A stretch of 64,000 bases of DNA from Halobacillus yeomjeoni. GTDB lineage: Bacteria > Bacillota > Bacilli > Bacillales > Halobacillaceae. This document shows positions 1 through 64,000 of this stretch, one piece after another; the first letter of the stretch is position 1, and the number at the start of each line of letters is the position of its first letter. Location: assembly GCF_020171525.1 (NCBI RefSeq), contig NZ_JAIVAI010000001.1, forward strand, positions 868,001 through 932,000, written 5' to 3'. Made by a program: the position numbers and the translations under genes. A model generated the notes under the pieces. It worked only from the letters and a program-made list of their open reading frames with translations, had not been told where the DNA came from and did no database searches.

Positions 1-483
1 ACCACCCATGTGAAGGTAAGCACCGAATGCGTCGTTATCAGTTTTCTCTTTGATTACGAAACGACGTAGAGAAATCTTTTCACCGATCTTAGCGACTCTC
101 TCAGTGATGTAGTCGTTAAGAACTTCTCCCTCACCGTGCAGCTTCTGTTGAAGAGCTTCTTCGACAGTTGCAGGCTTTTGAGAAAGCAGGTGCTGACCTA
201 GGTCTTCAAGCAGTTGTTTGAACTGATCGTTCTTCGTTACGAAGTCTGTTTCACAGTTCACTTCGAAAAGCACAGCTGTGTTTCCGGAAACTTTGATTGC
301 TGCAGAACCTTCAGCAGCAATACGGTCTGCTTTTTTAGCAGCTTTGGAGATTCCTTTTTCACGAAGCCAATCGACAGCCTTTTCCATGTCGCCGTCAGTT
401 TCAGTTAGTGCTTTTTTACAATCCATCATTCCAGCACCAGTTTTTTCACGAAGTTCTTTTACCATTTTAGCAGTTACAGCCAT
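1..483 (-). CDS. tsf: Translation elongation factor Ts, 5' part only
   Basis: Guanine-nucleotide exchange factor for EF-Tu; it binds EF-Tu-GDP in the cytoplasm and releases GDP. The first 161 codons are present and the gene runs off the left window edge. The N-terminal UBA-like helical domain is visible near residues 4-40 ([18 protein letters not shown]). The ATG at 483 follows an AAGGAGG ribosome-binding site. It lies downstream of rpsB, the usual bacterial order, separated by a hairpin at 548-582. Confidence 0.97.
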
Positions 484-547
484 TTGAAAGCCTCCTTAAT
501 AAATAAACGAATGATTCTGGACGATCATGTCCTTTTTCTTTTAAAAA

Positions 548-582
548 AGGTGATAAAAGGTATACCCCCTTATCACCTTTGA
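548..582 (-). terminator. Hairpin between rpsB and tsf, terminator or attenuator
   Basis: Read on the minus strand, AAAGGTGATAA pairs with TTATCACCTTT across a loop of about 13 nt, and a run of T follows directly. It has the form of an intrinsic terminator, yet tsf follows with no obvious promoter. It probably lowers read-through so that more S2 than EF-Ts is made. That role is inferred. Confidence 0.6.
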
Positions 583-588
583 ACACTC

Positions 589-1320
589 TTACTCAGCAGC
601 TGTTTCTACTTCTGCTTCTTCAGTTGTTTCAGTTTCTTCCCCTTGCTTCGCTTCAAGAACAGCGTCTGCCATCTTGGAAGTAAGCAATTTAACCGCGCGG
701 ATTGCGTCGTCGTTCGCTGGGATCACATAGTCGATTTCATCTGGATCACAGTTTGTGTCGACGATTCCTACGACAGGGATGTTTAGTTTATGAGCTTCAG
801 CAATAGCGATACGCTCTTTACGAGGGTCGATGACGAACATTGCATCTGGTAGACCCTTCATTTCTTTAATACCGCCTAGGAATTTCTCAAGACGATCTTT
901 CTGCTTAAGCAGGTCCATGACTTCTTTTTTAGGAAGTACATCGAACGTACCGTCTTCTTCCATGCGCTCAATGTCTTTAAGACGGTTGATACGCTTACGG
1001 ATTGTGTCAAAGTTAGTCAATGTTCCACCCAACCAACGCTGGTTGATGTAGTACATGCCGCAACGAGTTGCTTCGTCACGTACTGTATCTTGTGCTTGTT
1101 TCTTCGTTCCTACGAAAAGGATGTTTCCGCCGTTTTCGGCTACCTCTCTTACGTAGTTGAACGCTTCATCCACCTTTTTAACTGTTTTTTGCAGGTCGAT
1201 GATGTAAATTCCGTTACGCTCCGTGAAGATGTATTTTTTCATCTTCGGGTTCCAGCGACGGGTTTGGTGTCCGAAATGAACACCAGCTTCTAGTAGCTGT
1301 TTCATAGAAATAACTGACAT
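589..1320 (-). CDS. rpsB: 30S ribosomal protein S2
   Basis: Component of the small ribosomal subunit, bound between head and body and needed for S1 or initiation-factor interactions. The 243-residue length and the N-terminal stretch [20 protein letters not shown] are typical of the family; GFAHQ-type aromatic/His residues and the WLGGTLTNF segment (about residues 95-103) are conserved. The C-terminal 20 residues are very acidic. ATG at 1320 follows AGGAGGAAC. It has its own promoter at 1441-1469 and a folded leader, so it is not dependent on the fla/che transcript. tsf follows after a hairpin. Confidence 0.98.
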
Positions 1321-1355
1321 GATAGTTCCTCCTGTTTGGTTTTTTTAGTATCCTC

Positions 1356-1419
1356 CGCCTCGTTCATCTCTTTCTACAAACTCTTGTCCAAGAGCAACCT
1401 GTAGAAAAATCCGAAGGCG
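1356..1419 (-). promoter_or_regulatory. Structured 5' leader of rpsB
   Basis: Three nested stems are visible in the untranslated leader: CGCCT/AGGCG outside, TTTCTACA/TGTAGAAA in the middle (1371-1378 with 1400-1407), and CTCTT/AAGAG at the tip (1381-1394). Ribosomal protein leaders often serve for autogenous control. I infer a binding site for S2, but I do not recognise a named leader family. Confidence 0.5.
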
Positions 1420-1440
1420 TGTGTATTGACACCGACAGTA

Positions 1441-1469
1441 AATATACCACAACCCCATCCTTCTATCAA
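1441..1469 (-). promoter_or_regulatory. Sigma-A promoter of rpsB-tsf
   Basis: On the minus strand there is a -35 TTGATA (1464-1469), a 17-base spacer and a -10 TATATT (1441-1446). It starts just after the swrB stop codon, which separates the ribosomal genes from the motility operon. Confidence 0.75.
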
Positions 1470-1474
1470 GGTGT

Positions 1475-2116
1475 TCAGAGATTTTTTTGGTGGAATTTTA
1501 ATAGAAGTTCCACCTCTGTTTTACCCCGGTCCAATTTTTTTGCGATTTCATCTATAGAATATCCCCTGTTTTTCATATCCATGATCTGCGACTGGATCGA
1601 AGGTTGGTATCCACCCATTTGTTCTGGTTCCGGTGGGGAGTATTCCGACGCAGGGGATTCCCCTTGAATATTCCTGGGTCTCTTTGGAGTCGGCGGAGTG
1701 TATTCTTCCTGAACGTCCCTGGGCCTATTTGAAGTCGGCGGGACATATTCTTCCTGAACATCCCTGGATCTATTCGAAACCGGCGGAACATACTCTTCCT
1801 GAACATCTCTTGTTCTCCTTGGGATAGACGGGGGTGTATACCCCTCCGCTTCAAGACCTGAGCTCCTGGAATGCGCTGTAAAAGAATAGGAACGGTGTTC
1901 AGGCTGTGAATCAGCCTTGAGCATTTCACTCATCTTCTGATTTTCCTCTTTGATTTCGGTCAAATAGGAAGTGAATAAATCCTCAATTTCACGCGCTACT
2001 TCATTTTGTCTCAACTCTAATTCTTCTGTCTTTTTGATTTTGGTCATCAACGTAAAAAGTCCGATGATCAGTACCCCATCAATGATAAAACTAAGTACCA
2101 ATAAAAAAATCGTCAT
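1475..2116 (-). CDS. swrB: SwrB-like membrane-anchored motility protein (DUF6115 type)
   Basis: Last gene of the fla/che operon, in the sigD-distal position of B. subtilis swrB, whose product activates assembly of the flagellar export apparatus. Residues 1-24 form one membrane anchor; residues 25-65 are a charged probable coiled coil; residues about 91-150 are a proline-rich spacer of near-identical 15-residue units (RDVQEEYVPPTSNRP type). The last 35 residues (GYSIDEIAKKLDRGKTEVELLLKF, cut into helices) look like a helix-turn-helix. At 213 aa it is longer than B. subtilis SwrB, and the extra length is the repeat. The assignment rests on position and architecture. Confidence 0.75.
   Translation of the reverse strand: MTIFLLVLSFIIDGVLIIGLFTLMTKIKKTEELELRQNEVAREIEDLFTSYLTEIKEENQKMSEMLKADSQPEHRSYSFTAHSRSSGLEAEGYTPPSIPRRTRDVQEEYVPPVSNRSRDVQEEYVPPTSNRPRDVQEEYTPPTPKRPRNIQGESPASEYSPPEPEQMGGYQPSIQSQIMDMKNRGYSIDEIAKKLDRGKTEVELLLKFHQKNL
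1667..1846 (-). repeat. 45-bp tandem repeat inside swrB
   Basis: About four in-frame copies of a 45-bp unit encode RDVQEEYVPPxSNRx and degenerate relatives; the three central copies are nearly identical in protein and DNA. Because the unit is a multiple of three, copy-number change would alter the spacer length between membrane anchor and C-terminal helix without a frameshift. Confidence 0.85.
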
Positions 2117-2126
2117 TTAAATTCAA

Positions 2127-2420
2127 TCACCCACTGTAATCAATCTTTTTCCCTAAAAAAGGATGTTCCAAGCTTTGTTCTTCCTTTTTCTTTCCATTGT
2201 TTCGTACATAAGGGAGGTTACTGGACTCTTCTCCTAATCTTCTATCCTCCACATTGTCCTGTTCATTTACGGTTTGCCGCTTCTTCTCATCTGTTTTTCT
2301 CTGTTCCTGGCTGATCATCTGCTGCATTGTAGGGTTTCGTTGGGCGATCTGTTCCTGAAGTTTGGCTGCGTCCAGTACTCGTGGCAAGGCGACTTGCAGT
2401 TCAACAGATTTCCAACTCAT
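2127..2420 (-). CDS. Small conserved-type protein of unknown function in the sigD-swrB interval
   Basis: A 97-residue, charged, soluble protein that I do not recognise by function. It begins MSWKSVELQVALPRV, has a glutamine/lysine-rich helical middle and ends with HPFLGKKIDYSG, a motif that looks conserved at the extreme C-terminus. It lies between the fapA-like gene (16 bases away) and swrB (10 bases away) and is clearly co-transcribed with them. The position suggests a role linked to motility or cell-surface regulation, which is only inferred. Confidence 0.7.
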   Translation of the reverse strand: MSWKSVELQVALPRVLDAAKLQEQIAQRNPTMQQMISQEQRKTDEKKRQTVNEQDNVEDRRLGEESSNLPYVRNNGKKKEEQSLEHPFLGKKIDYSG

Positions 2421-2436
2421 TCCTACACGCCCTCTC

Positions 2437-3807
2437 TTATGTATGATTCGGTTTGATGACGATTCTACCTTCTTCTAAAACAGCAAGAGCATACTTGTAT
2501 TCACGGTGAATCCTTCGACTTTCTTTACCGAAGGATAATTGGACATTTCCAAACAAGCGATGGTTGGCTTTAATAAAGCAATTTTGATTATCGCCTTTGG
2601 TGGCATTCACAGATTTCAATTCTTCTTGGATGGAAGTGATATCTTTGTTCAACTTTTCTATTGAACTTACAATTCTTACGAAGGTCAGCTGTTGATCTCC
2701 CTGCAGCTTCCCTTGCACTTTCTTGATTTCTTTTATTTTATCACGAATCGTCACAAGCTTCTTCATTTCATTATTCTTTGTTTCAAGGTCTTTAATGAGA
2801 GCTGATTTTTTCTCTTCTGCAATGAAGACATTTTCAATATGAATACTCGTAGCGACATTCATAGAATTACCGATCTCTTTCGCCTCTATATTGAATCCTG
2901 CCCGAATACTCCCCCCGATGATATTCCCTCTCTGGCAGAATACACGCTCCTCAGCGTGGCAGTGGCTGTGAGTAATCGAGTTTTCCACAAATAGGTCTTG
3001 TCCGGCCGTGACATGCGCCTGATTGATATATCCCGTCCTAACATCCAGAGCAGCATTGACATTCGCTCTTCCAAGGCCTGATATTCCCTCGGTTATAAAA
3101 ATGGAGCCATTTGCATCTAAATGGGCTCCTTCAACAGTTCCATTAACCGTAATATCCCCTTTCGCTTTTACGCGATAGCCCGTGGGAACATCTCCATTGA
3201 TGACTACCGAACCGATGAAATCGACGTTGCCGACTTTCATATCCAAGTCCCCATGAACCTGGAAAACAGGCTGAACACGAATGAAACGTTCATCTGTATG
3301 CAGTCTGCCATCTACTTGAGCGTAAAAACAACGGTCTGTTTCATTATAGATAGTATTTTTACCTGCCCGGACTTTAGGCATCTTTCCTTTTAAAGGCTCG
3401 ATCACCTGCCCTAATACATTCTTTCCGGGCTTTCCATCCGTCGGCGGGTGCAGTCTTGCAATTTTTTCATTTTCTACGACGGACGGAATTGAAAGTACGT
3501 CCCGAAAATTTACTTTATCATGGTTATCAATCTTCGGATGATATTCTTTTTCGAATTCCACACTCCCGTCTACACCGCTTACTGCTTTTTCACCTGAAGC
3601 GATGACAGAAGGGAACGTGAATGTATCCGGGGAGTTCACCAATTGCTCTACCTTTTCATTCAAGATACCAAAAACGATCCCCTTTTCTTTTAATGCATCC
3701 ATTACTTCTTCTGTGGTCACATTGTTATCGAAATGCGAAGTTTTATTGATTTTTCCTTCCATTTTATCATGAGATATGGACACGAGGAATTTTTTGGGAT
3801 TTTCCAT
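2437..3807 (-). CDS. FapA family protein (DUF342)
   Basis: A 456-residue protein of the FapA/DUF342 family. Residues about 1-85 form the variable N-terminal domain. Residues about 150-310 are a glycine-rich right-handed beta-helix with turns such as GDLDMKVGNVDFIGSVVINGDV and ITVNGTVEGAHLDANG. A coiled coil follows at about residues 335-400. Relatives are polymerising-type beta-helix proteins, found near motility genes in other Firmicutes; no enzymatic activity is expected. B. subtilis has no copy in this place between sigD and swrB. ATG at 3807 has a GGGGGA ribosome-binding site. Confidence 0.85.
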   Translation of the reverse strand: MENPKKFLVSISHDKMEGKINKTSHFDNNVTTEEVMDALKEKGIVFGILNEKVEQLVNSPDTFTFPSVIASGEKAVSGVDGSVEFEKEYHPKIDNHDKVNFRDVLSIPSVVENEKIARLHPPTDGKPGKNVLGQVIEPLKGKMPKVRAGKNTIYNETDRCFYAQVDGRLHTDERFIRVQPVFQVHGDLDMKVGNVDFIGSVVINGDVPTGYRVKAKGDITVNGTVEGAHLDANGSIFITEGISGLGRANVNAALDVRTGYINQAHVTAGQDLFVENSITHSHCHAEERVFCQRGNIIGGSIRAGFNIEAKEIGNSMNVATSIHIENVFIAEEKKSALIKDLETKNNEMKKLVTIRDKIKEIKKVQGKLQGDQQLTFVRIVSSIEKLNKDITSIQEELKSVNATKGDNQNCFIKANHRLFGNVQLSFGKESRRIHREYKYALAVLEEGRIVIKPNHT

Positions 3808-3822
3808 GGTGTATCCCCCTTA

Positions 3823-4602
3823 TCATTGAGAGTAAACGATGTCTTTCAGGGCATCTTTCAGTTTGAAAATCGCTTTTGCATGAATTTGAGAAATTCTTGA
3901 TGTCGTCAGCTCCATGACCTGGCCTATTTCTGTGAGCGTCAGTTCCTCATGGTAAAAAAGAGTGATGACCATCTGTTCTTTTTCATTCAGTGCCTGGATC
4001 TGATCAGCCAATTCATTCAAGTTTTCCGTTTTTATGACGGAATCAGAAGGTGACATCGTCTGATGATCGGGAATGGAATAACCGATTCCCTCTTTATGTT
4101 CATCGCCTGAATCTTTCGGTTTCTCTTCCATGGAAAGGACATTCGCATACAGGGAATCTTTGACGGTTTCTTCCACTTCTTCCGGTGTCAAGTCCAATTC
4201 TTTGGCGATTTCCTTGGAAGTCGCAGGTCGAAGATATTTCTGTTCTAATGCCTCTGCCACTTGTTCGATTTTTTTCGTTTTATCCCTCACTGACCGTGGA
4301 AGCCAGTCCTCTTTCCTCAACCCATCAATAATGGAACCTCTGATTCGGAATGAGGCATATGTATCGAATTTAAGGTCGCGTTCCGTGTCAAACTTTTTCA
4401 AGGCATCATACAATCCATACATCCCAAGACTTCTTACATCGTCTTTACTAACACTTCTAGGTAAATGTGCAGAAATCCTCTGCACATGATAATTCACTAA
4501 ATACTCATACATATGCACCAATTCATTCGCAGACTCTCCATCACGCTTATTCGTCCATTCATCCCATAATTTTTGTTCGTGAGGAGATAAACAGTTTGCC
4601 AT
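3823..4602 (-). CDS. sigD: RNA polymerase sigma factor SigD (FliA family)
   Basis: Sigma-28 factor that directs transcription of late flagellar, motility and autolysin genes. Region 2 is at about residues 50-100 (YGLYDALKKFD, FDTYASFRIRGSIIDGLR), region 3 at 100-160, and region 4 near the C-terminus contains LTEIGQVMELTTSRISQIHA, a helix-turn-helix. Length 259 aa matches the family. The reading frame could open at a TTG one codon earlier, but the ATG at 4602 has the better spacing from GGAGGAGG. It is near the end of the fla/che operon, where transcript level controls the motile-cell decision in B. subtilis. Confidence 0.97.
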   Translation of the reverse strand: MANCLSPHEQKLWDEWTNKRDGESANELVHMYEYLVNYHVQRISAHLPRSVSKDDVRSLGMYGLYDALKKFDTERDLKFDTYASFRIRGSIIDGLRKEDWLPRSVRDKTKKIEQVAEALEQKYLRPATSKEIAKELDLTPEEVEETVKDSLYANVLSMEEKPKDSGDEHKEGIGYSIPDHQTMSPSDSVIKTENLNELADQIQALNEKEQMVITLFYHEELTLTEIGQVMELTTSRISQIHAKAIFKLKDALKDIVYSQ

Positions 4603-4637
4603 CAATATCCTCCTCCGTCCTTATAAGTTTCATAGAA

Positions 4638-4949
4638 TCATTGATTGTTATCTTCACCTAATAGAGATTTGATCACCTTTGAAGTTTCTTTTGCGGTATC
4701 TTCAGCCATTTTCTGTTTCCCAGGCTCTACTTCCGGGGATTCTTCCGCTTCTTTGGAATCCTCTTGTTTTATGAGTATATACCACCAAATCCACCTGAGG
4801 ATAAACCCGATCAGAAAGAATAAGAAAAAACTCACAGCTCCCCGGATGACCGATGTCTGCCAAAGGTTCGAGGATAAAGATACCAGGAAGGTGACTAAAA
4901 AACCTGTAACCGCCATGTATAGATTCCAATAAAGAGTTCCTGCCATCAT
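4638..4949 (-). CDS. Small two-helix membrane protein of unknown function
   Basis: A 103-residue protein with two predicted membrane helices (about residues 7-27 and 34-58, the second rich in W, I and F) and a charged, glutamate-rich cytoplasmic tail. I do not recognise it. Its ATG overlaps the cheD stop by 4 bases (ATGA) and it has an AAGGAG site, so it is translationally coupled to cheD. No such gene is present here in B. subtilis. Placement between chemotaxis genes and sigD suggests a motility role, which is inferred. Confidence 0.75.
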   Translation of the reverse strand: MMAGTLYWNLYMAVTGFLVTFLVSLSSNLWQTSVIRGAVSFFLFFLIGFILRWIWWYILIKQEDSKEAEESPEVEPGKQKMAEDTAKETSKVIKSLLGEDNNQ

Positions 4950-5452
4950 ATAAAAAATGCTCCTTCATGGACTTTTTTAATATGTAGAAACTTTGTTGTA
5001 GGATCGAATCGTATGGTTCTTCCTGATGCTCCCCCTACATCTTCACTGATCAGGGGAATGGAATACCTTTTCAACGCTTCCTTTACAGCCCTGATATTCC
5101 GGTGACCGATCCGCATGTCTTCGGATGCGGTTCTAAGAGGGTACATCTGGGCTCCTCCGGCGATTTTGGCTTTCAAACGATGAACAGAGGCCCCTTTTCT
5201 TTTCATATCATGGACTAAATCAAGTAAGGCTGTATCTGCATATTTGCTCCGCTTCTCCTTATGCACGTGCATACCTGGAGAGAACGGCAGCATAATGTGA
5301 GCTACGCCGGTGATCGGTTTTTGCTCATCATAGATTACAAGGCCGATGCAGGACCCTAAGCCTGTGATCTGTACCTGTATTGAATTGTCAACGACGAGGG
5401 ACTCCCCCATCCTCACATGGACAAAGTTCTTTTCGTTTGAAAGAAGATTCAT
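4946..5452 (-). CDS. cheD: Chemoreceptor glutamine deamidase CheD
   Basis: Deamidates specific glutamines on chemoreceptors and, in B. subtilis, also binds CheC to adjust CheA activity. Length 168 aa. The catalytic Cys35 and His52 lie in TGLGSCIGL and GVAHIMLP. The ATG overlaps the cheW stop by 4 bases, so the two are coupled. The CheC gene that normally sits between cheW and cheD is not present here, so the CheC-CheD loop is either absent or encoded elsewhere. Confidence 0.96.
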   Translation of the reverse strand: MNLLSNEKNFVHVRMGESLVVDNSIQVQITGLGSCIGLVIYDEQKPITGVAHIMLPFSPGMHVHKEKRSKYADTALLDLVHDMKRKGASVHRLKAKIAGGAQMYPLRTASEDMRIGHRNIRAVKEALKRYSIPLISEDVGGASGRTIRFDPTTKFLHIKKVHEGAFFI

Positions 5453-5928
5453 ATGTTCTTCTGCTCGATCCGTTCTAATTCCTGAACTTCTTCGACGGAT
5501 AAGACTTTTTTCAGATTCAGCTGGATCAAGAGTCTTTCTTCTAATTTAGCGACACTTTCTATAAACTCTGTCGGTAAGTCCCCGATCACTTTCGGAGGAG
5601 GCTGCATATCTTCGTCACTGATATCAATGACATCATAGGCAGCATCTACGATGAGACCTACATCGACATCGCCGATGGTGATCATCAGAATACGTGTTTC
5701 ATTCCTGTAGTCCTCCGCTTTCATATTAAAGCGTTCTCTCAAGTCGACGACAGGGGTTACTTTGCCTCTTAAATTGACAACCCCTTTGATGAAAGAGTCT
5801 ACCCCGGGAACTCTTGTAAAAGGCATCATCCGCTCAATAGAATTCACTTGATGGACCGAAACCATATATTCTTCATCCTTCAATAAAAAAACGACAAATT
5901 TGGAATAATTCTTGCCCTCTTCTATCAA
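5449..5928 (-). CDS. cheW: Chemotaxis adaptor CheW
   Basis: Couples chemoreceptors to the CheA kinase in the membrane-associated array. A single CheW beta-barrel domain spans nearly the whole 159 residues, with the typical stretches FLLKDEEYMVSVHQVNSIERM and VNLRGKVTPVVDLRERF. The frame is open to an ATG at 5946, but that would place AGGAGG inside the coding region. The TTG at 5928, 7 bases after GGAGG, gives a start (MIEEGKNYSKF) that fits the family. It follows cheA and is coupled to cheD. Confidence 0.94.
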   Translation of the reverse strand: MIEEGKNYSKFVVFLLKDEEYMVSVHQVNSIERMMPFTRVPGVDSFIKGVVNLRGKVTPVVDLRERFNMKAEDYRNETRILMITIGDVDVGLIVDAAYDVIDISDEDMQPPPKVIGDLPTEFIESVAKLEERLLIQLNLKKVLSVEEVQELERIEQKNI

Positions 5929-5942
5929 ATTTCTTCCTCCTC

Positions 5943-7934
5943 TCATTCACCAATCAAAGCATGGGTATCTATGATCAAAGCTACCTGTCCATCACCGAGG
6001 ATGGTTGCTCCTGATATCGCAAAGGGCTCAGACAGATAAGTTCCCATCGATTTCAGAACCACTTCCTGCTGTCCTTCGAATGCATCGACCACAAGTGCAG
6101 CCTTCCTGTCTCCCGCTTTAATAATCAGCAGCGAATATGTCATTTTTTCAGTGGCATTACCTGGTATTTTAAAAACCTCTCCCAAAAAAATCAGCGGAAT
6201 GATTACCCCTCTGTAATCGATGACCGGGGTGTTATGCGTATAGATGACTTCATCTTCATTGATCCTGGTCGTCTCGACAATTGCAGAGATAGGGATCCCA
6301 TAGCGCTCACTCCGGACTCGGACCAGCATGACAGACAGGATCGACAATGTCAGCGGCAGTTGGATCGTGAAAACACTGCCTTGGTCTAGTTGTGATTCTA
6401 CTTTGATATGCCCACCAAGGGATTGAATTTTACTTTTGACTACATCCATACCTACCCCACGGCCGGATACATCAGATAGCTCATCTGCAGTGGAAAATCC
6501 ACTTTCCATTATCAATCCGTACACTTGCTCATCCGTCATGGTCTGAGCTTCATTTTCAGAAATGACATTTTTTTCAACGGCTTTTTCAATCACTTTCTCC
6601 CGGCTTATTCCTGCTCCGTCATCTGATATTTCTATAAAAACATGATTTCCGCTGTGATAAGCTTTCATTTCGATCTGACCGGCAGAGGGCTTCCCTTTCG
6701 CTTTTCGCCTATCCGGTTTTTCAATTCCGTGATCGAGTGCATTCCGGATCAAATGGACAAGAGGATCTCCGATTTCATCGATGACGGTCCTGTCCAGTTC
6801 TGTCTCTGCTCCTGTAATGGTCAGCTGGACTTCTTTTTCCAAATCTTTGGCCAGTTGACGGATCATTCGAGGGAAACGGTTGAATACCTGTTCAACCGGA
6901 ACCATTCGCATTTTTAAAACGACATCCTGCAGGTCACTGGATATTCTCCCGATATGTTCCACCGTTTCTTTCAAAGCGTCATCGTTCAATGTAGAAGAGA
7001 GGTCTTCCAGTTTTCCTCGATCGATCACAAACTCTTCAAAGAGATTCATCAATCGATCTAACCGATCGATTGGAACGCGGATCGTTTTACTTGTTGTTTC
7101 ACCCTTCTTCGTCGCTTCTTCGCTGGTTTTGGTAGAGGGGGTGGGTATCTCTTCTTGGGAAGGCTCATCCTTCACTTGTTTAATCCCCTCTACACTAAAC
7201 TCTGTTACGTTTACACGCTCAATTTCGGATATCTTTCCGACTTCCTTCTGAACGGTTTCTTTATCTGCATCTGAGATCAATAAAACGATAAAATGATTTT
7301 CGAATTCCTCATTTTCCAGACGCTCAACCTGCGGAGCGGATTGAACGACTTCCCCCAGCTGCTGTAAAGCTTCAAACACCATGAAAACGCGGGCAGCTTT
7401 CAGAAGACAATCGCTTCTCAGCTCTACTTCAACCTTTAAATTCAAAAGGCCTTGTTCTCCAGACTGATTCAACACCGCTTCAGTGTATTCATCGATGGTC
7501 AGCGATAAAGACTTTGAAGCGGTGGACGCCTTTTGTGATGGTTCTTCACTTTGAACAGATTCGCCTTTTTCCACGGCCTGAAGCACAGAAACCACACTCT
7601 CCACATTGCGTTGGCCGGACCCACCACTTTCAATATCCATAATCATAGCTTCCAGATCATCGACCGCATTAAAAACGATGTCGATCATCTCTTCATCTAT
7701 AGTGAGCTTCTCATTTCTAACTGCGTCCAAAACGTTTTCCATTTGATGAGTCAAATCAGCCAGGTCATGGTACTCCATGGTGGCAGCCATCCCTTTAAGT
7801 GTGTGTGCGGACCGGAAGATTTCATTAACTATCGTCATGTCCTGAGGATTTTTTTCTAAGGCCAGAAGCTGGTCGTTGATGGCTTGTAAATTTTCTTTGC
7901 TTTCTTCTATAAAAAGATCTAAATATTGATTCAT
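5943..7934 (-). CDS. cheA: Chemotaxis histidine kinase CheA
   Basis: Autophosphorylating kinase that passes phosphate to CheY and CheB. Domains in order: P1 phosphotransfer with His44 (RSAHTLKGMA), a P2 response-regulator docking region (about 150-250), a P/T-rich linker, the P3 dimerisation helices (about 290-350), the P4 ATPase with N box LIRNALDHGIE, G1 DDGAGIS and G2 GRGVGMDVVK, and the C-terminal P5 CheW-like regulatory domain. Length 663 aa is normal. The start overlaps the end of cheB by 4 bases. Confidence 0.98.
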   Translation of the reverse strand: MNQYLDLFIEESKENLQAINDQLLALEKNPQDMTIVNEIFRSAHTLKGMAATMEYHDLADLTHQMENVLDAVRNEKLTIDEEMIDIVFNAVDDLEAMIMDIESGGSGQRNVESVVSVLQAVEKGESVQSEEPSQKASTASKSLSLTIDEYTEAVLNQSGEQGLLNLKVEVELRSDCLLKAARVFMVFEALQQLGEVVQSAPQVERLENEEFENHFIVLLISDADKETVQKEVGKISEIERVNVTEFSVEGIKQVKDEPSQEEIPTPSTKTSEEATKKGETTSKTIRVPIDRLDRLMNLFEEFVIDRGKLEDLSSTLNDDALKETVEHIGRISSDLQDVVLKMRMVPVEQVFNRFPRMIRQLAKDLEKEVQLTITGAETELDRTVIDEIGDPLVHLIRNALDHGIEKPDRRKAKGKPSAGQIEMKAYHSGNHVFIEISDDGAGISREKVIEKAVEKNVISENEAQTMTDEQVYGLIMESGFSTADELSDVSGRGVGMDVVKSKIQSLGGHIKVESQLDQGSVFTIQLPLTLSILSVMLVRVRSERYGIPISAIVETTRINEDEVIYTHNTPVIDYRGVIIPLIFLGEVFKIPGNATEKMTYSLLIIKAGDRKAALVVDAFEGQQEVVLKSMGTYLSEPFAISGATILGDGQVALIIDTHALIGE

Positions 7935-9016
7935 TTTCCGCCAAGCTCCCTCCTCTGCTCCTTTAGATGATTTATGATCCGTTCAGGCATTGAAGTGATT
8001 GGCAGTACTTCATCAGCAAGTCCTGACCGAACAACCGCTTTAGGCATCCCGTAAACAACACAGGTTTTTTTGTCTTCAGCTATACAATAGACGGAAGGAT
8101 GCTTTTTTTTGAGTTCGATCATCCCATCCGTACCATCCGCTCCCATCCCCGTCAAAATGATGGACAGGACCGGGATGGATGGGAAGGAAGCCAAAGAGTT
8201 CAATAAGCGGTTCACGGAAGGGCGGTGACCTCCGATCGATTCGGAGTCATCCAGTTCAATCAAAAGTGTGCCTTCCCTTTCGATGACACTCATGTGCCTG
8301 CCTCCAGGGGCAATATAAGCGGTACCATTTAAAAGAGGTTCATATTGTTCTGCCTGTTTGACATGAAGAGCGGAACATTCGTTCAGGCGGTCTGCCAAAG
8401 ACTTCGTAAACTTCTCTGGCATGTGCTGGACGATTACTACCGGTGAATTCAAATCCTCCGGCAGTCTGGATAACACCGTTTGCAGGGCTCTCGGTCCTCC
8501 TGTTGAAGTCCCGACCGTCAAGATCTGTTTCACTTCAGACGTGTTTGTGACCACACCAGTTCGTTCACCTTTTGGATTTTCCACCCAGCCTCTCTTGAAA
8601 TGAACCTCTGGTCTCGCATGACTTGCTGCTATTACTTTATCAATCACTTGTCGGCCGACTTTTTTCATATCCAGGGAAATCGGCCCGGAAGGCTTCTCAA
8701 TGAAGTCGACCGTCCCGCTGGTCATAGCGTGAATGGTCCTTGCCACATGTTCCTGGGTGAAAGTGGAGACGACGACAACAGGAATGCGGAAGTCGGACAT
8801 GATGACAGCGAGCATCTCTAAACCGTCCATCACCGGCATCTCGATATCCAAGGTTATGACATCGGGCTGAAACTCTTCCGCCTTCTCCAACCCCTCTACA
8901 CCATTTCTCGCTGTGGCAACCACTTCAATTCTTACATCTCTTTGCAGGATATCCTTCAAAACTCTCCTCATGAAGGCCGAATCATCAACCACAAGAACCT
9001 TGAGTTTCTTCATCAT
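7931..9016 (-). CDS. cheB: Chemotaxis methylesterase CheB
   Basis: Removes methyl groups from receptor glutamates and can deamidate glutamines, for adaptation. The N-terminal receiver domain has acidic pocket Asp11/Asp12 and phospho-acceptor Asp57 (VITLDIEMPVMDG). The C-terminal esterase domain keeps the catalytic triad Ser171 (VGTSTGGP), His198 (VIVQHMPEKF) and Asp294 (LTGMGADG). Its ATG abuts the flhG stop with no gap, and the ribosome-binding site is weak, so translation is probably coupled to flhG. Confidence 0.98.
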   Translation of the reverse strand: MMKKLKVLVVDDSAFMRRVLKDILQRDVRIEVVATARNGVEGLEKAEEFQPDVITLDIEMPVMDGLEMLAVIMSDFRIPVVVVSTFTQEHVARTIHAMTSGTVDFIEKPSGPISLDMKKVGRQVIDKVIAASHARPEVHFKRGWVENPKGERTGVVTNTSEVKQILTVGTSTGGPRALQTVLSRLPEDLNSPVVIVQHMPEKFTKSLADRLNECSALHVKQAEQYEPLLNGTAYIAPGGRHMSVIEREGTLLIELDDSESIGGHRPSVNRLLNSLASFPSIPVLSIILTGMGADGTDGMIELKKKHPSVYCIAEDKKTCVVYGMPKAVVRSGLADEVLPITSMPERIINHLKEQRRELGGK

Positions 9017-9889
9017 TTATCTTGGAAATACCAATCTTCTTAGTTTGGCGAAGAAGGATTCGTGCGTGAACGATTCTGGTGCCTCACCTTTATCTGATAT
9101 GTATGTGCTTGTGATGGTTTGGAGAGCACGTGATGCTTTTGAATTCGGGTGTTCAAGCACAAAAGGAACTTGTTTGTGAACAGATTGTACAACCGCTTTG
9201 TCATCAGGAATGATGCCGAGCAGGCCGATTTGTATTTCCAGGAAACTGCCCACTACTTTTTGCAGCCGGTCGAAAGCTTGTTTACCCGAATGTTCATCAA
9301 TCGGTCGATTGACAAGAACAGAAATCGGAATCTCCTTGTCCCGGTAACTTAAATGTTTGATCAAAGAGTAGGCATCCGTGATTGAAGTCGGTTCCGGCGT
9401 CGTGACGATGACCGCTTCGTGCGCTGACGTGATGAAGTGCAGCGTATCCACGGATATGCCGGCACCCATATCGAATAAAATATAATCATAGTCTACTGCC
9501 ATTTCTTCAAACTGGGTCTGGAATAGATTGAATTTCTCAAGATCCAGCTGGAAAATATCAGAAAGTCCCGTACCACCTGCAATATAAGAAAGACCATTCG
9601 GCCCGGTTTCGATGATCTCCTTCAGGGTCAATTCTTCCTCAAACATATGAATGAATGAATGCTTTGGAGAAACACCCATCAAAATATCAATGTTCCCCAT
9701 CCCTATATCCAAATCAAAAATCAAAACCCTTTTCCCCTGCTCTTTCAGCTTCAAGGCGAAGTTGATGGTAAAGTTTGATTTTCCAACTCCGCCCTTTCCA
9801 CTTGCAATCGCCATGATTTTGACTTCACGTTGGGAGTGAAGTTGTTTGATTCGATTTCTTAAGCGTTCAGCTTGATCGTTCATCTGCAT
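9017..9889 (-). CDS. flhG: Flagellar number regulator FlhG (MinD-like ATPase)
   Basis: MinD/ParA-type ATPase, also called YlxH, that works with FlhF to set number and placement of flagellar basal bodies and delivers C-ring parts in B. subtilis. The deviant P-loop is at residues 31-38 (GKGGVGKS); FDLDIGMGNIDILMG follows as the switch region. The N-terminal 20 residues (DQAERLRNRI) fit the FlhF-activating DQA(x)LR-type motif of the family. A basic, aromatic C-terminus (KLRRLVFP) may act as membrane-targeting helix. Overlaps the end of flhF by 23 bases. Confidence 0.97.
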   Translation of the reverse strand: MQMNDQAERLRNRIKQLHSQREVKIMAIASGKGGVGKSNFTINFALKLKEQGKRVLIFDLDIGMGNIDILMGVSPKHSFIHMFEEELTLKEIIETGPNGLSYIAGGTGLSDIFQLDLEKFNLFQTQFEEMAVDYDYILFDMGAGISVDTLHFITSAHEAVIVTTPEPTSITDAYSLIKHLSYRDKEIPISVLVNRPIDEHSGKQAFDRLQKVVGSFLEIQIGLLGIIPDDKAVVQSVHKQVPFVLEHPNSKASRALQTITSTYISDKGEAPESFTHESFFAKLRRLVFPR

Positions 9890-11009
9890 GAGTGAATCCC
9901 TCCATCAAATTTCTCGATAGATTCAAAGCTGAAGCTTCGAAGATGTCATCGGGAACGTTTTGTCCGTTCGTCATGAACGCGATTCCCACTTTCTTTTCTA
10001 TCGACATTGTGATTGCACTGCCTAACCTCGGTGTTTCATCTGCTTTTGTAAAAATTAATTGGTGAATCGGAATACTTTCGAATTGATCGAAGATTTCATC
10101 CATGTCCTTATATTTACTTGTCAGAGACAGGACAAGATACGTATCTGTAAATTTGTTGAAGTTGACGACTTTCTTAAGTTCATTCACGTATTTAGGATCT
10201 CTGAAATTCCTTCCCGCCGTGTCGACGAGGACGAGATCGTACCCTGCGAACTTTTCCCTTGCAGCTGCATAATCTTCGAGGTTATAAGCAACCTCCACCG
10301 GGATTCCTAGGATTTTGGCATAGGTTTTCAATTGTTCGATCGCGGCGATCCGGAATGTATCTGTCGTAATCAACCCGACTCTCAGGTGATGATTCAACAC
10401 GGCGTCCGCTGCTATTTTTGCTACGGTCGTCGTTTTCCCTACGCCTGTAGGACCGACGAGGTGGATGAAAGGCTTTTGGAATTTCTTATGTCCGAACTCT
10501 AATGGTTCCATTTGTTCATAAAGCTCATGGGTGACCCAACGCTTCACTTCTTCAAGTCGGATCGGGTAGGCAGAATCGACATATTTATCTTGTATATTTT
10601 TTATCAGTTTTTCTGCTGTTGCCGGCTCCAATTCCTGGTCGATCAAGTGCTGGTAGGTTGCACTCAGGACGGGGGGCATCGTTTGGACTTCCTCTTTTTT
10701 CAACATCGCCTTCAGCTGCTTCAGCTCTTTCATGATGACTTCACTTTCCACGTAAGATTTATTTTGTGACTCCTCTCTCTTAGGAGGAGCCGGTGGAATG
10801 GGAGCTTCTCTGGGTCTTTCTTGTCGTTTGGCAGCTGCTGAAGGATCGATCGCTGCAATCACTTCTGTCTGATTCTTTTTGAACATCCCCATGAATCCAC
10901 CGGTCTTGATGACCTTTGAATTGAGAATGACTGCATCAGGGCCGAGTTCTGTGCGTACTTTTTTCATGACTTCCGGCATTGTGGCTGCTTGGAATTTTTT
11001 TAGTTTCAT
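9867..11009 (-). CDS. flhF: Flagellar GTPase FlhF (SRP type)
   Basis: Third member of the SRP GTPase family with Ffh and FtsY, marking sites of flagellar assembly at the membrane. A basic N-terminal region (about 1-110) is followed by the N and G domains; the P-loop is at residues 186-193 (GPTGVGKT), then DTAGRNFRD and TKADETPRLG. Length 380 aa is typical. Its ATG overlaps the flhA stop by 4 bases. Confidence 0.98.
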   Translation of the reverse strand: MKLKKFQAATMPEVMKKVRTELGPDAVILNSKVIKTGGFMGMFKKNQTEVIAAIDPSAAAKRQERPREAPIPPAPPKREESQNKSYVESEVIMKELKQLKAMLKKEEVQTMPPVLSATYQHLIDQELEPATAEKLIKNIQDKYVDSAYPIRLEEVKRWVTHELYEQMEPLEFGHKKFQKPFIHLVGPTGVGKTTTVAKIAADAVLNHHLRVGLITTDTFRIAAIEQLKTYAKILGIPVEVAYNLEDYAAAREKFAGYDLVLVDTAGRNFRDPKYVNELKKVVNFNKFTDTYLVLSLTSKYKDMDEIFDQFESIPIHQLIFTKADETPRLGSAITMSIEKKVGIAFMTNGQNVPDDIFEASALNLSRNLMEGFTHADERSS

Positions 11010-13039
11010 GCGACATTCACCACTCCTACACTTTGTACTTCAACCATTGGATCCAGTTCGTTGTAAGAAAGCACCACGACCTGCGGTAAGAAGCGATCGA
11101 GCAATTGCTTTACATACATCCGAACGGCTGGTGAGCAAAGAAGAATTGCTGTGTCTTCCTGTAAGGTCATTTGCTCGACTTGCTCCGCGACCGATTGTAT
11201 GATCGTCTGTTGACTTTCCGGATCGAGGGCAAGGTAGCTCCCATGTTCCGTCTGTTGAATATGCTCAGCGACCATTTTTTCTACTTTGCCTGAAAGGGTG
11301 ATCACCTTGACGGTTCGATCTTCTTTCATATACTGCTGAGTGATTTGAGCAGCTAACGATTGACGAGCATATTCAGCTAATAATTCCGTGTCGTTCGTCA
11401 TTTTTCCAAAGTCTGCTAACGTTTCGAAAATGACGGGAAGATTCTTGACTGAAACGTTTTCCCTTAACAGCTTAGCCAATACCTTTTGGACATCCCCGAT
11501 CGAGAGAGGGTCGGGGGTGACTTCATCAACGAGAATCGGATAGGATTCTTTCAAATGATCGATCAATGCCTGTGTTTCCTGACGTCCAAGTAATGCATGT
11601 GCGTGTTGTTTGATTACCTCTGTAATATGAGTACTGACGACAGAAGGTGGATCGACGACTGTATAACCGGAAAGTTCTGCTTCATCTTTCTGGTCGTCGG
11701 AAATCCATTTAGCCGGAAGACCAAAAGCAGGTTCTTTCGTCTCAATCCCTTCAATCAGATCACTATCATCTCCTGGACTCATCGCCAAGTAGTGATCGAG
11801 CAGCAATTCTCCTTGTGCGACTTGATTTCCTTTGATTTTCAACCGATATTCATTGGGCCCGAGTTGGATATTGTCCCGTATGCGGACGACTGGAATGACG
11901 ATTCCCAGTTCAATGGCCAACTGCCTTCGGATCATGACGATCCGGTCCAGCAGGTCCCCACCCTGACTCGTGTCTGCAATCGGAATCAAAGCATACCCGA
12001 ATTCGAACTCGACAGGGTCCATGCTGATGAGGTTGACGACATTTTCGGGTGATTTCATTTGATCGCTTTCTGTTTCATCTGTTTCTTCAGGCTCTTCCCA
12101 TTCGGTTTCAGGCTCTTCACGTGATAACCAATAGCCACCGAAGGCAAGAACGGATGCAATCAAAGTTGTCAGGAAGAACGGGATCGGGGTAAGCCCCAAT
12201 AAGAAAATGGTCGCAGCTGCAATGTACAATAGCTTCGGATAACGGAGCAGCTGGCTCGTCACGTCTGTGCCCAGGTTTCCTTGAGAGGCCACACGGGTGA
12301 CGACGATTCCTGTAGCCGTGGATATCAGTAAAGCCGGAATTTGACTGACCAGACCATCCCCGACAGTCAAACGCATATATACATCGATCGCTTCATTGAA
12401 CGACATTCCCATTTGAACCATTCCGATAATCAAACCAAAAATGATGTTGATCAACACAATGATGATTCCAGCGATGGCATCTCCTTTTACGAACTTACTT
12501 GCACCATCCATCGCTCCATAAAAATCTGCTTCCTGTTCAATTTTTTCCCTGCGCTGTTTCGCCTGTTGTTCATTGATCATCCCTGCATTCAAATCTGCAT
12601 CGATGCTCATCTGCTTACCGGGCATCGCATCCAATGTGAATCGCGCTGCCACTTCAGATACTCGCTCGGCACCTTTTGTAATGACTAAAAATTGTATAAT
12701 GACTAAAATGACGAACACGACGAATCCGACAAGCGGATTTCCGCCGATGACAAAGGTGCCGAACGTAGCGATGACCCCACCGGCTTCGGCCTCAGATAGA
12801 ATTGAACGAGTGGTAGAAACGTTCAACCCGAGACGGAATAAGGTCAGTAATAGCAGCAAAGTGGGGAATACGGCAAACTTCAAAGCTTCATCCATGTTCA
12901 TGGAAACTAAAATGACGATCAAAGCGAGTGAGATATTGATCAGGATGAAAAAGCTAAGGAGCCACCCTGGTAGTGGTATGACAAGCATGATGATAATCAA
13001 AATCACACCGACTATGACGGATAAATCTCTTGCTGACAT
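11006..13039 (-). CDS. flhA: Flagellar type III export gate protein FlhA
   Basis: Main export-gate membrane protein of the flagellar type III secretion system; its cytoplasmic ring docks chaperone-substrate complexes. Seven to eight membrane helices fill residues about 1-310, with the conserved FHIPEP-type loop DAMPGKQMSIDADLNAG (about 145-161). An acidic linker (EETDETESDQ) leads to the soluble C-terminal domain. Length 677 aa is normal. Confidence 0.98.
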   Translation of the reverse strand: MSARDLSVIVGVILIIIMLVIPLPGWLLSFFILINISLALIVILVSMNMDEALKFAVFPTLLLLLTLFRLGLNVSTTRSILSEAEAGGVIATFGTFVIGGNPLVGFVVFVILVIIQFLVITKGAERVSEVAARFTLDAMPGKQMSIDADLNAGMINEQQAKQRREKIEQEADFYGAMDGASKFVKGDAIAGIIIVLINIIFGLIIGMVQMGMSFNEAIDVYMRLTVGDGLVSQIPALLISTATGIVVTRVASQGNLGTDVTSQLLRYPKLLYIAAATIFLLGLTPIPFFLTTLIASVLAFGGYWLSREEPETEWEEPEETDETESDQMKSPENVVNLISMDPVEFEFGYALIPIADTSQGGDLLDRIVMIRRQLAIELGIVIPVVRIRDNIQLGPNEYRLKIKGNQVAQGELLLDHYLAMSPGDDSDLIEGIETKEPAFGLPAKWISDDQKDEAELSGYTVVDPPSVVSTHITEVIKQHAHALLGRQETQALIDHLKESYPILVDEVTPDPLSIGDVQKVLAKLLRENVSVKNLPVIFETLADFGKMTNDTELLAEYARQSLAAQITQQYMKEDRTVKVITLSGKVEKMVAEHIQQTEHGSYLALDPESQQTIIQSVAEQVEQMTLQEDTAILLCSPAVRMYVKQLLDRFLPQVVVLSYNELDPMVEVQSVGVVNVA

Positions 13040-13057
13040 GAGGGCTCCTCCTTTCGT

Positions 13058-14143
13058 TTACATTTTTTTCTCCAATTGATAAACATAAGCCAATATTTCA
13101 GCGACAGCCTGGAAGTACTGCTCTTCAATCGGATGATCCAGTTCAGAGTTTTTATATAAGGCTCTTGCCAATGGACGATTTTCTACGGTAATGACGTCGT
13201 TCGCTTTGGCGATTTCCTTGATTTTCTGAGCGATGAAGTCAACACCTTTCGCCACCACAATCGGGGCTTCGGACTTCGATTCATCATATTTGATCGCAAT
13301 CGCGAAGTGCGTCGGGTTGGTGATGACCACATCAGCCTCAGGAACTTCACTCATCATCCTGGATGCAGACATCTGCCGCTGTTTTTCCTTGATCTTGGCT
13401 TTGATTTGTGGATCTCCTTCGATGTTTTTATATTCATCTTTAATATCTTTTTTGGACATCCGGATATTTTTTTCATGGTCGTACCGTTGATATGTATAAT
13501 CCAGAACCGATAATACTAATAGAGCTAACGCTGAAGCCAGCCCCATAATGATAGTTATCGTTCCGAAAAAGCTGAGAGCACCTTCGATGGACTTTTGAGA
13601 CATCATCATCATCTGGTCTTTGTTCACCCATATGATTGCAAATGTAATCGAACCGACCATCGTGATCTTCAGCAGGGATTTGACGAGCTCGACGATCGCA
13701 CGGGCTGAAAAAATCTTCTTGGCCCCTTTGATTGGGTCGAGCTTCTTCAAGTCCATCTTCAGCGGTTCTCCTGTGAACATGACGCCGACCTGGATCAAGT
13801 TCGAGGTGACTCCTGCAATGATGGCCACCCCCATGATCGGGGCGACGACTTTGCTGATTTCCCAAGTCATTTCCGTGAAGATCGTATGAACGTGATTTTC
13901 AGTCAAATCCCAATGGATATACTCTTGAAAGGCATGTTCATACATCCCCGTCATTGTAGCTTTCATCGGAGCACCGAGTAAGAAAAGGGCACCGAACACG
14001 AGCAGCAGAAGAAAGCCGGTGTTGACGTCCTGACTTTTCGGTACTTGACCTTTCTTTCTCGTATCCTGCCTTTTTTTCGGGGTCGCTTTTTCCGTTTTTT
14101 CATCTGCTGCAAAATATTGAAGATCCAACTTCAAATAAAGCAT
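13058..14143 (-). CDS. flhB: Flagellar export switch protein FlhB
   Basis: Membrane protein that switches export from rod/hook to filament substrates. A basic N-terminus (EKATPKKRQDTRKKGQV) leads into four membrane helices. The cytoplasmic domain keeps the autocleavage motif NPTH (about residue 270, VVITNPTHFAIAIKY). The C-terminal part resembles the separate ylqH product encoded at 40410-40697. It lies 18 bases upstream of flhA. Confidence 0.98.
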   Translation of the reverse strand: MLYLKLDLQYFAADEKTEKATPKKRQDTRKKGQVPKSQDVNTGFLLLLVFGALFLLGAPMKATMTGMYEHAFQEYIHWDLTENHVHTIFTEMTWEISKVVAPIMGVAIIAGVTSNLIQVGVMFTGEPLKMDLKKLDPIKGAKKIFSARAIVELVKSLLKITMVGSITFAIIWVNKDQMMMMSQKSIEGALSFFGTITIIMGLASALALLVLSVLDYTYQRYDHEKNIRMSKKDIKDEYKNIEGDPQIKAKIKEKQRQMSASRMMSEVPEADVVITNPTHFAIAIKYDESKSEAPIVVAKGVDFIAQKIKEIAKANDVITVENRPLARALYKNSELDHPIEEQYFQAVAEILAYVYQLEKKM

Positions 14144-14147
14144 AGGC

Positions 14148-14924
14148 TCAACCTCCGAATAGCTGCATCAACCCACGCATAGTGGTGAGCATCGTTTCAA
14201 ACAAATTTTTGATCAACATGATATAGAAAGTCATAGCAATCACCAACACTGCGAGGGCGACAAAAATTTTCAAGGGAAGGCCGACTACGAAAACGTTCAA
14301 TTGAGGGACTGTTCTCGCTACGATTCCTAATGCGATATCGACCAGGAACAAACACCCGACAATCGGGACTGCCATTAAAAAGGCGATGATGAACATTTGA
14401 TTGAATGATTGGATGATATATAGAATCCAAGATTCATCCTGCCAGGGCAGGAATTTATCCAATGCAATGAATTCATAGCTGTAAAAAACACCGTCGATAA
14501 TCAGATGGTGGCCATTAACAGCCAAAATGAACAAAAGCGTGATGATATAAAGGAACTGGCCGATCAACGGGCTTTGTGCTCCTGTCTGAGGATCGATGAC
14601 ATTCGCGATGGCAAACCCCATCTGAAAGTCGATAAACCCTCCAGCGATCTGAATCGCTGCAAGAACGATATAAGCCAGAAGGCCGACAGCGATTCCAACG
14701 GCAGCTTCTTTGAATAAAAGCAGGAAATACTCTCCATCTATAAATACATCCGGAATCGGTACAGTGTAATACATTAATAAGGCCAGAAAGAAGCTGAATC
14801 CTACCTTATGCTTGGTAGGGACATTCCGGTAAGAAAAAATGGGTAGAGTCGCGAAAAATGCCAGAATCCGGGTCATAATCAGTAGAAAGGCTGGTATGTT
14901 TGCGAAATTGATCGTTTCCAGCAT
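14148..14924 (-). CDS. fliR: Flagellar export protein FliR
   Basis: Membrane core subunit of the FliPQR export channel. The 258 residues hold about six hydrophobic helices; GGFIDFQMGFAIANVIDPQ is the typical family signature. It sits 3 bases after fliQ and 4 before flhB, in the standard fliO-P-Q-R-flhB-flhA order. Confidence 0.97.
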   Translation of the reverse strand: MLETINFANIPAFLLIMTRILAFFATLPIFSYRNVPTKHKVGFSFFLALLMYYTVPIPDVFIDGEYFLLLFKEAAVGIAVGLLAYIVLAAIQIAGGFIDFQMGFAIANVIDPQTGAQSPLIGQFLYIITLLFILAVNGHHLIIDGVFYSYEFIALDKFLPWQDESWILYIIQSFNQMFIIAFLMAVPIVGCLFLVDIALGIVARTVPQLNVFVVGLPLKIFVALAVLVIAMTFYIMLIKNLFETMLTTMRGLMQLFGG

Positions 14925-14927
14925 CGT

Positions 14928-15197
14928 TTATCCTACCAAAACATTCAAATTACTGAAGACGCTGGCGGCAAACTCCACCATATGCGTCAACATCCAAGGA
15001 CCGAAGAAAATCAGACCGATCATGACAGCCACGATCTTCGGGATGAATGCAAGGGTTTGTTCCTGTATTTGAGTCGTAGCCTGAAAAATACTGACCAACA
15101 GTCCGACGGCAAGTGCAAGGACAAGTAAAGGTCCAGATACGAGTAAGACTGTATAAATGCCCTCTTTAGCAAACGAAATGACCATGTTACTGTTCAA
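14928..15197 (-). CDS. fliQ: Flagellar export protein FliQ
   Basis: Small channel subunit (89 aa) of the FliPQR export gate with two membrane helices, forming the helical core of the export pore. The segment SIFQATTQIQEQTLAFIPKI is nearly invariant in Bacillaceae FliQ. It lies between fliP and fliR with gaps of 16 and 3 bases. Confidence 0.97.
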   Translation of the reverse strand: MNSNMVISFAKEGIYTVLLVSGPLLVLALAVGLLVSIFQATTQIQEQTLAFIPKIVAVMIGLIFFGPWMLTHMVEFAASVFSNLNVLVG

Positions 15198-15213
15198 CCC
15201 AATCCCCTCCTAT

Positions 15214-15879
15214 CTAAAATCCTTCTAACAGGGACTTTGAAATCAAGAACCAACCATCGACGAGTACGAATAATAATATTTTGAAAGGTAGTGAAATCAT
15301 GACCGGCGGCAGCATCATCATCCCCATGGACATGAGCACACTCGCTACTGCCATATCAATGACGAGAAAAGGAACGAAAATCATGAACCCCATTTGAAAG
15401 GCTGTCTTCAATTCACTGATGGCAAAGGCCGGGATCAGTGTCGTCAGGGGAACATCCTGAATCGTTTCCGGTTTCTCCGCACCCGAATAATTGAGGAAGA
15501 GTGCCAGATCCTTTTGTCTCGTATGTTTCCCCATAAATTCTTTCAATGGGACACTTGCTTCTTCATAGGCTTCATCCAGTGTGATTTCTTCATTGAATAA
15601 TGGCGTAAGAGCTTGATCGTTCACTTCCTGGAAGGTGGGAGCCATGATGAAAAAGGTCAAAAAGAGAGCGATCCCGACCAGCACTTGGTTTGGAGGCATC
15701 TGCTGAGTGGCCAGTGACGTCCTTACAAAAGACAAGACGATCAGTATCCTTGTAAAGCTCGTCATCAATATCAATAGCCCCGGAGCTAAAGATAAAATGG
15801 TCAGTAAAAGTAATAGTTTCACCGATGTAGCAATACTCTCAGGATCTGAACCGGAGAAGATATCGACAAATTCATTCAT
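15214..15879 (-). CDS. fliP: Flagellar export protein FliP
   Basis: Core of the export gate; five copies form a ring with FliR and FliQ. Four membrane helices are visible. RILIVLSFVRTSL and QMPPNQVLVGIALFLTFF (about residues 50-80) are family signatures. In many bacteria FliP has a cleaved signal peptide; here the N-terminus (MNEFVDIFSGSDPESIATS) is short and polar, so no signal peptide is apparent. It overlaps fliO by 8 bases. Confidence 0.97.
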   Translation of the reverse strand: MNEFVDIFSGSDPESIATSVKLLLLLTILSLAPGLLILMTSFTRILIVLSFVRTSLATQQMPPNQVLVGIALFLTFFIMAPTFQEVNDQALTPLFNEEITLDEAYEEASVPLKEFMGKHTRQKDLALFLNYSGAEKPETIQDVPLTTLIPAFAISELKTAFQMGFMIFVPFLVIDMAVASVLMSMGMMMLPPVMISLPFKILLFVLVDGWFLISKSLLEGF

Positions 15880-16582
15880 CGTATCGATCCTCCCGTCCCT
15901 TTTGATTCAAATTCTTTCTTTTTTCTTTCATATCATTGAGCTGATTTTCGAATAACTGCTGAAATTGAACCGATGATGGTGTCGAGTTCGAAATATCCTG
16001 TTGTGTTTTCTTCTTTTGTCTGCGTCCGCCTTTACGTGCCCGGTTTCCGACGAGCTGATCCAACCCGAAAGGCGATTGGATATTCGAGTGGTCATTCTGT
16101 TCCAACAACGCCTTTTTAGTGGATTCATCTTCAATTTCAGTAATCATTTGAACCGATTCACCAACACCTAATATGTACACTTTTTCACCGATTCTCACGG
16201 CTTGTACCGAACGATTGGGAGCTAATGTCATCCCACCTAAGTTTTCCATTGTCCGGTTGCGGTTGAATAACTTATTCTTCTTATTGAAAAATTTCAATAG
16301 GCCATAGATCAATGCCAGGATGAACAACAAAACCAAGATCAGTCTCAAAATTGTCCATACGAGAGAAGGGGACGACTCTGAATTCTCCAGCCCTTCTACA
16401 GGAACTTCGTCTGTTTCTCCCGTTGAATCAACCGGCTCACAGCCTTCCAATTCAGGATCTTTAATACACTCTTCAGCAGACGGCGATCCGAAAGTGATTT
16501 CAGGCGAAAATAAAAGAGTCAGAAGAAAAAAACCCAGGAAAATCGTTGTCACTCTTGTTGTACGATGCATAAGAACCATCAT
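15872..16582 (-). CDS. fliO: Flagellar protein FliO (FliZ in B. subtilis)
   Basis: Assists stable assembly of the FliP ring. The probable product (236 aa from ATG 16582) has an N-terminal signal-like segment (FLGFFLLTLLF), an acidic extracytoplasmic stretch with two cysteines (EECIKDPELEGCEP), one central membrane helix (about 80-105) and a basic cytoplasmic tail. The frame is open further upstream into cheY, but the ATG at 16582, 2 bases after the cheY stop, is the sensible start. There is no strong ribosome-binding site, so coupling to cheY is likely. The tail is longer than in small FliO proteins. Confidence 0.9.
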   Translation of the reverse strand: MMVLMHRTTRVTTIFLGFFLLTLLFSPEITFGSPSAEECIKDPELEGCEPVDSTGETDEVPVEGLENSESSPSLVWTILRLILVLLFILALIYGLLKFFNKKNKLFNRNRTMENLGGMTLAPNRSVQAVRIGEKVYILGVGESVQMITEIEDESTKKALLEQNDHSNIQSPFGLDQLVGNRARKGGRRQKKKTQQDISNSTPSSVQFQQLFENQLNDMKEKRKNLNQKGREDRYDE

Positions 16583-16583
16583 T

Positions 16584-16946
16584 TTAGTTGAGCGCTTTTT
16601 CAATCGCTTCAATGACTCTGTCCGCCTGGAATGGTTTGACGATGAAATCTTTCGCCCCTGCTTGAATGGCGTCAACGACCATCGCCTGCTGGCCCATTGC
16701 TGAACACATGATGACTTTGGCTTCCGGATAGTTCTCTCTTATTTCTTTCAAAGCAGTAATTCCGTCTTTCTCAGGCATCGTGATATCCATCGTTACGAGA
16801 TCCGGCTGCTGCTCCTCGTACAATTTAACGGCATCATGTCCGTTTTCAGCTTCGCCCGCAATTTCATACCCATTTTTCGTCAAAATATCTTTTACCATCA
16901 TTCGCATGAATGCGGCATCATCTACAATCAAAATACGCTCTTTCAT
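16584..16946 (-). CDS. cheY: Chemotaxis response regulator CheY
   Basis: Single-domain receiver of 120 aa that carries the signal from CheA to the flagellar switch; in Bacillus CheY-P favours smooth swimming. The acidic pair Asp9/Asp10, phospho-acceptor Asp54 (VTMDITMPEKDG), Ser/Thr switch (MCSAMGQQ) and Lys in FIVKPF are all visible. It lies between fliY and fliO, as in B. subtilis. Confidence 0.98.
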   Translation of the reverse strand: MKERILIVDDAAFMRMMVKDILTKNGYEIAGEAENGHDAVKLYEEQQPDLVTMDITMPEKDGITALKEIRENYPEAKVIMCSAMGQQAMVVDAIQAGAKDFIVKPFQADRVIEAIEKALN

Positions 16947-16959
16947 CTTTCTTCCTCCC

Positions 16960-18162
16960 CTATCGTAATTGGCTCAATCGCTCTCTCTGGCTCAAAATAT
17001 CCGTCACTCGTACACCGAAGTTTTCATCGATGACGACCACTTCCCCTTTAGCCATCAGTTTGTCGTTGACAAGGATATCCACTGGTTCCCCTGCCAATTT
17101 ATCCAGTTCCACGACCGAACCTTCTGAAATCTCAAGAATTTCCTTGATTGTCCGTTTCGTTCGTCCGAGTTCCACCGTGACTTTCAAAGGAATGTCCATC
17201 AGCATATCCAAGTTCCTTTGTTCCACGTTGTTCAGCTGAAAGGAATCGAAGTTTTGGAATTCGGCCGATTGTATATCAGCATCGTCTACGGTTTGACCAC
17301 GCCGGCCCCCTACATACTGCGGACGCCCTGCACTTTTTTCCTGATCATCCTGAGCTGACCGCTTAGGCTGCTGCGTTTCTGTAGCCGTTTGAGTCGGCTG
17401 CATGGTGTCCCTCGGCTCTTCCTTTTGTGGTTTTGACACCGGCAGATCTTGTTCTATAGAAGGTTCTGAAACTTTTTTCTCTTCTTCTTCAGGCGGATTC
17501 ATCAACTCCTCCACCAGCTCTTTAGCAAAATCGATCGGAATCAGCTGCATGATTTTCGAATTGATCAAATCTCCAACTTTGATTTGGAAGGCCACTTTGA
17601 CGAGAATATCTTCATTCGGAATCTGCTCTGTTCCTTCATTTTCATCGTAATTCAAAACATCAATAGTGGGAGGAGTGATATCCACCTTTTTATTGAAGAT
17701 TGTAGACATGCTTGTCGCCGCAGACCCCATCATTTGATTCATCGCCTCTTGGACGGCACTCAGGGCAATCTCATTCAAATGATCATCCGGAGATGAACCA
17801 TCTCCTCCTAACATCAAATCGGCAATGATTGAAGCATCTTCAGACTTGATCACCAATACATTTTCCCCTGTGAACCCTTCCGTATAGGTAACACCGACGG
17901 CCACATGAGGTTTAGGAAATTCATTCGGTAATTGTGACCGGCTGACGACCGAAAGTTCGGGCGTTGTGATTTCCACCTTCTGGTTCAATAAAGAAGATAA
18001 TGCGGTAGTCGAGTTACCAAAGGATATGTTTCCGATTTCGCCCAGCGCATCTTTTTCCAGGCTGGTCAATTCTTTGGTGTCATTCTCCGACGAGTCCTGT
18101 TCGTCATCGGTTGCATTCAACAATGCGTCTATTTCATCCTGAGATAACATATCGTCACTCAT
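16960..18162 (-). CDS. fliY: Flagellar motor switch phosphatase FliY
   Basis: C-ring protein that combines a CheC-type CheY-P phosphatase with a FliN-type switch domain. The N-terminus MSDDMLSQDEIDALL is a CheY-P binding peptide. Two phosphatase helices are intact: one around residues 35-50 (EIGNISFGNSTTAL) and one near 135-150 (AVQEAMNQMMGSAATS). A Q/P-rich linker (about 230-285) leads to the C-terminal SpoA/FliN domain. With cheC missing from this operon, FliY may be the main CheY-P phosphatase. Overlaps fliM by 4 bases. Confidence 0.97.
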   Translation of the reverse strand: MSDDMLSQDEIDALLNATDDEQDSSENDTKELTSLEKDALGEIGNISFGNSTTALSSLLNQKVEITTPELSVVSRSQLPNEFPKPHVAVGVTYTEGFTGENVLVIKSEDASIIADLMLGGDGSSPDDHLNEIALSAVQEAMNQMMGSAATSMSTIFNKKVDITPPTIDVLNYDENEGTEQIPNEDILVKVAFQIKVGDLINSKIMQLIPIDFAKELVEELMNPPEEEEKKVSEPSIEQDLPVSKPQKEEPRDTMQPTQTATETQQPKRSAQDDQEKSAGRPQYVGGRRGQTVDDADIQSAEFQNFDSFQLNNVEQRNLDMLMDIPLKVTVELGRTKRTIKEILEISEGSVVELDKLAGEPVDILVNDKLMAKGEVVVIDENFGVRVTDILSQRERLSQLR

Positions 18163-19154
18163 CTTTCATCCTCCCCTCGGTACTCTTCCAACACCTGGAC
18201 CGCTACATTGTTCTTCGTTTTTCCAGGTTGAATATAAAATTTCTTTTCTTGATCTATTTTCATAGTCAGTGGTTGATCGATCGGTTGATTCAGCTGAATG
18301 ACATCATCTTTCTTTAAACCGAGCAATTGTTCAATGGAAATGTCAGCTTCGCCAAGAATTGCACTGACATCGACGGCTGCTCCGCGGATCGTTTTCGAAA
18401 TAGCCTCTACTTCTTCATCATTCCTTTGTTTCGGTTGTTCTTTCTGCATCCAGTAATGGACGGAAAGTTTCGGAATGATCGGTTCGAGAACTACATGCGG
18501 AATGCATATGTTGATCATGCCGCTCGTCTCTCCGATCGTCGTGTTCAACGCAATGACGACCACGGTTTCATTCGGAGATACCATCTGCAGGAATTGAGGA
18601 TTGATCTCGAACTCTTCTAAAATCGGGTCGACCTTGACGATGGATCCCCAGGCTTCCTGATAGTTTTCCAGTGATCGTTCGAATAAGTGGGTCATGATCG
18701 TCGTTTCTATTTCTGTCAAATTATCAATCTTACTTGTGCCGTTCCCCTTTCCGCCTAAAACACGGTCAAGCATCGCATATGCGATATTCGGGTTCGCTTC
18801 CATCAGGATACGTCCATTCAAAGGTTCGACACTGAAGATGTTCAGAATCGTCATTTGAGGAATGGAACGGATGAACTCTTCATATGGCAGCTGGTCCACA
18901 GAAGCGACTTCGATATCGACATATGTTCTTAAGTGGGCCGAAAAGTAAGTGGTCAATAATCTGGAGAAGTTTTCATGTATTCTTGATAAACTCCGGATTT
19001 GATCTTTAGAAAACCGCAAAGCTCGTTTGAAGTCATAGACGCGGATTCTGCTTTCTGGTTCTTCTTTCTTCAACTCTTCTGCATTCATTTCTCCAGTGGA
19101 GAGCGCGGATAACAAAGAGTCGATTTCGTTTTGTGAGAGGACCTCTTCTCCCAT
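18159..19154 (-). CDS. fliM: Flagellar motor switch protein FliM
   Basis: C-ring protein that binds CheY-P and FliG and helps set rotation direction. The N-terminal EVLSQNEIDSLLSAL is the CheY-P binding motif; the CheC-like middle domain (about 45-230) is followed by the SpoA domain (about 245-325). The frame begins at a GTG three codons earlier, but AGGAGG lies 8 bases before the ATG at 19154, so 331 aa is preferred. Confidence 0.97.
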   Translation of the reverse strand: MGEEVLSQNEIDSLLSALSTGEMNAEELKKEEPESRIRVYDFKRALRFSKDQIRSLSRIHENFSRLLTTYFSAHLRTYVDIEVASVDQLPYEEFIRSIPQMTILNIFSVEPLNGRILMEANPNIAYAMLDRVLGGKGNGTSKIDNLTEIETTIMTHLFERSLENYQEAWGSIVKVDPILEEFEINPQFLQMVSPNETVVVIALNTTIGETSGMINICIPHVVLEPIIPKLSVHYWMQKEQPKQRNDEEVEAISKTIRGAAVDVSAILGEADISIEQLLGLKKDDVIQLNQPIDQPLTMKIDQEKKFYIQPGKTKNNVAVQVLEEYRGEDER

Positions 19155-19184
19155 CGGCCTCACCTCCTCTTACGTACCAAGCGG

Positions 19185-19616
19185 TCATTGAAGAACTTTA
19201 TCAATGGTGTATACATCTGTGACTTTCCCTTCAGTCATGAATTCGTTCAGCTTCAACTTCAATGTTTCTTCCAAAGTGGATAAACCGGTTTGGAAAGTTT
19301 GTGTCTCCATCTTGGCCATCTCTTTGATTAAAATGTTTTTAACTTGGAAATCCCTTTTTTGTAATTCTTCCACCGCTTTCTTCTCATCGGTCACAATACG
19401 GAATTTGATTCTCACATAGTCGCCGGACTTCAAGTCCGTGGTGATTTCCTCCGTTTCATAAGAAGCTTCTACGATATCGTCGATGGATCTTTCTGTACTC
19501 GCTTCATCTGACCCCTTGAAATTCAACACTAATATGAGGGCGACCACCCCCATGACGGTCAGTGCGCTTAATATGATTATCATCGTTTTGAACATCTTGT
19601 TTTTAATTGTCCTCAC
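19185..19616 (-). CDS. fliL: Flagellar basal-body protein FliL
   Basis: Single-pass membrane protein around the stator that supports torque. One N-terminal helix (about residues 10-32) precedes a periplasmic-side domain with DYVRIKFRIVTDEKKAVEEL and a C-terminal LKLKLNEFMTEGKV, as in the family. Start choice is unsure: the GTG at 19616 overlaps swrD, while the ATG at 19595 would be far (15 bases) from AGGTGAGG. Length is 143 or 136 aa. Confidence 0.93.
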   Translation of the reverse strand: MRTIKNKMFKTMIIILSALTVMGVVALILVLNFKGSDEASTERSIDDIVEASYETEEITTDLKSGDYVRIKFRIVTDEKKAVEELQKRDFQVKNILIKEMAKMETQTFQTGLSTLEETLKLKLNEFMTEGKVTDVYTIDKVLQ

Positions 19617-19818
19617 CTGCTCTGTCGATCACTCTCAATAAACCGACCTCCCGGTAAAATTGTCTGATCCGTTTGATGACAAGTTCTTCTTCTTCCCTTA
19701 CGACAAACTTCCTACCTTGTGTGGTAGTAATCGTCGTATCAGGATTCGATTGGATTTGTTCTATGTAAAGCGCGTTGAAGGTGAACGCTTCACCGTTTAA
19801 TCTAGTCAGAGAAATCAT
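19603..19818 (-). CDS. swrD: Swarming motility protein SwrD (FlbD family)
   Basis: A 71-residue FlbD/YlzI protein; in B. subtilis SwrD raises flagellar power for swarming, probably by helping stator function. MISLTRLNGEAFTFNALYIE is the family start, so the ATG at 19818 is secure. No Shine-Dalgarno sequence precedes it; instead a perfect 8-bp hairpin lies 10-33 bases upstream. It overlaps fliL by 14 bases if fliL uses its GTG. Confidence 0.95.
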   Translation of the reverse strand: MISLTRLNGEAFTFNALYIEQIQSNPDTTITTTQGRKFVVREEEELVIKRIRQFYREVGLLRVIDRAGEDN

Positions 19819-19827
19819 AGATTTTGA

Positions 19828-19851
19828 GGGAGACCTATCAAAGGGTCTCCC
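19828..19851 (-). other. Hairpin between flgE and swrD
   Basis: GGGAGACC (minus strand) pairs perfectly with GGTCTCCC across an 8-base loop. No clear T-run follows, so it is not a strong terminator. It could mark an RNA end or a processing point downstream of the hook gene and hides the only purine-rich stretch before swrD. Confidence 0.6.
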
Positions 19852-19864
19852 CTGCCCCCTTTAA

Positions 19865-20794
19865 TTATCGTTTCAAGTTTACAAGTTCTTGTAGAATTTC
19901 ATCTGAAGTAGTGATGATTCTCGTATTGGCTTGGAAGCCTCTTTGTGCAGTAATCATTTCTGTGAATGATTCAGCCAGGTCGACGTTGGACATCTCCAAA
20001 GACCCCGCAAGCATTGAACCTGTGCCGTCTTGACCAGCTACGATCAAATCGTTCAAACCGTTGAAATTCCCGTCATTGTTGGCTGTATAAATTCCAGCGT
20101 TATCCGTGTTTTGAAAGGCATTTCCACCCACTTTTTTCAACCCGCTTACATTAGAGAAATTAGCCAGGCGGATTTGTCCAGCCACCTGGGTTTCCCCGTT
20201 CGTATCGATATATTTCACCTGCCCATCACTTTGTACGCTGAAGCTTTGGGCATTGTTCGGGATGGTAATCGGGCCGAGCGATCCATTCAATGCACCATTA
20301 GCCGCTTGCTCACCCAGCACATACTTTCCTTCGTTGTTCACAATTGCACCGTTATTATCCAAATAGAAGTTCCCGGACCTTGTGAATGTGGTATTGACTT
20401 GAGAAAGGTCAGCAATTGCTGCAGTAGGGTCAATGCTTCCGTTGTTTCCACCTTCTCCTAAGACGAACATTCCATCACCTTCGAGAGATAAATCAAGTGG
20501 ACGGTTTGTCGTCTGCCGACTACCTTGTGTGTGGATTGTATCAATCGAGCCCATTTGTGAACCAAGGCCTACCTGGGATGGATTGATGCCTCCCCGTACA
20601 TTTCCCGGTCCGACACCGGCATTTTGGTTGGGGCCTTCTGCGCCTGATACCGTTTGACTCAGCATATCCTGAAACGTCACTCTGCCCTTTTTGTATCCAT
20701 AAGTGTTGACGTTAGCAATATTATTTCCGATCGTATCTAATTTGGTTTGAAAACCTTTCATTCCTGAGATTCCTGCATACATTGAACGTAGCAT
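19865..20794 (-). CDS. flgE: Flagellar hook protein FlgE (often annotated FlgG)
   Basis: Forms the flexible hook outside the cell, exported by the type III system. The N-terminal rod/hook signature is MYAGISGMKGFQTKLDTIGN with NIANVNTYGYKKGRVTFQDML; the C-terminal helix ends LAESFTEMITAQRGFQANTR. Length 309 aa is near the short Bacillus hook protein rather than the 400-residue enteric FlgE. In this operon position the protein is the hook in B. subtilis, while automated annotation may call it FlgG. It is flanked by hairpins on both sides. Confidence 0.94.
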   Translation of the reverse strand: MLRSMYAGISGMKGFQTKLDTIGNNIANVNTYGYKKGRVTFQDMLSQTVSGAEGPNQNAGVGPGNVRGGINPSQVGLGSQMGSIDTIHTQGSRQTTNRPLDLSLEGDGMFVLGEGGNNGSIDPTAAIADLSQVNTTFTRSGNFYLDNNGAIVNNEGKYVLGEQAANGALNGSLGPITIPNNAQSFSVQSDGQVKYIDTNGETQVAGQIRLANFSNVSGLKKVGGNAFQNTDNAGIYTANNDGNFNGLNDLIVAGQDGTGSMLAGSLEMSNVDLAESFTEMITAQRGFQANTRIITTSDEILQELVNLKR

Positions 20795-20824
20795 TTGATC
20801 AACATCCCTTTCGGTTTTTAAAGT

Positions 20825-20853
20825 TCAGCCGCTTCGGTCAGTCAGCGGGCTGT
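20825..20853 (-). other. Hairpin upstream of flgE
   Basis: On the minus strand CAGCCCGCT pairs with AGCGGCTG with one bulged C and a loop of about 10 bases. It lies between the TIGR02530-type gene and flgE, about 30 bases before the flgE ribosome-binding site. It may stabilise the 5' end of a processed hook mRNA. Confidence 0.5.
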
Positions 20854-20879
20854 AAAAGGCCTCCCTTTCCGGGTCCAGC

Positions 20880-21245
20880 CTAATCTTCCATAACAATCGT
20901 TCCATTGATATTCGTAAAAATCTTCGACGAAGCTTCTTCACGATCCAAAGCTGTGACCACGGTATGGTTTTTCGTACTTACCACTAATGTCGCTTGGTCA
21001 GTAATGATGAGGGAATCCGTAACACCTTTGTTTTTTGCTTCCGACATTTTGTTCGATATTTGTTCCCATTTCCTTTCACTGATGTGAATGTTCCGGTCTT
21101 GAAGACGCTCTCTGGCATGTTTGCTTACAGTCAATTTCTCTGCTTCTTTCAGTACTTCATGGAATGCTTTCGCAGGTTTGATTGAAGCCTTTTTGGATGG
21201 TGGCGTCGGAAGCGGCTGATGTAATTGATGAATCCTCGGGTTCAT
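20880..21245 (-). CDS. Flagellar operon protein (TIGR02530 family)
   Basis: A 121-residue protein of the flagellar-operon family TIGR02530, function not established. The conserved part is residues about 40-121: HARERLQDRNIHISERKW, KNKGVTDSLIITDQATLVVS, HTVVTALDREEASSKIFTNI with INGTIVMED at the end. It lies between flgD and the hook gene, which suggests a part in hook assembly, perhaps as chaperone or in hook-cap function. That role is inferred. Confidence 0.88.
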   Translation of the reverse strand: MNPRIHQLHQPLPTPPSKKASIKPAKAFHEVLKEAEKLTVSKHARERLQDRNIHISERKWEQISNKMSEAKNKGVTDSLIITDQATLVVSTKNHTVVTALDREEASSKIFTNINGTIVMED

Positions 21246-21263
21246 ATTACATGCCCACTTTCT

Positions 21264-21698
21264 TTAAATTTTTTGGCTCACTTTCGTGATTTGTTCTACG
21301 GGAATCGTCTCCCCTGATGGAAGTTCCACAGCGGTTTTCCCTTCTTTTTGCTTCACGGATTGGACTATGCCTGATTTAAAGCCTTCCTCTGTTCCATCAC
21401 CCTCACCTTCAACAGGATATGTGATTTCCTTCCCTATTAAACTGCTGTACTGAATGATAGGTGGTAGACTTTGAGATTTAGTATAGGCTTGAAAAGATTG
21501 AGACATATTCGTCATTTGTTCCAGGCTTGAAAACTGTGTCATTTGGGATACGAATTCTTTATCCTTCATAGGGTCCAATGGGTTTTGATTTTGGATTTGG
21601 GCCATTAGGATCTTCAGAAAATCATCTTTTCCGAGGGAGCTGTTGGTTGAACCTCGTTTTTGCTGGTTTTGCAAATATAGAGTAGGATCGATTTTCAT
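21264..21698 (-). CDS. flgD: Flagellar hook cap protein FlgD
   Basis: Hook-cap (scaffold) protein exported to the tip of the growing hook. The N-terminal family motif is clear: LGKDDFLKILMAQIQNQNPL and FVSQMTQFSSLEQM (about residues 22-60). At 144 aa it is of the short Bacillus type, lacking the long C-terminal Ig-like domains of enteric FlgD. The C-terminal region is beta-rich. It lies 11 bases after fliK. Confidence 0.96.
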   Translation of the reverse strand: MKIDPTLYLQNQQKRGSTNSSLGKDDFLKILMAQIQNQNPLDPMKDKEFVSQMTQFSSLEQMTNMSQSFQAYTKSQSLPPIIQYSSLIGKEITYPVEGEGDGTEEGFKSGIVQSVKQKEGKTAVELPSGETIPVEQITKVSQKI

Positions 21699-21709
21699 AT
21701 AGGATACAC

Positions 21710-22885
21710 CTACACTTTCTCATTCATTAAGATTTCGTGAAACGATTGTTCCGGTTCGTTTTCGTCATCTTTCTGTTGACGCTCTCGCCCTGAATCTTCC
21801 TGGCTGCTTTGATCAGATTCTTCATCAAATTCGGACTCTTGGTGGAACGATTGCTGAGTCAGGACGCCTTCATTTTTTTCGATGATTACTTGTTGAGGTG
21901 AAAACATATGTCTCAGTTGAGTCATATTTCCTTCCATCATCTCTTTGGCAGCTTGAGTACTGACTAAAATCTTCACAGCCATTTCTCCGTTGACTACAGC
22001 GAATTTCACAGTCATATCACCAAGGTTGGCAGGTCTCAGCCTTAACAATAACTCCCGATTTCCAGCTTGATTAACTTGGAAGCGGCTGGATTGAAGGATT
22101 CGTTCAAACTCCTGAATCAATTGTTTTTGGGCAGAGTCAGGACTCTGATTCTGATTGATGTGAATGACGTATTGTTCCACCTTCGTCATCGGCATCGATT
22201 GTGGAAATGTATGGACTGAAGTGGTGGTTTCCCCTAGACTGTTTTGAACCATTGACTTTGAAACCCACTTCGCTATGTCCTTTCCACTTACCGGATGTTG
22301 TAGATGATAAGATGCAGGGGCTTTCTGCCTGTTTCGAAAGGAGTTCAAGAGATTCTGAAATACTTTCTGCTCCTTTTCAGCTCCCTCTTTTGTCACTTTT
22401 GCCACCAATGCTTCCAATTGCTTTTTATTCTCTAACGGAAATTGGTCCATCAGTTTCGTGAATTGTTCTAAAACATTCTTTATTGCAAGAGATGTTTTAC
22501 TGTCGATTTGAGTTGGGGTTATAGACTCCATTGATGTCAGAGGCTGAATCAATCTTTGGAACTCCTGCCAAAGGTCTTTCAACTGCTTTTCCATTTGAGC
22601 CAGATTCTCACCAGCTTGCACATTCATTGATCCGAGAGCTGCTTCGAGCAATCCTTCTACATTAACGTTTTTGGAATCTGACACCTTATGAGTCACTGCA
22701 TCTTGGAAAAGTGCTGTGATTGATGCCGCCATCTCAGAATCATTTTTTGGAACATCAGCGTCCCCTTTCTGCAAATGCCCTAACATCTGTTGAAAAGTTT
22801 CAGCTGCTCCCTTCGCTTTGGGCGTGCCTTTCCCAGGTCCCCCCATCTGCAGTGCTTTAAAAATATTTGATGTGACGGTCTGCAA
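21710..22885 (-). CDS. fliK: Flagellar hook-length control protein FliK
   Basis: Secreted ruler that measures hook length and triggers the FlhB substrate switch. The long N-terminal part (about 1-250) is low-complexity, glutamine- and lysine-rich; the C-terminal Flg_hook domain (about 255-345) carries RELLLRLRPANLGDMTVKF. A charged, acidic tail follows. Start is a TTG at 22885 with AGGAGG 9 bases upstream. Length 391 aa. Confidence 0.94.
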   Translation of the reverse strand: MQTVTSNIFKALQMGGPGKGTPKAKGAAETFQQMLGHLQKGDADVPKNDSEMAASITALFQDAVTHKVSDSKNVNVEGLLEAALGSMNVQAGENLAQMEKQLKDLWQEFQRLIQPLTSMESITPTQIDSKTSLAIKNVLEQFTKLMDQFPLENKKQLEALVAKVTKEGAEKEQKVFQNLLNSFRNRQKAPASYHLQHPVSGKDIAKWVSKSMVQNSLGETTTSVHTFPQSMPMTKVEQYVIHINQNQSPDSAQKQLIQEFERILQSSRFQVNQAGNRELLLRLRPANLGDMTVKFAVVNGEMAVKILVSTQAAKEMMEGNMTQLRHMFSPQQVIIEKNEGVLTQQSFHQESEFDEESDQSSQEDSGRERQQKDDENEPEQSFHEILMNEKV

Positions 22886-22916
22886 GTATGTTCACCTCCT
22901 TTCCCTTTATATCGGT

Positions 22917-23510
22917 TCATTCAGAGGAAGAATCAAGAATTAAACTTGCAATTCCAGCAGCAGTTTCAGGATTCATTTTCCCGAGAATTTCTCCTCGTTC
23001 TTCACTTGTTACTTTTTCAAGAACTTGAACAGCGAGGCTTTGGTTCATGCTCTCAATAATAGTGGCCGCTTCTTCAGGCTTCATTTCCTCAAATGAAACT
23101 GCTAATTCAGTGACTCTCTGGTCTTTTTCTTTATCTTCTTCACCGGCTTCGGTTGCAGTTCTTAAATCGGCTTCCAGTTTCACAATTTGTTGTTTCAACT
23201 CATCAATTTTCGCTTCTTTGGATGCGACTGTCCCTTCAAGCTCTTCAATCTGCGCCTCATTGTTTGCAATCTTTGCTTGCAGACGGTCTTTTTCTCTTGT
23301 CTGTTCTTCCTCCGCCTCGGTGTTCACGACTTGTGATAAACCAGGCACTTTATTTGCATATTTTTCTGCCTGTTCAAAAACGTTCACACCCATCAGAGTA
23401 AAGACGATCAAAGCGAGAGTGATGGCAAAAACAATAGGAATGATGACAACGAAGAAAAACCATTGAAGTTTACTTCCATTGTCTTGGTCCGCCCGGTCTT
23501 TTTTTGCCAT
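22917..23510 (-). CDS. ylxF: YlxF/MotE family flagellar protein
   Basis: A 197-residue inner-membrane protein of the MotE family (MgtE intracellular N-type domain). Residues about 15-42 form one membrane helix; residues about 70-130 are a coiled coil rich in E, K and L; the C-terminal domain (FEEMKPEEAATIIESMN, LGKMNPETAAGIASLIL) is the MgtE-N-like fold. In other bacteria MotE acts as chaperone for stator protein MotC; the Bacillus role is not settled. It lies between fliJ and fliK. Confidence 0.9.
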   Translation of the reverse strand: MAKKDRADQDNGSKLQWFFFVVIIPIVFAITLALIVFTLMGVNVFEQAEKYANKVPGLSQVVNTEAEEEQTREKDRLQAKIANNEAQIEELEGTVASKEAKIDELKQQIVKLEADLRTATEAGEEDKEKDQRVTELAVSFEEMKPEEAATIIESMNQSLAVQVLEKVTSEERGEILGKMNPETAAGIASLILDSSSE

Positions 23511-23514
23511 ACGA

Positions 23515-23964
23515 TCACCTATTCTTTGAATTTAAGTATTGATTCATGGATAGCTCATCCATCTGCTTGTTTTCTTCCTGTTTCCGCTCGAATTTTTCAT
23601 TTTCAAGCTTGTTTTCAATCAACTTCTCATACTTCTTCACCTGGATATGGGCATCCGTCAGCTTTTGCTGGGATACCTGCATCTCCGTCCTGGCTTTTTG
23701 GACTTCCGGTTGAAGTTCGTTTATTTTTTGTTCGAGTCTGTCTATGTAATGTTGATGCTGAATAAACGTCATCGCCTGGATGGATTTTGTGCTGAGCTGT
23801 GATTGAAACTGCTCTTCAGCACTTTCTTTCTGTTTCAACGCCTCACAAAGACGAGTCGCTCGATCTTCAAAGACTTCCACATGATGCTGGTAGTCTTTCT
23901 GCTTTTCCTTTTTCTCTCTTTCATGTAAATCTTTTATTTTATAGAAGGTTTGCAAGCCGGCCAT
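23515..23964 (-). CDS. fliJ: Flagellar export chaperone FliJ
   Basis: Coiled-coil protein that sits in the FliI hexamer and couples ATPase and export gate. The 149 residues are almost entirely helical, rich in E, K and Q with heptads (QHHYIDRLEQKINELQPEV region). Sequence conservation is weak in this family; identity rests on length, coiled coil and position directly after fliI. Confidence 0.92.
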   Translation of the reverse strand: MAGLQTFYKIKDLHEREKKEKQKDYQHHVEVFEDRATRLCEALKQKESAEEQFQSQLSTKSIQAMTFIQHQHYIDRLEQKINELQPEVQKARTEMQVSQQKLTDAHIQVKKYEKLIENKLENEKFERKQEENKQMDELSMNQYLNSKNR

Positions 23965-23976
23965 TTACATTCCCTC

Positions 23977-25281
23977 CTAATTGAATAATTCTTCAAGAAG
24001 TTGTGTTGATTGTTCAAACCTCGAGGGTTCGTGCACTCCCTGCTTTAAAAACTTGATGATCGAGGGGTGGTATTGAATGGCCTGATCGATCTTTGGATCG
24101 CTGCCTTTTTTATATGCGCCTATTTGTATCAACTCACTATTATCTTCATATGTAGCAAGGAGGGATCGTAAGCGTCCTGCTGATTGCTTATGTTCTTCTG
24201 TAGTGATTTGGTTCATGACACGACTGATCGATTTCAATATGTTGACAGCAGGGAAATGACTCTGTTCAGCCAGCTTCCGGTCCAGCACAAAATGCCCATC
24301 TAAAATCCCTCGTACGGTATCTGAAATCGGTTCATTCAAATCATCCCCGTCCACCAGCACCGTATAAAAAGCTGTAATCGTTCCATGGCTGCTCGTACCT
24401 GTCCGTTCCAGCAACTTTGGAAGATGAGCAAAGACGGAAGGGGTATAGCCTTTAGTGGTCGGGGGCTCTCCGGTAGCAAGGCCGATTTCGCGCTGCGCCA
24501 TAGCAAAGCGAGTGACAGAATCCATCATCAGATTTACATGATAACCAAGTTCACGGAAGTATTCGCTGATGGCAGTCGCGGTATAAGCGCCTTTCATCCG
24601 CATTAAAGCCGGTTGATCTGAGGTGGCCACGATGACGATGGAATGCTTCAACCCTTCTTCTCCGAGGTCGTTTTCAATGAACTCCCTGACTTCTCGTCCA
24701 CGCTCTCCGATCAATGCGATGACGTTCAAGTCAGCGGAACTATTTCTCGAAATCATTCCCATCAGTGTACTCTTTCCAACACCGCTCCCTGCAAAAATCC
24801 CCACCCTCTGTCCTTTGCCTACTGTCAAAAGTGTATCGATGGCGCGTACTCCGACTTGGATAGGTTCCCTGATCGTCGGCCTTGATAAAGGGTTCGGTGG
24901 GTCTTGTTCTGTGGGATATGCCTTCAAACCCTTAGGAAGAGGCTTCCCATCCAACCGCTGTCCGGTCGCATCCAATACGTGACCGATCAATCCGACACCC
25001 GCTTTGATTTTCAGAGGTTCACCTGTCCCTTCCACCAGACTCCCAGGGCCGATATCGCGGATTTCCTTATACGGCATCAATAGGATATTTTCATTATTGA
25101 AACCGACAACTTCCGCTTTGATCGGTTCTTTATGAGTGGACGGGTGTATGTAACAGAGATCTCCGATAGAGGCTTCCGGACCTTTGGATTCCACCATCAG
25201 CCCTACGATTCTATGAATTTTCCCGTACCGTTTGTATGGATCTGTACGATCAATCACATCAAGAAAAGCTTGTTTATCCAT
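23977..25281 (-). CDS. fliI: Flagellum-specific ATPase FliI
   Basis: F1-ATPase-like hexamer that energises type III export. From ATG 25281 the protein has 434 aa; the P-loop is at about residues 165-172 (GSGVGKST), followed by GERGREVREF and the Walker B region (LMMDSVTRFAMAQREIGLA). The frame opens 5 codons earlier at 25296, but GGTGGG precedes the inner ATG and this gives the normal N-terminus MDKQAFLD. It overlaps fliH by 8 bases. Confidence 0.97.
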   Translation of the reverse strand: MDKQAFLDVIDRTDPYKRYGKIHRIVGLMVESKGPEASIGDLCYIHPSTHKEPIKAEVVGFNNENILLMPYKEIRDIGPGSLVEGTGEPLKIKAGVGLIGHVLDATGQRLDGKPLPKGLKAYPTEQDPPNPLSRPTIREPIQVGVRAIDTLLTVGKGQRVGIFAGSGVGKSTLMGMISRNSSADLNVIALIGERGREVREFIENDLGEEGLKHSIVIVATSDQPALMRMKGAYTATAISEYFRELGYHVNLMMDSVTRFAMAQREIGLATGEPPTTKGYTPSVFAHLPKLLERTGTSSHGTITAFYTVLVDGDDLNEPISDTVRGILDGHFVLDRKLAEQSHFPAVNILKSISRVMNQITTEEHKQSAGRLRSLLATYEDNSELIQIGAYKKGSDPKIDQAIQYHPSIIKFLKQGVHEPSRFEQSTQLLEELFN

Positions 25282-26032
25282 GACCCACCGCCTCATCGAT
25301 CATTTCAAAGATTTTCTGTCTGAGTTCATTCAGTTGACTATCAATTCCTGCGTCCACTCTCCCGAATGGAGATTCAATGATACAAGACATAGGACGAAGA
25401 TCCTCCTTGACGAGAATCGATACATCCGTTTTCGTATCCGTCACCATTTTCAATTCTTCCCTTTGTATGTTCACCGTCTCGAATTGATCAGGGTGAACAT
25501 AAATAGTGACGTCCGGCTGATCTTGAACTTCTTTTGTCGCTTTTTTGACTAAGGAAAAGAAAGATTGGGGGTCTTCCTGTATCTGCATAGCTAATATTTT
25601 CTCAGCACATCTCAAAGCAATTTCTGCAATCGATTCTTGAGAAGCATTCACGATCGAACGGTGTTCTTCCTTCGCCTGGCCGATGATATCATTGGCTTGA
25701 CTCAGTTTTTCGAGATATTCTTCATAGCCTTGATCTTTCCCTTGCTGTAATCCTGCCACGTAACCTTCTTCCTTAGCCTCTTTTACAAGGTTCTGTCGTT
25801 CTTCTTCCCAATTCTGCCTTGCGTTTTTTATTTGGTCCTCTGCTTCTGCGAGCATCTTTTCTGCTGCTTCACGTGCTTGTTCAAGCTCTCCATCAGCCTG
25901 ATCCATTATTTCCTGTGCTTCCTGCTTTTGTTGAACTATTTCATCTTTCAGTGATGTCTGGTCTTCTTGATCATTATTCAAATGTATCGGTTTGATCTTA
26001 ATAACTCTTGAAGAAGAATGTTGATTAGACAA
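25274..26032 (-). CDS. fliH: Flagellar assembly protein FliH
   Basis: Negative regulator and stator-like partner of FliI that links it to the C ring. A long glutamate/glutamine-rich coiled coil fills residues about 30-120 and the C-terminal V-ATPase-E-like domain contains VTIYVHPDQFETV. The frame extends upstream into fliG, but GGAGGAG lies 9 bases before a TTG at 26032 (start SNQHSSSRV, 252 aa). An ATG 9 bases earlier would sit directly on the ribosome-binding site. Overlaps fliG by 8 bases. Confidence 0.9.
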   Translation of the reverse strand: MSNQHSSSRVIKIKPIHLNNDQEDQTSLKDEIVQQKQEAQEIMDQADGELEQAREAAEKMLAEAEDQIKNARQNWEEERQNLVKEAKEEGYVAGLQQGKDQGYEEYLEKLSQANDIIGQAKEEHRSIVNASQESIAEIALRCAEKILAMQIQEDPQSFFSLVKKATKEVQDQPDVTIYVHPDQFETVNIQREELKMVTDTKTDVSILVKEDLRPMSCIIESPFGRVDAGIDSQLNELRQKIFEMIDEAVGHG

Positions 26033-27038
26033 TGATGTCATCTCCTCCACCACGAGCAACAACAATCTCGCCCACTTCTTCCAGGCGACGGATCGATGCA
26101 ACCACCCGTGTTTGTGCTTCTTCTACTTCCCGCAGTCTGACCGGCCCCATGACTTCCATTTCATCTCTGAAGGTCTCAGCCATACGATTGGACATGTTGT
26201 TGAATACAAGTTCTTTAACTTCTTCACTGGATACTTTCAATGATAGACGTAGGTCTTCACTGTCTACTTCCCGTATGATTCTCTGGATAGCTCTATTATC
26301 AAGAGTGACGATATCTTCGAAGACGAACATCCGTTTCTTGATTTCTTCTGCCAAATCAGGATCCTGAATTTCAAGTGAATCCAAGATCGTTTTTTCTGTA
26401 CTGCGATCTACACCGTTAAGCACTTCAACAACGGCTTGGATTCCACCCGTCTCGGTGTAATCCTGGAAAACCGTTGTCGAAAGCTTCTTCTCGAGGATCT
26501 GCTCTACTTGATTTATCACCTCAGGCGTCGTGGATTCCATAGTTGCGATTCTTCGCGCTACGTCCGCCTGCAATTCCTGGGGAAGCTGAGAAAGAATCTG
26601 CCCCGATTGATCTGAATCCAGGTAGGATAAAACGAGCGCAATCGTTTGGGGGTGTTCATTCTGAATGAAGTTCAACACTTGGCTCGGGTCTGCTCTCCTT
26701 GCAAAGTCGAAAGGCTTCACCTGCAATGAAGAAGTCAACCGCCCGATGATGTTGGATGCTTCATTCTCTCCAAGTGCTTTCTCCAGGATTTCCTTGGCAT
26801 ACCCGATCCCACCCTGGGTGATGTAATCCTGCGCTAATGCAATTTGATGGAACTGTTCAAGGATCTCTTCTTTTTCTGTTGAATTGACTTTTTGAACCGA
26901 AGAAATCTCCAGTGTCAACTGTTCTATTTCTTCTTCACTCAAATGTTTATAGACCTGGGCAGCTACATCAGGACCAAGAGAAATGAGAAGGACAGCGGCC
27001 TTTTGCTTTCCTGACAATTCTGTATTTTTAGTCGCCAT
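26025..27038 (-). CDS. fliG: Flagellar motor switch protein FliG
   Basis: C-ring protein that interacts with the stator and creates torque. Three armadillo-type domains are visible: N-terminal (SGKQKAAVLLISLGPDVAAQ), middle with the EHPQ motif (NEHPQTIALVLSYL, about residues 125-138), and C-terminal with the charged torque helix (LRLSLKVSSEEVKELVF and NMSNRMAETFRDEMEVMGPV). Length 337 aa is standard. Confidence 0.98.
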   Translation of the reverse strand: MATKNTELSGKQKAAVLLISLGPDVAAQVYKHLSEEEIEQLTLEISSVQKVNSTEKEEILEQFHQIALAQDYITQGGIGYAKEILEKALGENEASNIIGRLTSSLQVKPFDFARRADPSQVLNFIQNEHPQTIALVLSYLDSDQSGQILSQLPQELQADVARRIATMESTTPEVINQVEQILEKKLSTTVFQDYTETGGIQAVVEVLNGVDRSTEKTILDSLEIQDPDLAEEIKKRMFVFEDIVTLDNRAIQRIIREVDSEDLRLSLKVSSEEVKELVFNNMSNRMAETFRDEMEVMGPVRLREVEEAQTRVVASIRRLEEVGEIVVARGGGDDIIV

Positions 27039-27052
27039 CTCTAATTCCCTCC

Positions 27053-28648
27053 TTAATCATCAGCGATCCATGACCGTAATAATTTCGCGAAATCTTCCGG
27101 GCGGTCTTTCGCCATTTTTTCAAGCTGTCTTTTCTTTTGGTTCGCTTCGGTCGCTGGTTCCTTGTACGAATCTATGTCAGGAACTTCAGCCTGGTACTCT
27201 TGATAGGATTCTTCATAGACTTCTTCTGTGTCCTTACGTTTTCTGAATGCCATGACGATAAGGACGATCAACAACGCAGCGAGTACTGCTCCTCCTGCGT
27301 ACATCCAGATCGGTACACCTCCACCAGAGTCTGGGAATTCAGGCTGCCCGTTGAATTCCTGGAAAACAATCGACACTTTTTCATCCGGGTTGATTTCTCC
27401 GTAACTCTCGTTGACTGAAGTCGTAATCATCGAATTCAAAATCGATTGGACACTTTGTTCGACTGTTTGTTGTTCTTCAGCACTTAGGTATTGAACGGTG
27501 CCTTCTTCATCGACACCTTTCGTATTGTCAATGGCGACTTGTATTCCTAAGTCTCTGACCTTGTAAGGGCTCTCTTCAATGTTCTTCCGAATCCTGTTGA
27601 ACTCATTGTTGATCGTTTCCTTGGTCATGCTGTAATCCCCACCGGCCCCATCAACTCCAGCCGGGTAATTGGCGACGTCGTCTTCACCTGCTCCAGGAAC
27701 GCCACCCTCAGGAATTCCACCTTCATAGGTTTCTTCAATCCGTTCTACACTTACTGGTAGTCCTTCCATCTTTTCAGGGTCCACAGGTTCAATGAGTTCT
27801 TCTACTCGATTTTCTTTCGTGAAATCGATATCCGCCGTAACAGTGGCGACTACTTTCTGCTGACCGATCATCATGCCGAGCATGCGCTGCACACGCTGTT
27901 TGATATCGCGTTCAATGTCCTGTTTGACGTTTTGTTGATATGTATAAGCATCTTGTTCCCCAGAATAATTGGAATCTTTTATGTCAAAATAATTAAAGTT
28001 CTGATCCATGATGACGATATTATCATTAGTCAGGTTTGGAACAGATTTTGAAGCTAAATTATAAAGAGCCTCAATTTGATTGTTTTCCAGTTTATATCCT
28101 GGTTGGACATTCAACACGATCGATGCAGACGCTTCTTGAGGCGAAGCAGAAGCAAAAATCTGCTCCTCAGGCATATTGATCATCACCTTGGCATCCTGAA
28201 TGCCACCGATACCTTTCATCAAATTAGCAAGCTCCGTCTGCATAGCATCTAATTTGATAACATCGAATTCATTGTCTGTCATTCCCCAAGATGTATTGGC
28301 ACTGAAAAATCCGTAATCGATGGATCCGCTGTCAGGAAGCCCTGAAGCTGCTAAATCGACAAGCAGTGTTTCTGCTTGCGTTTCAGGGACCATGATCGTC
28401 GTCCCGCCTTGATCCAGCTCATAAGGAACACCCCGTGTATCAAGCTCGGTCTTGATCTGTCCGATCTCCTGTAATGTGAGGTCACGGTAAAGGGGAACCA
28501 TTTTTGAACTTGACGCTACTACGCTTGCCACAATAAGAATGACAAGAAGTGCAGCAACTGATCCCAGGATCAACCCTTTTTGTCCTTTACTCCTCTCCCC
28601 CCAAAACGTTGAAAATTGATTTTTGTATGTCAAAAGTTTTTCTTTCAT
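27053..28648 (-). CDS. fliF: Flagellar MS-ring protein FliF
   Basis: Builds the MS ring in the cytoplasmic membrane, the first structure of the basal body. Two membrane helices bracket the protein: about residues 24-45 and 425-450 (IWMYAGGAVLAALLIVLIVM). Ring-building motifs lie between them. The acidic C-terminal tail (EDFAKLLRSWIADD) is the FliG-binding peptide. The frame starts at a TTG, but ATG 28648 gives the usual MKEKLLTYKNQF start; 531 aa. Confidence 0.97.
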   Translation of the reverse strand: MKEKLLTYKNQFSTFWGERSKGQKGLILGSVAALLVILIVASVVASSSKMVPLYRDLTLQEIGQIKTELDTRGVPYELDQGGTTIMVPETQAETLLVDLAASGLPDSGSIDYGFFSANTSWGMTDNEFDVIKLDAMQTELANLMKGIGGIQDAKVMINMPEEQIFASASPQEASASIVLNVQPGYKLENNQIEALYNLASKSVPNLTNDNIVIMDQNFNYFDIKDSNYSGEQDAYTYQQNVKQDIERDIKQRVQRMLGMMIGQQKVVATVTADIDFTKENRVEELIEPVDPEKMEGLPVSVERIEETYEGGIPEGGVPGAGEDDVANYPAGVDGAGGDYSMTKETINNEFNRIRKNIEESPYKVRDLGIQVAIDNTKGVDEEGTVQYLSAEEQQTVEQSVQSILNSMITTSVNESYGEINPDEKVSIVFQEFNGQPEFPDSGGGVPIWMYAGGAVLAALLIVLIVMAFRKRKDTEEVYEESYQEYQAEVPDIDSYKEPATEANQKKRQLEKMAKDRPEDFAKLLRSWIADD

Positions 28649-28711
28649 AATTGCCCCCAAAAAAAGCTCGGTCTCTTAGAAGTATTTAATAAAAGTCGTC
28701 CAGCCATGAAT

Positions 28712-29026
28712 TTATACTTGCATCCGCATAATTTCTTTATAAGCTTCGATCACTTTACTTTGGACTTCGACAGTCGTCTGCATCGTGATGCTTGCTTTTT
28801 GTGATGCAATCATTACATCATGCAGGTCATCGATCTCTCCTCGAGCTAATGCTTGTGTTTTTGAGTCCGATTCAACTTGAGCTTTGTTGACCCCGTCAAT
28901 CGCTTGTTTCAATTGACCAGCAAAGTTCGCGTGTACTTCACTCGGGGAAAGTGAACGGTTTCCTTGAGGGGATAGAGAATTTTTGAAAATGGCCGGTTGA
29001 TCAGCCGGCGAGTAGATTCCTTTCAT
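28712..29026 (-). CDS. fliE: Flagellar hook-basal body protein FliE
   Basis: Small rod-base protein (104 aa) that joins the MS ring to the rod. The family motif is at the C-terminal half: FAGQLKQAIDGVNKAQVESD and GEIDDLHDVMIASQKASITM. It lies between flgC and fliF as usual. Confidence 0.96.
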   Translation of the reverse strand: MKGIYSPADQPAIFKNSLSPQGNRSLSPSEVHANFAGQLKQAIDGVNKAQVESDSKTQALARGEIDDLHDVMIASQKASITMQTTVEVQSKVIEAYKEIMRMQV

Positions 29027-29047
29027 CGCTATTTCTCCCTTCTATCA

Positions 29048-29503
29048 TCATTTTCCGATTTCCAAAGCTTTCATCAACATACTCTTTGATGCATTCAATG
29101 AAGTGACGTTCGCTTCATAAGATCTTGTGGCACTCATCATATCCACCATCTCCTGAAGAGGGTCGACATTCGGTAGTTGTACATATCCACTTTCATCTGC
29201 ATCGGGGTGATTGGGATTGTAGACGGATTTGAATGGATTCTCATCTTCGACGATTTCTGTTGCCTTCACACCGCCTCCATACCCTCCTTGAGCTTGAGAA
29301 GCTTTGTGCAGGAATGATTTGAAGCTTGCACCTTCTTGTTGAAACACAACCATTTTCCTACGATATGGATCCCAGGTTCCGTCTTCGTTCAGTTGAGCTC
29401 TGGTGGAATTGGCATTGGCTATATTCGACGAGGCGACGTCCATTCGCAAGCGTTGGGCCGTAAGTCCGCTCGCGCTTGTATTCATAGAATCAAAAATCCC
29501 CAT
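29048..29503 (-). CDS. flgC: Flagellar proximal rod protein FlgC
   Basis: Rod component exported through the type III system. Length 151 aa, with N-terminal SGLTAQRLRMDVASSNIANA and C-terminal MVDMMSATRSYEANVTSLN signatures. Two bases separate it from flgB, so the two rod genes are coupled. Confidence 0.97.
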   Translation of the reverse strand: MGIFDSMNTSASGLTAQRLRMDVASSNIANANSTRAQLNEDGTWDPYRRKMVVFQQEGASFKSFLHKASQAQGGYGGGVKATEIVEDENPFKSVYNPNHPDADESGYVQLPNVDPLQEMVDMMSATRSYEANVTSLNASKSMLMKALEIGK

Positions 29504-29505
29504 GA

Positions 29506-29898
29506 TTAATTCCCACCTTTAATGACAGATTGCAGACTTCTGAACTTTCCATTCATCCGGTCCGCAAGTGCCTGATAATAAATTTGGTTCTGGGCCAAAT
29601 CATTCATCTCTTTATCAATGTCGACATTGTTTCCATTGTGGTTGTAGGTAGTGCCCGGTCTTGTCATCGTACGGTATGAGGATTCATGCCCTCTTTGAAA
29701 GTCTATGTGCCTCGGGTCTGTCCGCTTTGCAGGCAGTGTCGAAAGTTCACGATTGAGAACATCTTTAAAGACCACATTTTTCGCCTTATACCCCGGCGTA
29801 TCGACGTTAGCTATATTGTCCGATATGGCACGGTTCTTAGCTGAAGAATAATCTAAAGATCGCTCCAAAGCTGTGAATGTGTCATTAAATAACTTCAA
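29506..29898 (-). CDS. flgB: Flagellar proximal rod protein FlgB
   Basis: First gene of the fla/che operon; a rod subunit of 130 aa. The N-terminal ISDNIANVDTPGYKAKNVVF motif and the C-terminal helix (IYYQALADRMNGKFRSLQSV) are typical. Translation starts at a TTG (29898) behind GGGGGAG, a weak start for the head of a 28-kb operon. CodY is encoded just upstream on the same strand. Confidence 0.96.
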   Translation of the reverse strand: MKLFNDTFTALERSLDYSSAKNRAISDNIANVDTPGYKAKNVVFKDVLNRELSTLPAKRTDPRHIDFQRGHESSYRTMTRPGTTYNHNGNNVDIDKEMNDLAQNQIYYQALADRMNGKFRSLQSVIKGGN

Positions 29899-30171
29899 AG
29901 GAACTCCCCCATTTCCGAAATTATCCTTTACTACTTCTCTTAAGTTTAAAAAAATTTGTTCATTATTGTCTACGAATTGATAAAAATTTTAACAAGAGTA
30001 TAACAAACAATTCTTTCGAACTAGTTCGATTTACCTTGCGTTTTTCCACCCTGTTCCAAGCGTCGAAAATACTACTATAGTGAACATTATTACACACTTT
30101 CATGTCGAAATAAATCAGTTTTCAGACTATTTTATGAAAAAATCAATTTAATGATAAGGATGGGATAATTT
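29899..30171 (-). promoter_or_regulatory. Upstream control region of the fla/che operon
   Basis: AT-rich non-coding DNA without a gene. A perfect 14-bp palindrome TCGAACTAGTTCGA lies at about 30015-30028, next to a TATACT that could be a -10. A CodY-box-like 15-mer with three mismatches to AATTTTCWGAAAATT lies at 29942-29956 (minus strand). I see no convincing SigD-type promoter and cannot name the start site with confidence. Confidence 0.4.
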
Positions 30172-30250
30172 ATGTATTTGGCTCTGTTAAAGTTTAGTGT
30201 TGATATACCCATCAAAAAAAGAAACCATTACGAAATGTTTTTTGCGTGTA

Positions 30251-30368
30251 GGGCTCCGGGAAAAGGTTCGCTTTCCATGGGGCGGGCGCTGAGTCTCCTC
30301 AGGCTTCGCCTTCCGGGGCCTCACCTGTCCCACACGTCCCATAGGAGTCTCACCGTTTCCCTCCGCCC
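30251..30368 (-). repeat. GC-rich hairpin repeat, copy A
   Basis: About 118 bp, inverted relative to copy B. Read on the minus strand it runs GGGCGGAGGG, GAGACTCCTATGGGA, then GAGGAGACTCAGC and GGAAAGCGAA. The two ends are partly complementary, but with mismatches, so this looks like a decayed copy. Confidence 0.85.
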
Positions 30369-30551
30369 TTTGCTTCATCAGAGTGCCTCGAAACAAGATC
30401 TTTTAAAAGAAATACTTCATCTTGATGGGAGGAAGTATAAAATCTTAAAACCTAAATGCTGTGTGTCATTCTCTTAGGAGTGGCATAAGGACCGAACAAC
30501 CTTGATAATAGGTCTTTTTTTACGTAGATGTCACGGATTTTATCATGCAAA

Positions 30552-30679
30552 GGGCGGAGGGGAATCGGGAGACTCCTGCGGGAAGAAAGTGCTTGGTGAG
30601 ACCCCACAGGACGAAAAGTCCGAGGAGGCTCACCGCGCTCCCGCGGAAAGCGAGTGATTTCCCCCCCCCGCCCCTCCGC
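30552..30679 (+). repeat. GC-rich hairpin repeat, copy B
   Basis: About 128 bp. It shares GGGCGGAGGGG, GGGAGACTCCTGCGGGA, GAGGAGGCTCACC and CCGCGGAAAGCGAG with the other copies. The terminal stem is interrupted by a C9 run at 30661-30669. Copy A lies 183 bp to the left in opposite orientation. Confidence 0.88.
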
Positions 30680-30833
30680 ACATATCGATATAAACTCTTC
30701 AACTATTATGTGCTTATTTTGAAGACTAAATATCAACAATCAACATTAACAGAGCCATGTATTTAAAATGAAGCTTTTGTAAAGTGGTGCAGCTTATTAA
30801 CACTTCCTTTTGTTGAATTTATCAGAGCAAACA

Positions 30834-30862
30834 AAAAGCCGCTCCTGAATGAGCGGCCTTTT
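30834..30862 (-). terminator. Terminator of the xerC-hslVU-codY operon
   Basis: GGCCGCTC pairs with GAGCGGCT across a 6-base loop and is followed on the minus strand by a T-run; an A-run on the other side makes it bidirectional in form. It separates codY from the fla/che operon. Confidence 0.9.
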
Positions 30863-30870
30863 TTCAACTA

Positions 30871-31650
30871 TTAGTTGGAACGGAGTTTCTGCAGTTCCAG
30901 TAGGAAGTTGTTGTTCAATACTTTGATATAAGTTCCCTTCATTCCAAGAGAGCGGGATTCGATGACACCTGCACTCTCAAGTTTACGCAATGCGTTTACA
31001 ATGACAGAACGAGTGATTCCTACGCGGTCAGCTACTTTAGAAGCTACTAGTAAACCTTCGTTGCCTTCAAGTTCTTCAAAGATATGCTCGATAGCTTCCA
31101 ACTCACTGTAGGATAGAGAACTGATAGCCATCTGTACGACAGCTTTGTTACGTGCTTCCTGCTCAATTTCCTCCGTCTTTTCATGTAGGATTTCCATGCC
31201 GACTACGGTTGCACCATATTCAGCAAGTAGTAAATCATCTTCATTGAAGTTCGTATCCAGGCGGCTCAGAATCAATGTACCCAGACGTTGTCCCCCTCCA
31301 ATGATCGGAACGATTGTGGTAAGACCATTTTCAAACAGGTCACGGTTTTCTACAGGGAAAGCCGTGTACTCACTGTTGATATCAATGTCTGGAGTCGTTT
31401 CTTTGATGTTGAACAAGTTTTGAGTGTACTCCTGTGGGAAACGACGCTCGGAAAGCATTTCTTTCATACGCTCATTTTCAATCTCCTGGTTGATAGCGAA
31501 ACCTAACAGCTTACCACGGCGGCTGAGGACGAACGTGTTCGCCTCGATGACATCACGCAGGGTCGCTGACATGTCATTGAAGTCCACCGACTTTCCAGTT
31601 GTTTTCTGTAACATCGCGTTGATTCTTCTTGCACGGTCTAATAATTTCAT
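30871..31650 (-). CDS. codY: GTP- and branched-chain-amino-acid-sensing repressor CodY
   Basis: Global regulator that binds DNA when isoleucine, leucine or valine and GTP are plentiful and represses nitrogen, competence and motility genes. The N-terminal GAF domain (about residues 1-155) carries the effector pocket; the C-terminal winged helix-turn-helix is at about 203-222 ([20 protein letters not shown]). Length 259 aa is exact for the family. Last gene of xerC-hslV-hslU-codY, directly upstream of fla/che, which CodY represses in B. subtilis. Confidence 0.98.
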
Positions 31651-31675
31651 TTTTGTTTCCTCCTTGTAGTAAATA

Positions 31676-33073
31676 CTATAAAATGAATCTACTTAAATCC
31701 TTATTCTTAACAATAGAAGATAGTTTGCTGTCTACATATTGTGGTGTGATTTCGATTTTTTCCATCGTCACGTCCGGTGCTTCGAATGAAAGATCCTCCA
31801 ACAGCTTCTCAAGGATCGTGTGCAGACGACGTGCACCGATGTTATCTGTCTCAGCATTCACTTCCTGTGCTATTTCTGCGAGTCTAGTAATAGCATCGTC
31901 AGAAAATTCAACCTTTATACCTTCAATTTCAAGTAATGCTTTATATTGCTTCAACAACGCGTTGGAAGGTTCGACTAAAATGTTCTTGAAATCTTCCACG
32001 GTCAATTTATTGAGCTCAACACGGATCGGGAAACGGCCCTGGAGTTCAGGGATCAAATCAGAGGGCTTCGCCATGTGGAAAGCACCTGCCGCAATGAACA
32101 AAATATGATCCGTTGACACGGGACCGTATTTCGTCACCACTGTGGATCCTTCCACGATAGGAAGAATATCACGCTGTACACCTTCCCTTGATACGTTGGC
32201 TTGGTTATCACCCTTCGCAGCTACTTTATCGATTTCATCGATAAAGATCATACCGGACTGCTCCACTTTCTCCACAGCTTCCTGACCCACTTCATCCATA
32301 TCGACAAGCTTGCCTGCTTCTTCCTGAGTTAGCACTTTTCTCGCCTCAGAAACAGACAGTTTCCGCTTCTTCTTTTTCTTAGGCATGAACTGACTGAAGG
32401 CATCCTGCATATTCATCCCCATTTGTTCCATACCTGATCCTTGGAGCATGTCAAACATAGAAGATTGCGATTCTTCCACCTCGATGGTTACCATGCGGTC
32501 TTCAAGCTCCCCGAGATCCAATTGATGGCGGATGCGGCTGCGTTTTGTCTCGATTTCAGCTTCTTCTTGATCTGAACTCGTGTCCTGCTCCTGCTGGGTA
32601 CCTTGATTGAACAGCATTTCAAATGGATTTTTGAAATTGTTGTTTTGTTTTTTCTTGGAAGGTACGAGCAATTTAACGAGACGTTTATTCGCCTGTTCCT
32701 CAGCACGGTCTTTGACTGATTCCATTTTCTCTTCTTTGACCATCCGGACCGCCATTTCGACGAGGTCACGGACCATGGACTCCACATCTCGTCCGACATA
32801 GCCGACCTCAGTGAATTTCGTCGCTTCTACTTTAACAAACGGTGCCCCTACCAATTTTGCAAGTCGGCGTGCAATTTCCGTTTTACCTACGCCGGTAGGA
32901 CCCATCATCAAAATGTTTTTCGGTACGATTTCATCACGGATATCGCCCTCAAGCTGCATACGACGATATCTGTTTCTGAGAGCAATTGCGACAGACTTTT
33001 TGGCACTGTTCTGTCCAATAATATATTGATCCAGCTTTTCTACTATTTGTTTAGGTGTCAAATTCAGTGACAT
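31676..33073 (-). CDS. hslU: ATP-dependent protease ATPase subunit HslU (ClpY)
   Basis: AAA+ unfoldase that feeds proteins to the HslV chamber. Walker A is at residues 58-65 (GPTGVGKT) and Walker B contains [10 protein letters not shown]. The insertion (I) domain fills about residues 110-240, with a K-rich loop ([11 protein letters not shown]). The C-terminal tail ends SRFIL, which docks into HslV. Length 465 aa is normal. It sits 11 bases after hslV. Confidence 0.98.
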
Positions 33074-33084
33074 GTCCTGCCTCC

Positions 33085-33630
33085 TTAATCGAGAACCTCA
33101 AGTATGATTTGATCGTTAGTAAACACACAAATCTCCCCTGCAATCTCCAAGGCTGCCTGTGCAATTTCCTCAGCAGATTTTTCAGGAGAATATCTTTTTA
33201 AAGCACGGCCGGCACTTAGAGCGAAGTTTCCACCTGAACCGATGGCTAAAATGCCATCGTCCGGTTCTATTACTTCCCCTGTACCCGAAACAAGAAACAT
33301 CTTCTCCTTATTCATTACGATCAGCATGGCTTCAAGCTTTCTTAAAACTTGATCGCTTCTCCATTCTTTAGCAAGCTCTACCGCAGCTCGCGCCAGGTTT
33401 CCATCATAAGACTCAAGTTTTCCTTCAAACTTTTCAAATAATGTGAATGCATCTGCGACTGAACCTGCAAAACCGGCTAATACCTGATCATTAAACAGAC
33501 GTCTGACTTTTTGAGCTTTATGCTTCATGACTACTTGGTTACCAAGGGTCACCTGCCCGTCCCCACTCATGGCGCTCTGCCCATTATGCTGGACGGCGAA
33601 TATCGTCGTGGCATGAAATTGTTGGTTCAT
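33085..33630 (-). CDS. hslV: ATP-dependent protease subunit HslV (ClpQ)
   Basis: Proteasome-like peptidase that forms a double hexamer with HslU caps. The [20 protein letters not shown] segment is the active-site region; in most HslV the mature N-terminus is the first Thr of TTI. Here Thr8 lies behind a seven-residue leader MNQQFHA. The B. subtilis enzyme was reported to use an N-terminal serine at position 2, which is Asn here. The ATG at 33630 is the only good in-frame start (GAGGTGA). Length 181 aa. Confidence 0.97.
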
Positions 33631-33639
33631 AACTTCACC

Positions 33640-34545
33640 TCATTTATTAGCTCTTGGATGGCTATTCATATAAACTTGCTGCAATCGGTCTTTTGTTACG
33701 TGCGTATACACCTGTGTGGAAGATAACTGCTCATGCCCAAGCAACTCTTGGACAGACCGCAGATCAGCCCCCTCATTCAGCAGATGGGTGGCGAACGTGT
33801 GCCTCAATTTGTGTGGATGTATATCCACCGTCAGGGCTGCCTGCTCCACCATTTTATTAAGAATCAATCGCAGACCCCTGGCTGTCAAAGGGCCGCCCCG
33901 TGCATTCAAAAACAAACGGTTGGTGGGCGTTTTCCCTTTCGCTGCCAATTGAGTACGACCATCCTCGATATACCTCCTGAGCGCACGTGCCGCGAATTGA
34001 CCAAACGGAACATACCTCTCTTTATTGCCTTTACCGTGGACGAGAAGGGTTTCCAGGGAGAGGTCAAGATCAGGCAGTTCAATGCCGGTACACTCACTTA
34101 CCCGTATCCCGGTTCCATACAGGAGTTCGATAATCGCTTGATTTCTTTGTCCCAATGGGTCGTGTAAGTCACTCACTGTAAATAATTGTTTTAATTCCTC
34201 TTCATAAAAGAATTCAGGAATTTTATGATCGGACTTCGGCATAGACACATTTACGAAAGGGTTCTGCTTGATGAACTCTTCCCGGTCTAAAAACCGGTAG
34301 AAGCTGCGCAGACTGGAGATTTTCTTGGAAACGGATCTCCTCGAAAGCTGTTCTGTGTGGAGTTTGGACAGAAACAATCTTACGTTCGCATATTCACATT
34401 CAAGCAGAGAAATACCTTCTGCTTTTAAGAAGTCCCCAAATAAATCAATATCTTTACTGTATTGGCTCACCGTCAACGGAGATGCATTTTTTTCAATTTG
34501 TAAGTACTCGATGAACAGTTGTTTATAAGTTTCAAAAGGTTTCAT
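33640..34545 (-). CDS. xerC: Tyrosine recombinase XerC (CodV)
   Basis: Site-specific recombinase that resolves chromosome dimers at dif with its partner XerD. The N-terminal SAM-like domain (about 1-90) precedes the catalytic domain with Arg148 (GTGIRVSE), Lys172 (GKGNKERY), His245 and Arg248 (HPHKLRHT), His271 (LLGHEQLS) and nucleophile Tyr280 (TQVYTHV). Length 301 aa. First gene of the codY operon, with a promoter at 34570-34599. Confidence 0.96.
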   Translation of the reverse strand: MKPFETYKQLFIEYLQIEKNASPLTVSQYSKDIDLFGDFLKAEGISLLECEYANVRLFLSKLHTEQLSRRSVSKKISSLRSFYRFLDREEFIKQNPFVNVSMPKSDHKIPEFFYEEELKQLFTVSDLHDPLGQRNQAIIELLYGTGIRVSECTGIELPDLDLSLETLLVHGKGNKERYVPFGQFAARALRRYIEDGRTQLAAKGKTPTNRLFLNARGGPLTARGLRLILNKMVEQAALTVDIHPHKLRHTFATHLLNEGADLRSVQELLGHEQLSSTQVYTHVTKDRLQQVYMNSHPRANK

Positions 34546-34569
34546 CTTTCACCTCTCAAAGGCGTTTAA

Positions 34570-34599
34570 ATTTTATCACATTTAAAAACTGCATGACAA
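34570..34599 (-). promoter_or_regulatory. Promoter of xerC-hslV-hslU-codY
   Basis: On the minus strand, -35 TTGTCA (34594-34599), 18-base spacer, -10 TAAAAT (34570-34575), about 25 bases before the xerC start. The rest of the 389-base gap between topA and xerC holds the topA terminator and AT-rich DNA in which I see no gene and no clear trmFO remnant. Confidence 0.65.
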
Positions 34600-34890
34600 T
34601 TGATTTAATTAAAATGTAACAAAATTCTGAATTGTTTCCAAGTGATATTATTCAAAATTAAAGATTTCCGCCTCTATGCATGCTGGCGCGACCTTAAGGT
34701 TTCCAGAACCTGTCAAGTACAGACCCTTACCAAACCGTAATTATAGCGGTCTTGTCGAACCGTGTCAATTCATAATTTTTATAAAATTATCCTCTGTGAA
34801 AATTCAGCAAGGAATGAGGCTTAAGGAAGCTCACCACATCCTCTCATTATTAGTCTCGAAATCAATCAACACAATACAGGAACAAGTAAA

Positions 34891-34922
34891 GGAGCCTACA
34901 ACTTAATTTAGTCGTAGGCTCC
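34891..34922 (-). terminator. Terminator after topA
   Basis: GGAGCCTAC and GTAGGCTCC (minus strand) form a stem extended by three more pairs around one mismatch, with a short loop; TTTACTT follows. The T-run is weak, so termination may be partial. Confidence 0.7.
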
Positions 34923-34933
34923 ACCTATAATTA

Positions 34934-37006
34934 CTACTGCGGTTCTTCTTTATAATCGCATTCCGTACACTGAATTTGATTTCCTTTTTTCGACTTTTTC
35001 TCAACGAGCAGTGAGTCACATTTCGGACATGGACGGCTGATCGGTTTATCCCAGGAAATGAAATCACATTCAGGATATTGGTCACATCCAAAGAATTTCC
35101 GGTTCTTTTTACTCTTCCGCTCGACGACTTCCCCTTCCTTACATTTCGGACAGGTGACGCCCACTTTTTTGAGGATCGGCTTCGTGTTCCGGCAGTCAGG
35201 GAAGTTGGAACATGCGAGGAACTTGCCGTAACGACCCATTTTATAGACCATTTCGTGTCCGCATTTCTCACAATCGATGCCTGCTGGTTCATCTTTGATC
35301 TCTATTTCTTCCATTTCTTTTTCAGCCTTCGTGAGACGAGGTTCAAAGTCTTTGTAGAAATCTTTAATGATTGAAACCCAGTTTTCTGTTCCATCTTCGA
35401 TCGCATCAAGGTCATCTTCCATTTCTTTCGTGAAGTCGACATCGATGATTTCAGGGAAATATTCTCTGAGCTGGTCTAACACAATTTCACCTAGCTCGGT
35501 AGGGATAAAGCGTTTATTATCCAGCGCTACATAACCTCTCCGTTGAATCGTATCCAACGTCGGAGCATACGTAGACGGACGTCCGATTCCCAGTTCTTCC
35601 AGTGTTTTGACTAAACGCGCTTCCGTATAGCGTGGAGGCGGCTGTGTGAAGTGCTGGTTCGGTTTGATTTCTTCCGCCTTTACGGTCATGCCCTCTTCGA
35701 TATGAGGAAGAAGTTTATCTTTTTCTTTTTTATTGTCGTCCCGTCCTTCGACATACACTTTCATGAAACCCTTGAATTTCACTTCAGAGCCTGTTGCACG
35801 GAATTCGACACCCTCGTTATACATGTGTACCGTCATCGTATCCAGTACGGCCGGTGCCATTTGACTTGCGATGAAACGGTCCCATATCAATTTGTAGAGA
35901 CGGTATTGATCTCTTGAAAGCTTACTCTTCATCGACTTAGGGTCTCGAACAGCACCTGTCGGACGGATTGCTTCGTGAGCATCCTGTGCCCCTTCTTGCT
36001 TTTTCCCACTTTTACGATTACCAAGATATTCTTCCCCGAAATTTTCTTCGACGTACTGCTTGGCATCTTCTTTAGCGGAATTTGATAGACGAGTAGAGTC
36101 CGTACGCATGTATGTGATCAAACCTGTCGTCCCTTGCTTTCCGCCGAGGTCGATTCCTTCATACAATTGTTGAGCGATCATCATGGTTTTCTTTGCTCTG
36201 AAATTCAGCTTACGTGCTGCTTCCTGTTGCAGGGAAGACGTTGTAAATGGAAGGGACGGGTTACGTTTGCGTTCCCGCTTGTTGACTTTCTCTACGGAAA
36301 AGTCCTTCCCTTTCATGCGCTGTTGGATCGCTTTGACATCATCTTCTGTCTTCAATTCTTGTTTTTTCCCATCAACTCCGTAGAAGGAACCTTCGAATTT
36401 CTCTTTATCTTTCAGGAAGTCTCCTTCAATCGTCCAGTATTCTTCCGGAACGAATTTTTTGATTTCATTTTCACGGTCGATGATGATTTTCACTGCGACA
36501 GACTGGACACGGCCCGCACTCAAGCCTTTTTTAACCTTTTTCCAAAGGATCGGGCTGATGTTATAACCCACAAGTCTATCCAGAATACGGCGTGCCTGCT
36601 GTGCGTCTACGAGATCCGAATTGATCGTTCTTGGTTGCTTGAAAGAGTCTTTGATGGCTTCTTTCGTAATCTCGTTGAACACGACTCTGCATTCTGACTT
36701 GTCATCAATATCCAAACTATGCGCCAAATGCCATGCAATCGCTTCCCCTTCCCTGTCGGGGTCGGCTGCAAGATAGACGCGTTTCGCTTTTTTAGCGGCT
36801 GTTTTCAATTCTTTCAAAACGGGACCTTTCCCGCGGATCGTAATGTATTTCGGTTCAAATTCATTTTCAACGTCAACGCCCATTTGACTTTTCGGTAAAT
36901 CGCGGACGTGTCCGAGTGATGCTTTTACTTTATATTTCTTTCCAAGGTATCGTTCAATCGTTTTAGCTTTTGCTGGTGATTCAACGATTACAAGATAATC
37001 TGCCAT
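34934..37006 (-). CDS. topA: DNA topoisomerase I
   Basis: Type IA topoisomerase that relaxes negative supercoils. The Toprim domain starts the protein ([17 protein letters not shown]) and has [11 protein letters not shown]; the catalytic Tyr lies in [11 protein letters not shown] (about residue 300). Three C-terminal zinc ribbons start with [18 protein letters not shown] and CPKCDSLLV; the last one keeps its CTEC partner. The frame is open 29 codons upstream, but MADYLV at 37006 has GGGAGGA in front and is the family start. 690 aa. Confidence 0.98.
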
Positions 37007-37063
37007 ATAGGTTCCTCCCATAGAGGTGTTTTCTCTGTTTAGTACATAAAATAAATCTTCCCT

Positions 37064-37097
37064 ATTATTGAATACAATAAAACCGTTTGTCAAACGG
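37064..37097 (-). promoter_or_regulatory. topA promoter with palindrome over the -35 box
   Basis: Minus strand: consensus -35 TTGACA (37088-37093), 18-base spacer, -10 AATAAT (37064-37069). The -35 box lies in the centre of an inverted repeat CCGTTT-gac-AAACGG (37083-37097), which could be an operator or the remains of a short terminator for dprA. Confidence 0.65.
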
Positions 37098-37166
37098 AAG
37101 CGGTTTATTTTTATCGGTTACAAGTCGATTCTACCCCCTGACTGTAACACTTTTGAAACAAAATAT

Positions 37167-38045
37167 TCAAATTTTTCCTACCCATCCTTCTAAAATATCC
37201 TCGTGGGTATGTACGAGTGTGGCTCCATCATTGATCATCTTATGGCACCCTTCGCTCGTTTCAAGACCAGCGAGACCGGGCATGGCAAATACGTCTTTTC
37301 CCTGCTCCAATGCCTGATCGACAGTAATGAGCGAACCGCTTTTCAACCTTGCTTCTACGACAAATGTGGCAGGTGTCAAACCTGATATGATCCGGTTACG
37401 TTCAGGAAATTGGAATTTTCTTGGTGGACGTTCTGGAGGGTATTCACTGATCACCAGCTGATGACGGGCCATATGCTGATACAATGCTATGTCATTTCTG
37501 GGGTAAATATGATGAAATCCGGACCCCAATACAGCAATAGTCTTTCCATTTCCATCAATAGCTAGACGATGCGCGCATTGATCGATGCCTTCAGCCATTC
37601 CGCTGACGATGGTAAAACCCGCATGTATGAGCGGGGAAAGAATCTTTTTCAGCGGAGGGTAGGCAAATTTCGAAGGCGACCGTGTACCTACAACAGAAAG
37701 GGATAAGGGGTTTTGAAAGAGCGATAAATCCCCTATTGCATAAAGGACATAAGGAGGATCCGGAATCATTTTTAAAAGTGGCGGATAACCCTGGTCCCAT
37801 AAGGTTAAACAGTGAAAATCCATGGATTTTTTGTCGAGTTTCTTCATTATATAAGGGTCTTGGATGAACCGGACGATTGCTGCACTTCTTTTCAAGGGGA
37901 TATGGAACTGATGAGAAAATTTTTCAGGAGATAAATCGAAGGGGGATTCTAGTTGAGGGTCGCACTCCAGCAAGCGTCGCATCAGTGGTCTGGTCATTTC
38001 TGGAGCACGGTGCAATAAGATTAATCGTTCTCTTTTTGAATGCAT
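37167..38045 (-). CDS. dprA: DNA-processing protein DprA (Smf)
   Basis: Loads RecA on incoming single-stranded DNA during natural transformation. The Rossmann domain carries SVVGTRSPSKFA, GMAEGIDQCAHRLAI, VLGSG and ISEYPP (about residues 100-225). An N-terminal helical domain is present; the C-terminal winged helix seen in some DprA is not. Two possible starts differ by one codon; ATG 38045 behind AGAGGT is preferred over GTG 38048. 292 aa. Confidence 0.95.
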   Translation of the reverse strand: MHSKRERLILLHRAPEMTRPLMRRLLECDPQLESPFDLSPEKFSHQFHIPLKRSAAIVRFIQDPYIMKKLDKKSMDFHCLTLWDQGYPPLLKMIPDPPYVLYAIGDLSLFQNPLSLSVVGTRSPSKFAYPPLKKILSPLIHAGFTIVSGMAEGIDQCAHRLAIDGNGKTIAVLGSGFHHIYPRNDIALYQHMARHQLVISEYPPERPPRKFQFPERNRIISGLTPATFVVEARLKSGSLITVDQALEQGKDVFAMPGLAGLETSEGCHKMINDGATLVHTHEDILEGWVGKI

Positions 38046-38067
38046 CACATACCTCTTTCCATAGAGG

Positions 38068-38097
38068 GAAAACCGTGCCCATACCGAGCACGGCTTT
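38068..38097 (-). terminator. Terminator after sucCD
   Basis: GCCGTGC pairs with GCACGG(T) around a loop of about 9 bases, followed by TTTT on the minus strand. It ends the sucCD transcript just before dprA. Confidence 0.75.
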
Positions 38098-38123
38098 CTC
38101 TAAAATATTTTGTTCACCTTAGT

Positions 38124-39026
38124 TTAGTGAGTTTTACACTTGTCATAGATTCCTTGATCCTTCAATACTTGAATCAATGTTTCACCCATGACTGATGGCG
38201 TTTCAGCGACTTCAATTCCGCATTCGTTCATGACACGGATTTTTTCGTCAGCTGTCCCTTTACCACCGGAAATGATGGCACCAGCGTGCCCCATACGTTT
38301 TCCTGGAGGTGCTGTACGTCCTCCGATGAAGCCGACAACAGGTTTGTTCATGTTTGCTTTCACCCATTCAGCCGCTTCTTCTTCTGCCGTACCGCCGATT
38401 TCTCCGATCATGATGACCGCTTCCGTATCATCATCTTCATTAAACGCTTTCAGGACGTCGATGAAATCGGTCCCATTGACAGGGTCTCCACCGATACCTA
38501 CAGCTGTAGACTGGCCGATACCTGCTTCTGAAAGCTGGTGTACAGCTTCATACGTCAATGTACCAGAACGGGATACAACGCCTACATGGCCTTTCTTATG
38601 GATATAGCCAGGCATGATTCCGATTTTGCACTCTTCTGGTGTGATGACTCCTGGACAGTTTGGTCCTACCAGGCGAGTCTTTTTGCCTTCCATATAACGC
38701 TTCACTTTTACCATATCCAGAACAGGGATATGTTCAGTGATACAAATCGCCATGTCCATTTCTGCATCCGTCGCTTCCATGATCGCATCTGCTGCAAAAG
38801 GAGCCGGAACGTAAATGACAGAAGCATTCGCACCTGTTTTTTCAACGGCTTCAGCAACCGTGTTGAAAACTGGAATTCCTTCGACTTCTGTACCACCTTT
38901 ACCAGGGGTTACTCCGCCGACGATTTGTGTACCGTATTCCACCATCTGCTTCGTGTGGAACAAAGCTGTAGAGCCTGTAATACCTTGTACAATTACTTTT
39001 GTATCTTTATTAATATAGACACTCAT
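38124..39026 (-). CDS. sucD: Succinyl-CoA synthetase alpha subunit
   Basis: TCA-cycle enzyme subunit that binds CoA and carries the phosphohistidine; converts succinyl-CoA to succinate with formation of NTP. The CoA domain has [16 protein letters not shown]; the active-site His lies in [15 protein letters not shown] (about residue 245). Length 300 aa. Follows sucC after 18 bases. Confidence 0.98.
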
Positions 39027-39044
39027 CTGATTTCCCCGCCTTTC

Positions 39045-40205
39045 TTACTTGACTAGTTCAACGATTTTTTGAGCACCTTCTGCCATGGAGTCAGCAGAAG
39101 TGATATTTAGTCCGGACTCTTCAAGAATCTTCTTACCTGCATCAACGTTCGTACCTTCTAGACGAACGACTAGAGGCAGTGTAAGGCCGATTTGTTTCGT
39201 CGCTTCTACGACACCTTCAGCAATGACGTCACACTTCATGATGCCGCCGAAGATGTTAACGAAAATTCCTTTGACATTGTCATCGGATAGGATGATTTTG
39301 AATGCTTCTGTAACTTTTTCAGCTGTTGCACCGCCACCAACGTCAAGGAAGTTAGCTGGGTCACCGTTATAGTGTTTGATTGTATCCATCGTTGCCATCG
39401 CAAGACCTGCACCGTTAACCATGCAGCCGATGTTTCCATCAAGTGCGATGTAGCTTAAATCAAATTTGGAAGCTTCCACTTCTTTTGGATCTTCTTCCTC
39501 AAGATCACGAAGCTCCATGATGTCTTTTTGACGGTAAAGTGCATTATCGTCAAAGTTCAACTTGGAGTCTAGAGCCAATACATCTCCATCACCTGTCGTG
39601 ACAAGCGGGTTGATTTCAGCTACTGAACAATCTTTCTTCACGAACACGTCGTAAAGACCAAGCATGAACTTGACTGCTTTCCCTACCGCTTCTTTAGGGA
39701 TGTTGATATTGAATGCCAGACGACGAGCCTGGAAAGGAGTCAGTCCGGTTACTGGATCGATGACTTCTTTGAAAATCTTTTCAGGAGTTTCAGCGGCCAC
39801 TTCTTCGATTTCAGTTCCGCCTTCTTCAGATGCCATCATCGTGACACGGCTTGTTGCACGGTCAAGAACAAGTCCGACATAATACTCACTTTGGATGTCG
39901 CACCCTTCTTCGATAAGTAAGCGCTTAACTTCTTTGCCTTCAGGACCCGTTTGATGGGTGACAAGAGTTTTCCCTAGTATTTCGTCTGCGTATGTACGCA
40001 CTTCGTCAAGATTTTTAGCGATTTTTACTCCACCGGCTTTCCCACGTCCGCCTGCATGGATTTGTGCTTTGACGACTGTAACATCGCTACCTAATTTCTT
40101 CGCTGCTTCTACAGCTTCATCTACGGTATATGCTACGTGGCCATTCGGCACGGAAACGCCAAAATCACGCATGATTTGTTTGCCTTGATACTCGTGAATG
40201 TTCAT
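39045..40205 (-). CDS. sucC: Succinyl-CoA synthetase beta subunit
   Basis: ATP-grasp subunit that binds the nucleotide and defines ATP or GTP preference. [17 protein letters not shown] opens the protein; [17 protein letters not shown] is the grasp loop; [11 protein letters not shown] and [11 protein letters not shown] belong to the ligase domain. Length 386 aa. Promoter at 40240-40269 and ribosome-binding site GGGAGGA. Confidence 0.98.
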
Positions 40206-40239
40206 GTTTCATCCTCCCATCAATTTTCACTGCATGTAC

Positions 40240-40269
40240 ATTGTATAAAAAAACGCTATCAATTGTCCA
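40240..40269 (-). promoter_or_regulatory. Promoter of sucCD
   Basis: Minus strand: -35 TGGACA (40264-40269), 18-base spacer with a T-run, -10 TACAAT (40240-40245). No clear CcpA (cre) site was seen next to it. Confidence 0.6.
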
Positions 40270-40349
40270 TACCAGACTAGATTTCTGTCGAAAAATTACA
40301 ACAGATTCACTTACACTATATTATGTAAACATAATTGTCGGTTTATTGC

Positions 40350-40412
40350 AAAAAAAAGCTGACGACTGTCATGTCGAGGATCCACGCTCCTCCAGGAACA
40401 TTCGTCAGCTTA
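40350..40412 (-). terminator. Compound terminator after ylqH
   Basis: AAGCTGACGA pairs with TCGTCAGCTT and is followed by T8. The interior is not a simple loop: ATGT/ACAT and GAGGA/TCCTC form further nested stems, so the whole 60-nt unit folds into one long interrupted hairpin. Confidence 0.9.
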
Positions 40413-40697
40413 TTTTTTCATCGAATTACTATTTTTCGCTTGCTGGTCCGTTTGATAAATAAAAGCAAAAACTTCCGCTACTACATGGTACAATTCTTCA
40501 GGAATCTGTTCATTGATGTTCAATTGGGACAAAAGTTCGACCATGGATGCATCTTTTTGAATCGGAATATTATTCTCTTCCGCTTTTTTCAAAATGTTAT
40601 CCGCTATATATCCTTTTCCTTTTGCCGTCACTTTCGGTGCCGATTCTTGATCGGCCTCATAATTCAAAGCGATAGCTTTACTCGGCTTTTCATTCAT
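40410..40697 (-). CDS. ylqH: FlhB C-terminal-domain homologue (FlhX/YlqH)
   Basis: A 95-residue stand-alone version of the FlhB cytoplasmic domain after the cleavage site. SKAIALNYEADQESAPKVTAKG aligns with FlhB HFAIAIKYDESKSEAPIVVAKG, and PEELYHVVAEVFAFIYQTD with FlhB EEQYFQAVAEILAYVYQLE. It lacks membrane helices and the NPTH motif. It may replace or compete with the FlhB C-terminal fragment in substrate switching. Its ATG overlaps ylqG by 4 bases. Confidence 0.92.
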   Translation of the reverse strand: MNEKPSKAIALNYEADQESAPKVTAKGKGYIADNILKKAEENNIPIQKDASMVELLSQLNINEQIPEELYHVVAEVFAFIYQTDQQAKNSNSMKK

Positions 40698-42523
40698 ATG
40701 CGGAGATCCACTCCTTCCTTCGAGCTTTCTTTATGCTCTTGAGGTGAAACAGGTCCGGGCTCTGGTTTCAAGGTTCTCACATTGAGGGAGTTCAACTCAT
40801 AGCCGAGAGCTTCCAATCCTTCCGCAAGCTTATTTTTAAATGAGTGGACCACCGCCTCTATGCTCTGGTCCTTATTCATGACCGTCACGCCTACTCTGCG
40901 ATCTGAAATCGATAAATCGACAATGGTTTCATTCAAATGTTCCAAATTCAAATAAAATAAAATATGACAAAAGTCAGGGTCTATTTCCCCTTTCGGCGTC
41001 TTCCTTCCCTCCATATTCATATGAACATCCTCAGATGATCCGACAAAACTCCCTGGGAATTGTAATGTGGCCTGAAGAGTTTGTTGTGTTTCCTGAAGGG
41101 CATTCAGTTGAGTCCCGTTCAAAAAATGAAGCAGTGGACGGGCGGTGTCAGCACGCATCGGGCCCTGTCCTTCTAAAGACTGCAGGAGGATCGATTTTAA
41201 TGATGTTTCTTTTGCCATGGGTGAGTCGCTTTGAAGCGCAGATTTTAATAAAGATTCGTCCTGCATCCCCGACAAATGTATCATCGATTTGATTTTCATG
41301 AGCATCGCATTCTTTTGTGTAAGATCAGGATATTCGCCGGACAGACGGCTCACCCACTCCACGAGTGAAGGCTGAAGATTCACGTCGATTTGTCTGGACG
41401 CCAAATGTTTAAGGCTTTGAACAAGCTGCTGCAAAGAAGAGCTTCTATCTTGAAAGAGCACCTCAGGATTGTTGGTGATGGATTTCAACGTGGAAGCATC
41501 AGCCTCTGTCAGAAATGGAAGCAACTTTTGCAGTACCGCAGTATTTTGGAGTTTTTCAAAATTCTTCAATAACCCCTGTTGGAACGTATCCGGCAGGGCT
41601 TTCCTTTGTCCTGCAGGAGTGGAAATTATACGTTCCAATTGATTTACCCATTGATTCCACGTCTGCCGTTCTGTATTCGTGAAAGGGAGTTGATCATGGA
41701 ATAATTTCTGCATGGACCCTGCTATACCTTTAAACGCACCTGGCAAAGGGGGATGGGTTTCTTTTGATTGAACTGACCATTCTTTCCAACTGTTTTGGAA
41801 TTCTTTGAATGAATGGGAGGATTCAATCAGCCCTGCCTGTTTGAACAATTGGTAGGTAGATGGGTTCCCGGTTCTCACTTCGCTCATAATCTTAGTCACA
41901 GATGTATCCATTAAAGAATGAGAGGGTCTCTCCCCTTTCAGCTGAGCCAATAATGTACTGGTCTTCATGTCCAACTGTTGTGTTGAGGCAGTTTCCATCG
42001 AGCTTGACCAAGTGGAATTCAATCGACTATGTAAAGCATCAAATACGGCTGCTTTTACCGGCAGCTGCTTTTGGAACATCTGTAACAGAACTTCTTTTGC
42101 TGCAGTTTTATTCCAAGCCCCCTGCAATATCGATAACGCTTCCTTAAGATCTGCTACTTTAAAAGAAGCTTGTTGATCGATGAGCTGCCTCAAAAATTGG
42201 AGATTCGTTTTTGAGACTTTTCCCCCTGATTGTCTAAGCAGATCTGAAAGGCCTGCTGATACCGGTGCCTTACTTTGCTGAGAAGAAAGCACCTTTAAAT
42301 GCAGCATCTCTTCATTGGAAACGACCTTGAACAGGTATGTCCGCCCTTTGGTCAGGGGTGTCTCCAGCTGGGCGTTCACTTGCTGCTTTCCAATTTGAAC
42401 CGTAGCTCGATTATCAGGATACAGCTGTTGCACTTTTCCTGATAATACATGGCCTCGTTTCGGTTGATTGGAAACGACATTGGATTCCAACAGTTTACCC
42501 AGACTAGAGATAATATTTTTCAC
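40694..42523 (-). CDS. ylqG: YlqG-like protein with C-terminal FliK/Flg_hook-like domain
   Basis: A 609-residue protein, largely helical and rich in Q, S and L, without signal peptide or membrane helices. The last 110 residues (DPDFCHILFYLNLEHLNETI, DLSISDRRVGVTVMNKDQS, LAEGLEALGYELNSLNVRTL) resemble the Flg_hook domain of FliK. Coupled to ylqH, so a secreted second ruler-like or export-related protein is possible; function is unknown. The GTG at 42523, 8 bases after AAGGAG, is preferred to a GTG three codons earlier. Confidence 0.85.
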   Translation of the reverse strand: MKNIISSLGKLLESNVVSNQPKRGHVLSGKVQQLYPDNRATVQIGKQQVNAQLETPLTKGRTYLFKVVSNEEMLHLKVLSSQQSKAPVSAGLSDLLRQSGGKVSKTNLQFLRQLIDQQASFKVADLKEALSILQGAWNKTAAKEVLLQMFQKQLPVKAAVFDALHSRLNSTWSSSMETASTQQLDMKTSTLLAQLKGERPSHSLMDTSVTKIMSEVRTGNPSTYQLFKQAGLIESSHSFKEFQNSWKEWSVQSKETHPPLPGAFKGIAGSMQKLFHDQLPFTNTERQTWNQWVNQLERIISTPAGQRKALPDTFQQGLLKNFEKLQNTAVLQKLLPFLTEADASTLKSITNNPEVLFQDRSSSLQQLVQSLKHLASRQIDVNLQPSLVEWVSRLSGEYPDLTQKNAMLMKIKSMIHLSGMQDESLLKSALQSDSPMAKETSLKSILLQSLEGQGPMRADTARPLLHFLNGTQLNALQETQQTLQATLQFPGSFVGSSEDVHMNMEGRKTPKGEIDPDFCHILFYLNLEHLNETIVDLSISDRRVGVTVMNKDQSIEAVVHSFKNKLAEGLEALGYELNSLNVRTLKPEPGPVSPQEHKESSKEGVDLRI

Positions 42524-42535
42524 AGGTTCCACTCC

Positions 42536-43306
42536 TTACACGTAGGTGTACTCTTTGACGGGGGCGAAGCTTTTCCGATGAAATGGCGATGGTCCATGTG
42601 CTTTCAGTGCATCCACATGTTCCTTCGTTCCATATCCTTGGTTGGAACTGAAACGATACATCGGATATTGAATATCATACTCTGCCATCAAATGATCACG
42701 GGTGACTTTGGCAATCACACTGGCCGCTGCAATGGACACACTACGTTGATCACCTTTGACCAAATTGGTTTGGGGAAGATCGACTTCCTCGAGGTCCACT
42801 GCGTCAATCAGTAAATGGTCCGGATTTTGGTTCAATGAAGCTACTGCTCTTTGCATGGCAAGCTTTGTTGCATTGTAAATGTTTATTTCATCTATTTCTT
42901 CGTTGGTGACGATACCTACACCATAGTCTGCATCTTGTTTGATACGTTTAAAAAATTCTTCACGCTTTGCAAGCGAAAGCAGTTTTGAGTCGTTCAACCC
43001 TTCCAGGTAATAGCCATCAGGCAGGATTACGGCACCTGCCACCACAGGGCCGGCCAACGGACCTCTGCCTGCTTCATCGATGCCTGCAACCAGCTGACAC
43101 CCTCGCTGCCACGCATGCTTTTCGAATTCTTTCATTTCTTCATATTTTACTTTCTGCAGTCTTTGTTTTTCCTGAGCTGCATCATATTGTTGGATAAGCT
43201 TCTGAACGCCCTTCCGTCCATCTTGACGCAGCGCTTCTATCTCTGTCTGCGTAAATTCCTCATCCTTCATTTTTTGTTTCACTTCTGATATTGTCATCGA
43301 TGCCAT
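42536..43306 (-). CDS. rnhB: Ribonuclease HII
   Basis: Cuts RNA in RNA-DNA hybrids and at single ribonucleotides in DNA. Catalytic Asp77-Glu78 lie in GIDEAGRGPLAGPVVAGAV; the further acidic residues are in LIDAVDLEEVDLP and near KVTRDHLM. The N-terminal 70 residues are a helical extension common in Bacillus RnhB. Length 256 aa. GGAGG is 10-12 bases upstream of ATG 43306, and a likely promoter is at 43398-43426. Confidence 0.97.
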   Translation of the reverse strand: MASMTISEVKQKMKDEEFTQTEIEALRQDGRKGVQKLIQQYDAAQEKQRLQKVKYEEMKEFEKHAWQRGCQLVAGIDEAGRGPLAGPVVAGAVILPDGYYLEGLNDSKLLSLAKREEFFKRIKQDADYGVGIVTNEEIDEINIYNATKLAMQRAVASLNQNPDHLLIDAVDLEEVDLPQTNLVKGDQRSVSIAAASVIAKVTRDHLMAEYDIQYPMYRFSSNQGYGTKEHVDALKAHGPSPFHRKSFAPVKEYTYV

Positions 43307-43397
43307 TCTTCACGTAACCTCCGTTAGTTCTATTATCGGTTGGAAAACACGTATATGTAGGTGGTCTTCATCCTCATTTTCGATTCACCTTCAATTT

Positions 43398-43426
43398 ATC
43401 ATACTCTTACGCTGCCTTCACTCAAA
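43398..43426 (-). promoter_or_regulatory. Candidate promoter of rnhB-ylqG-ylqH
   Basis: Minus strand: -35 TTTGAG (43421-43426), 17-base spacer, -10 TATGAT (43398-43403). It lies between the repeat pair and rnhB, so these genes need not depend on the rplS-rbgA transcript. Confidence 0.5.
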
Positions 43427-43499
43427 TCTGTACTTTAGCACTCTACTTTAAAGGGCAAAGTCAAATAATGATGAACGGGTTTTCCCTTCATCTATGCCG

Positions 43500-43620
43500 G
43501 GGATGGTCGGGAACAACTCGCTTTCCTGCGGGGAGGCGGCAAGCTTCCTCGGCTACGCCTGTGGGATCTTGCCTAGCCCCTTCTCCCGCGGGAGTCTCGC
43601 TGCTTCCCGCCCGTCCCTTC
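43500..43620 (-). repeat. GC-rich hairpin repeat, copy C
   Basis: About 120 bp, oriented opposite to copy D. On the minus strand: GGGACGGGCGGGAAGCAGCG, AGACTCCCGCGGGAG, CCGAGGAAGCTTGCC, CCCGCAGGAAAGCGAG. The ends are imperfectly complementary. Same family as copies A, B and D. Confidence 0.86.
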
Positions 43621-43813
43621 AGAGTAAGTATAAACCCTTCTCTATAAAAAGCGGATTCGGCTGTTCTATAGCCATGGATTGATGGCCCAGGAAGCAGACC
43701 ACTATCCAGTCAACGCAATCATAATTTATATCATTACTTCCTGCACAGTTAACGTATCTTCAATAAACATGCTGAATCATTCTTGATAGATGCTTTATTT
43801 GAGTACACTTTGA

Positions 43814-43932
43814 GGGAGGGAAGGGAAAACAGTTATACTCCTGCGGGAAGTGCAGGTTAGGCGAGACCCCGCAGTGCAACGAGGAGGCTCGGCAGCTGCC
43901 CGCGGAAAGCGGACTGTTTTCCCTTCCCTCCC
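43814..43932 (+). repeat. GC-rich hairpin repeat, copy D, with perfect 20-bp terminal stem
   Basis: Bases 43814-43833 (GGGAGGGAAGG... ACAGT) are the exact reverse complement of 43913-43932, so the 119-bp unit closes on a perfect 20-bp stem. The interior contains ACTCCTGCGGGAAG, GCGAGACCCCGCAG, GAGGAGGCTCGGC and CCGCGGAAAGCGG, which allow further stems. It is the best-preserved copy in the window; copy C lies 193 bp to the left in the other orientation. Confidence 0.9.
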
Positions 43933-43996
43933 GGTACCGTAAAAAATATTAGTAAAATGCTTTAACGACAAACCTAAAAACTTTATTAAAAAATAT

Positions 43997-44032
43997 GAAA
44001 AAACGCAAGGCGACAGCGTCACTTTGCGTTTC
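43997..44032 (-). terminator. Terminator after rbgA
   Basis: AAACGCAA on the minus strand pairs with TTGCGTTT, with an inner GAC/GTC stem, followed by further T residues. It ends the rplS-lepB-rbgA group before the repeat region. Confidence 0.85.
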
Positions 44033-44037
44033 AATGA

Positions 44038-44880
44038 TTATTCAGGAAGTTCAAAGCTGACGTGGCCTAATTTTCCGCCACGCAAGTCCTGTAGAACGAT
44101 ATCAGACACTTTATCGAAATTGATATGCCCTCCACTTTCCAGGCATCCCCTTTTCTTACCGATCGTCTCAAAAGCGTCCATGATGTCATCATACCCGGAA
44201 AATCCGTATCTCTCTTCCAGCATAGTGGAATAGTGATTCTTCATGTAGTCCAATACATATGCAGCGACATCTTCTTTCGGAAGGATTTGATCCTTGATCG
44301 TCCCGATAGCTGCTAAACGGTATCCGACTTCTTCCTCTTCGAATTTCGGCCACAAAATCCCCGGAGTATCCAGGAGCTCGAATTCTTTTTTAACCTTGAT
44401 CCATTGCTGTTGTTTCGTAACACCAGGCTTATCACCCGTTTGAGCGATTTTCTTGTTCGCAAGACGGTTGATCAACGTCGATTTTCCGACATTCGGAATA
44501 CCGATGATCATGGCTCTGGAAGCACGGGGCCTTACCCCTTTTGCTTTCAGTTTTTCCATCTTTTCTTTCCCCAGTTCTTTCGCCATATGGATGACTTGCT
44601 GGACATCCTGTTTTTTGTTCGCTTCTATCGCTATGGATGGAATACCCTGCTTTTTAGTCTTCTCCAACCATTGCTTCGTCACATTCGGATCAGCAAGGTC
44701 TTTCTTCATCATGACCATCATCTTCGGCTTCTCTTGCAGAATCTCATGAAGCATAGGATTCTGGGAAGATAACGGGGCTCTTGCATCTACGAGTTCAATG
44801 ACAAAGTCCACGAGTTTCAACTTTTCTGCTACTTCACGTTTCGCTTTTGCCATATGTCCCGGGAACCATTGGATCGCCAT
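44038..44880 (-). CDS. rbgA: Ribosome biogenesis GTPase RbgA (YlqF)
   Basis: Circularly permuted GTPase needed for late 50S assembly (entry of L16 and others). Order of motifs is G4-G5-G1-G3: MMKKDLAD (about residue 58), then [14 protein letters not shown] (about 125-138), then [10 protein letters not shown]. The N-terminus [16 protein letters not shown] has the family His. The frame opens two codons earlier at a GTG, but AGGAGG is 8 bases before ATG 44880. 280 aa. Confidence 0.97.
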
Positions 44881-44892
44881 GTGCACACCCTC

Positions 44893-45441
44893 CTAGTTGA
44901 TAAATTGAATACGGTCCATCGGCCAATAGGCTATAATGGCTTCACCGACGACCTGCTCCATCGGAATCATTCCAAGCATCCGACTGTCGGTCGAATTATT
45001 CCGGTTATCTCCAAGCACAAGAATATGGCCTTCAGGGACTTCTTCATTCGCGCCTGGGAGTTGTTCAATCGTAAAATTTCTAGTGTCGAACTGACCGTTT
45101 TCCGATTCTGCCCCGGCTTCATCAAAGAATGGCTCTGACATTTTCTCACCATTCACATATAATTGATTATTTTCATAGGACACATGATCACCGGGGAGCC
45201 CTATGACTCTTTTTATGTAATCTTTCTTTTCTGTCGCATGGAACACGACGACATCGAAACGTTCTGGGGAGCCTACTGTATAATTGATCTTGCTCACAAT
45301 CAGGTGATCCCCGCTATGTAATGTCGGGAGCATAGACGGACCTTCGACTACGACTGGTGCAAACAAGAATACTCGAACAATGATGGCAAGCACGGCTGCG
45401 ATGATAAAAGCTTTGATCCAATCGAGCCACTGTTTTTTCAT
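44893..45441 (-). CDS. lepB: Signal peptidase I
   Basis: Membrane-bound serine protease that cleaves signal peptides. Residues about 8-28 are the single N-terminal anchor. Catalytic Ser36 is in VVEGPSMLPTL and Lys77 in DYIKRVIGLPGD; GDNRNNSTDSR is the family box E. The frame is open far upstream through the rplS terminator, but the start that fits the family is ATG 45441 (MKKQWLDWIKAF), giving 182 aa, the size of Bacillus Sip proteins. Located between rplS and rbgA. Confidence 0.96.
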   Translation of the reverse strand: MKKQWLDWIKAFIIAAVLAIIVRVFLFAPVVVEGPSMLPTLHSGDHLIVSKINYTVGSPERFDVVVFHATEKKDYIKRVIGLPGDHVSYENNQLYVNGEKMSEPFFDEAGAESENGQFDTRNFTIEQLPGANEEVPEGHILVLGDNRNNSTDSRMLGMIPMEQVVGEAIIAYWPMDRIQFIN

Positions 45442-45473
45442 TATTATTCCCCATTCCCTGCTAATGATTAGAA

Positions 45474-45503
45474 AAAAGGAGCTTGACGAATGCAAGCTCC
45501 TTT
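45474..45503 (-). terminator. Terminator after rplS
   Basis: AAAGGAGCTTG pairs with CAAGCTCCTTT around an 8-base loop, followed by T residues on the minus strand. lepB begins 30 bases later, so read-through must feed lepB-rbgA, or they have a weak promoter of their own. Confidence 0.9.
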
Positions 45504-45511
45504 CTACTAAA

Positions 45512-45856
45512 TTAGATGATTTCTTTGATTCGAGCTGCTTTACCGCGTAGGTTACGCAAGTAGTAAAGTTTCGCACGACGGACTTTACCGCGACGAGGAC
45601 GCTCAATTTTAGCGATTCTTGGTGAATGTACTGGGAATGTACGCTCAACACCTACACCGTAAGTAATCTTACGGACAGTGAATGTTTCGCTGATTCCACC
45701 GTTTTGGCGCTTGATGACAACACCTTCGAATACCTGGATACGCTCACGGTTACCCTCGACAACCTTAACGTGTACTTTTACAGTATCACCAGGACGGAAG
45801 TCTGGGTGGTCCGTACGAAGCTGTTCCTTCGTAATGTCATGAATAAGTTGCTGCAT
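45512..45856 (-). CDS. rplS: 50S ribosomal protein L19
   Basis: Large-subunit protein at the 30S-50S interface. The 114-residue sequence has the typical [16 protein letters not shown] and [15 protein letters not shown] stretches and a basic C-terminus ([19 protein letters not shown]). It has a separate promoter and a structured leader after trmD. Confidence 0.98.
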
Positions 45857-45945
45857 TGTGTTTCACTCCTTTTTAACTAATGCTCTTGTCTTCTAAGAGG
45901 CAGCGGAACATCGTTTTCCACTTAAACCGAACGTTTAAGCACAAA
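45857..45945 (-). promoter_or_regulatory. Structured leader of rplS, probable L19 leader
   Basis: The untranslated leader contains a stem CTTAAAC/GTTTAAG with a tight loop (45921-45939) followed by CTCTT/AAGAG near the ribosome-binding site. Bacillus rplS has a known L19 leader thought to be autoregulated; position and layout fit, but I cannot test it against the covariance model. Confidence 0.5.
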
Positions 45946-45949
45946 GTTT

Positions 45950-45978
45950 AATATACCATAAACAGCTGTTCACCGCAA
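45950..45978 (-). promoter_or_regulatory. Promoter of rplS
   Basis: Minus strand: -35 TTGCGG (45973-45978), 17-base spacer, -10 TATATT (45950-45955). It begins within ten bases of the trmD stop codon. Confidence 0.72.
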
Positions 45979-45984
45979 GGGATC

Positions 45985-46716
45985 TCAGCTATTTTTCCAC
46001 TCTTCGATCCATGCTTTTTCCTGAGGGGTGAGTTCCCTGTCTTCCAATAAATCCGGACGTCTTTCAAACGTCCGCTTCAATGATTGGTAATGTCTCCATT
46101 CATCGATTTTCGCATGGTTGCCGGATAACAGGACGTCGGGGACTTTGTGACCTCTGAATTCAGCAGGCCTCGTGTAATGGGGGTGTTCGAGCAATCCATT
46201 GGAAAAAGAATCCTGCGGGGCGGATTCCTTATTCCCTAACACACCAGGAATCAATCGGATGACGGAATCCATAACCACCATGGCTCCGAGTTCTCCCCCT
46301 GTCAACACATAGTCTCCAAGAGAAATCTCGTCTGTAACGAGCTCTTGACGAATCCGTTCGTCATAGCCTTCATAATGCCCACAGATGAAGATCAAGTGAT
46401 CCTCCTGAGCCAGTTCTTCCGCTTTCTGCTGTGAATGCGGTTCGCCTTGAGGGCACATCAATACCACTCGTGGCGGCTTTTCGCTTTTCTGCTTCAATTC
46501 ATCGATGGCATCGAATATCGGCTGTGGAGTGAGGACGAGACCTGCTCCACCCCCGTAAGGATAATCATCGACTTTATTATGTTTACTTGTTGTATAGTCT
46601 CTGAAGTTGACGTACTGATAACTGAAGGCGTCTCGTTCTTGAGCTCGTTTCATGATCGATGTATTCAATACACCATCAAACATATCAGGAAACAAAGTCA
46701 AAATATCGATATGCAT
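45985..46716 (-). CDS. trmD: tRNA (guanine-N1)-methyltransferase TrmD
   Basis: Methylates G37 of tRNAs next to the anticodon, with SAM; prevents +1 frameshifts. The SPOUT trefoil knot is visible: [32 protein letters not shown] and [16 protein letters not shown]. Length 243 aa. Start codon overlaps the rimM stop (TAATG). Confidence 0.98.
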
Positions 46717-47231
46717 TAGTCTAACAGCCCCTCTATTGGATCAATGATGATTTTTTTCTGCTCCGGGTCCACTTCTTTGACGACCGGTTCAATATAAGGG
46801 ATCAGAACATCAGACTGACGGTGACGCTGCACCACCCATACGTCATTTGCGCCGGGGGTCAATATTTCCTTTACAGTACCGACTTCTTCTCCTGATTGCA
46901 GATAAACCTTACATCCGATGATTTCATGGAAATAAAATTCATGCTCGTCCAAATCCTCCTGGTCTTCTTCCGTGACCATCAGCATGCCATTTTTATAGCC
47001 CTCCACATCGTTAATGGAAGGGTGGTCTTCAAACGTCAGCAGATCGAACCCTTTATGGATGCGGTGGGAACGTACGACTAACGGCTTCGGATCTTTTCGA
47101 TCATTCACCCAATACAATTGCTGGCCAGGTTCAAAGCGTTCTTCGAAATCGGTGATCCGTTGAACCTTCACTTCTCCTTTGATGCCATGTGTATTGATTA
47201 TTTTTCCGACATTGAACATTTCTTTCTTCAT
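46716..47231 (-). CDS. rimM: 16S rRNA maturation factor RimM
   Basis: Binds S19 and assists processing of the 30S head. An N-terminal RimM beta-barrel ([18 protein letters not shown]) is followed by a PRC-barrel ([37 protein letters not shown]). Length 171 aa. Translationally coupled to trmD. Confidence 0.97.
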
Positions 47232-47238
47232 GTCTACC

Positions 47239-47625
47239 TTACCTCGCTCGTATGACTATTCCGTCCTTTATGATCATTTGCTGATCTCGGATCATTTCAT
47301 TCCACGAATCGCCTTCATTGACCTCAATCAACGCGTCGACCTCATCCGTTTCCAGCTCACTGCCGTCGGGAAGGATCTCCAGTTGATTCAATTGGTATTC
47401 AATCCAGCGCATTTGATCTCTACGACGGCTGATTTCTTTGGAAAAACGGCGTTCGACTTCCTGTCTTGAGACGCCTGGTTTTCTTTCCAACTTCTTTTGT
47501 TCGAATGATAGTTGACGACACTCTCGGTCTAATCGAGCGATGCGTTCATCGAAGCGGTCCTTCAATTCAGCACGGCTGGATTGTGTAAGTATTTGCTTCA
47601 CAGGAATTTTCCTAATGATCTGCAT
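47239..47625 (-). CDS. ylqD: YlqD family protein
   Basis: A 128-residue protein of the YlqD family, unknown function, always in the rpsP-trmD region of Bacillaceae. Residues about 20-80 form a charged coiled coil ([30 protein letters not shown]); the C-terminus is a small beta-rich domain ending in basic residues. It lies 7 bases upstream of rimM and after a terminator-like hairpin. Confidence 0.92.
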
Positions 47626-47661
47626 TCATCGCCCGCCTCTCCACGTATCATTTTGGATTGT

Positions 47662-47690
47662 AAAAAAGGGAAAGGTTAGCCCTCTCCCTT
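47662..47690 (-). terminator. Terminator-like hairpin between khpA and ylqD
   Basis: AAGGGAGAGG pairs with CCTTTCCCTT (10 bp with one G-U) on a 5-base loop, followed by a T6 run on the minus strand. It is a complete intrinsic terminator inside what is usually treated as one operon. Confidence 0.8.
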
Positions 47691-47691
47691 C

Positions 47692-47919
47692 TTACATGAT
47701 ATCCAAATAGATTCGTTTTTCAGAATCAGATCCTGCCGCGTAAACGACAGTTCGAATCGCCTTTGCAATCCGTCCGTTTTTTCCGATCACCTTACCGACA
47801 TCATCGGGATGGACGGTCAGATGATAGACCACTTTGTGATCTTCCTCTTTCACATCAATCTTGATGTCCGCAGGGTGATCGACGAGCGGAGTGACGATTG
47901 TTTCAATCAAGGCTTGCAT
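47692..47919 (-). CDS. khpA: RNA-binding KH-domain protein KhpA (YlqC)
   Basis: Small RNA-binding protein (75 aa) that pairs with KhpB/Jag in Gram-positive bacteria and affects cell elongation. The KH core with the GxxG loop is VIGKNGRIAKAIRTV (about residues 44-58). It follows rpsP after 18 bases. Confidence 0.95.
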   Translation of the reverse strand: MQALIETIVTPLVDHPADIKIDVKEEDHKVVYHLTVHPDDVGKVIGKNGRIAKAIRTVVYAAGSDSEKRIYLDIM

Positions 47920-47937
47920 GATATCACCACTACTTTA

Positions 47938-48207
47938 TTATTGGTTTTTCTTTTCGTGGAACTGCTTCATGATGCCTTCTTTAGAGAACAGGTTACGAAC
48001 TGTGTCGCTTGGCTGTGCGCCGTTGGACATCCAGTCCATTGCTTTTTCTGCATCAAGCTTAACCTCTACTGGGTTGGAAACCGGGTTATAAGTTCCGATC
48101 TGCTCGATGATACGTCCATCACGTGGTGAACGAGAATCTGCTACTACTACACGGTAAAATGGGTTACGTTTAGATCCCATACGTTTAAGGCGAATTTTTA
48201 CTGCCAT
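47938..48207 (-). CDS. rpsP: 30S ribosomal protein S16
   Basis: Small-subunit protein needed for early 30S assembly. [20 protein letters not shown] is the standard N-terminus; 89 residues. The frame opens three codons earlier at a TTG, but GGAGG is 9 bases ahead of ATG 48207. It heads the rpsP-khpA-ylqD-rimM-trmD series from its own promoter. Confidence 0.98.
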
Positions 48208-48251
48208 ATTTAACAACCTCCATATTTCTTAAATGTTTCACACAAATTTAG

Positions 48252-48280
48252 ATTTTAGCAGAACTTCATTTATGTGTAAA
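48252..48280 (-). promoter_or_regulatory. Promoter of rpsP
   Basis: Minus strand: -35 TTTACA (48275-48280), 17-base spacer, -10 TAAAAT (48252-48257), in the gap between ffh and rpsP. Confidence 0.72.
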
Positions 48281-48291
48281 GTGTTTTTCCA

Positions 48292-49632
48292 TTACATGAA
48301 CGGAAATTTCATTCCTTTGCCTTTTTTGCCCTTGGTATTGCTCATCTGTTTCATCATTTTCTTCATCTCTTCGAACTGTTTCAATAAACGGTTCACTTCT
48401 GATACAGATGTTCCTGAGCCTTTGGCAATACGTTTTTTACGGCTTGCATTCATAACGGAAGGATCGACCCGTTCCTCTTTGGTCATCGACTGAATGATCG
48501 CTTCGACGTGAACGATTTGTTTATCGTCGAAGGATACGTTCTTCAGACCCTTCATCTTATTGGCACCAGGAATCATATTGATGATTTCATCCAAAGGTCC
48601 CATATTCTTCACCTGCTCCATCTGCTCAAGGAAATCCTCGAACGTAAATGAAGCATTTCTCATTTTGGATTCAAGCTCTTTGGCCTGCTTTTCATCCACC
48701 TGCGTCTGGGCTTTCTCGATCAGAGTCAGCATATCTCCCATACCGAGGATACGGGAAGCCATCCGTTCAGGGTGGAATGCTTCCAGCTGGTCGAGTTTTT
48801 CTCCCATACCGGCGAACTTGATCGGCTTTCCGGTTACGGCACGGATGGATAATGCAGCTCCACCTCGTGTGTCGCCATCGAGCTTCGTCAATAGAACGCC
48901 TGTGATGTCGAGCTGGTCGTCAAAGCTTTGAGCCACATTGACGGCATCTTGTCCTGTCATCGCGTCGACAACAAGGAAGATTTCATCCGGCTGGACTTCA
49001 TCTTTGATGCGTTCAAGTTCACCCATCAACCCTTCATCGACGTGAAGACGTCCAGCGGTATCAATGATGACGTAATCATTGTGTTCTTCTTTCGCTTTGG
49101 CGATCGCATTTTTCGCGATATCCACCGGGTCCGCTTCTGTCCCTTCGGAATGGACAGGCATACCCAGCTGCTTCCCTAATGTCTCCAACTGCTGGATGGC
49201 AGCGGGACGGTACACGTCGGCTGCCGCCAACAACGGCTGACGATTATAGTTCTTGCGCAGCAAGTTGGCAAGCTTACCGGTCGTGGTCGTTTTACCTGCA
49301 CCCTGGAGACCGACCATCATGATTACGGTCGGAGGACGCTTTGCGACAGCGATTCTGCTTTCGTCGCCTCCCATCAATTCGGTCAATTCCTCTTTCACGA
49401 CTTTGATGACTTGTTGTCCTGGCGTCAGGCTGTCCATGACCTCCTGACCGACCGCACGTTCACGTATACGTTTGACAAAGTCTTTTACGACTTTGAAGTT
49501 AACATCGGCCTCAAGGAGGGCAAGACGGACTTCTCGTGTCATTTCTTTTACATCTTGTTCGGTTACCTTCCCTTTGCCTTTGATCTTTTTGATCGTATCC
49601 TGCAAACGGTCGGATAAACCTTCAAATGCCAT
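48292..49632 (-). CDS. ffh: Signal recognition particle protein Ffh
   Basis: SRP54 GTPase that binds 6S/4.5S-type SRP RNA and signal sequences of membrane proteins. N and G domains contain GLQGAGKTTTTGKLA (P-loop, about residues 106-115), DTAGRLHVDE and TKLDGDTRGG; the methionine-rich M domain follows (FLEQMEQVKNMGPLDEIIN). A glycine/lysine-rich C-terminus ends GMKFPFM. Length 446 aa. Confidence 0.98.
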   Translation of the reverse strand: MAFEGLSDRLQDTIKKIKGKGKVTEQDVKEMTREVRLALLEADVNFKVVKDFVKRIRERAVGQEVMDSLTPGQQVIKVVKEELTELMGGDESRIAVAKRPPTVIMMVGLQGAGKTTTTGKLANLLRKNYNRQPLLAAADVYRPAAIQQLETLGKQLGMPVHSEGTEADPVDIAKNAIAKAKEEHNDYVIIDTAGRLHVDEGLMGELERIKDEVQPDEIFLVVDAMTGQDAVNVAQSFDDQLDITGVLLTKLDGDTRGGAALSIRAVTGKPIKFAGMGEKLDQLEAFHPERMASRILGMGDMLTLIEKAQTQVDEKQAKELESKMRNASFTFEDFLEQMEQVKNMGPLDEIINMIPGANKMKGLKNVSFDDKQIVHVEAIIQSMTKEERVDPSVMNASRKKRIAKGSGTSVSEVNRLLKQFEEMKKMMKQMSNTKGKKGKGMKFPFM

Positions 49633-49645
49633 CGCTGAATCCCCC

Positions 49646-49975
49646 CTATTCTAATTCGTGTAGTTGTTGTAGCCAATCTTGGATACGGGGTGGAAGCTGG
49701 CCTTTCTCGACTTCTTCTTCCATTTCCCGGATCACTTCTTGACGTTTTTTGAATTTTTCATATAAATGAAGCTTGTTTTCATATTCTTCAAGCATCGTCT
49801 CTGTTCGGCGAATGTTATCATAGACCGCTTGACGAGAGACATCAAACGTTTCTGATATTTCACCAAGCGAGTAATCTTCCAGATAGTATAACTCCATATA
49901 GTTTCTTTGTTTAGGAGTCAACAACGATTGATAGAAATCAAACAAGTAATTGATGCGTGTCGTTCGTTCAAGCAC
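49646..49975 (-). CDS. ylxM: SRP-associated regulator YlxM
   Basis: A 109-residue helix-turn-helix protein, encoded before ffh in most Firmicutes; the streptococcal homologue modulates SRP activity. The DNA-binding-type helices are [20 protein letters not shown] and [10 protein letters not shown] (about residues 29-58). The start is a GTG at 49975, 10 bases after AAGGAG. Confidence 0.95.
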
Positions 49976-50050
49976 GGTTGAAGCACTCCTTGTTAAGTGA
50001 AATACCTTTACAAAAGAATACTAACGGAGTTCCTCCCTTTGTGTCAAGGT

Positions 50051-51331
50051 CTAGGACTCATTTTCTTCTTCTTCATAATCATCAATCATATCGGCAAAAA
50101 GACCGTAAACGAAGGCATGCGCGTCGAAGGTTTCGAGGTCGGTCACCTTCTCACCGAGACCGACGAGCTTGACTGGAATCTCAAGCTCATTTCTGATGGC
50201 AAGAACGATTCCACCTTTGGCCGTTCCATCCAATTTAGATAGAACAATACCGGAAACGTCGGTCGCCTCTGAGAATGTCTTCGCCTGACTCATGGCGTTT
50301 TGTCCTGTCGTTGCATCCAATACTAAAAGCACTTCATGAGGAGCGCCGGGAACTTCTCGTTCAATGACACGCTTCACTTTGCTCAATTCGTTCATAAGAT
50401 TGACTTTGTTCTGAAGGCGTCCCGCTGTATCACAGATCAGCACATCAGAATTACGGGACTTGGCAGACTTGATTCCATCATAAATGACTGCTGCAGGATC
50501 ACTGCCCTCACTGTGCTTGACTGTATTGACGCCTACACGTTCGCCCCAGGCCTCCAATTGATCGATAGCCCCGGCACGGAAGGTATCTCCTGCAGCCAAC
50601 GTCACATTCTTGCCTTCAGCTTTCAAGCGGTGAGCGAGCTTACCGATGGTCGTCGTCTTCCCGACACCGTTGACACCGACGAACAAGTAAATGGTCAAAC
50701 CATCCGGATTTTCCTTCAATCCTTCCACTTCACCTGCATCTTCGTCGCCATAGTAGATTTCTACAAGCTTCTCAGATATGACTTCTTTCACTTTCTGCGT
50801 ATCTTTGATATTGCGGCGTTTCACTTCCATCTCCAGCTCATCGATCATTTCCATGACCGTGTTCACACCCACGTCAGCTGAAATCAACACTTCTTCCAGT
50901 TCTTCGAAGAAGTCTTCATCGACGGTACGATAACGGGCGACAAGGTCATTGATTTTACTGGAGAATGAATTACGCGTCTTGGCAAGACCTCGCTTGAACT
51001 TAGAAGCGATCGAGTCTTCCTCTTCTTCTTGGACCGGGTCTTCTTCCTCCACAGTTTCTTCTTCTTGAAGCGGCTCTTCTACCTCGACAGGCTCATCCAC
51101 TTCTTCATCTTCTTCAGGTTCTTCGGGTTCTTCTTCTGAAACTTCAGCGACTTCTTCAACTTCTTGCTCTTCTGTCACTTCCGTTTCTCCTTGAAGATCG
51201 TCAGATTCAACTACATCGCCCGTATCAGGATCTTCCTCTGAGCCTTTCTCTTCTTTTTCTTCTTCTAAAGGTTCTTCCTTCACTTCAAACTCTTTAACGA
51301 ATTTCTCTTTCAGTTTTTTAAAAAAGCTCAT
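50051..51331 (-). CDS. ftsY: SRP receptor FtsY
   Basis: Membrane-associated SRP receptor GTPase. The NG domain has GVNGVGKTTTIGKLA, DTAGRLQNK and SKLDGTAKGG. Residues about 15-107 are an exceptionally acidic, E/P/V-rich A domain; B. subtilis FtsY has almost none. Such acidic segments are common in halophilic Bacillaceae, so this may be adaptation to salt. Length 426 aa. Follows smc after 13 bases. Confidence 0.97.
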   Translation of the reverse strand: MSFFKKLKEKFVKEFEVKEEPLEEEKEEKGSEEDPDTGDVVESDDLQGETEVTEEQEVEEVAEVSEEEPEEPEEDEEVDEPVEVEEPLQEEETVEEEDPVQEEEEDSIASKFKRGLAKTRNSFSSKINDLVARYRTVDEDFFEELEEVLISADVGVNTVMEMIDELEMEVKRRNIKDTQKVKEVISEKLVEIYYGDEDAGEVEGLKENPDGLTIYLFVGVNGVGKTTTIGKLAHRLKAEGKNVTLAAGDTFRAGAIDQLEAWGERVGVNTVKHSEGSDPAAVIYDGIKSAKSRNSDVLICDTAGRLQNKVNLMNELSKVKRVIEREVPGAPHEVLLVLDATTGQNAMSQAKTFSEATDVSGIVLSKLDGTAKGGIVLAIRNELEIPVKLVGLGEKVTDLETFDAHAFVYGLFADMIDDYEEEENES

Positions 51332-51344
51332 CGACTCTTCCTTT

Positions 51345-54300
51345 CTACGCTTCCAGTAATTCTTTAGTTTCTTCCAATCTTACAGATACAAGTTTGGATA
51401 CGCCTGACTCCTGCATCGTCACTCCATAAAGGACATCCGATTCTTCCATCGTTCCTTTTCTGTGTGTGATGACGATAAATTGTGTATCCGCACTGAATTC
51501 TTTCAAGAAACGGGCAAAACGATCCACGTTGGCTTCATCGAGCGCCGCTTCCACCTCATCCAGAACACAAAACGGCACCGGACGGACACGTAAGATCGAG
51601 AACAGTAACGCTATTGCCGTCAAAGCTCGTTCACCGCCGGACAAGAGACTCAAGTTCTGCAGTTTCTTCCCGGGCGGCTGAGCGACGATATCTACACCGG
51701 TTTCAAGCATGTTCCCCGGCTCTGTCAATTGAAGATCGGCACGTCCTCCACCAAATAAATCACGGAAAACTTGACCGAATTCAGCCCGGATTTTAGTGAA
51801 GGTATCCGTAAAGCGGCGATCCATTTCCCCGTCCATTTCGTTGATTACTGTGTGGAGCGTCTCTTTCGCCTCAAGCAGGTCATCCTGCTGGCCTTTCAGA
51901 AAATCATAACGTTCTACGATTCGGTCGTATTCGTCAATCGCTCCGAGGTTCACTGTACCCAGTTCTTCGATGGCACGCTTGATCAACTTCACTTCTGTTG
52001 ACGCTCGTTCAATGTCTTCAACCGGCGGGTATTCGTTTTTCGCACGCTCGAAAGTCATCACATACTCTTCCTGAAGATAGTTCAACATATTTTCAAGCTC
52101 GACATCAAGGCGGTTGGCCTTCACTTCTTTTTGTTGAATGTCCTGAACGAAATTCTGGTGATGACGCTTCTCTTCTTTCAGCGTCTGCTCATCTTTTTGA
52201 ATTTGAAGACCGTATTCATTACGCTCGTCTCTTCGATCTTGAATCAAGCTGGAAGTCGTTTCTTTCCGCTTTTTCTTTTCTTCGATCGCCTGAGCTACTT
52301 CTTCTTCTGTTTGGTTCGAGTCGACGACATCCATCAACTGCTGATGGGCATGACGGTTTTCCTCAAGCTTTTGTTCGACAGAAGCCAGCTCTTCATTATA
52401 GCGATTCACTTTTTCCTGCTGGTTGTTTACAGCTGAGTCTTGTTCAGCCAACCGGAGTTGAAGTTCGTGACGACGCTCCTGCAGATTCGCTGCATCGACA
52501 CGTTGACGCTCTTTCGTTTCAGATAAGTCATCAATCTCTTTCTGAATCGATTCCAGCTTCCTGTTCAGATCCGATAAATCTTTATCCAGTGCAGTAAGTT
52601 GACGATCCGCCTGCTCACGGTCTTGATCGAACTGCTGCTGATCCTGGTCGAATAACTGCAGTTGGTCATTGTAATGCTTCATTTTCACTTGAAGTTCACG
52701 CATATCTGATTGTTGTTCATATTCCTCATTCTTCAGGTCGGAAACTACGGCTTCAAGTTCCTCTTTGGCCTGCTGTTGAGAACTGATTGCTTGCTTCAAC
52801 TTTTGAACTTTTTGTTCAACTTCTTTCGTCTTCGTATCGAACTCAGCAATCTTCTCCTTCAGCTCCTGCAGTTCCTTTTCTCTTGTGAACAAGGATTGGT
52901 TGGATTTCTTCTGCGCGCCGCCGGACATGGAACCTCCTGGATTGACGACATCCCCATCAAGGGTAACGATGCGGTATTTCCTATTGAGGAACCTGGCAAT
53001 GGCGTTGGCATGCTCAAGCGTTTCTGCAATGACGATATGGCCAAGCAGATGCTGGATCGCTTTTTGGTATGCAGGGTCAAATTCGACAAGATCGACGGCC
53101 ACTCCTACAAATCCGTTTTGGCTTGGAAGTTGTGAGGCAGCCTGGCCGAAAATCGACCGAGGTTGAATAGACGTCAATGGCAGGAACGTCGCCCGACCTT
53201 TATTGTTCTGCTTCAACCAATGAATCGCTTGACGCCCGGTTTGGTCGTCCTTGACGACAATATGTTGAGCTTGTGCACCAAGGGCTGTCTCAATGGCTGT
53301 CAACAAATGACCTGGAATATCAATCAGTTCTAGCACAGCTCCTTCTACCCCATTGAGCTGACCTTTCTGACGGGCTTTCAACACTTCGCGGACACCTTGG
53401 AAATAGCCTGAGAAATCTTCTTTCATATCCTCGAGCATTTCTTTTTTTGAACGCATCTTTTCCAGGTATTGGTATCCTTTGTAGAGCTTTTCCTGCCACT
53501 CTTGATAGGATTGCTTGTCCGCTTCCCATTTTTGTTGAAGGGCAGTCAATTCCTGCTCCTTCCCGCTCCTTTCAGCAGAAAGCTGTTCCAGACTCTCCTT
53601 CATTTCATTCAGCGTCGATTCAAGCTGTTTACGTTCTTCACGAAGGTCTTTGAACTTATCCTGCTGGTTTCCTTTTTTATGACTGATTTGTGAAAGCTGC
53701 TTATCGAGCAGCTGCTTTTCATTTCTTTTGGCCGCCTGCTCGTTCAGTAAATCGATGTATTCACTCTTCAAATCTTCAATTTGTTCTTCGATCGCGTGGA
53801 CGTCTTCACTCAATGCCTGATTGGTCTGATTGAGCTCCTGCTTCGTCTCTTTCCGCTTACTCTTCGTTTCTTTAAGCTTAGCGGTCTCTTTTTTAGCCAC
53901 CTGCTTCAGCTGTTCGAATTTTTCCTGGAGCTCTACATACTCATTCTCGATTTTTGATTTATTCTCTTCATAGTGCTTATGACGTTCTTTCATAAGCTCT
54001 TTTTTACCTTCGAGGTTTTCCAGCTCCCGTGTCAAGACGAGCAGGGTTTCCTGCAAATCATCGATCGATTCATCGAGTGCCTGCATCTTTTCACGTTGAG
54101 AGGTCACTTCTGCTTCTTTCGATTCTATGACACTACTCAATTCTTCTTCCTTGGATTTGATTGATTTCAAATCTTTGAGCAGCTGCTGCCATTCTGTGTG
54201 AAGTTGTTCGATTTGAGTGATGAGAAGCGAGATTTCAACCTGCTTCAAATCTTCTTTCTTTTCTAAGTAATCTTTTGCGACAGCGGCCTGCTCTTTTAAA

Positions 54301-54911
54301 GGCTCGAGCTGTCCATCAATCTCGTGGATGATGTCCTCGACCCGGTTTAAATTCTCCTGCGTTTCCGCTAACTTGTATTCAGCTTTTTTCTTACGTTGTT
54401 TATATTTCAATACACCTGCAGCTTCTTCAAAAATCGAACGACGTTCTTCAGCTTTTGAACTGAGTATTTCTTCGACTTTTCCTTGACTGATGATGGAAAA
54501 CGCTTCCCGGCCGAGTCCGGAATCCATGAACAAGTCGACGATATCTTTCAGTCGGCAGGTTTGATTATTGATATAAAATTCACTTTCACCAGAACGGTAC
54601 ACTCTCCGTGTGACACTCACTTCCTGGTAATCCAGCGGCAGTGTCTGATCTTTGTTATCAAGCGTCAGCGTGACCTCTGCCATGTTGAGAGCTTTCCGGG
54701 AGTCACTTCCGGCAAAAATGATATCTTCCATTTTTGAACCTCGCAGGGATCTGGCGGATTGTTCGCCCAGAACCCAGCGGATGGCATCCGTTATATTACT
54801 TTTACCACTGCCGTTCGGTCCTACGACGGACGTAACTCCGGGGACAAAGTCCACGGTGACCCTTTCGGCAAATGATTTAAATCCAACAGTATCCAATTGT
54901 TTGAGGAACAT
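51345..54911 (-). CDS. smc: Chromosome segregation ATPase SMC
   Basis: Condensin core that loads at ParB-parS and aligns chromosome arms. The N-terminal ATPase half has Walker A at about residues 32-39 (GPNGSGKS); two long coiled coils flank the hinge (about 510-670, FSGYFQGVREVL to VNPGGSMSGGAQKKS); the C-terminal half has the signature LSGGERALTAIALLF and Walker B FCVLDEVEAALD. Length 1188 aa. ATG 54911 is 6 bases from AGGAGG; an ATG two codons earlier abuts it. Confidence 0.98.
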   Translation of the reverse strand: MFLKQLDTVGFKSFAERVTVDFVPGVTSVVGPNGSGKSNITDAIRWVLGEQSARSLRGSKMEDIIFAGSDSRKALNMAEVTLTLDNKDQTLPLDYQEVSVTRRVYRSGESEFYINNQTCRLKDIVDLFMDSGLGREAFSIISQGKVEEILSSKAEERRSIFEEAAGVLKYKQRKKKAEYKLAETQENLNRVEDIIHEIDGQLEPLKEQAAVAKDYLEKKEDLKQVEISLLITQIEQLHTEWQQLLKDLKSIKSKEEELSSVIESKEAEVTSQREKMQALDESIDDLQETLLVLTRELENLEGKKELMKERHKHYEENKSKIENEYVELQEKFEQLKQVAKKETAKLKETKSKRKETKQELNQTNQALSEDVHAIEEQIEDLKSEYIDLLNEQAAKRNEKQLLDKQLSQISHKKGNQQDKFKDLREERKQLESTLNEMKESLEQLSAERSGKEQELTALQQKWEADKQSYQEWQEKLYKGYQYLEKMRSKKEMLEDMKEDFSGYFQGVREVLKARQKGQLNGVEGAVLELIDIPGHLLTAIETALGAQAQHIVVKDDQTGRQAIHWLKQNNKGRATFLPLTSIQPRSIFGQAASQLPSQNGFVGVAVDLVEFDPAYQKAIQHLLGHIVIAETLEHANAIARFLNRKYRIVTLDGDVVNPGGSMSGGAQKKSNQSLFTREKELQELKEKIAEFDTKTKEVEQKVQKLKQAISSQQQAKEELEAVVSDLKNEEYEQQSDMRELQVKMKHYNDQLQLFDQDQQQFDQDREQADRQLTALDKDLSDLNRKLESIQKEIDDLSETKERQRVDAANLQERRHELQLRLAEQDSAVNNQQEKVNRYNEELASVEQKLEENRHAHQQLMDVVDSNQTEEEVAQAIEEKKKRKETTSSLIQDRRDERNEYGLQIQKDEQTLKEEKRHHQNFVQDIQQKEVKANRLDVELENMLNYLQEEYVMTFERAKNEYPPVEDIERASTEVKLIKRAIEELGTVNLGAIDEYDRIVERYDFLKGQQDDLLEAKETLHTVINEMDGEMDRRFTDTFTKIRAEFGQVFRDLFGGGRADLQLTEPGNMLETGVDIVAQPPGKKLQNLSLLSGGERALTAIALLFSILRVRPVPFCVLDEVEAALDEANVDRFARFLKEFSADTQFIVITHRKGTMEESDVLYGVTMQESGVSKLVSVRLEETKELLEA

Positions 54912-55043
54912 ATTCATCCTCCTGTATATTCACTATCTTTCGTTGTACTAACTTGTTTATTTTATCATAAACGTCCGCGGTACGGTAGGAACCTTCGTTC
55001 TCATTCTTTCAGGGTATAAACACCTGTTTCCTTCACGCTGATC

Positions 55044-55072
55044 TTGTGCCGTATTTGTAAGGTACATATAAA
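55044..55072 (+). promoter_or_regulatory. Promoter of the DUF1128 gene
   Basis: Plus strand: -35 TTGTGC (55044-55049), 17-base spacer, -10 TATAAA (55067-55072), about 140 bases before the GTG start. The roughly 300-base gap between smc and this gene otherwise shows no gene. Confidence 0.55.
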
Positions 55073-55211
55073 AAGTCCATATTTAATGAATGCACACCTG
55101 TATGAACAGAACCGGAATGAAAACAATCCACTTCTTCACCCTTTCAAAAAGGGGAAAAGTATTTTATCATATGTATTAGCCCGATTCTGGAGCTTTGAAG
55201 GAGGACTTATT

Positions 55212-55439
55212 GTGAGCTTAGATCAACCTACTCAAGAAAACCTGGAAGTAATCATCAACGACATGGCGGAAAAACTTCAAGTCGTCAACCGCTCGATCAT
55301 GGATCCGGAAGATTACGACCTTGATAAATATGAAGAAATCAAAGACTTGCATGATATCATCCAAATGAAAGGCCAGTTGAGTGTTTCTGAAATCCAAGCA
55401 TTCGTCCAGGAGCTTGGTCAATACCGAAAACCACAATAA
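55212..55439 (+). CDS. DUF1128 family protein (YfkK-like)
   Basis: A 75-residue, acidic, helical protein of the DUF1128 family, function unknown. SLDQPTQENLEVIINDMAEK and SIMDPEDYDLDKYEEIKDLH are family hallmarks. The GTG at 55212 has AAGGAGG 7 bases upstream; a longer frame starting at 55044 overlaps the promoter and is not real. It is the only convincing plus-strand gene in the window, convergent with rnc and divergent from smc. In B. subtilis the homologue is elsewhere. Confidence 0.92.
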   Translation: MSLDQPTQENLEVIINDMAEKLQVVNRSIMDPEDYDLDKYEEIKDLHDIIQMKGQLSVSEIQAFVQELGQYRKPQ

Positions 55440-55448
55440 AGGATGAAC

Positions 55449-55483
55449 CACCCCTGAGGATATACACCTCAGGGGTTTTTTAT
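55449..55483 (+). terminator. Terminator of the DUF1128 gene
   Basis: ACCCCTGAGG pairs with CCTCAGGGGT around a short loop and is followed by TTTTTTA on the plus strand. Confidence 0.9.
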
Positions 55484-55550
55484 TCGATCTCATTAAAAAA
55501 CTCGCTGGTCAGCTGCGGCTGCAGAGGTAGTTCTTAGTTGTTTTCAACAA

Positions 55551-55593
55551 AAAAGACCGTCCAGAACCAACGCCGTTCTGGGCGATCTTCTTT
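55551..55593 (-). terminator. Terminator of rnc
   Basis: On the minus strand CCCAGAAC pairs with GTTCTGG, extended by AAGA/TCTT with internal mismatches, and a T6 run follows. It lies at the rnc stop codon and faces the DUF1128 terminator. Confidence 0.8.
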
Positions 55594-56284
55594 AGGAAAG
55601 TGCTCCGTGGTTTTCCAATGCCTGCTGAGCAGCTTTCTGTTCGGCTTCTTTTTTCGTTCTTCCTACGCCAATACCGCCAAGGTCACCCTGGATGCGGACA
55701 TGGGCGATGAATTCCCGACTGTGGGCGGGGCCTCTCTCTTCTACGATTTCATATTCAATCTTACTGTTTTTATCTCGTTGTATGAATTCTTGGAGTTGAC
55801 TCTTGAAATCCATCGCATGAGAAAAAGCACCTTTTTTCACTTTCGGATATACATAGGTCCTCAAAAATTGAACGACCGTTTCAAACCCTTGGTCAAGGTA
55901 TAAGGCACCGATGAACGCTTCAAATACGTCAGCGAGTAACGCTGGTCGGTTTCTGCCACCTGTCATTTCTTCTCCTTTACCGAGAAGGATGAGATTGTGA
56001 AAGTTCAGTTCTTCCGCAAATCGTACCAAAGAAGCTTCGCATACGATGGATGCTCGGAACTTTGTCAATTCACCTTCTGCCATTTCCGGGTATTGGCGGT
56101 ACAAATATTGTGATACGCCTAACTCCAGGACGGCATCTCCCAAGAATTCCAATCGTTCATTATCTTCGCGGTCCGTTTTCCGATGCTCATTCACATAAGA
56201 TGAATGGGTGAACGCTTGTTCCAGTAACGAAACATCATTGAACTGGATTTGAACCCTGTTCTGGAAACTCGAAAAATCCTCCAT
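55592..56284 (-). CDS. rnc: Ribonuclease III
   Basis: Double-strand RNA endonuclease that processes rRNA and the SRP RNA. The catalytic signature is [20 protein letters not shown] (about residues 42-61), with the second acidic set in [13 protein letters not shown]. The dsRNA-binding domain is C-terminal ([32 protein letters not shown]). Length 230 aa. In B. subtilis smc follows directly; here a plus-strand gene intervenes. Confidence 0.97.
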
Positions 56285-56327
56285 AAGTCACCTTGTCCTT
56301 TACTCTGAATTTACATCAATAGGAAAG

Positions 56328-56351
56328 GCTGCCTGCACAATTGCAGGCAGC
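56328..56351 (-). terminator. Hairpin between acpP and rnc
   Basis: GCTGCCTGCA pairs perfectly with TGCAGGCAGC over 10 bp with a 4-base loop, followed by CTTTCC on the minus strand. The weak T-run suggests partial termination or transcript-end protection, which would raise acpP over rnc. Confidence 0.65.
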
Positions 56352-56359
56352 TGTCTGTA

Positions 56360-56593
56360 TTACGAAACGCTGTTTATGTAATTCACAGCGTCGCCTACAG
56401 TATTGATTTTTTCAGCTTCTTCATCAGAGATTTCTGTATCAAACTCGTCTTCGAGCTCCATTACAAGCTCAACTACGTCAAGAGAGTCTGCTTCTAAATC
56501 TTCTTTGAAGGAAGCTTCCATAGTCACTTTAGATTCATCGACATCCAGACGGTCGACGATGATTTGTTTAACGCGATCAAATGTATCTGCCAT
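56360..56593 (-). CDS. acpP: Acyl carrier protein
   Basis: Carries growing acyl chains on a 4'-phosphopantetheine arm attached to Ser37 in [10 protein letters not shown]. Length 77 aa, acidic. A -10 TATAAT lies upstream at 56617-56622, so this abundant protein is probably expressed from its own promoter as well as from the fapR operon. Confidence 0.98.
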
Positions 56594-56616
56594 TGGAACT
56601 TCACCTCCCTTCAGTA

Positions 56617-56645
56617 ATTATAGTAAAAAACGGCTCGAAAAACCA
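56617..56645 (-). promoter_or_regulatory. Likely acpP promoter
   Basis: Minus strand: perfect -10 TATAAT (56617-56622), with a weak -35 TGGTTT at a 17-base spacing. Placed in the gap between fabG and acpP. Confidence 0.5.
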
Positions 56646-56653
56646 TAGACTTT

Positions 56654-57394
56654 TTACATGACCATGCCGCCGTCGACGTGAAGCGTCTGGCCGGTCATAT
56701 AAGCAGAATCTTCAGAAGCGAGGAATCTTACCACTCTAGCAACATCCTGCCCTTCCCCTAAACGGTTCAGAGGAATCATTTCAAGCATTTTTTCACGTTG
56801 TTCTGGTGTCAGTGCATCGGTCATATCCGTAGTGATATACCCAGGGGCTACGGCATTGACCTGGATGTTGCGTGCAGCCAATTCTTTCGCGTTGGACTTG
56901 GTCAAGCCGATGACGCCTGCCTTGGCAGCCACGTAGTTCGCCTGGCCAGGGTTTCCGGATACCCCTACGATGGAAGCGACATTGATAATCCGACCATACT
57001 TTTGTTTCATCATCTGACGAGTGACGCCTTTCGTACAAAGGAAGACACCTTTCAAGTTCGTATCGATGACGGAGTCGAACTCTTCTTCTTTCATTCTCAT
57101 CAATAGGTTATCTTTTGTAATTCCTGCATTGTTAACCAGAATGTCTAAACGACCGAATTCATCTACAACAGTTTTGACCATCCGTTTGACATCTTCTTCA
57201 CTGGCTACATTCGCCTGGGTTTTGATTGCCACTCCGCCTAGTTCACGGATTTCCTGAACGACAGCTTCGGCTTTATCTTCGCTTCCAGCGTAGTTGACGG
57301 CTACTTTAGCACCTTGAGCGGCAAGCTCCAAAGCGATGGCGCGGCCGATCCCACGGGAAGCACCTGTGACTAATGCCACTTGATCTTGTAACAT
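56654..57394 (-). CDS. fabG: 3-oxoacyl-ACP reductase FabG
   Basis: NADPH-dependent reduction of 3-oxoacyl-ACP in chain elongation. The SDR glycine motif is [12 protein letters not shown] (about residues 10-21), NNAGIT is present, and the catalytic YVAAKAG motif lies near residue 150. Length 246 aa from ATG 57394, which overlaps the fabD stop by one base (TGATG); a GTG one codon earlier is less likely. Confidence 0.98.
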
Positions 57395-58335
57395 CACGAT
57401 TCCTCCTTATACCATTCGAGTAGTGGTTCGATGGATGCTGGATCCTGGACATTGAACGTCTTCATCCGACGCTTCACTTTACGCACAAGACCACTCAATA
57501 CTTTACCATGACCCACTTCTACGATTGCATCCACATCTTTTTCAACGAACGCTTCTAAAATTTCCTGGAAACGTACCGGAGAATACAACTGCTCGACGAG
57601 TAGTTTCTCAATCGTCGCTGCATCAGTCACTTCATCTGCCGTCACATTTGCATATACAGGAATATCCGCGTCACGCACGTCCGTTTCTGATAAATGTTTA
57701 GCGAAATCGTCACTTGCAGGTTTCATCAAACGAGAGTGGAACGGCCCACTGACGTTCAACGGCAGGACACGCTTCGCTCCAGCTTCTGATAACTTTTCAG
57801 AAACCTTCTCTACGCCTTCTTTCGTTCCAGAGATGACGATCTGTCCAGGACAATTGATGTTGGCAAGGTCGACGGTTTCTTCACCATCGAATTCAGAGAT
57901 GGTCTGCTCGATTTCCTCTTGGGAAAGACCGAGCACGGCCGCCATCGTCCCTTTGCCTGTTGGATAAGCTTCTTCCATCAACTTCCCTCTCAAGTTGACC
58001 AGCTTCACAGCTTCTATCGGTTCCAGCGCACCAGACGCTACGAGTGCACTATACTCACCCAGACTGTGCCCAGCTGTCACGATCGGCTTTACTCCATGCT
58101 CTTGAAGAACCTGATTGATCGCTACACTGTTCAACAATAGGGCCGGCTGTGCATTTTCTGTTTTTGTCAATTCTTCAGACGGGCCTTCGAACATTAATTT
58201 TGTCAAAGAGAAGCCCAGGGCTTCATCAGCTTCATCAAATAATTTTTTTACAGAAGGATAAGCATCATACATCGCTTTACCCATCCCGACTTCCTGTGAC
58301 CCTTGTCCAGGGAATACAAAAGCTACATGTTTCAT
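57394..58335 (-). CDS. fabD: Malonyl-CoA:ACP transacylase FabD
   Basis: Transfers malonyl from CoA to ACP. The nucleophile is Ser91 in [15 protein letters not shown]; the catalytic His lies in GPFHSRLM (about 198). The N-terminus [14 protein letters not shown] is typical. Length 313 aa. Overlaps plsX by 4 bases. Confidence 0.98.
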
Positions 58336-59336
58336 TGTTCATCCTCCTTCGCTTTCATTTCTTTCAATGTTGTTGCAATCGTTGTCGTTACATCGAGCTC
58401 GATCATCTGGCAGGCTTGACGGATGGCATTATAAACCGCCCGCTCATTGGAAGATCCGTGAGCTTTGATGACAGGCGCGGCCAAACCGAACAGTCCCGCT
58501 CCCCCGTATTCGGAGTAATCCAGCTGGGACTTAAGCTTCCTCAAATCGTTTTTTGCCAATCCAGCAGCAATTTTCGTTTTGAAATTGCTCATGAACGCCT
58601 GTTTGATCATACTGAACATCGTCAAAGCTGTTCCTTCGATGGTCTTCAAAGCGACATTTCCAGTGAATCCGTCAGTGACGACGACGTCAGCTACGCCATC
58701 CAGCAGATCACGGGACTCTACATTCCCGATGAAATTGATTGGAGCTTCCTTCATCAATTGGAATGCTTTTTTCGTGAGTTCACTACCTTTTCCATCTTCG
58801 GTACCGACATTCAATAATCCTACTCGAGGGTTGGAAATGTTGCGGACATTTTCTGCATAAATCGAACCGATGACCGCATACTGCAAGAGATGATCAGGTT
58901 TTGCGTCGACATTCGCTCCGACATCCAGCATCAAGAAGCCTTTCCCGTCCTGTGTCGGCAGGGTCGGGCTCAATGCAGGACGGTCGACACCAGGCATACG
59001 GCCTACAACGAACAATCCAGCACTCATCAAAGCACCAGTGTTCCCCGCAGAAATACAGCCATCCGCACGTCCTTCTTTCACTTCTTTCGCTGTAAGGACC
59101 ATGGACGCCTGCTTTTTCTTCCTTACCGCACGCACCGGTTCATCTTCTGACGTGATTTTTTCTGTCGTATGTAAAATCGTAATGTTTTCCTGTCCATTCA
59201 AGTAGGGCTTGATTTGTTCTTCATCACCCACAAGCGTGATGTGTAAATTATCAATGGATTGCGCGGCGTGGACTGCACCTTTGACGATCGCTTCAGGTGC
59301 ATGATCCCCGCCCATCGCATCAATGGCTAACTTCAT
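58332..59336 (-). CDS. plsX: Phosphate acyltransferase PlsX
   Basis: Converts acyl-ACP to acyl-phosphate for phospholipid synthesis with Pls[19 protein letters not shown] and [16 protein letters not shown] are family motifs. Length 334 aa. Second gene of the FapR-controlled operon. Confidence 0.98.
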
Positions 59337-59351
59337 TCTCGTCCATCTCCT

Positions 59352-59912
59352 TTAGTCATTCGAACGGTACATTTCAAACGTGCCTGAGAAAACTTCTTCC
59401 GTGCCTACAAAGCTGTTCACCTGCACGATCGTCCGTCCTTTTTCATCTTCTCCTTGAACAGCCGCTTTAGCCACGACCCGTTCACCAAGCTTGACCTGTC
59501 TGGTGAACCGGATATCGGATCTCGCTGTAAGAGCCAGTTCATCATCGATGACAGCGACCGCCAGTGAATTCGCCTGGGCGAAGAGGTGGTGTCCTCTGGC
59601 GATGTTATTCCTGGAAAACACATGCTCAGGCCGAATATCCAAAATTGAAATCGCACGCCCGTCCAATTCCAAATCGACGATCTCACCAATCACTTCTTCA
59701 ATTGGCAATGCTTTAACAGTCTCGTTCCATTCATGTGTCGCTACGGACTTGATTCTTTCTCTCAATTCAGGGATAGAAAGTTCCATCCGATCGAGACGGA
59801 TGGTTTGGATGCTGACTCCAAACTTCTTCGCCAGGTCTTCGTCTGTAATAAACGGAGACCCTTCAATCGTGCGCTTCAATTCTTCTTGTCTTTTTTGTTT
59901 GTTCCTTCGCAT
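59352..59912 (-). CDS. fapR: Transcriptional repressor of lipid synthesis FapR
   Basis: Represses fatty-acid and phospholipid genes and is released by malonyl-CoA. The N-terminal helix-turn-helix ([20 protein letters not shown], about residues 24-43) is joined to a hotdog-fold effector domain (about 70-186) with [20 protein letters not shown]. Length 186 aa. Autoregulated through the operator at 59948-59966. Confidence 0.97.
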
Positions 59913-59947
59913 AGGTCCACCGTCCGTTCAGTCAAAAAAGCCGATGC

Positions 59948-59966
59948 TTTATGACTAGGTACTAAC
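59948..59966 (-). promoter_or_regulatory. FapR operator
   Basis: Minus-strand TTAGTACCTAGTCAT matches the known FapR box (TTAGTACCTRGT core). It overlaps the start of transcription from the promoter just upstream, the normal arrangement for repression. Confidence 0.85.
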
Positions 59967-59971
59967 AGTAA

Positions 59972-60000
59972 TATATAATACCAAAACCAATTACGCAAGG
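59972..60000 (-). promoter_or_regulatory. Promoter of the fapR-plsX-fabD-fabG operon
   Basis: Minus strand: -35 TTGCGT, 17-base spacer, -10 TATATT, placed directly before the FapR operator. Confidence 0.72.
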
Positions 60001-60026
60001 ATAAAACAAGGAGCCAGAGCTTGAAA

Positions 60027-60935
60027 TCACTCGACTCCAGGTTCAATCATAAGTGAAATGAGATCGGTATCCAAGTGGGCCTGCACCCCCAGCGGAATTC
60101 CATAATTCGGCTGACAATGTCCGATTTCAAGGCCTCGGACAACCGGAAATGGAGCATTACAGAAAAACTCATACAGAAGCTCTCTTATCTTTTCACTTTC
60201 TCCCTTTCCAGCTTTTATGTCTCCGATGACAACTCCGCATACGTTTTCAAATTTTCCTGCCCACTTCATATGGGTAAGCATGGCATCGATCCGATAAGCA
60301 GGTTCATTCACTTCTTCAAAAAATAAAATCCTGCCGCTGGTGCTGATCTCAAAATCCGTACCGAGCGAATCCGTCAGCAGCGTCAAATTCCCTCCTGTGA
60401 TTCTCCCTGATCCACAGCCGCTTTTAATGACTTCTATAGAAGAGTTGGAACGGTTGAACAAATTCGCATGAGGATAAAAAAGTTGATTGAATGTATAAAA
60501 CGTTTCAAGCTTACAGTCATTCTTCCCCAAATCAGATGCGACCATCGGTGCATGGAATGTGACCAGCCCGCTGTACATTTGAATAGCCGTGTGCAAATAG
60601 GTGATATCACTGTATCCCCAGAAGACTTTCGGATTGCACCTGATCATAGAATAATCGAGATAAGGAGCAAGACGCGCAGTTCCATAGCCTCCTCTAGCGC
60701 AGATGATGGCCTTGATGGCAGGATCAAGAAACATCGCATGCAAATCTTCCAGCCTTGCTTCATCTTTTCCAGCCAGGTACCTCTTTTTTTGGAACAGGTT
60801 TCTGCCAAGTACAGGAATCAGTTTCATCTGCTTCAATTTTTCCAGCCCTATGAACAATTCCTTCTCATCCGCGGGTCCGGCTGGAGCGATGATGCCGACA
60901 CAATCCCCTTCATGAAGACGTTCCGGTTTGATCAA
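60027..60935 (-). CDS. S66 family LD-carboxypeptidase
   Basis: Serine peptidase of the LdcA/MccF family, which removes the terminal D-Ala from muramoyl tetrapeptides in peptidoglycan recycling; some members give resistance to microcin C. CVGIIAPAGPADEKEL is the N-terminal box, ICARGGYGTARL the next, and the catalytic Ser lies in WGYSDITYLHTA. The frame opens at 60974, but that start lies in the recG terminator; TTG 60935, 8 bases after GGTGG, gives 302 aa. Not at this place in B. subtilis. Confidence 0.88.
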   Translation of the reverse strand: MIKPERLHEGDCVGIIAPAGPADEKELFIGLEKLKQMKLIPVLGRNLFQKKRYLAGKDEARLEDLHAMFLDPAIKAIICARGGYGTARLAPYLDYSMIRCNPKVFWGYSDITYLHTAIQMYSGLVTFHAPMVASDLGKNDCKLETFYTFNQLFYPHANLFNRSNSSIEVIKSGCGSGRITGGNLTLLTDSLGTDFEISTSGRILFFEEVNEPAYRIDAMLTHMKWAGKFENVCGVVIGDIKAGKGESEKIRELLYEFFCNAPFPVVRGLEIGHCQPNYGIPLGVQAHLDTDLISLMIEPGVE

Positions 60936-60954
60936 CCCTTCCACCACCTTAAAA

Positions 60955-60980
60955 AAAGGGTGCTTCGACAGCACCCCTTT
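60955..60980 (-). terminator. Terminator of recG
   Basis: GGGGTGCT pairs with AGCACCC(T) around a 5-base loop, followed by T7 on the minus strand. It lies only 20 bases before the TTG start of the next gene. Confidence 0.88.
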
Positions 60981-61016
60981 TCTAGTTACCTATGTGTTTG
61001 AACGCGCATTTATGCA

Positions 61017-63062
61017 TCAATCTAAAACGTCTCCAAGGACCTGCTCATCTTGATAGACAAAATCACGAAGCGCACGGTACCGTTTATCTGTGTCCAGCCA
61101 CTCATTGTTCAGAATTTCAGCGGCATCTTTACGGGCTGTTTCAAGTGCACGATAATCATGCACCATATCCCCGACTTTGAACTCCGGCATCCCGCTTTGC
61201 TTTTTCCCGAAGAAATCTCCAGGTCCGCGAAGCTTCAAATCCTGCTCGGAAAGTTCAAATCCATCTGTAGTTTCGGTCATGATGCGCATCCGTTCTTTAC
61301 CGACATCCCCTTTCGGATCCGCCAGTAAAATACAATAACTTTGATCCGAACCACGTCCGACACGACCCCGAAGCTGGTGTAGTTGGGACAGCCCGAAACG
61401 CTCCGCATCATAAATGACCATGACGGTGGCATTCGGGACGTTCACCCCGACTTCAACGACCGTCGTTGATACAAGTACCTTCAGTTCATTTTCCGCAAAT
61501 TGCTGCATGACTTCTTCTTTTTCATCATTGTGAAGACGTCCATGCATCAATCCGACCGGTATATCCGGTTCGTACACAGCGGCCAGCTGGTGGTAGAGGT
61601 CCACTGCATTTTGGATATCAAGCTTATCGGATTCTTCGATCAAGGGACAGATGACGTAGGCTTGATGCCCTTGATCGATTTCTTTTTTAATGAAGGATAA
61701 AACCCGGTCGGTCATCTGCCCTTTCACCCAGTACGTATCGACCGGCTTTCTACCCGCCGGCATTTCATCGATGACCGATACATCCATATCACCGAAAGCT
61801 GTGATCGCCAAGGTCCGCGGAATCGGGGTGGCCGTCATGAATAACACATCCGGATATAATCCCTTATCACGAAGTCTGCGCCTTTGCTGGACGCCGAAAC
61901 GGTGCTGCTCATCGACGATGACGAAGCCCAGATTGTGAAAGACCACCTCATCCTGGATGAGGGCGTGGGTCCCGATCAGAATATCAATTTCGTTATTTTC
62001 AACCGCTTCAAGAATTTCACGGCGTTTTTTCCCTTTGATGGAACCTGTCAATAAAGCCACATTCGCAAGGCCTTCAAACATCCCTTTCAAAGATTGATAA
62101 TGTTGTTCGGCGAGGATTTCTGTCGGTACCATGAGTGAACCCTGTTTTCCAGCGGTAATGCTTGCATAGAGAGCAATGGCAGCTACGGCGGTTTTCCCGG
62201 AGCCTACATCCCCCTGCAGGAGCCGGTTCATCCGGTATGGACTCTTCATATCTTTCAATATCTCTGCCAAGGAACGCTTCTGCGCCTGAGTCAATTCGAA
62301 CGGCAGGGACTGGACGAAATTCGTCAAACGATCGTTATCATAACTTTGTGCATTCCCGGTCGTTGACTCACGGTGGTGCTTTCTCAATAACTGCATCTTT
62401 AATTGAAATAGGAGAAATTCCTCATAGATGAACCTCCGTTTGGCGTGCTTGAGCATGATCCGGCTCTCAGGATAATGCATCTGCTTCAATGCCTGCGGTC
62501 TTTCCGGGAGTTTATACGTCTTTTGAAGATCTTCTGGTAAAATCTCAGGAATCGCCTCTCCGTACTCATCAATTGCCGATTTGATTATTTTCCGAAGCCG
62601 CTGAAGTGAGACACCTTCTTTCAGTGTGTACACCGGCTGAATCGGTTCCTGGCTTTTCGACTCACCTTTTTTGAACTGACTGACGGTGATTTGAAGACGC
62701 TGCTGATCCCACTTCCCTGTTACCGTTACGGTATCACCAGGGTTCAACTGTTTTTTAGCAAACGCGCGGTTGAACATGACCGCTTTGACGGCAAACTGCT
62801 CGACTTGAAGGGTGAACGTCAGTCTGGACTTTCTTTTCCCGAAATAGCTGAGCGCCGGCTCTGAAACGATCTGCCCTTCGATTGTCGCCTTTTCATTGTG
62901 CGTGAGTTCAGTCAACGGTTTCGTTTCATAAGTGTCGTAGCGGAACGGGAAATAAAAAAGCAGATCTTCAATGGTAAAGAGACCCAACTCGTTCAAGTGG
63001 GTCTCGAATTTTTCTCCTACTCCATTTATGTCACTGATCGGTCGGCTTAACACAACATTCAC
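61017..63062 (-). CDS. recG: ATP-dependent DNA helicase RecG
   Basis: Remodels stalled replication forks and branched DNA. The N-terminal wedge/OB domain (about 55-150) binds junctions; helicase motifs are GDVGSGKTAVAAIA (Walker A, about residue 285), DEQHRFGVQQR (DEAD-box variant) and QLRGRVGRGSDQSYC. Length 681 aa. ATG 63062 overlaps the sdaAA stop by 4 bases. Confidence 0.98.
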   Translation of the reverse strand: MNVVLSRPISDINGVGEKFETHLNELGLFTIEDLLFYFPFRYDTYETKPLTELTHNEKATIEGQIVSEPALSYFGKRKSRLTFTLQVEQFAVKAVMFNRAFAKKQLNPGDTVTVTGKWDQQRLQITVSQFKKGESKSQEPIQPVYTLKEGVSLQRLRKIIKSAIDEYGEAIPEILPEDLQKTYKLPERPQALKQMHYPESRIMLKHAKRRFIYEEFLLFQLKMQLLRKHHRESTTGNAQSYDNDRLTNFVQSLPFELTQAQKRSLAEILKDMKSPYRMNRLLQGDVGSGKTAVAAIALYASITAGKQGSLMVPTEILAEQHYQSLKGMFEGLANVALLTGSIKGKKRREILEAVENNEIDILIGTHALIQDEVVFHNLGFVIVDEQHRFGVQQRRRLRDKGLYPDVLFMTATPIPRTLAITAFGDMDVSVIDEMPAGRKPVDTYWVKGQMTDRVLSFIKKEIDQGHQAYVICPLIEESDKLDIQNAVDLYHQLAAVYEPDIPVGLMHGRLHNDEKEEVMQQFAENELKVLVSTTVVEVGVNVPNATVMVIYDAERFGLSQLHQLRGRVGRGSDQSYCILLADPKGDVGKERMRIMTETTDGFELSEQDLKLRGPGDFFGKKQSGMPEFKVGDMVHDYRALETARKDAAEILNNEWLDTDKRYRALRDFVYQDEQVLGDVLD

Positions 63063-63943
63063 TCTTTCTTCAACGAAATTCCGTACACTTTTGCTTCCAG
63101 TTCTCGACCTGTCGGTGTAGCAGCCAGGCCGCCTTGAGCCGTTTCACGGAAGGCAGACGGCATGCGCTGTCCGACTTTATACATCGCATCGATGACTTCA
63201 TCACAAGGGATACGGCTTGTGACACCGGCAAGTGCCATATCAGCGGCTGTGACGGCATTCGATGCCCCCATGGCATTCCTCTTGACGCAAGGGACTTCGA
63301 CGAGTCCTGCGACTGGATCACAAATCAAACCAAGCATGTTTTTCAAAGTGATCGCCATCGCTTCTGCCGACTGGGAAGGCGTCCCTCCAGCCATTTCAAC
63401 GATAGCTGCCGCCGCCATCCCCGCTGCAGAACCGACCTCAGCCTGGCATCCACCTGCAGCACCGGAGATCGATGCATTGTTCGCGACTACAAAGCCGAAA
63501 GCTCCTGAGGTGAACAAGTAACGGACCATTTGATCACGTGTCGGGTTCAATTGATTTTTAACAGCAAAGAGCGTACCTGGTACACATCCCGCACTTCCGG
63601 CTGTCGGTGTTGCGCAGATGGTTCCCATCGCTGCATTCACTTCATTCGTTGCCACTGCTTTACTGACCGCATCCATCACAAGGTTGCCGGACAATGGCGT
63701 GTGGTTCTTCATGTAATTTTGGATAAGGACCGCATCTCCACCTGTCAATCCGCTGTGGGATTTGACCCCTTTCAATCCATCTTCAATCGCTTTTTCCATG
63801 ACATCCAGATTCTTCTCCATCTGGCCATAGACCTGCTCTCGAGTCATTTGTTTCACTTCCATCTCCTGACGAATCATCACTTCAGAGATTTGAATGTCCT
63901 GACTTTCGGCAAGTTCTACTAACTCCGCTACATTTCGAAACAT
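63059..63943 (-). CDS. sdaAA: L-serine dehydratase, iron-sulfur, alpha subunit
   Basis: Converts L-serine to pyruvate and ammonia with a 4Fe-4S cluster. The cluster cysteines are in GTICATPTAGSAGCVPGTLF, LICDPVAGLVEVPCVKRNAM and GAAGGCQAEVGSAAG. Length 294 aa. It works with the beta subunit encoded just upstream (right), of which only the last codons are in the window. Confidence 0.97.
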   Translation of the reverse strand: MFRNVAELVELAESQDIQISEVMIRQEMEVKQMTREQVYGQMEKNLDVMEKAIEDGLKGVKSHSGLTGGDAVLIQNYMKNHTPLSGNLVMDAVSKAVATNEVNAAMGTICATPTAGSAGCVPGTLFAVKNQLNPTRDQMVRYLFTSGAFGFVVANNASISGAAGGCQAEVGSAAGMAAAAIVEMAGGTPSQSAEAMAITLKNMLGLICDPVAGLVEVPCVKRNAMGASNAVTAADMALAGVTSRIPCDEVIDAMYKVGQRMPSAFRETAQGGLAATPTGRELEAKVYGISLKKE

Positions 63944-63966
63944 AAACAGTCTCCTTTTCGAAAAAG

Positions 63967-64000
63967 TTATTCTGATATTTTAGCGACCTGTGTGATATGG
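63967..64000 (-). CDS. sdaAB: Probable L-serine dehydratase beta subunit, last codons
   Basis: The only frame with sense before the stop at 63967 reads HITQVAKISE, which fits the C-terminal beta strand of an ACT domain as in SdaAB. The gene order sdaAB-sdaAA-recG of B. subtilis supports this. Only 10 codons and the stop are visible, so the call rests mainly on context. Confidence 0.55.
   Translation of the reverse strand, partial: HITQVAKISE

Follow-up and report, generated by a model that had tools for sequence, protein, structure and literature searches.

A probable IS1595-family MITE with a pair of strand-polar hairpins as cargo between codY and flgB of Halobacillus yeomjeoni

The window analysed here is a 64,000-nucleotide stretch of the Halobacillus yeomjeoni genome in which codY (30871-31650) and flgB (29506-29898), both read leftwards, have between them a 577-bp element at 30180-30756 with an exact copy of ATGTATTT on either flank (Table 1). 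The element ends in 27-bp terminal inverted repeats that agree at 24 of 27 positions (left 30180-30206 against the reverse complement of 30730-30756). Both this agreement and the duplicated ATGTATTT at the borders had been described in a first-pass annotation and were reproduced from the sequence; scoring with a covariance model (R1) also recovered the two oppositely oriented hairpin repeats noted there. No transposase is encoded within the 577 bp, the longest overlapping open reading frame being 101 aa. The element is short, non-coding and present in many copies, with paired ends and a target duplication, so that its earlier description as a MITE stands; the DDE_Tnp_IS1595 transposase that an autonomous IS1595 element encodes is absent from it.

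Table 1. Coordinates of the element, its parts and its immediate context in the window.
Feature	Position	Strand	Remarks
Left target-site duplication, ATGTATTT	30172..30179	.	
Left IS1595-type terminal inverted repeat	30180..30206	+	24/27 against right end; ends common to IS1595 elements
Structured hairpin repeat, copy 1, minus-strand sense	30242..30371	-	Covariance model R1, 107.3 bits
Interior spacer between hairpins, without gene	30372..30548	.	Aligns weakly with unit interior in congeners
Structured hairpin repeat, copy 2, plus-strand sense	30549..30679	+	R1 123.4 bits, against 13.3 on the other strand
Right IS1595-type terminal inverted repeat	30730..30756	-	24/27 against left end
Right target-site duplication, ATGTATTT	30757..30764	.	
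Terminator-like site downstream of codY (context)	30833..30862	-	
Promoter-like site upstream of flgB, in congener-like block (context)	29943..29972	-	Resemblance by eye

The copies that the first-pass annotation had left to be counted are numerous. The genome (3.27 Mb in 15 contigs, 98.5% complete) contains 102 sites within three mismatches of a 25-nt end pattern, and reversing the pattern leaves no such site. Among 78 opposed end pairs in the loci examined, the eight flanking bases are identical in 32 at the exact register; at none of 12 shifted registers does this hold for more than one pair. The 32 exact duplications are 95% A+T. When two mismatches were allowed in the ends, 57 elements of 104-581 bp had duplications with no more than two mismatches, and four control words (one reversed, three shuffled) gave none in those loci, which total 447,733 bases with overlapping stretches included twice. 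The loci were chosen by matching ends or hairpins, which makes the setting a biased one and the 57 a lower bound. Together, the end-pattern, register and control-word counts rule out a chance origin of the element. With many copies here and full-length elements in other Bacillales, it is also excluded that no other element shares these ends.

Among the 40 of 150 candidates that were scored, four places besides the window copy match it over at least 402 bases at 94-95% identity; C3:46857-47427 holds a fifth copy, whose match is split into three pieces. The interior between the hairpins of this copy (L052 2358-2924, C3:46857-47423) is opposite in orientation to its flanks, as expected from recombination between inverted hairpins. 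About 0.8 kb past the end of the window lies a 550-bp element (G000:C1:932793-933342) with the same ends, a duplication with one mismatch and hairpin sequence inside. Several of the contigs C3, C4, C6, C7 and C8 start or stop within or near the element.

To which family the ends belong is answered by the transposases found between them. The IS1595 domain PF12762 occurs in 15 of 101 relatives, and of 19 PF12762 loci examined, five (L071, L073, L075, L085 and L087) have paired ends of the same type with an exact 8-bp duplication; a further one (L086) has such ends and a duplication with one mismatch. Transposase similarity between paired ends, together with a duplication (at most one mismatch), was found in 12 of 51 named loci with the 25-nt end. 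Five of those 12, from five Bacillales genera, match over 348-349 aa and have exact 8-bp duplications; the longest open reading frame from Met is 349 aa in Texcoconibacillus (L264), Halobacillus sp. A1 (L265) and Salinibacillus (L283), 326 aa in Terrilactibacillus (L266) and 361 aa in Allobacillus (L288). A full-length insertion sequence with the same ends, for which the annotation had proposed a search, is thus at hand, and it is an IS1595 element (five genera, 326-361 aa). L265 and L085 are apparently one and the same element (1999 bp, identical duplication), whose transposase at L085 scores 205 bits with the NCBIfam IS1595 model NF033547 and also matches PF12762. Because the same ends flank IS1595 transposases in several Bacillales genera, those of the window element are, judged by sequence, IS1595-type; the 8-bp duplication is a second feature that it shares with this family.

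The annotation had instead called the ends IS6-like. IS6 elements make 8-bp duplications and start with GG, which speaks for an IS6-family MITE, but in several genera it is IS1595 transposases (PF12762, NF033547) that these ends enclose, and the IS240/IS6 domain PF13610 was undetected in the genome. On this basis IS6 membership was dropped in favour of IS1595, and we consider it highly improbable.

PF12762 was likewise undetected in the H. yeomjeoni genome. The genome does hold a decayed 1079-bp IS1595 element (L044 3538-4616, G000:C2) with an exact duplication and a broken transposase N-terminus, which is 82.7% identical to the L085 element over 307 nt. Inside this decayed element are also one hairpin and a 118-aa lipoprotein-like open reading frame that matched nothing in NCBIfam or Pfam. 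The absence of a transposase is provisional, since the assembly reaches 98.5% completeness with its 15 contigs, and this repeat is found at the ends of several of them; an intact copy of the insertion sequence could sit in an assembly gap.

The hairpins were modelled from an alignment (A1) of 31 copies, namely the window copy and 30 of 35 representatives (L037, L143, L158, L160 and L187 were excluded as truncated or chimeric-looking). The resulting covariance model contains 36 pairs, 24 of them with compensatory change. The observed covariation score of 0.476 compares with 0.203 for shuffles, none of 500 of which scored as high, and with no more than 0.112 for slid versions. These controls overstate the difference somewhat: the copies are related to one another, and it is from them that the structure was taken. 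Given the size of the gap, the hairpin structure itself is hard to doubt. The hairpin is also strand-polar: the right-hand window copy, itself one of the 31 sequences used to build R1, scores 123.4 bits on one strand and 13.3 bits on the other, and the hairpins at a Thalassobacillus locus (L261) score 118-128 against 33-36 bits. Outside the pairs dominated by G-T, G-T pairs outnumber A-C mismatches by 36 to 11, although related rows and the preference of RNA folding for G-T both bear on this comparison. The strand-polar scores and the excess of G-T over A-C point to selection on a single strand, as RNA or ssDNA.

Some elements of about 290 bp, for example L158, L160 and L169, have a single hairpin that looks like a chimera of both types; these are possibly fold-back deletions. 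The idea that the unit contains divergent promoters was dropped, as its interior scores little differently from base-shuffled controls. A promoter scan of the window gave 8 promoter-like sites against 2.1 expected, and the best interior score in the 26 elements with two hairpins reached 9-10 of 12 matches in 6 of 26, against about 4.6 in the control; the three interior scores of 10 come from related copies, the window element included.

The hairpin is widespread. By the covariance model, run with stricter filters and a ceiling of 17 scored candidates per genome, it is present in 158 of 199 related genomes. A strict hairpin pattern has 84 matches in the H. yeomjeoni genome and none in the control; within the class it is found in 16 of the 299 genomes. 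At the Rfam gathering score, six hairpin loci yielded an L21 leader (in L261) and no family for the hairpin, which rules it out as a known Rfam family at that score; in the window stretch, matches up to E = 5 included none inside the hairpins, and a sub-threshold GcvB match (E 0.11) touches the final 10 bases of the right-hand one. The window itself has a second inverted hairpin pair at 43493..43938, minus then plus (95.9 and 101.8 bits with R1), with no IS1595 ends seen around it in the stretch read and with neighbours that we take, from their proteins, to be rnhB-like and ylqF-like genes. Four tandem 45-nt repeats in register, with 60-71% identity to the first copy, lie at 1646-1825 of the window. 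We found no description of the hairpin, or of IS1595 MITEs in Bacillales, in the portions of the literature within our coverage, outside which most subscription journals fall. Annotating so abundant and covariation-supported a hairpin would account for much of the sequence between genes in this group of genomes.

How the hairpins relate to the ends was assessed in 54 elements, made up of 52 end pairs (an overlapping pair at L143 was dropped from 53), to which the window element and a copy degenerate at one end were added. Two hairpins are present in 26 of them, one in 21 and none in 7; all 26 with two have the order minus then plus, facing outward, the matches in L191 being short and close together. 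The hairpin also occurs in 29 of the 34 elements from loci picked by their ends alone. Of the 84 strict-pattern hairpins, 42 lie inside elements with a duplication, 10 in an end pair without one and 32 in neither, so the association with IS1595 ends is not obligatory.

The hairpins outside such ends were examined in congeners. At 20 congener loci, which were taken from the best hairpin matches and therefore give biased proportions, the pair is present in the same outward orientation in 18, and in 11 of these 18 its hairpins hA and hB are 94-97% and 82-93% identical, respectively, to the window copies. Paired IS1595 ends were found at none of the 20, with single end-like sites in L226 and L230. 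The congener units have ends of their own: 27 of 30 distinct units have one A-type and one B-type end. Direct repeats of at least five bases, as a target duplication would leave, flank no more than 2 of 30 at any register tested, and the best 4-base register (6 of 30) falls inside the conserved ends. When the window element is aligned to these A/B-ended units, both hairpins are shared and the outer ends are not. A candidate A/B end remnant in the window element, read by eye, was rejected, since its best matches (5-6 of 18 mismatched) are no better than those elsewhere in the element. At the Thalassobacillus locus L261, IS1595 ends with an exact duplication enclose a hairpin pair that retains the shared A/B end motif with 1 of 18 mismatches on the left and 3 of 18 on the right; there the B-type end is found at 4 of 23 mismatches and the A-type end at 6 of 21.

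These observations bear out the word cargo used in the first-pass annotation: in congeners the pair also occurs outside IS1595 ends and with its own ends, and L261 encloses a unit with end remnants. That the hairpin pair is cargo is well supported, and most likely it entered IS1595 ends and multiplied with them. Who captured whom is something we infer, because no hairpin was seen inside the element at any of the 16 loci whose paired ends enclose transposase similarity, but the decayed 1079-bp element of H. yeomjeoni has one between its outer ends. The hairpins might alternatively be the original internal part of an IS1595 MITE, the units outside such ends being decayed MITEs that have lost them. 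This would account for the 52 of 84 strict-pattern hairpins between paired IS1595 ends and for the frequency of hairpins in the elements (47 of 54 with at least one, and 29 of 34 where loci were picked by ends alone), but it is unlikely given that the congener pair has well-defined A and B ends (27 of 30), that an IS1595 end pair was seen at 0 of 20 congener loci, apart from the single end-like sites in L226 and L230, that L261 holds both kinds of ends, and that the hairpin is found in 158 of 199 related genomes against 15 of 101 for the IS1595 transposase. A bolder version of the cargo reading, which we put forward tentatively as a real possibility rather than as our expectation, is that the hairpin pair is a genetic element in its own right: a widespread unit of outward-facing, strand-polar hairpins, selected as single-stranded RNA or ssDNA, with its own ends and no target duplication, that hitch-hikes in IS1595 transposons. 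If so, a structured repeat would be spreading by a separate route of its own and also as the cargo of DDE transposons.

A mobiliser for such a unit could be sought in the Y1/HUH transposases of these genomes, which would make the hairpin a REP-like repeat moved by a RAYT-like enzyme. Y1 transposase matches occur in 17 of 22 genomes of the genus, and A/B-ended units without detectable target duplication are what single-strand transposition would leave. Repeats of the REP/RAYT kind flank the RAYT gene, however, and at 30 Y1 loci (of 33 matches listed) the hairpin is nearby at one, neither end pattern, A- or B-type, is present in full at any, and the shared 18-nt motif (at most three mismatches) occurs singly at two (L196 and L219). 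RAYT is therefore rejected as the mobiliser on present evidence, and we regard this origin of the hairpin as improbable. At L201 (about 1021-1204), a repeated GGGGACGGTTC-like motif that is unlike the hairpin lies next to a RAYT-like gene and is perhaps that gene's own REP.

The site of insertion raises the question of a role in gene expression, and the first-pass annotation had suggested that the element may insulate or alter transcription of the motility operon. An insertion selected for such regulation would fit the position between codY and flgB and the hairpin repeats in the same spacer of 3 of 21 congeners (L117, L122 and L136). Against it, codY is closed ahead of the element by its own terminator-like site (30862-30833), the congener-like block upstream of flgB lies beyond the element and is uninterrupted (a resemblance judged by eye), similar elements are scattered across the genome, and 18 of 21 congeners have no hairpin in the spacer at E up to 0.05. 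We found no evidence for the suggested effect; the anatomy speaks against a strong one on the motility operon, which is probably unaffected, and selection for such a role seems very unlikely. As 3 of 21 congeners have hairpins there, the spacer tolerates such insertions. The empty site with a single ATGTATTT that the annotation had looked to in close relatives was not found among 20 congener spacers, those of all 21 congeners but L137, none of which was alignable at the site by eye.

We conclude that 30180-30756 is very probably a non-autonomous IS1595-family MITE, presumably mobilised in trans, with a nested strand-polar hairpin pair as cargo. An IS1595 transposase would have acted in trans on the ends of the element, giving the 8-bp duplication of AT-rich targets; the two-hairpin unit, which also exists outside these ends, most likely became nested inside them and would then have multiplied together with them. 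Because no transposase domain was detected in the genome, the element is probably stranded in H. yeomjeoni, unless a transposase copy lies in sequence missing between the contigs. Bacterial MITEs are frequently taken to be deletion derivatives of a single insertion sequence. The element is a MITE of a known family, and its cargo is unusual and well supported: a separately existing structured repeat lies inside insertion sequence ends in two genera, and one copy still has both kinds of ends. The nested hairpin pair thus provides a specific example in which the spread of structured repeats can be studied.

Known systems resemble parts of this arrangement. In the sections of the literature available to us, IS1595 members usually make 8-bp duplications and the related Merlin elements end in GG (PMC8101967), and the IS1595 element ISApl4 makes AT-rich 8-bp duplications (PMC12561309). 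The window element shares with IS1595 insertion sequences the AT-rich 8-bp duplications and the same 27-bp ends, but it has no transposase and an interior of two hairpins, and it has about 27-44 bp at the ends in common with full-length elements. REP/BIME repeats with RAYT also form inverted hairpin pairs, and the A/B-ended units resemble them in having no target duplication; however, the unit here is about 130 bp, against the 20-40 bp given for REPs in the sections available of PMC3733652, and the hairpin is found at 1 of 30 Y1 loci. The Bacillus halodurans family Bhal-1, made up of 74-bp stem-loops (PMC2267715), is by its description a similar intergenic stem-loop repeat of a Bacillus relative and might be the core of this hairpin. 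Finally, bcr1 of the Bacillus cereus group, RUP, NEMIS, EFAR and ERIC are named as MITEs in the available sections of PMC3733652 (bcr1 also in those of PMC2267715) and, as described there, are likewise dispersed, non-coding and structured; by the same descriptions, what differs here is that a separately occurring hairpin pair lies inside the ends of a known insertion sequence family.
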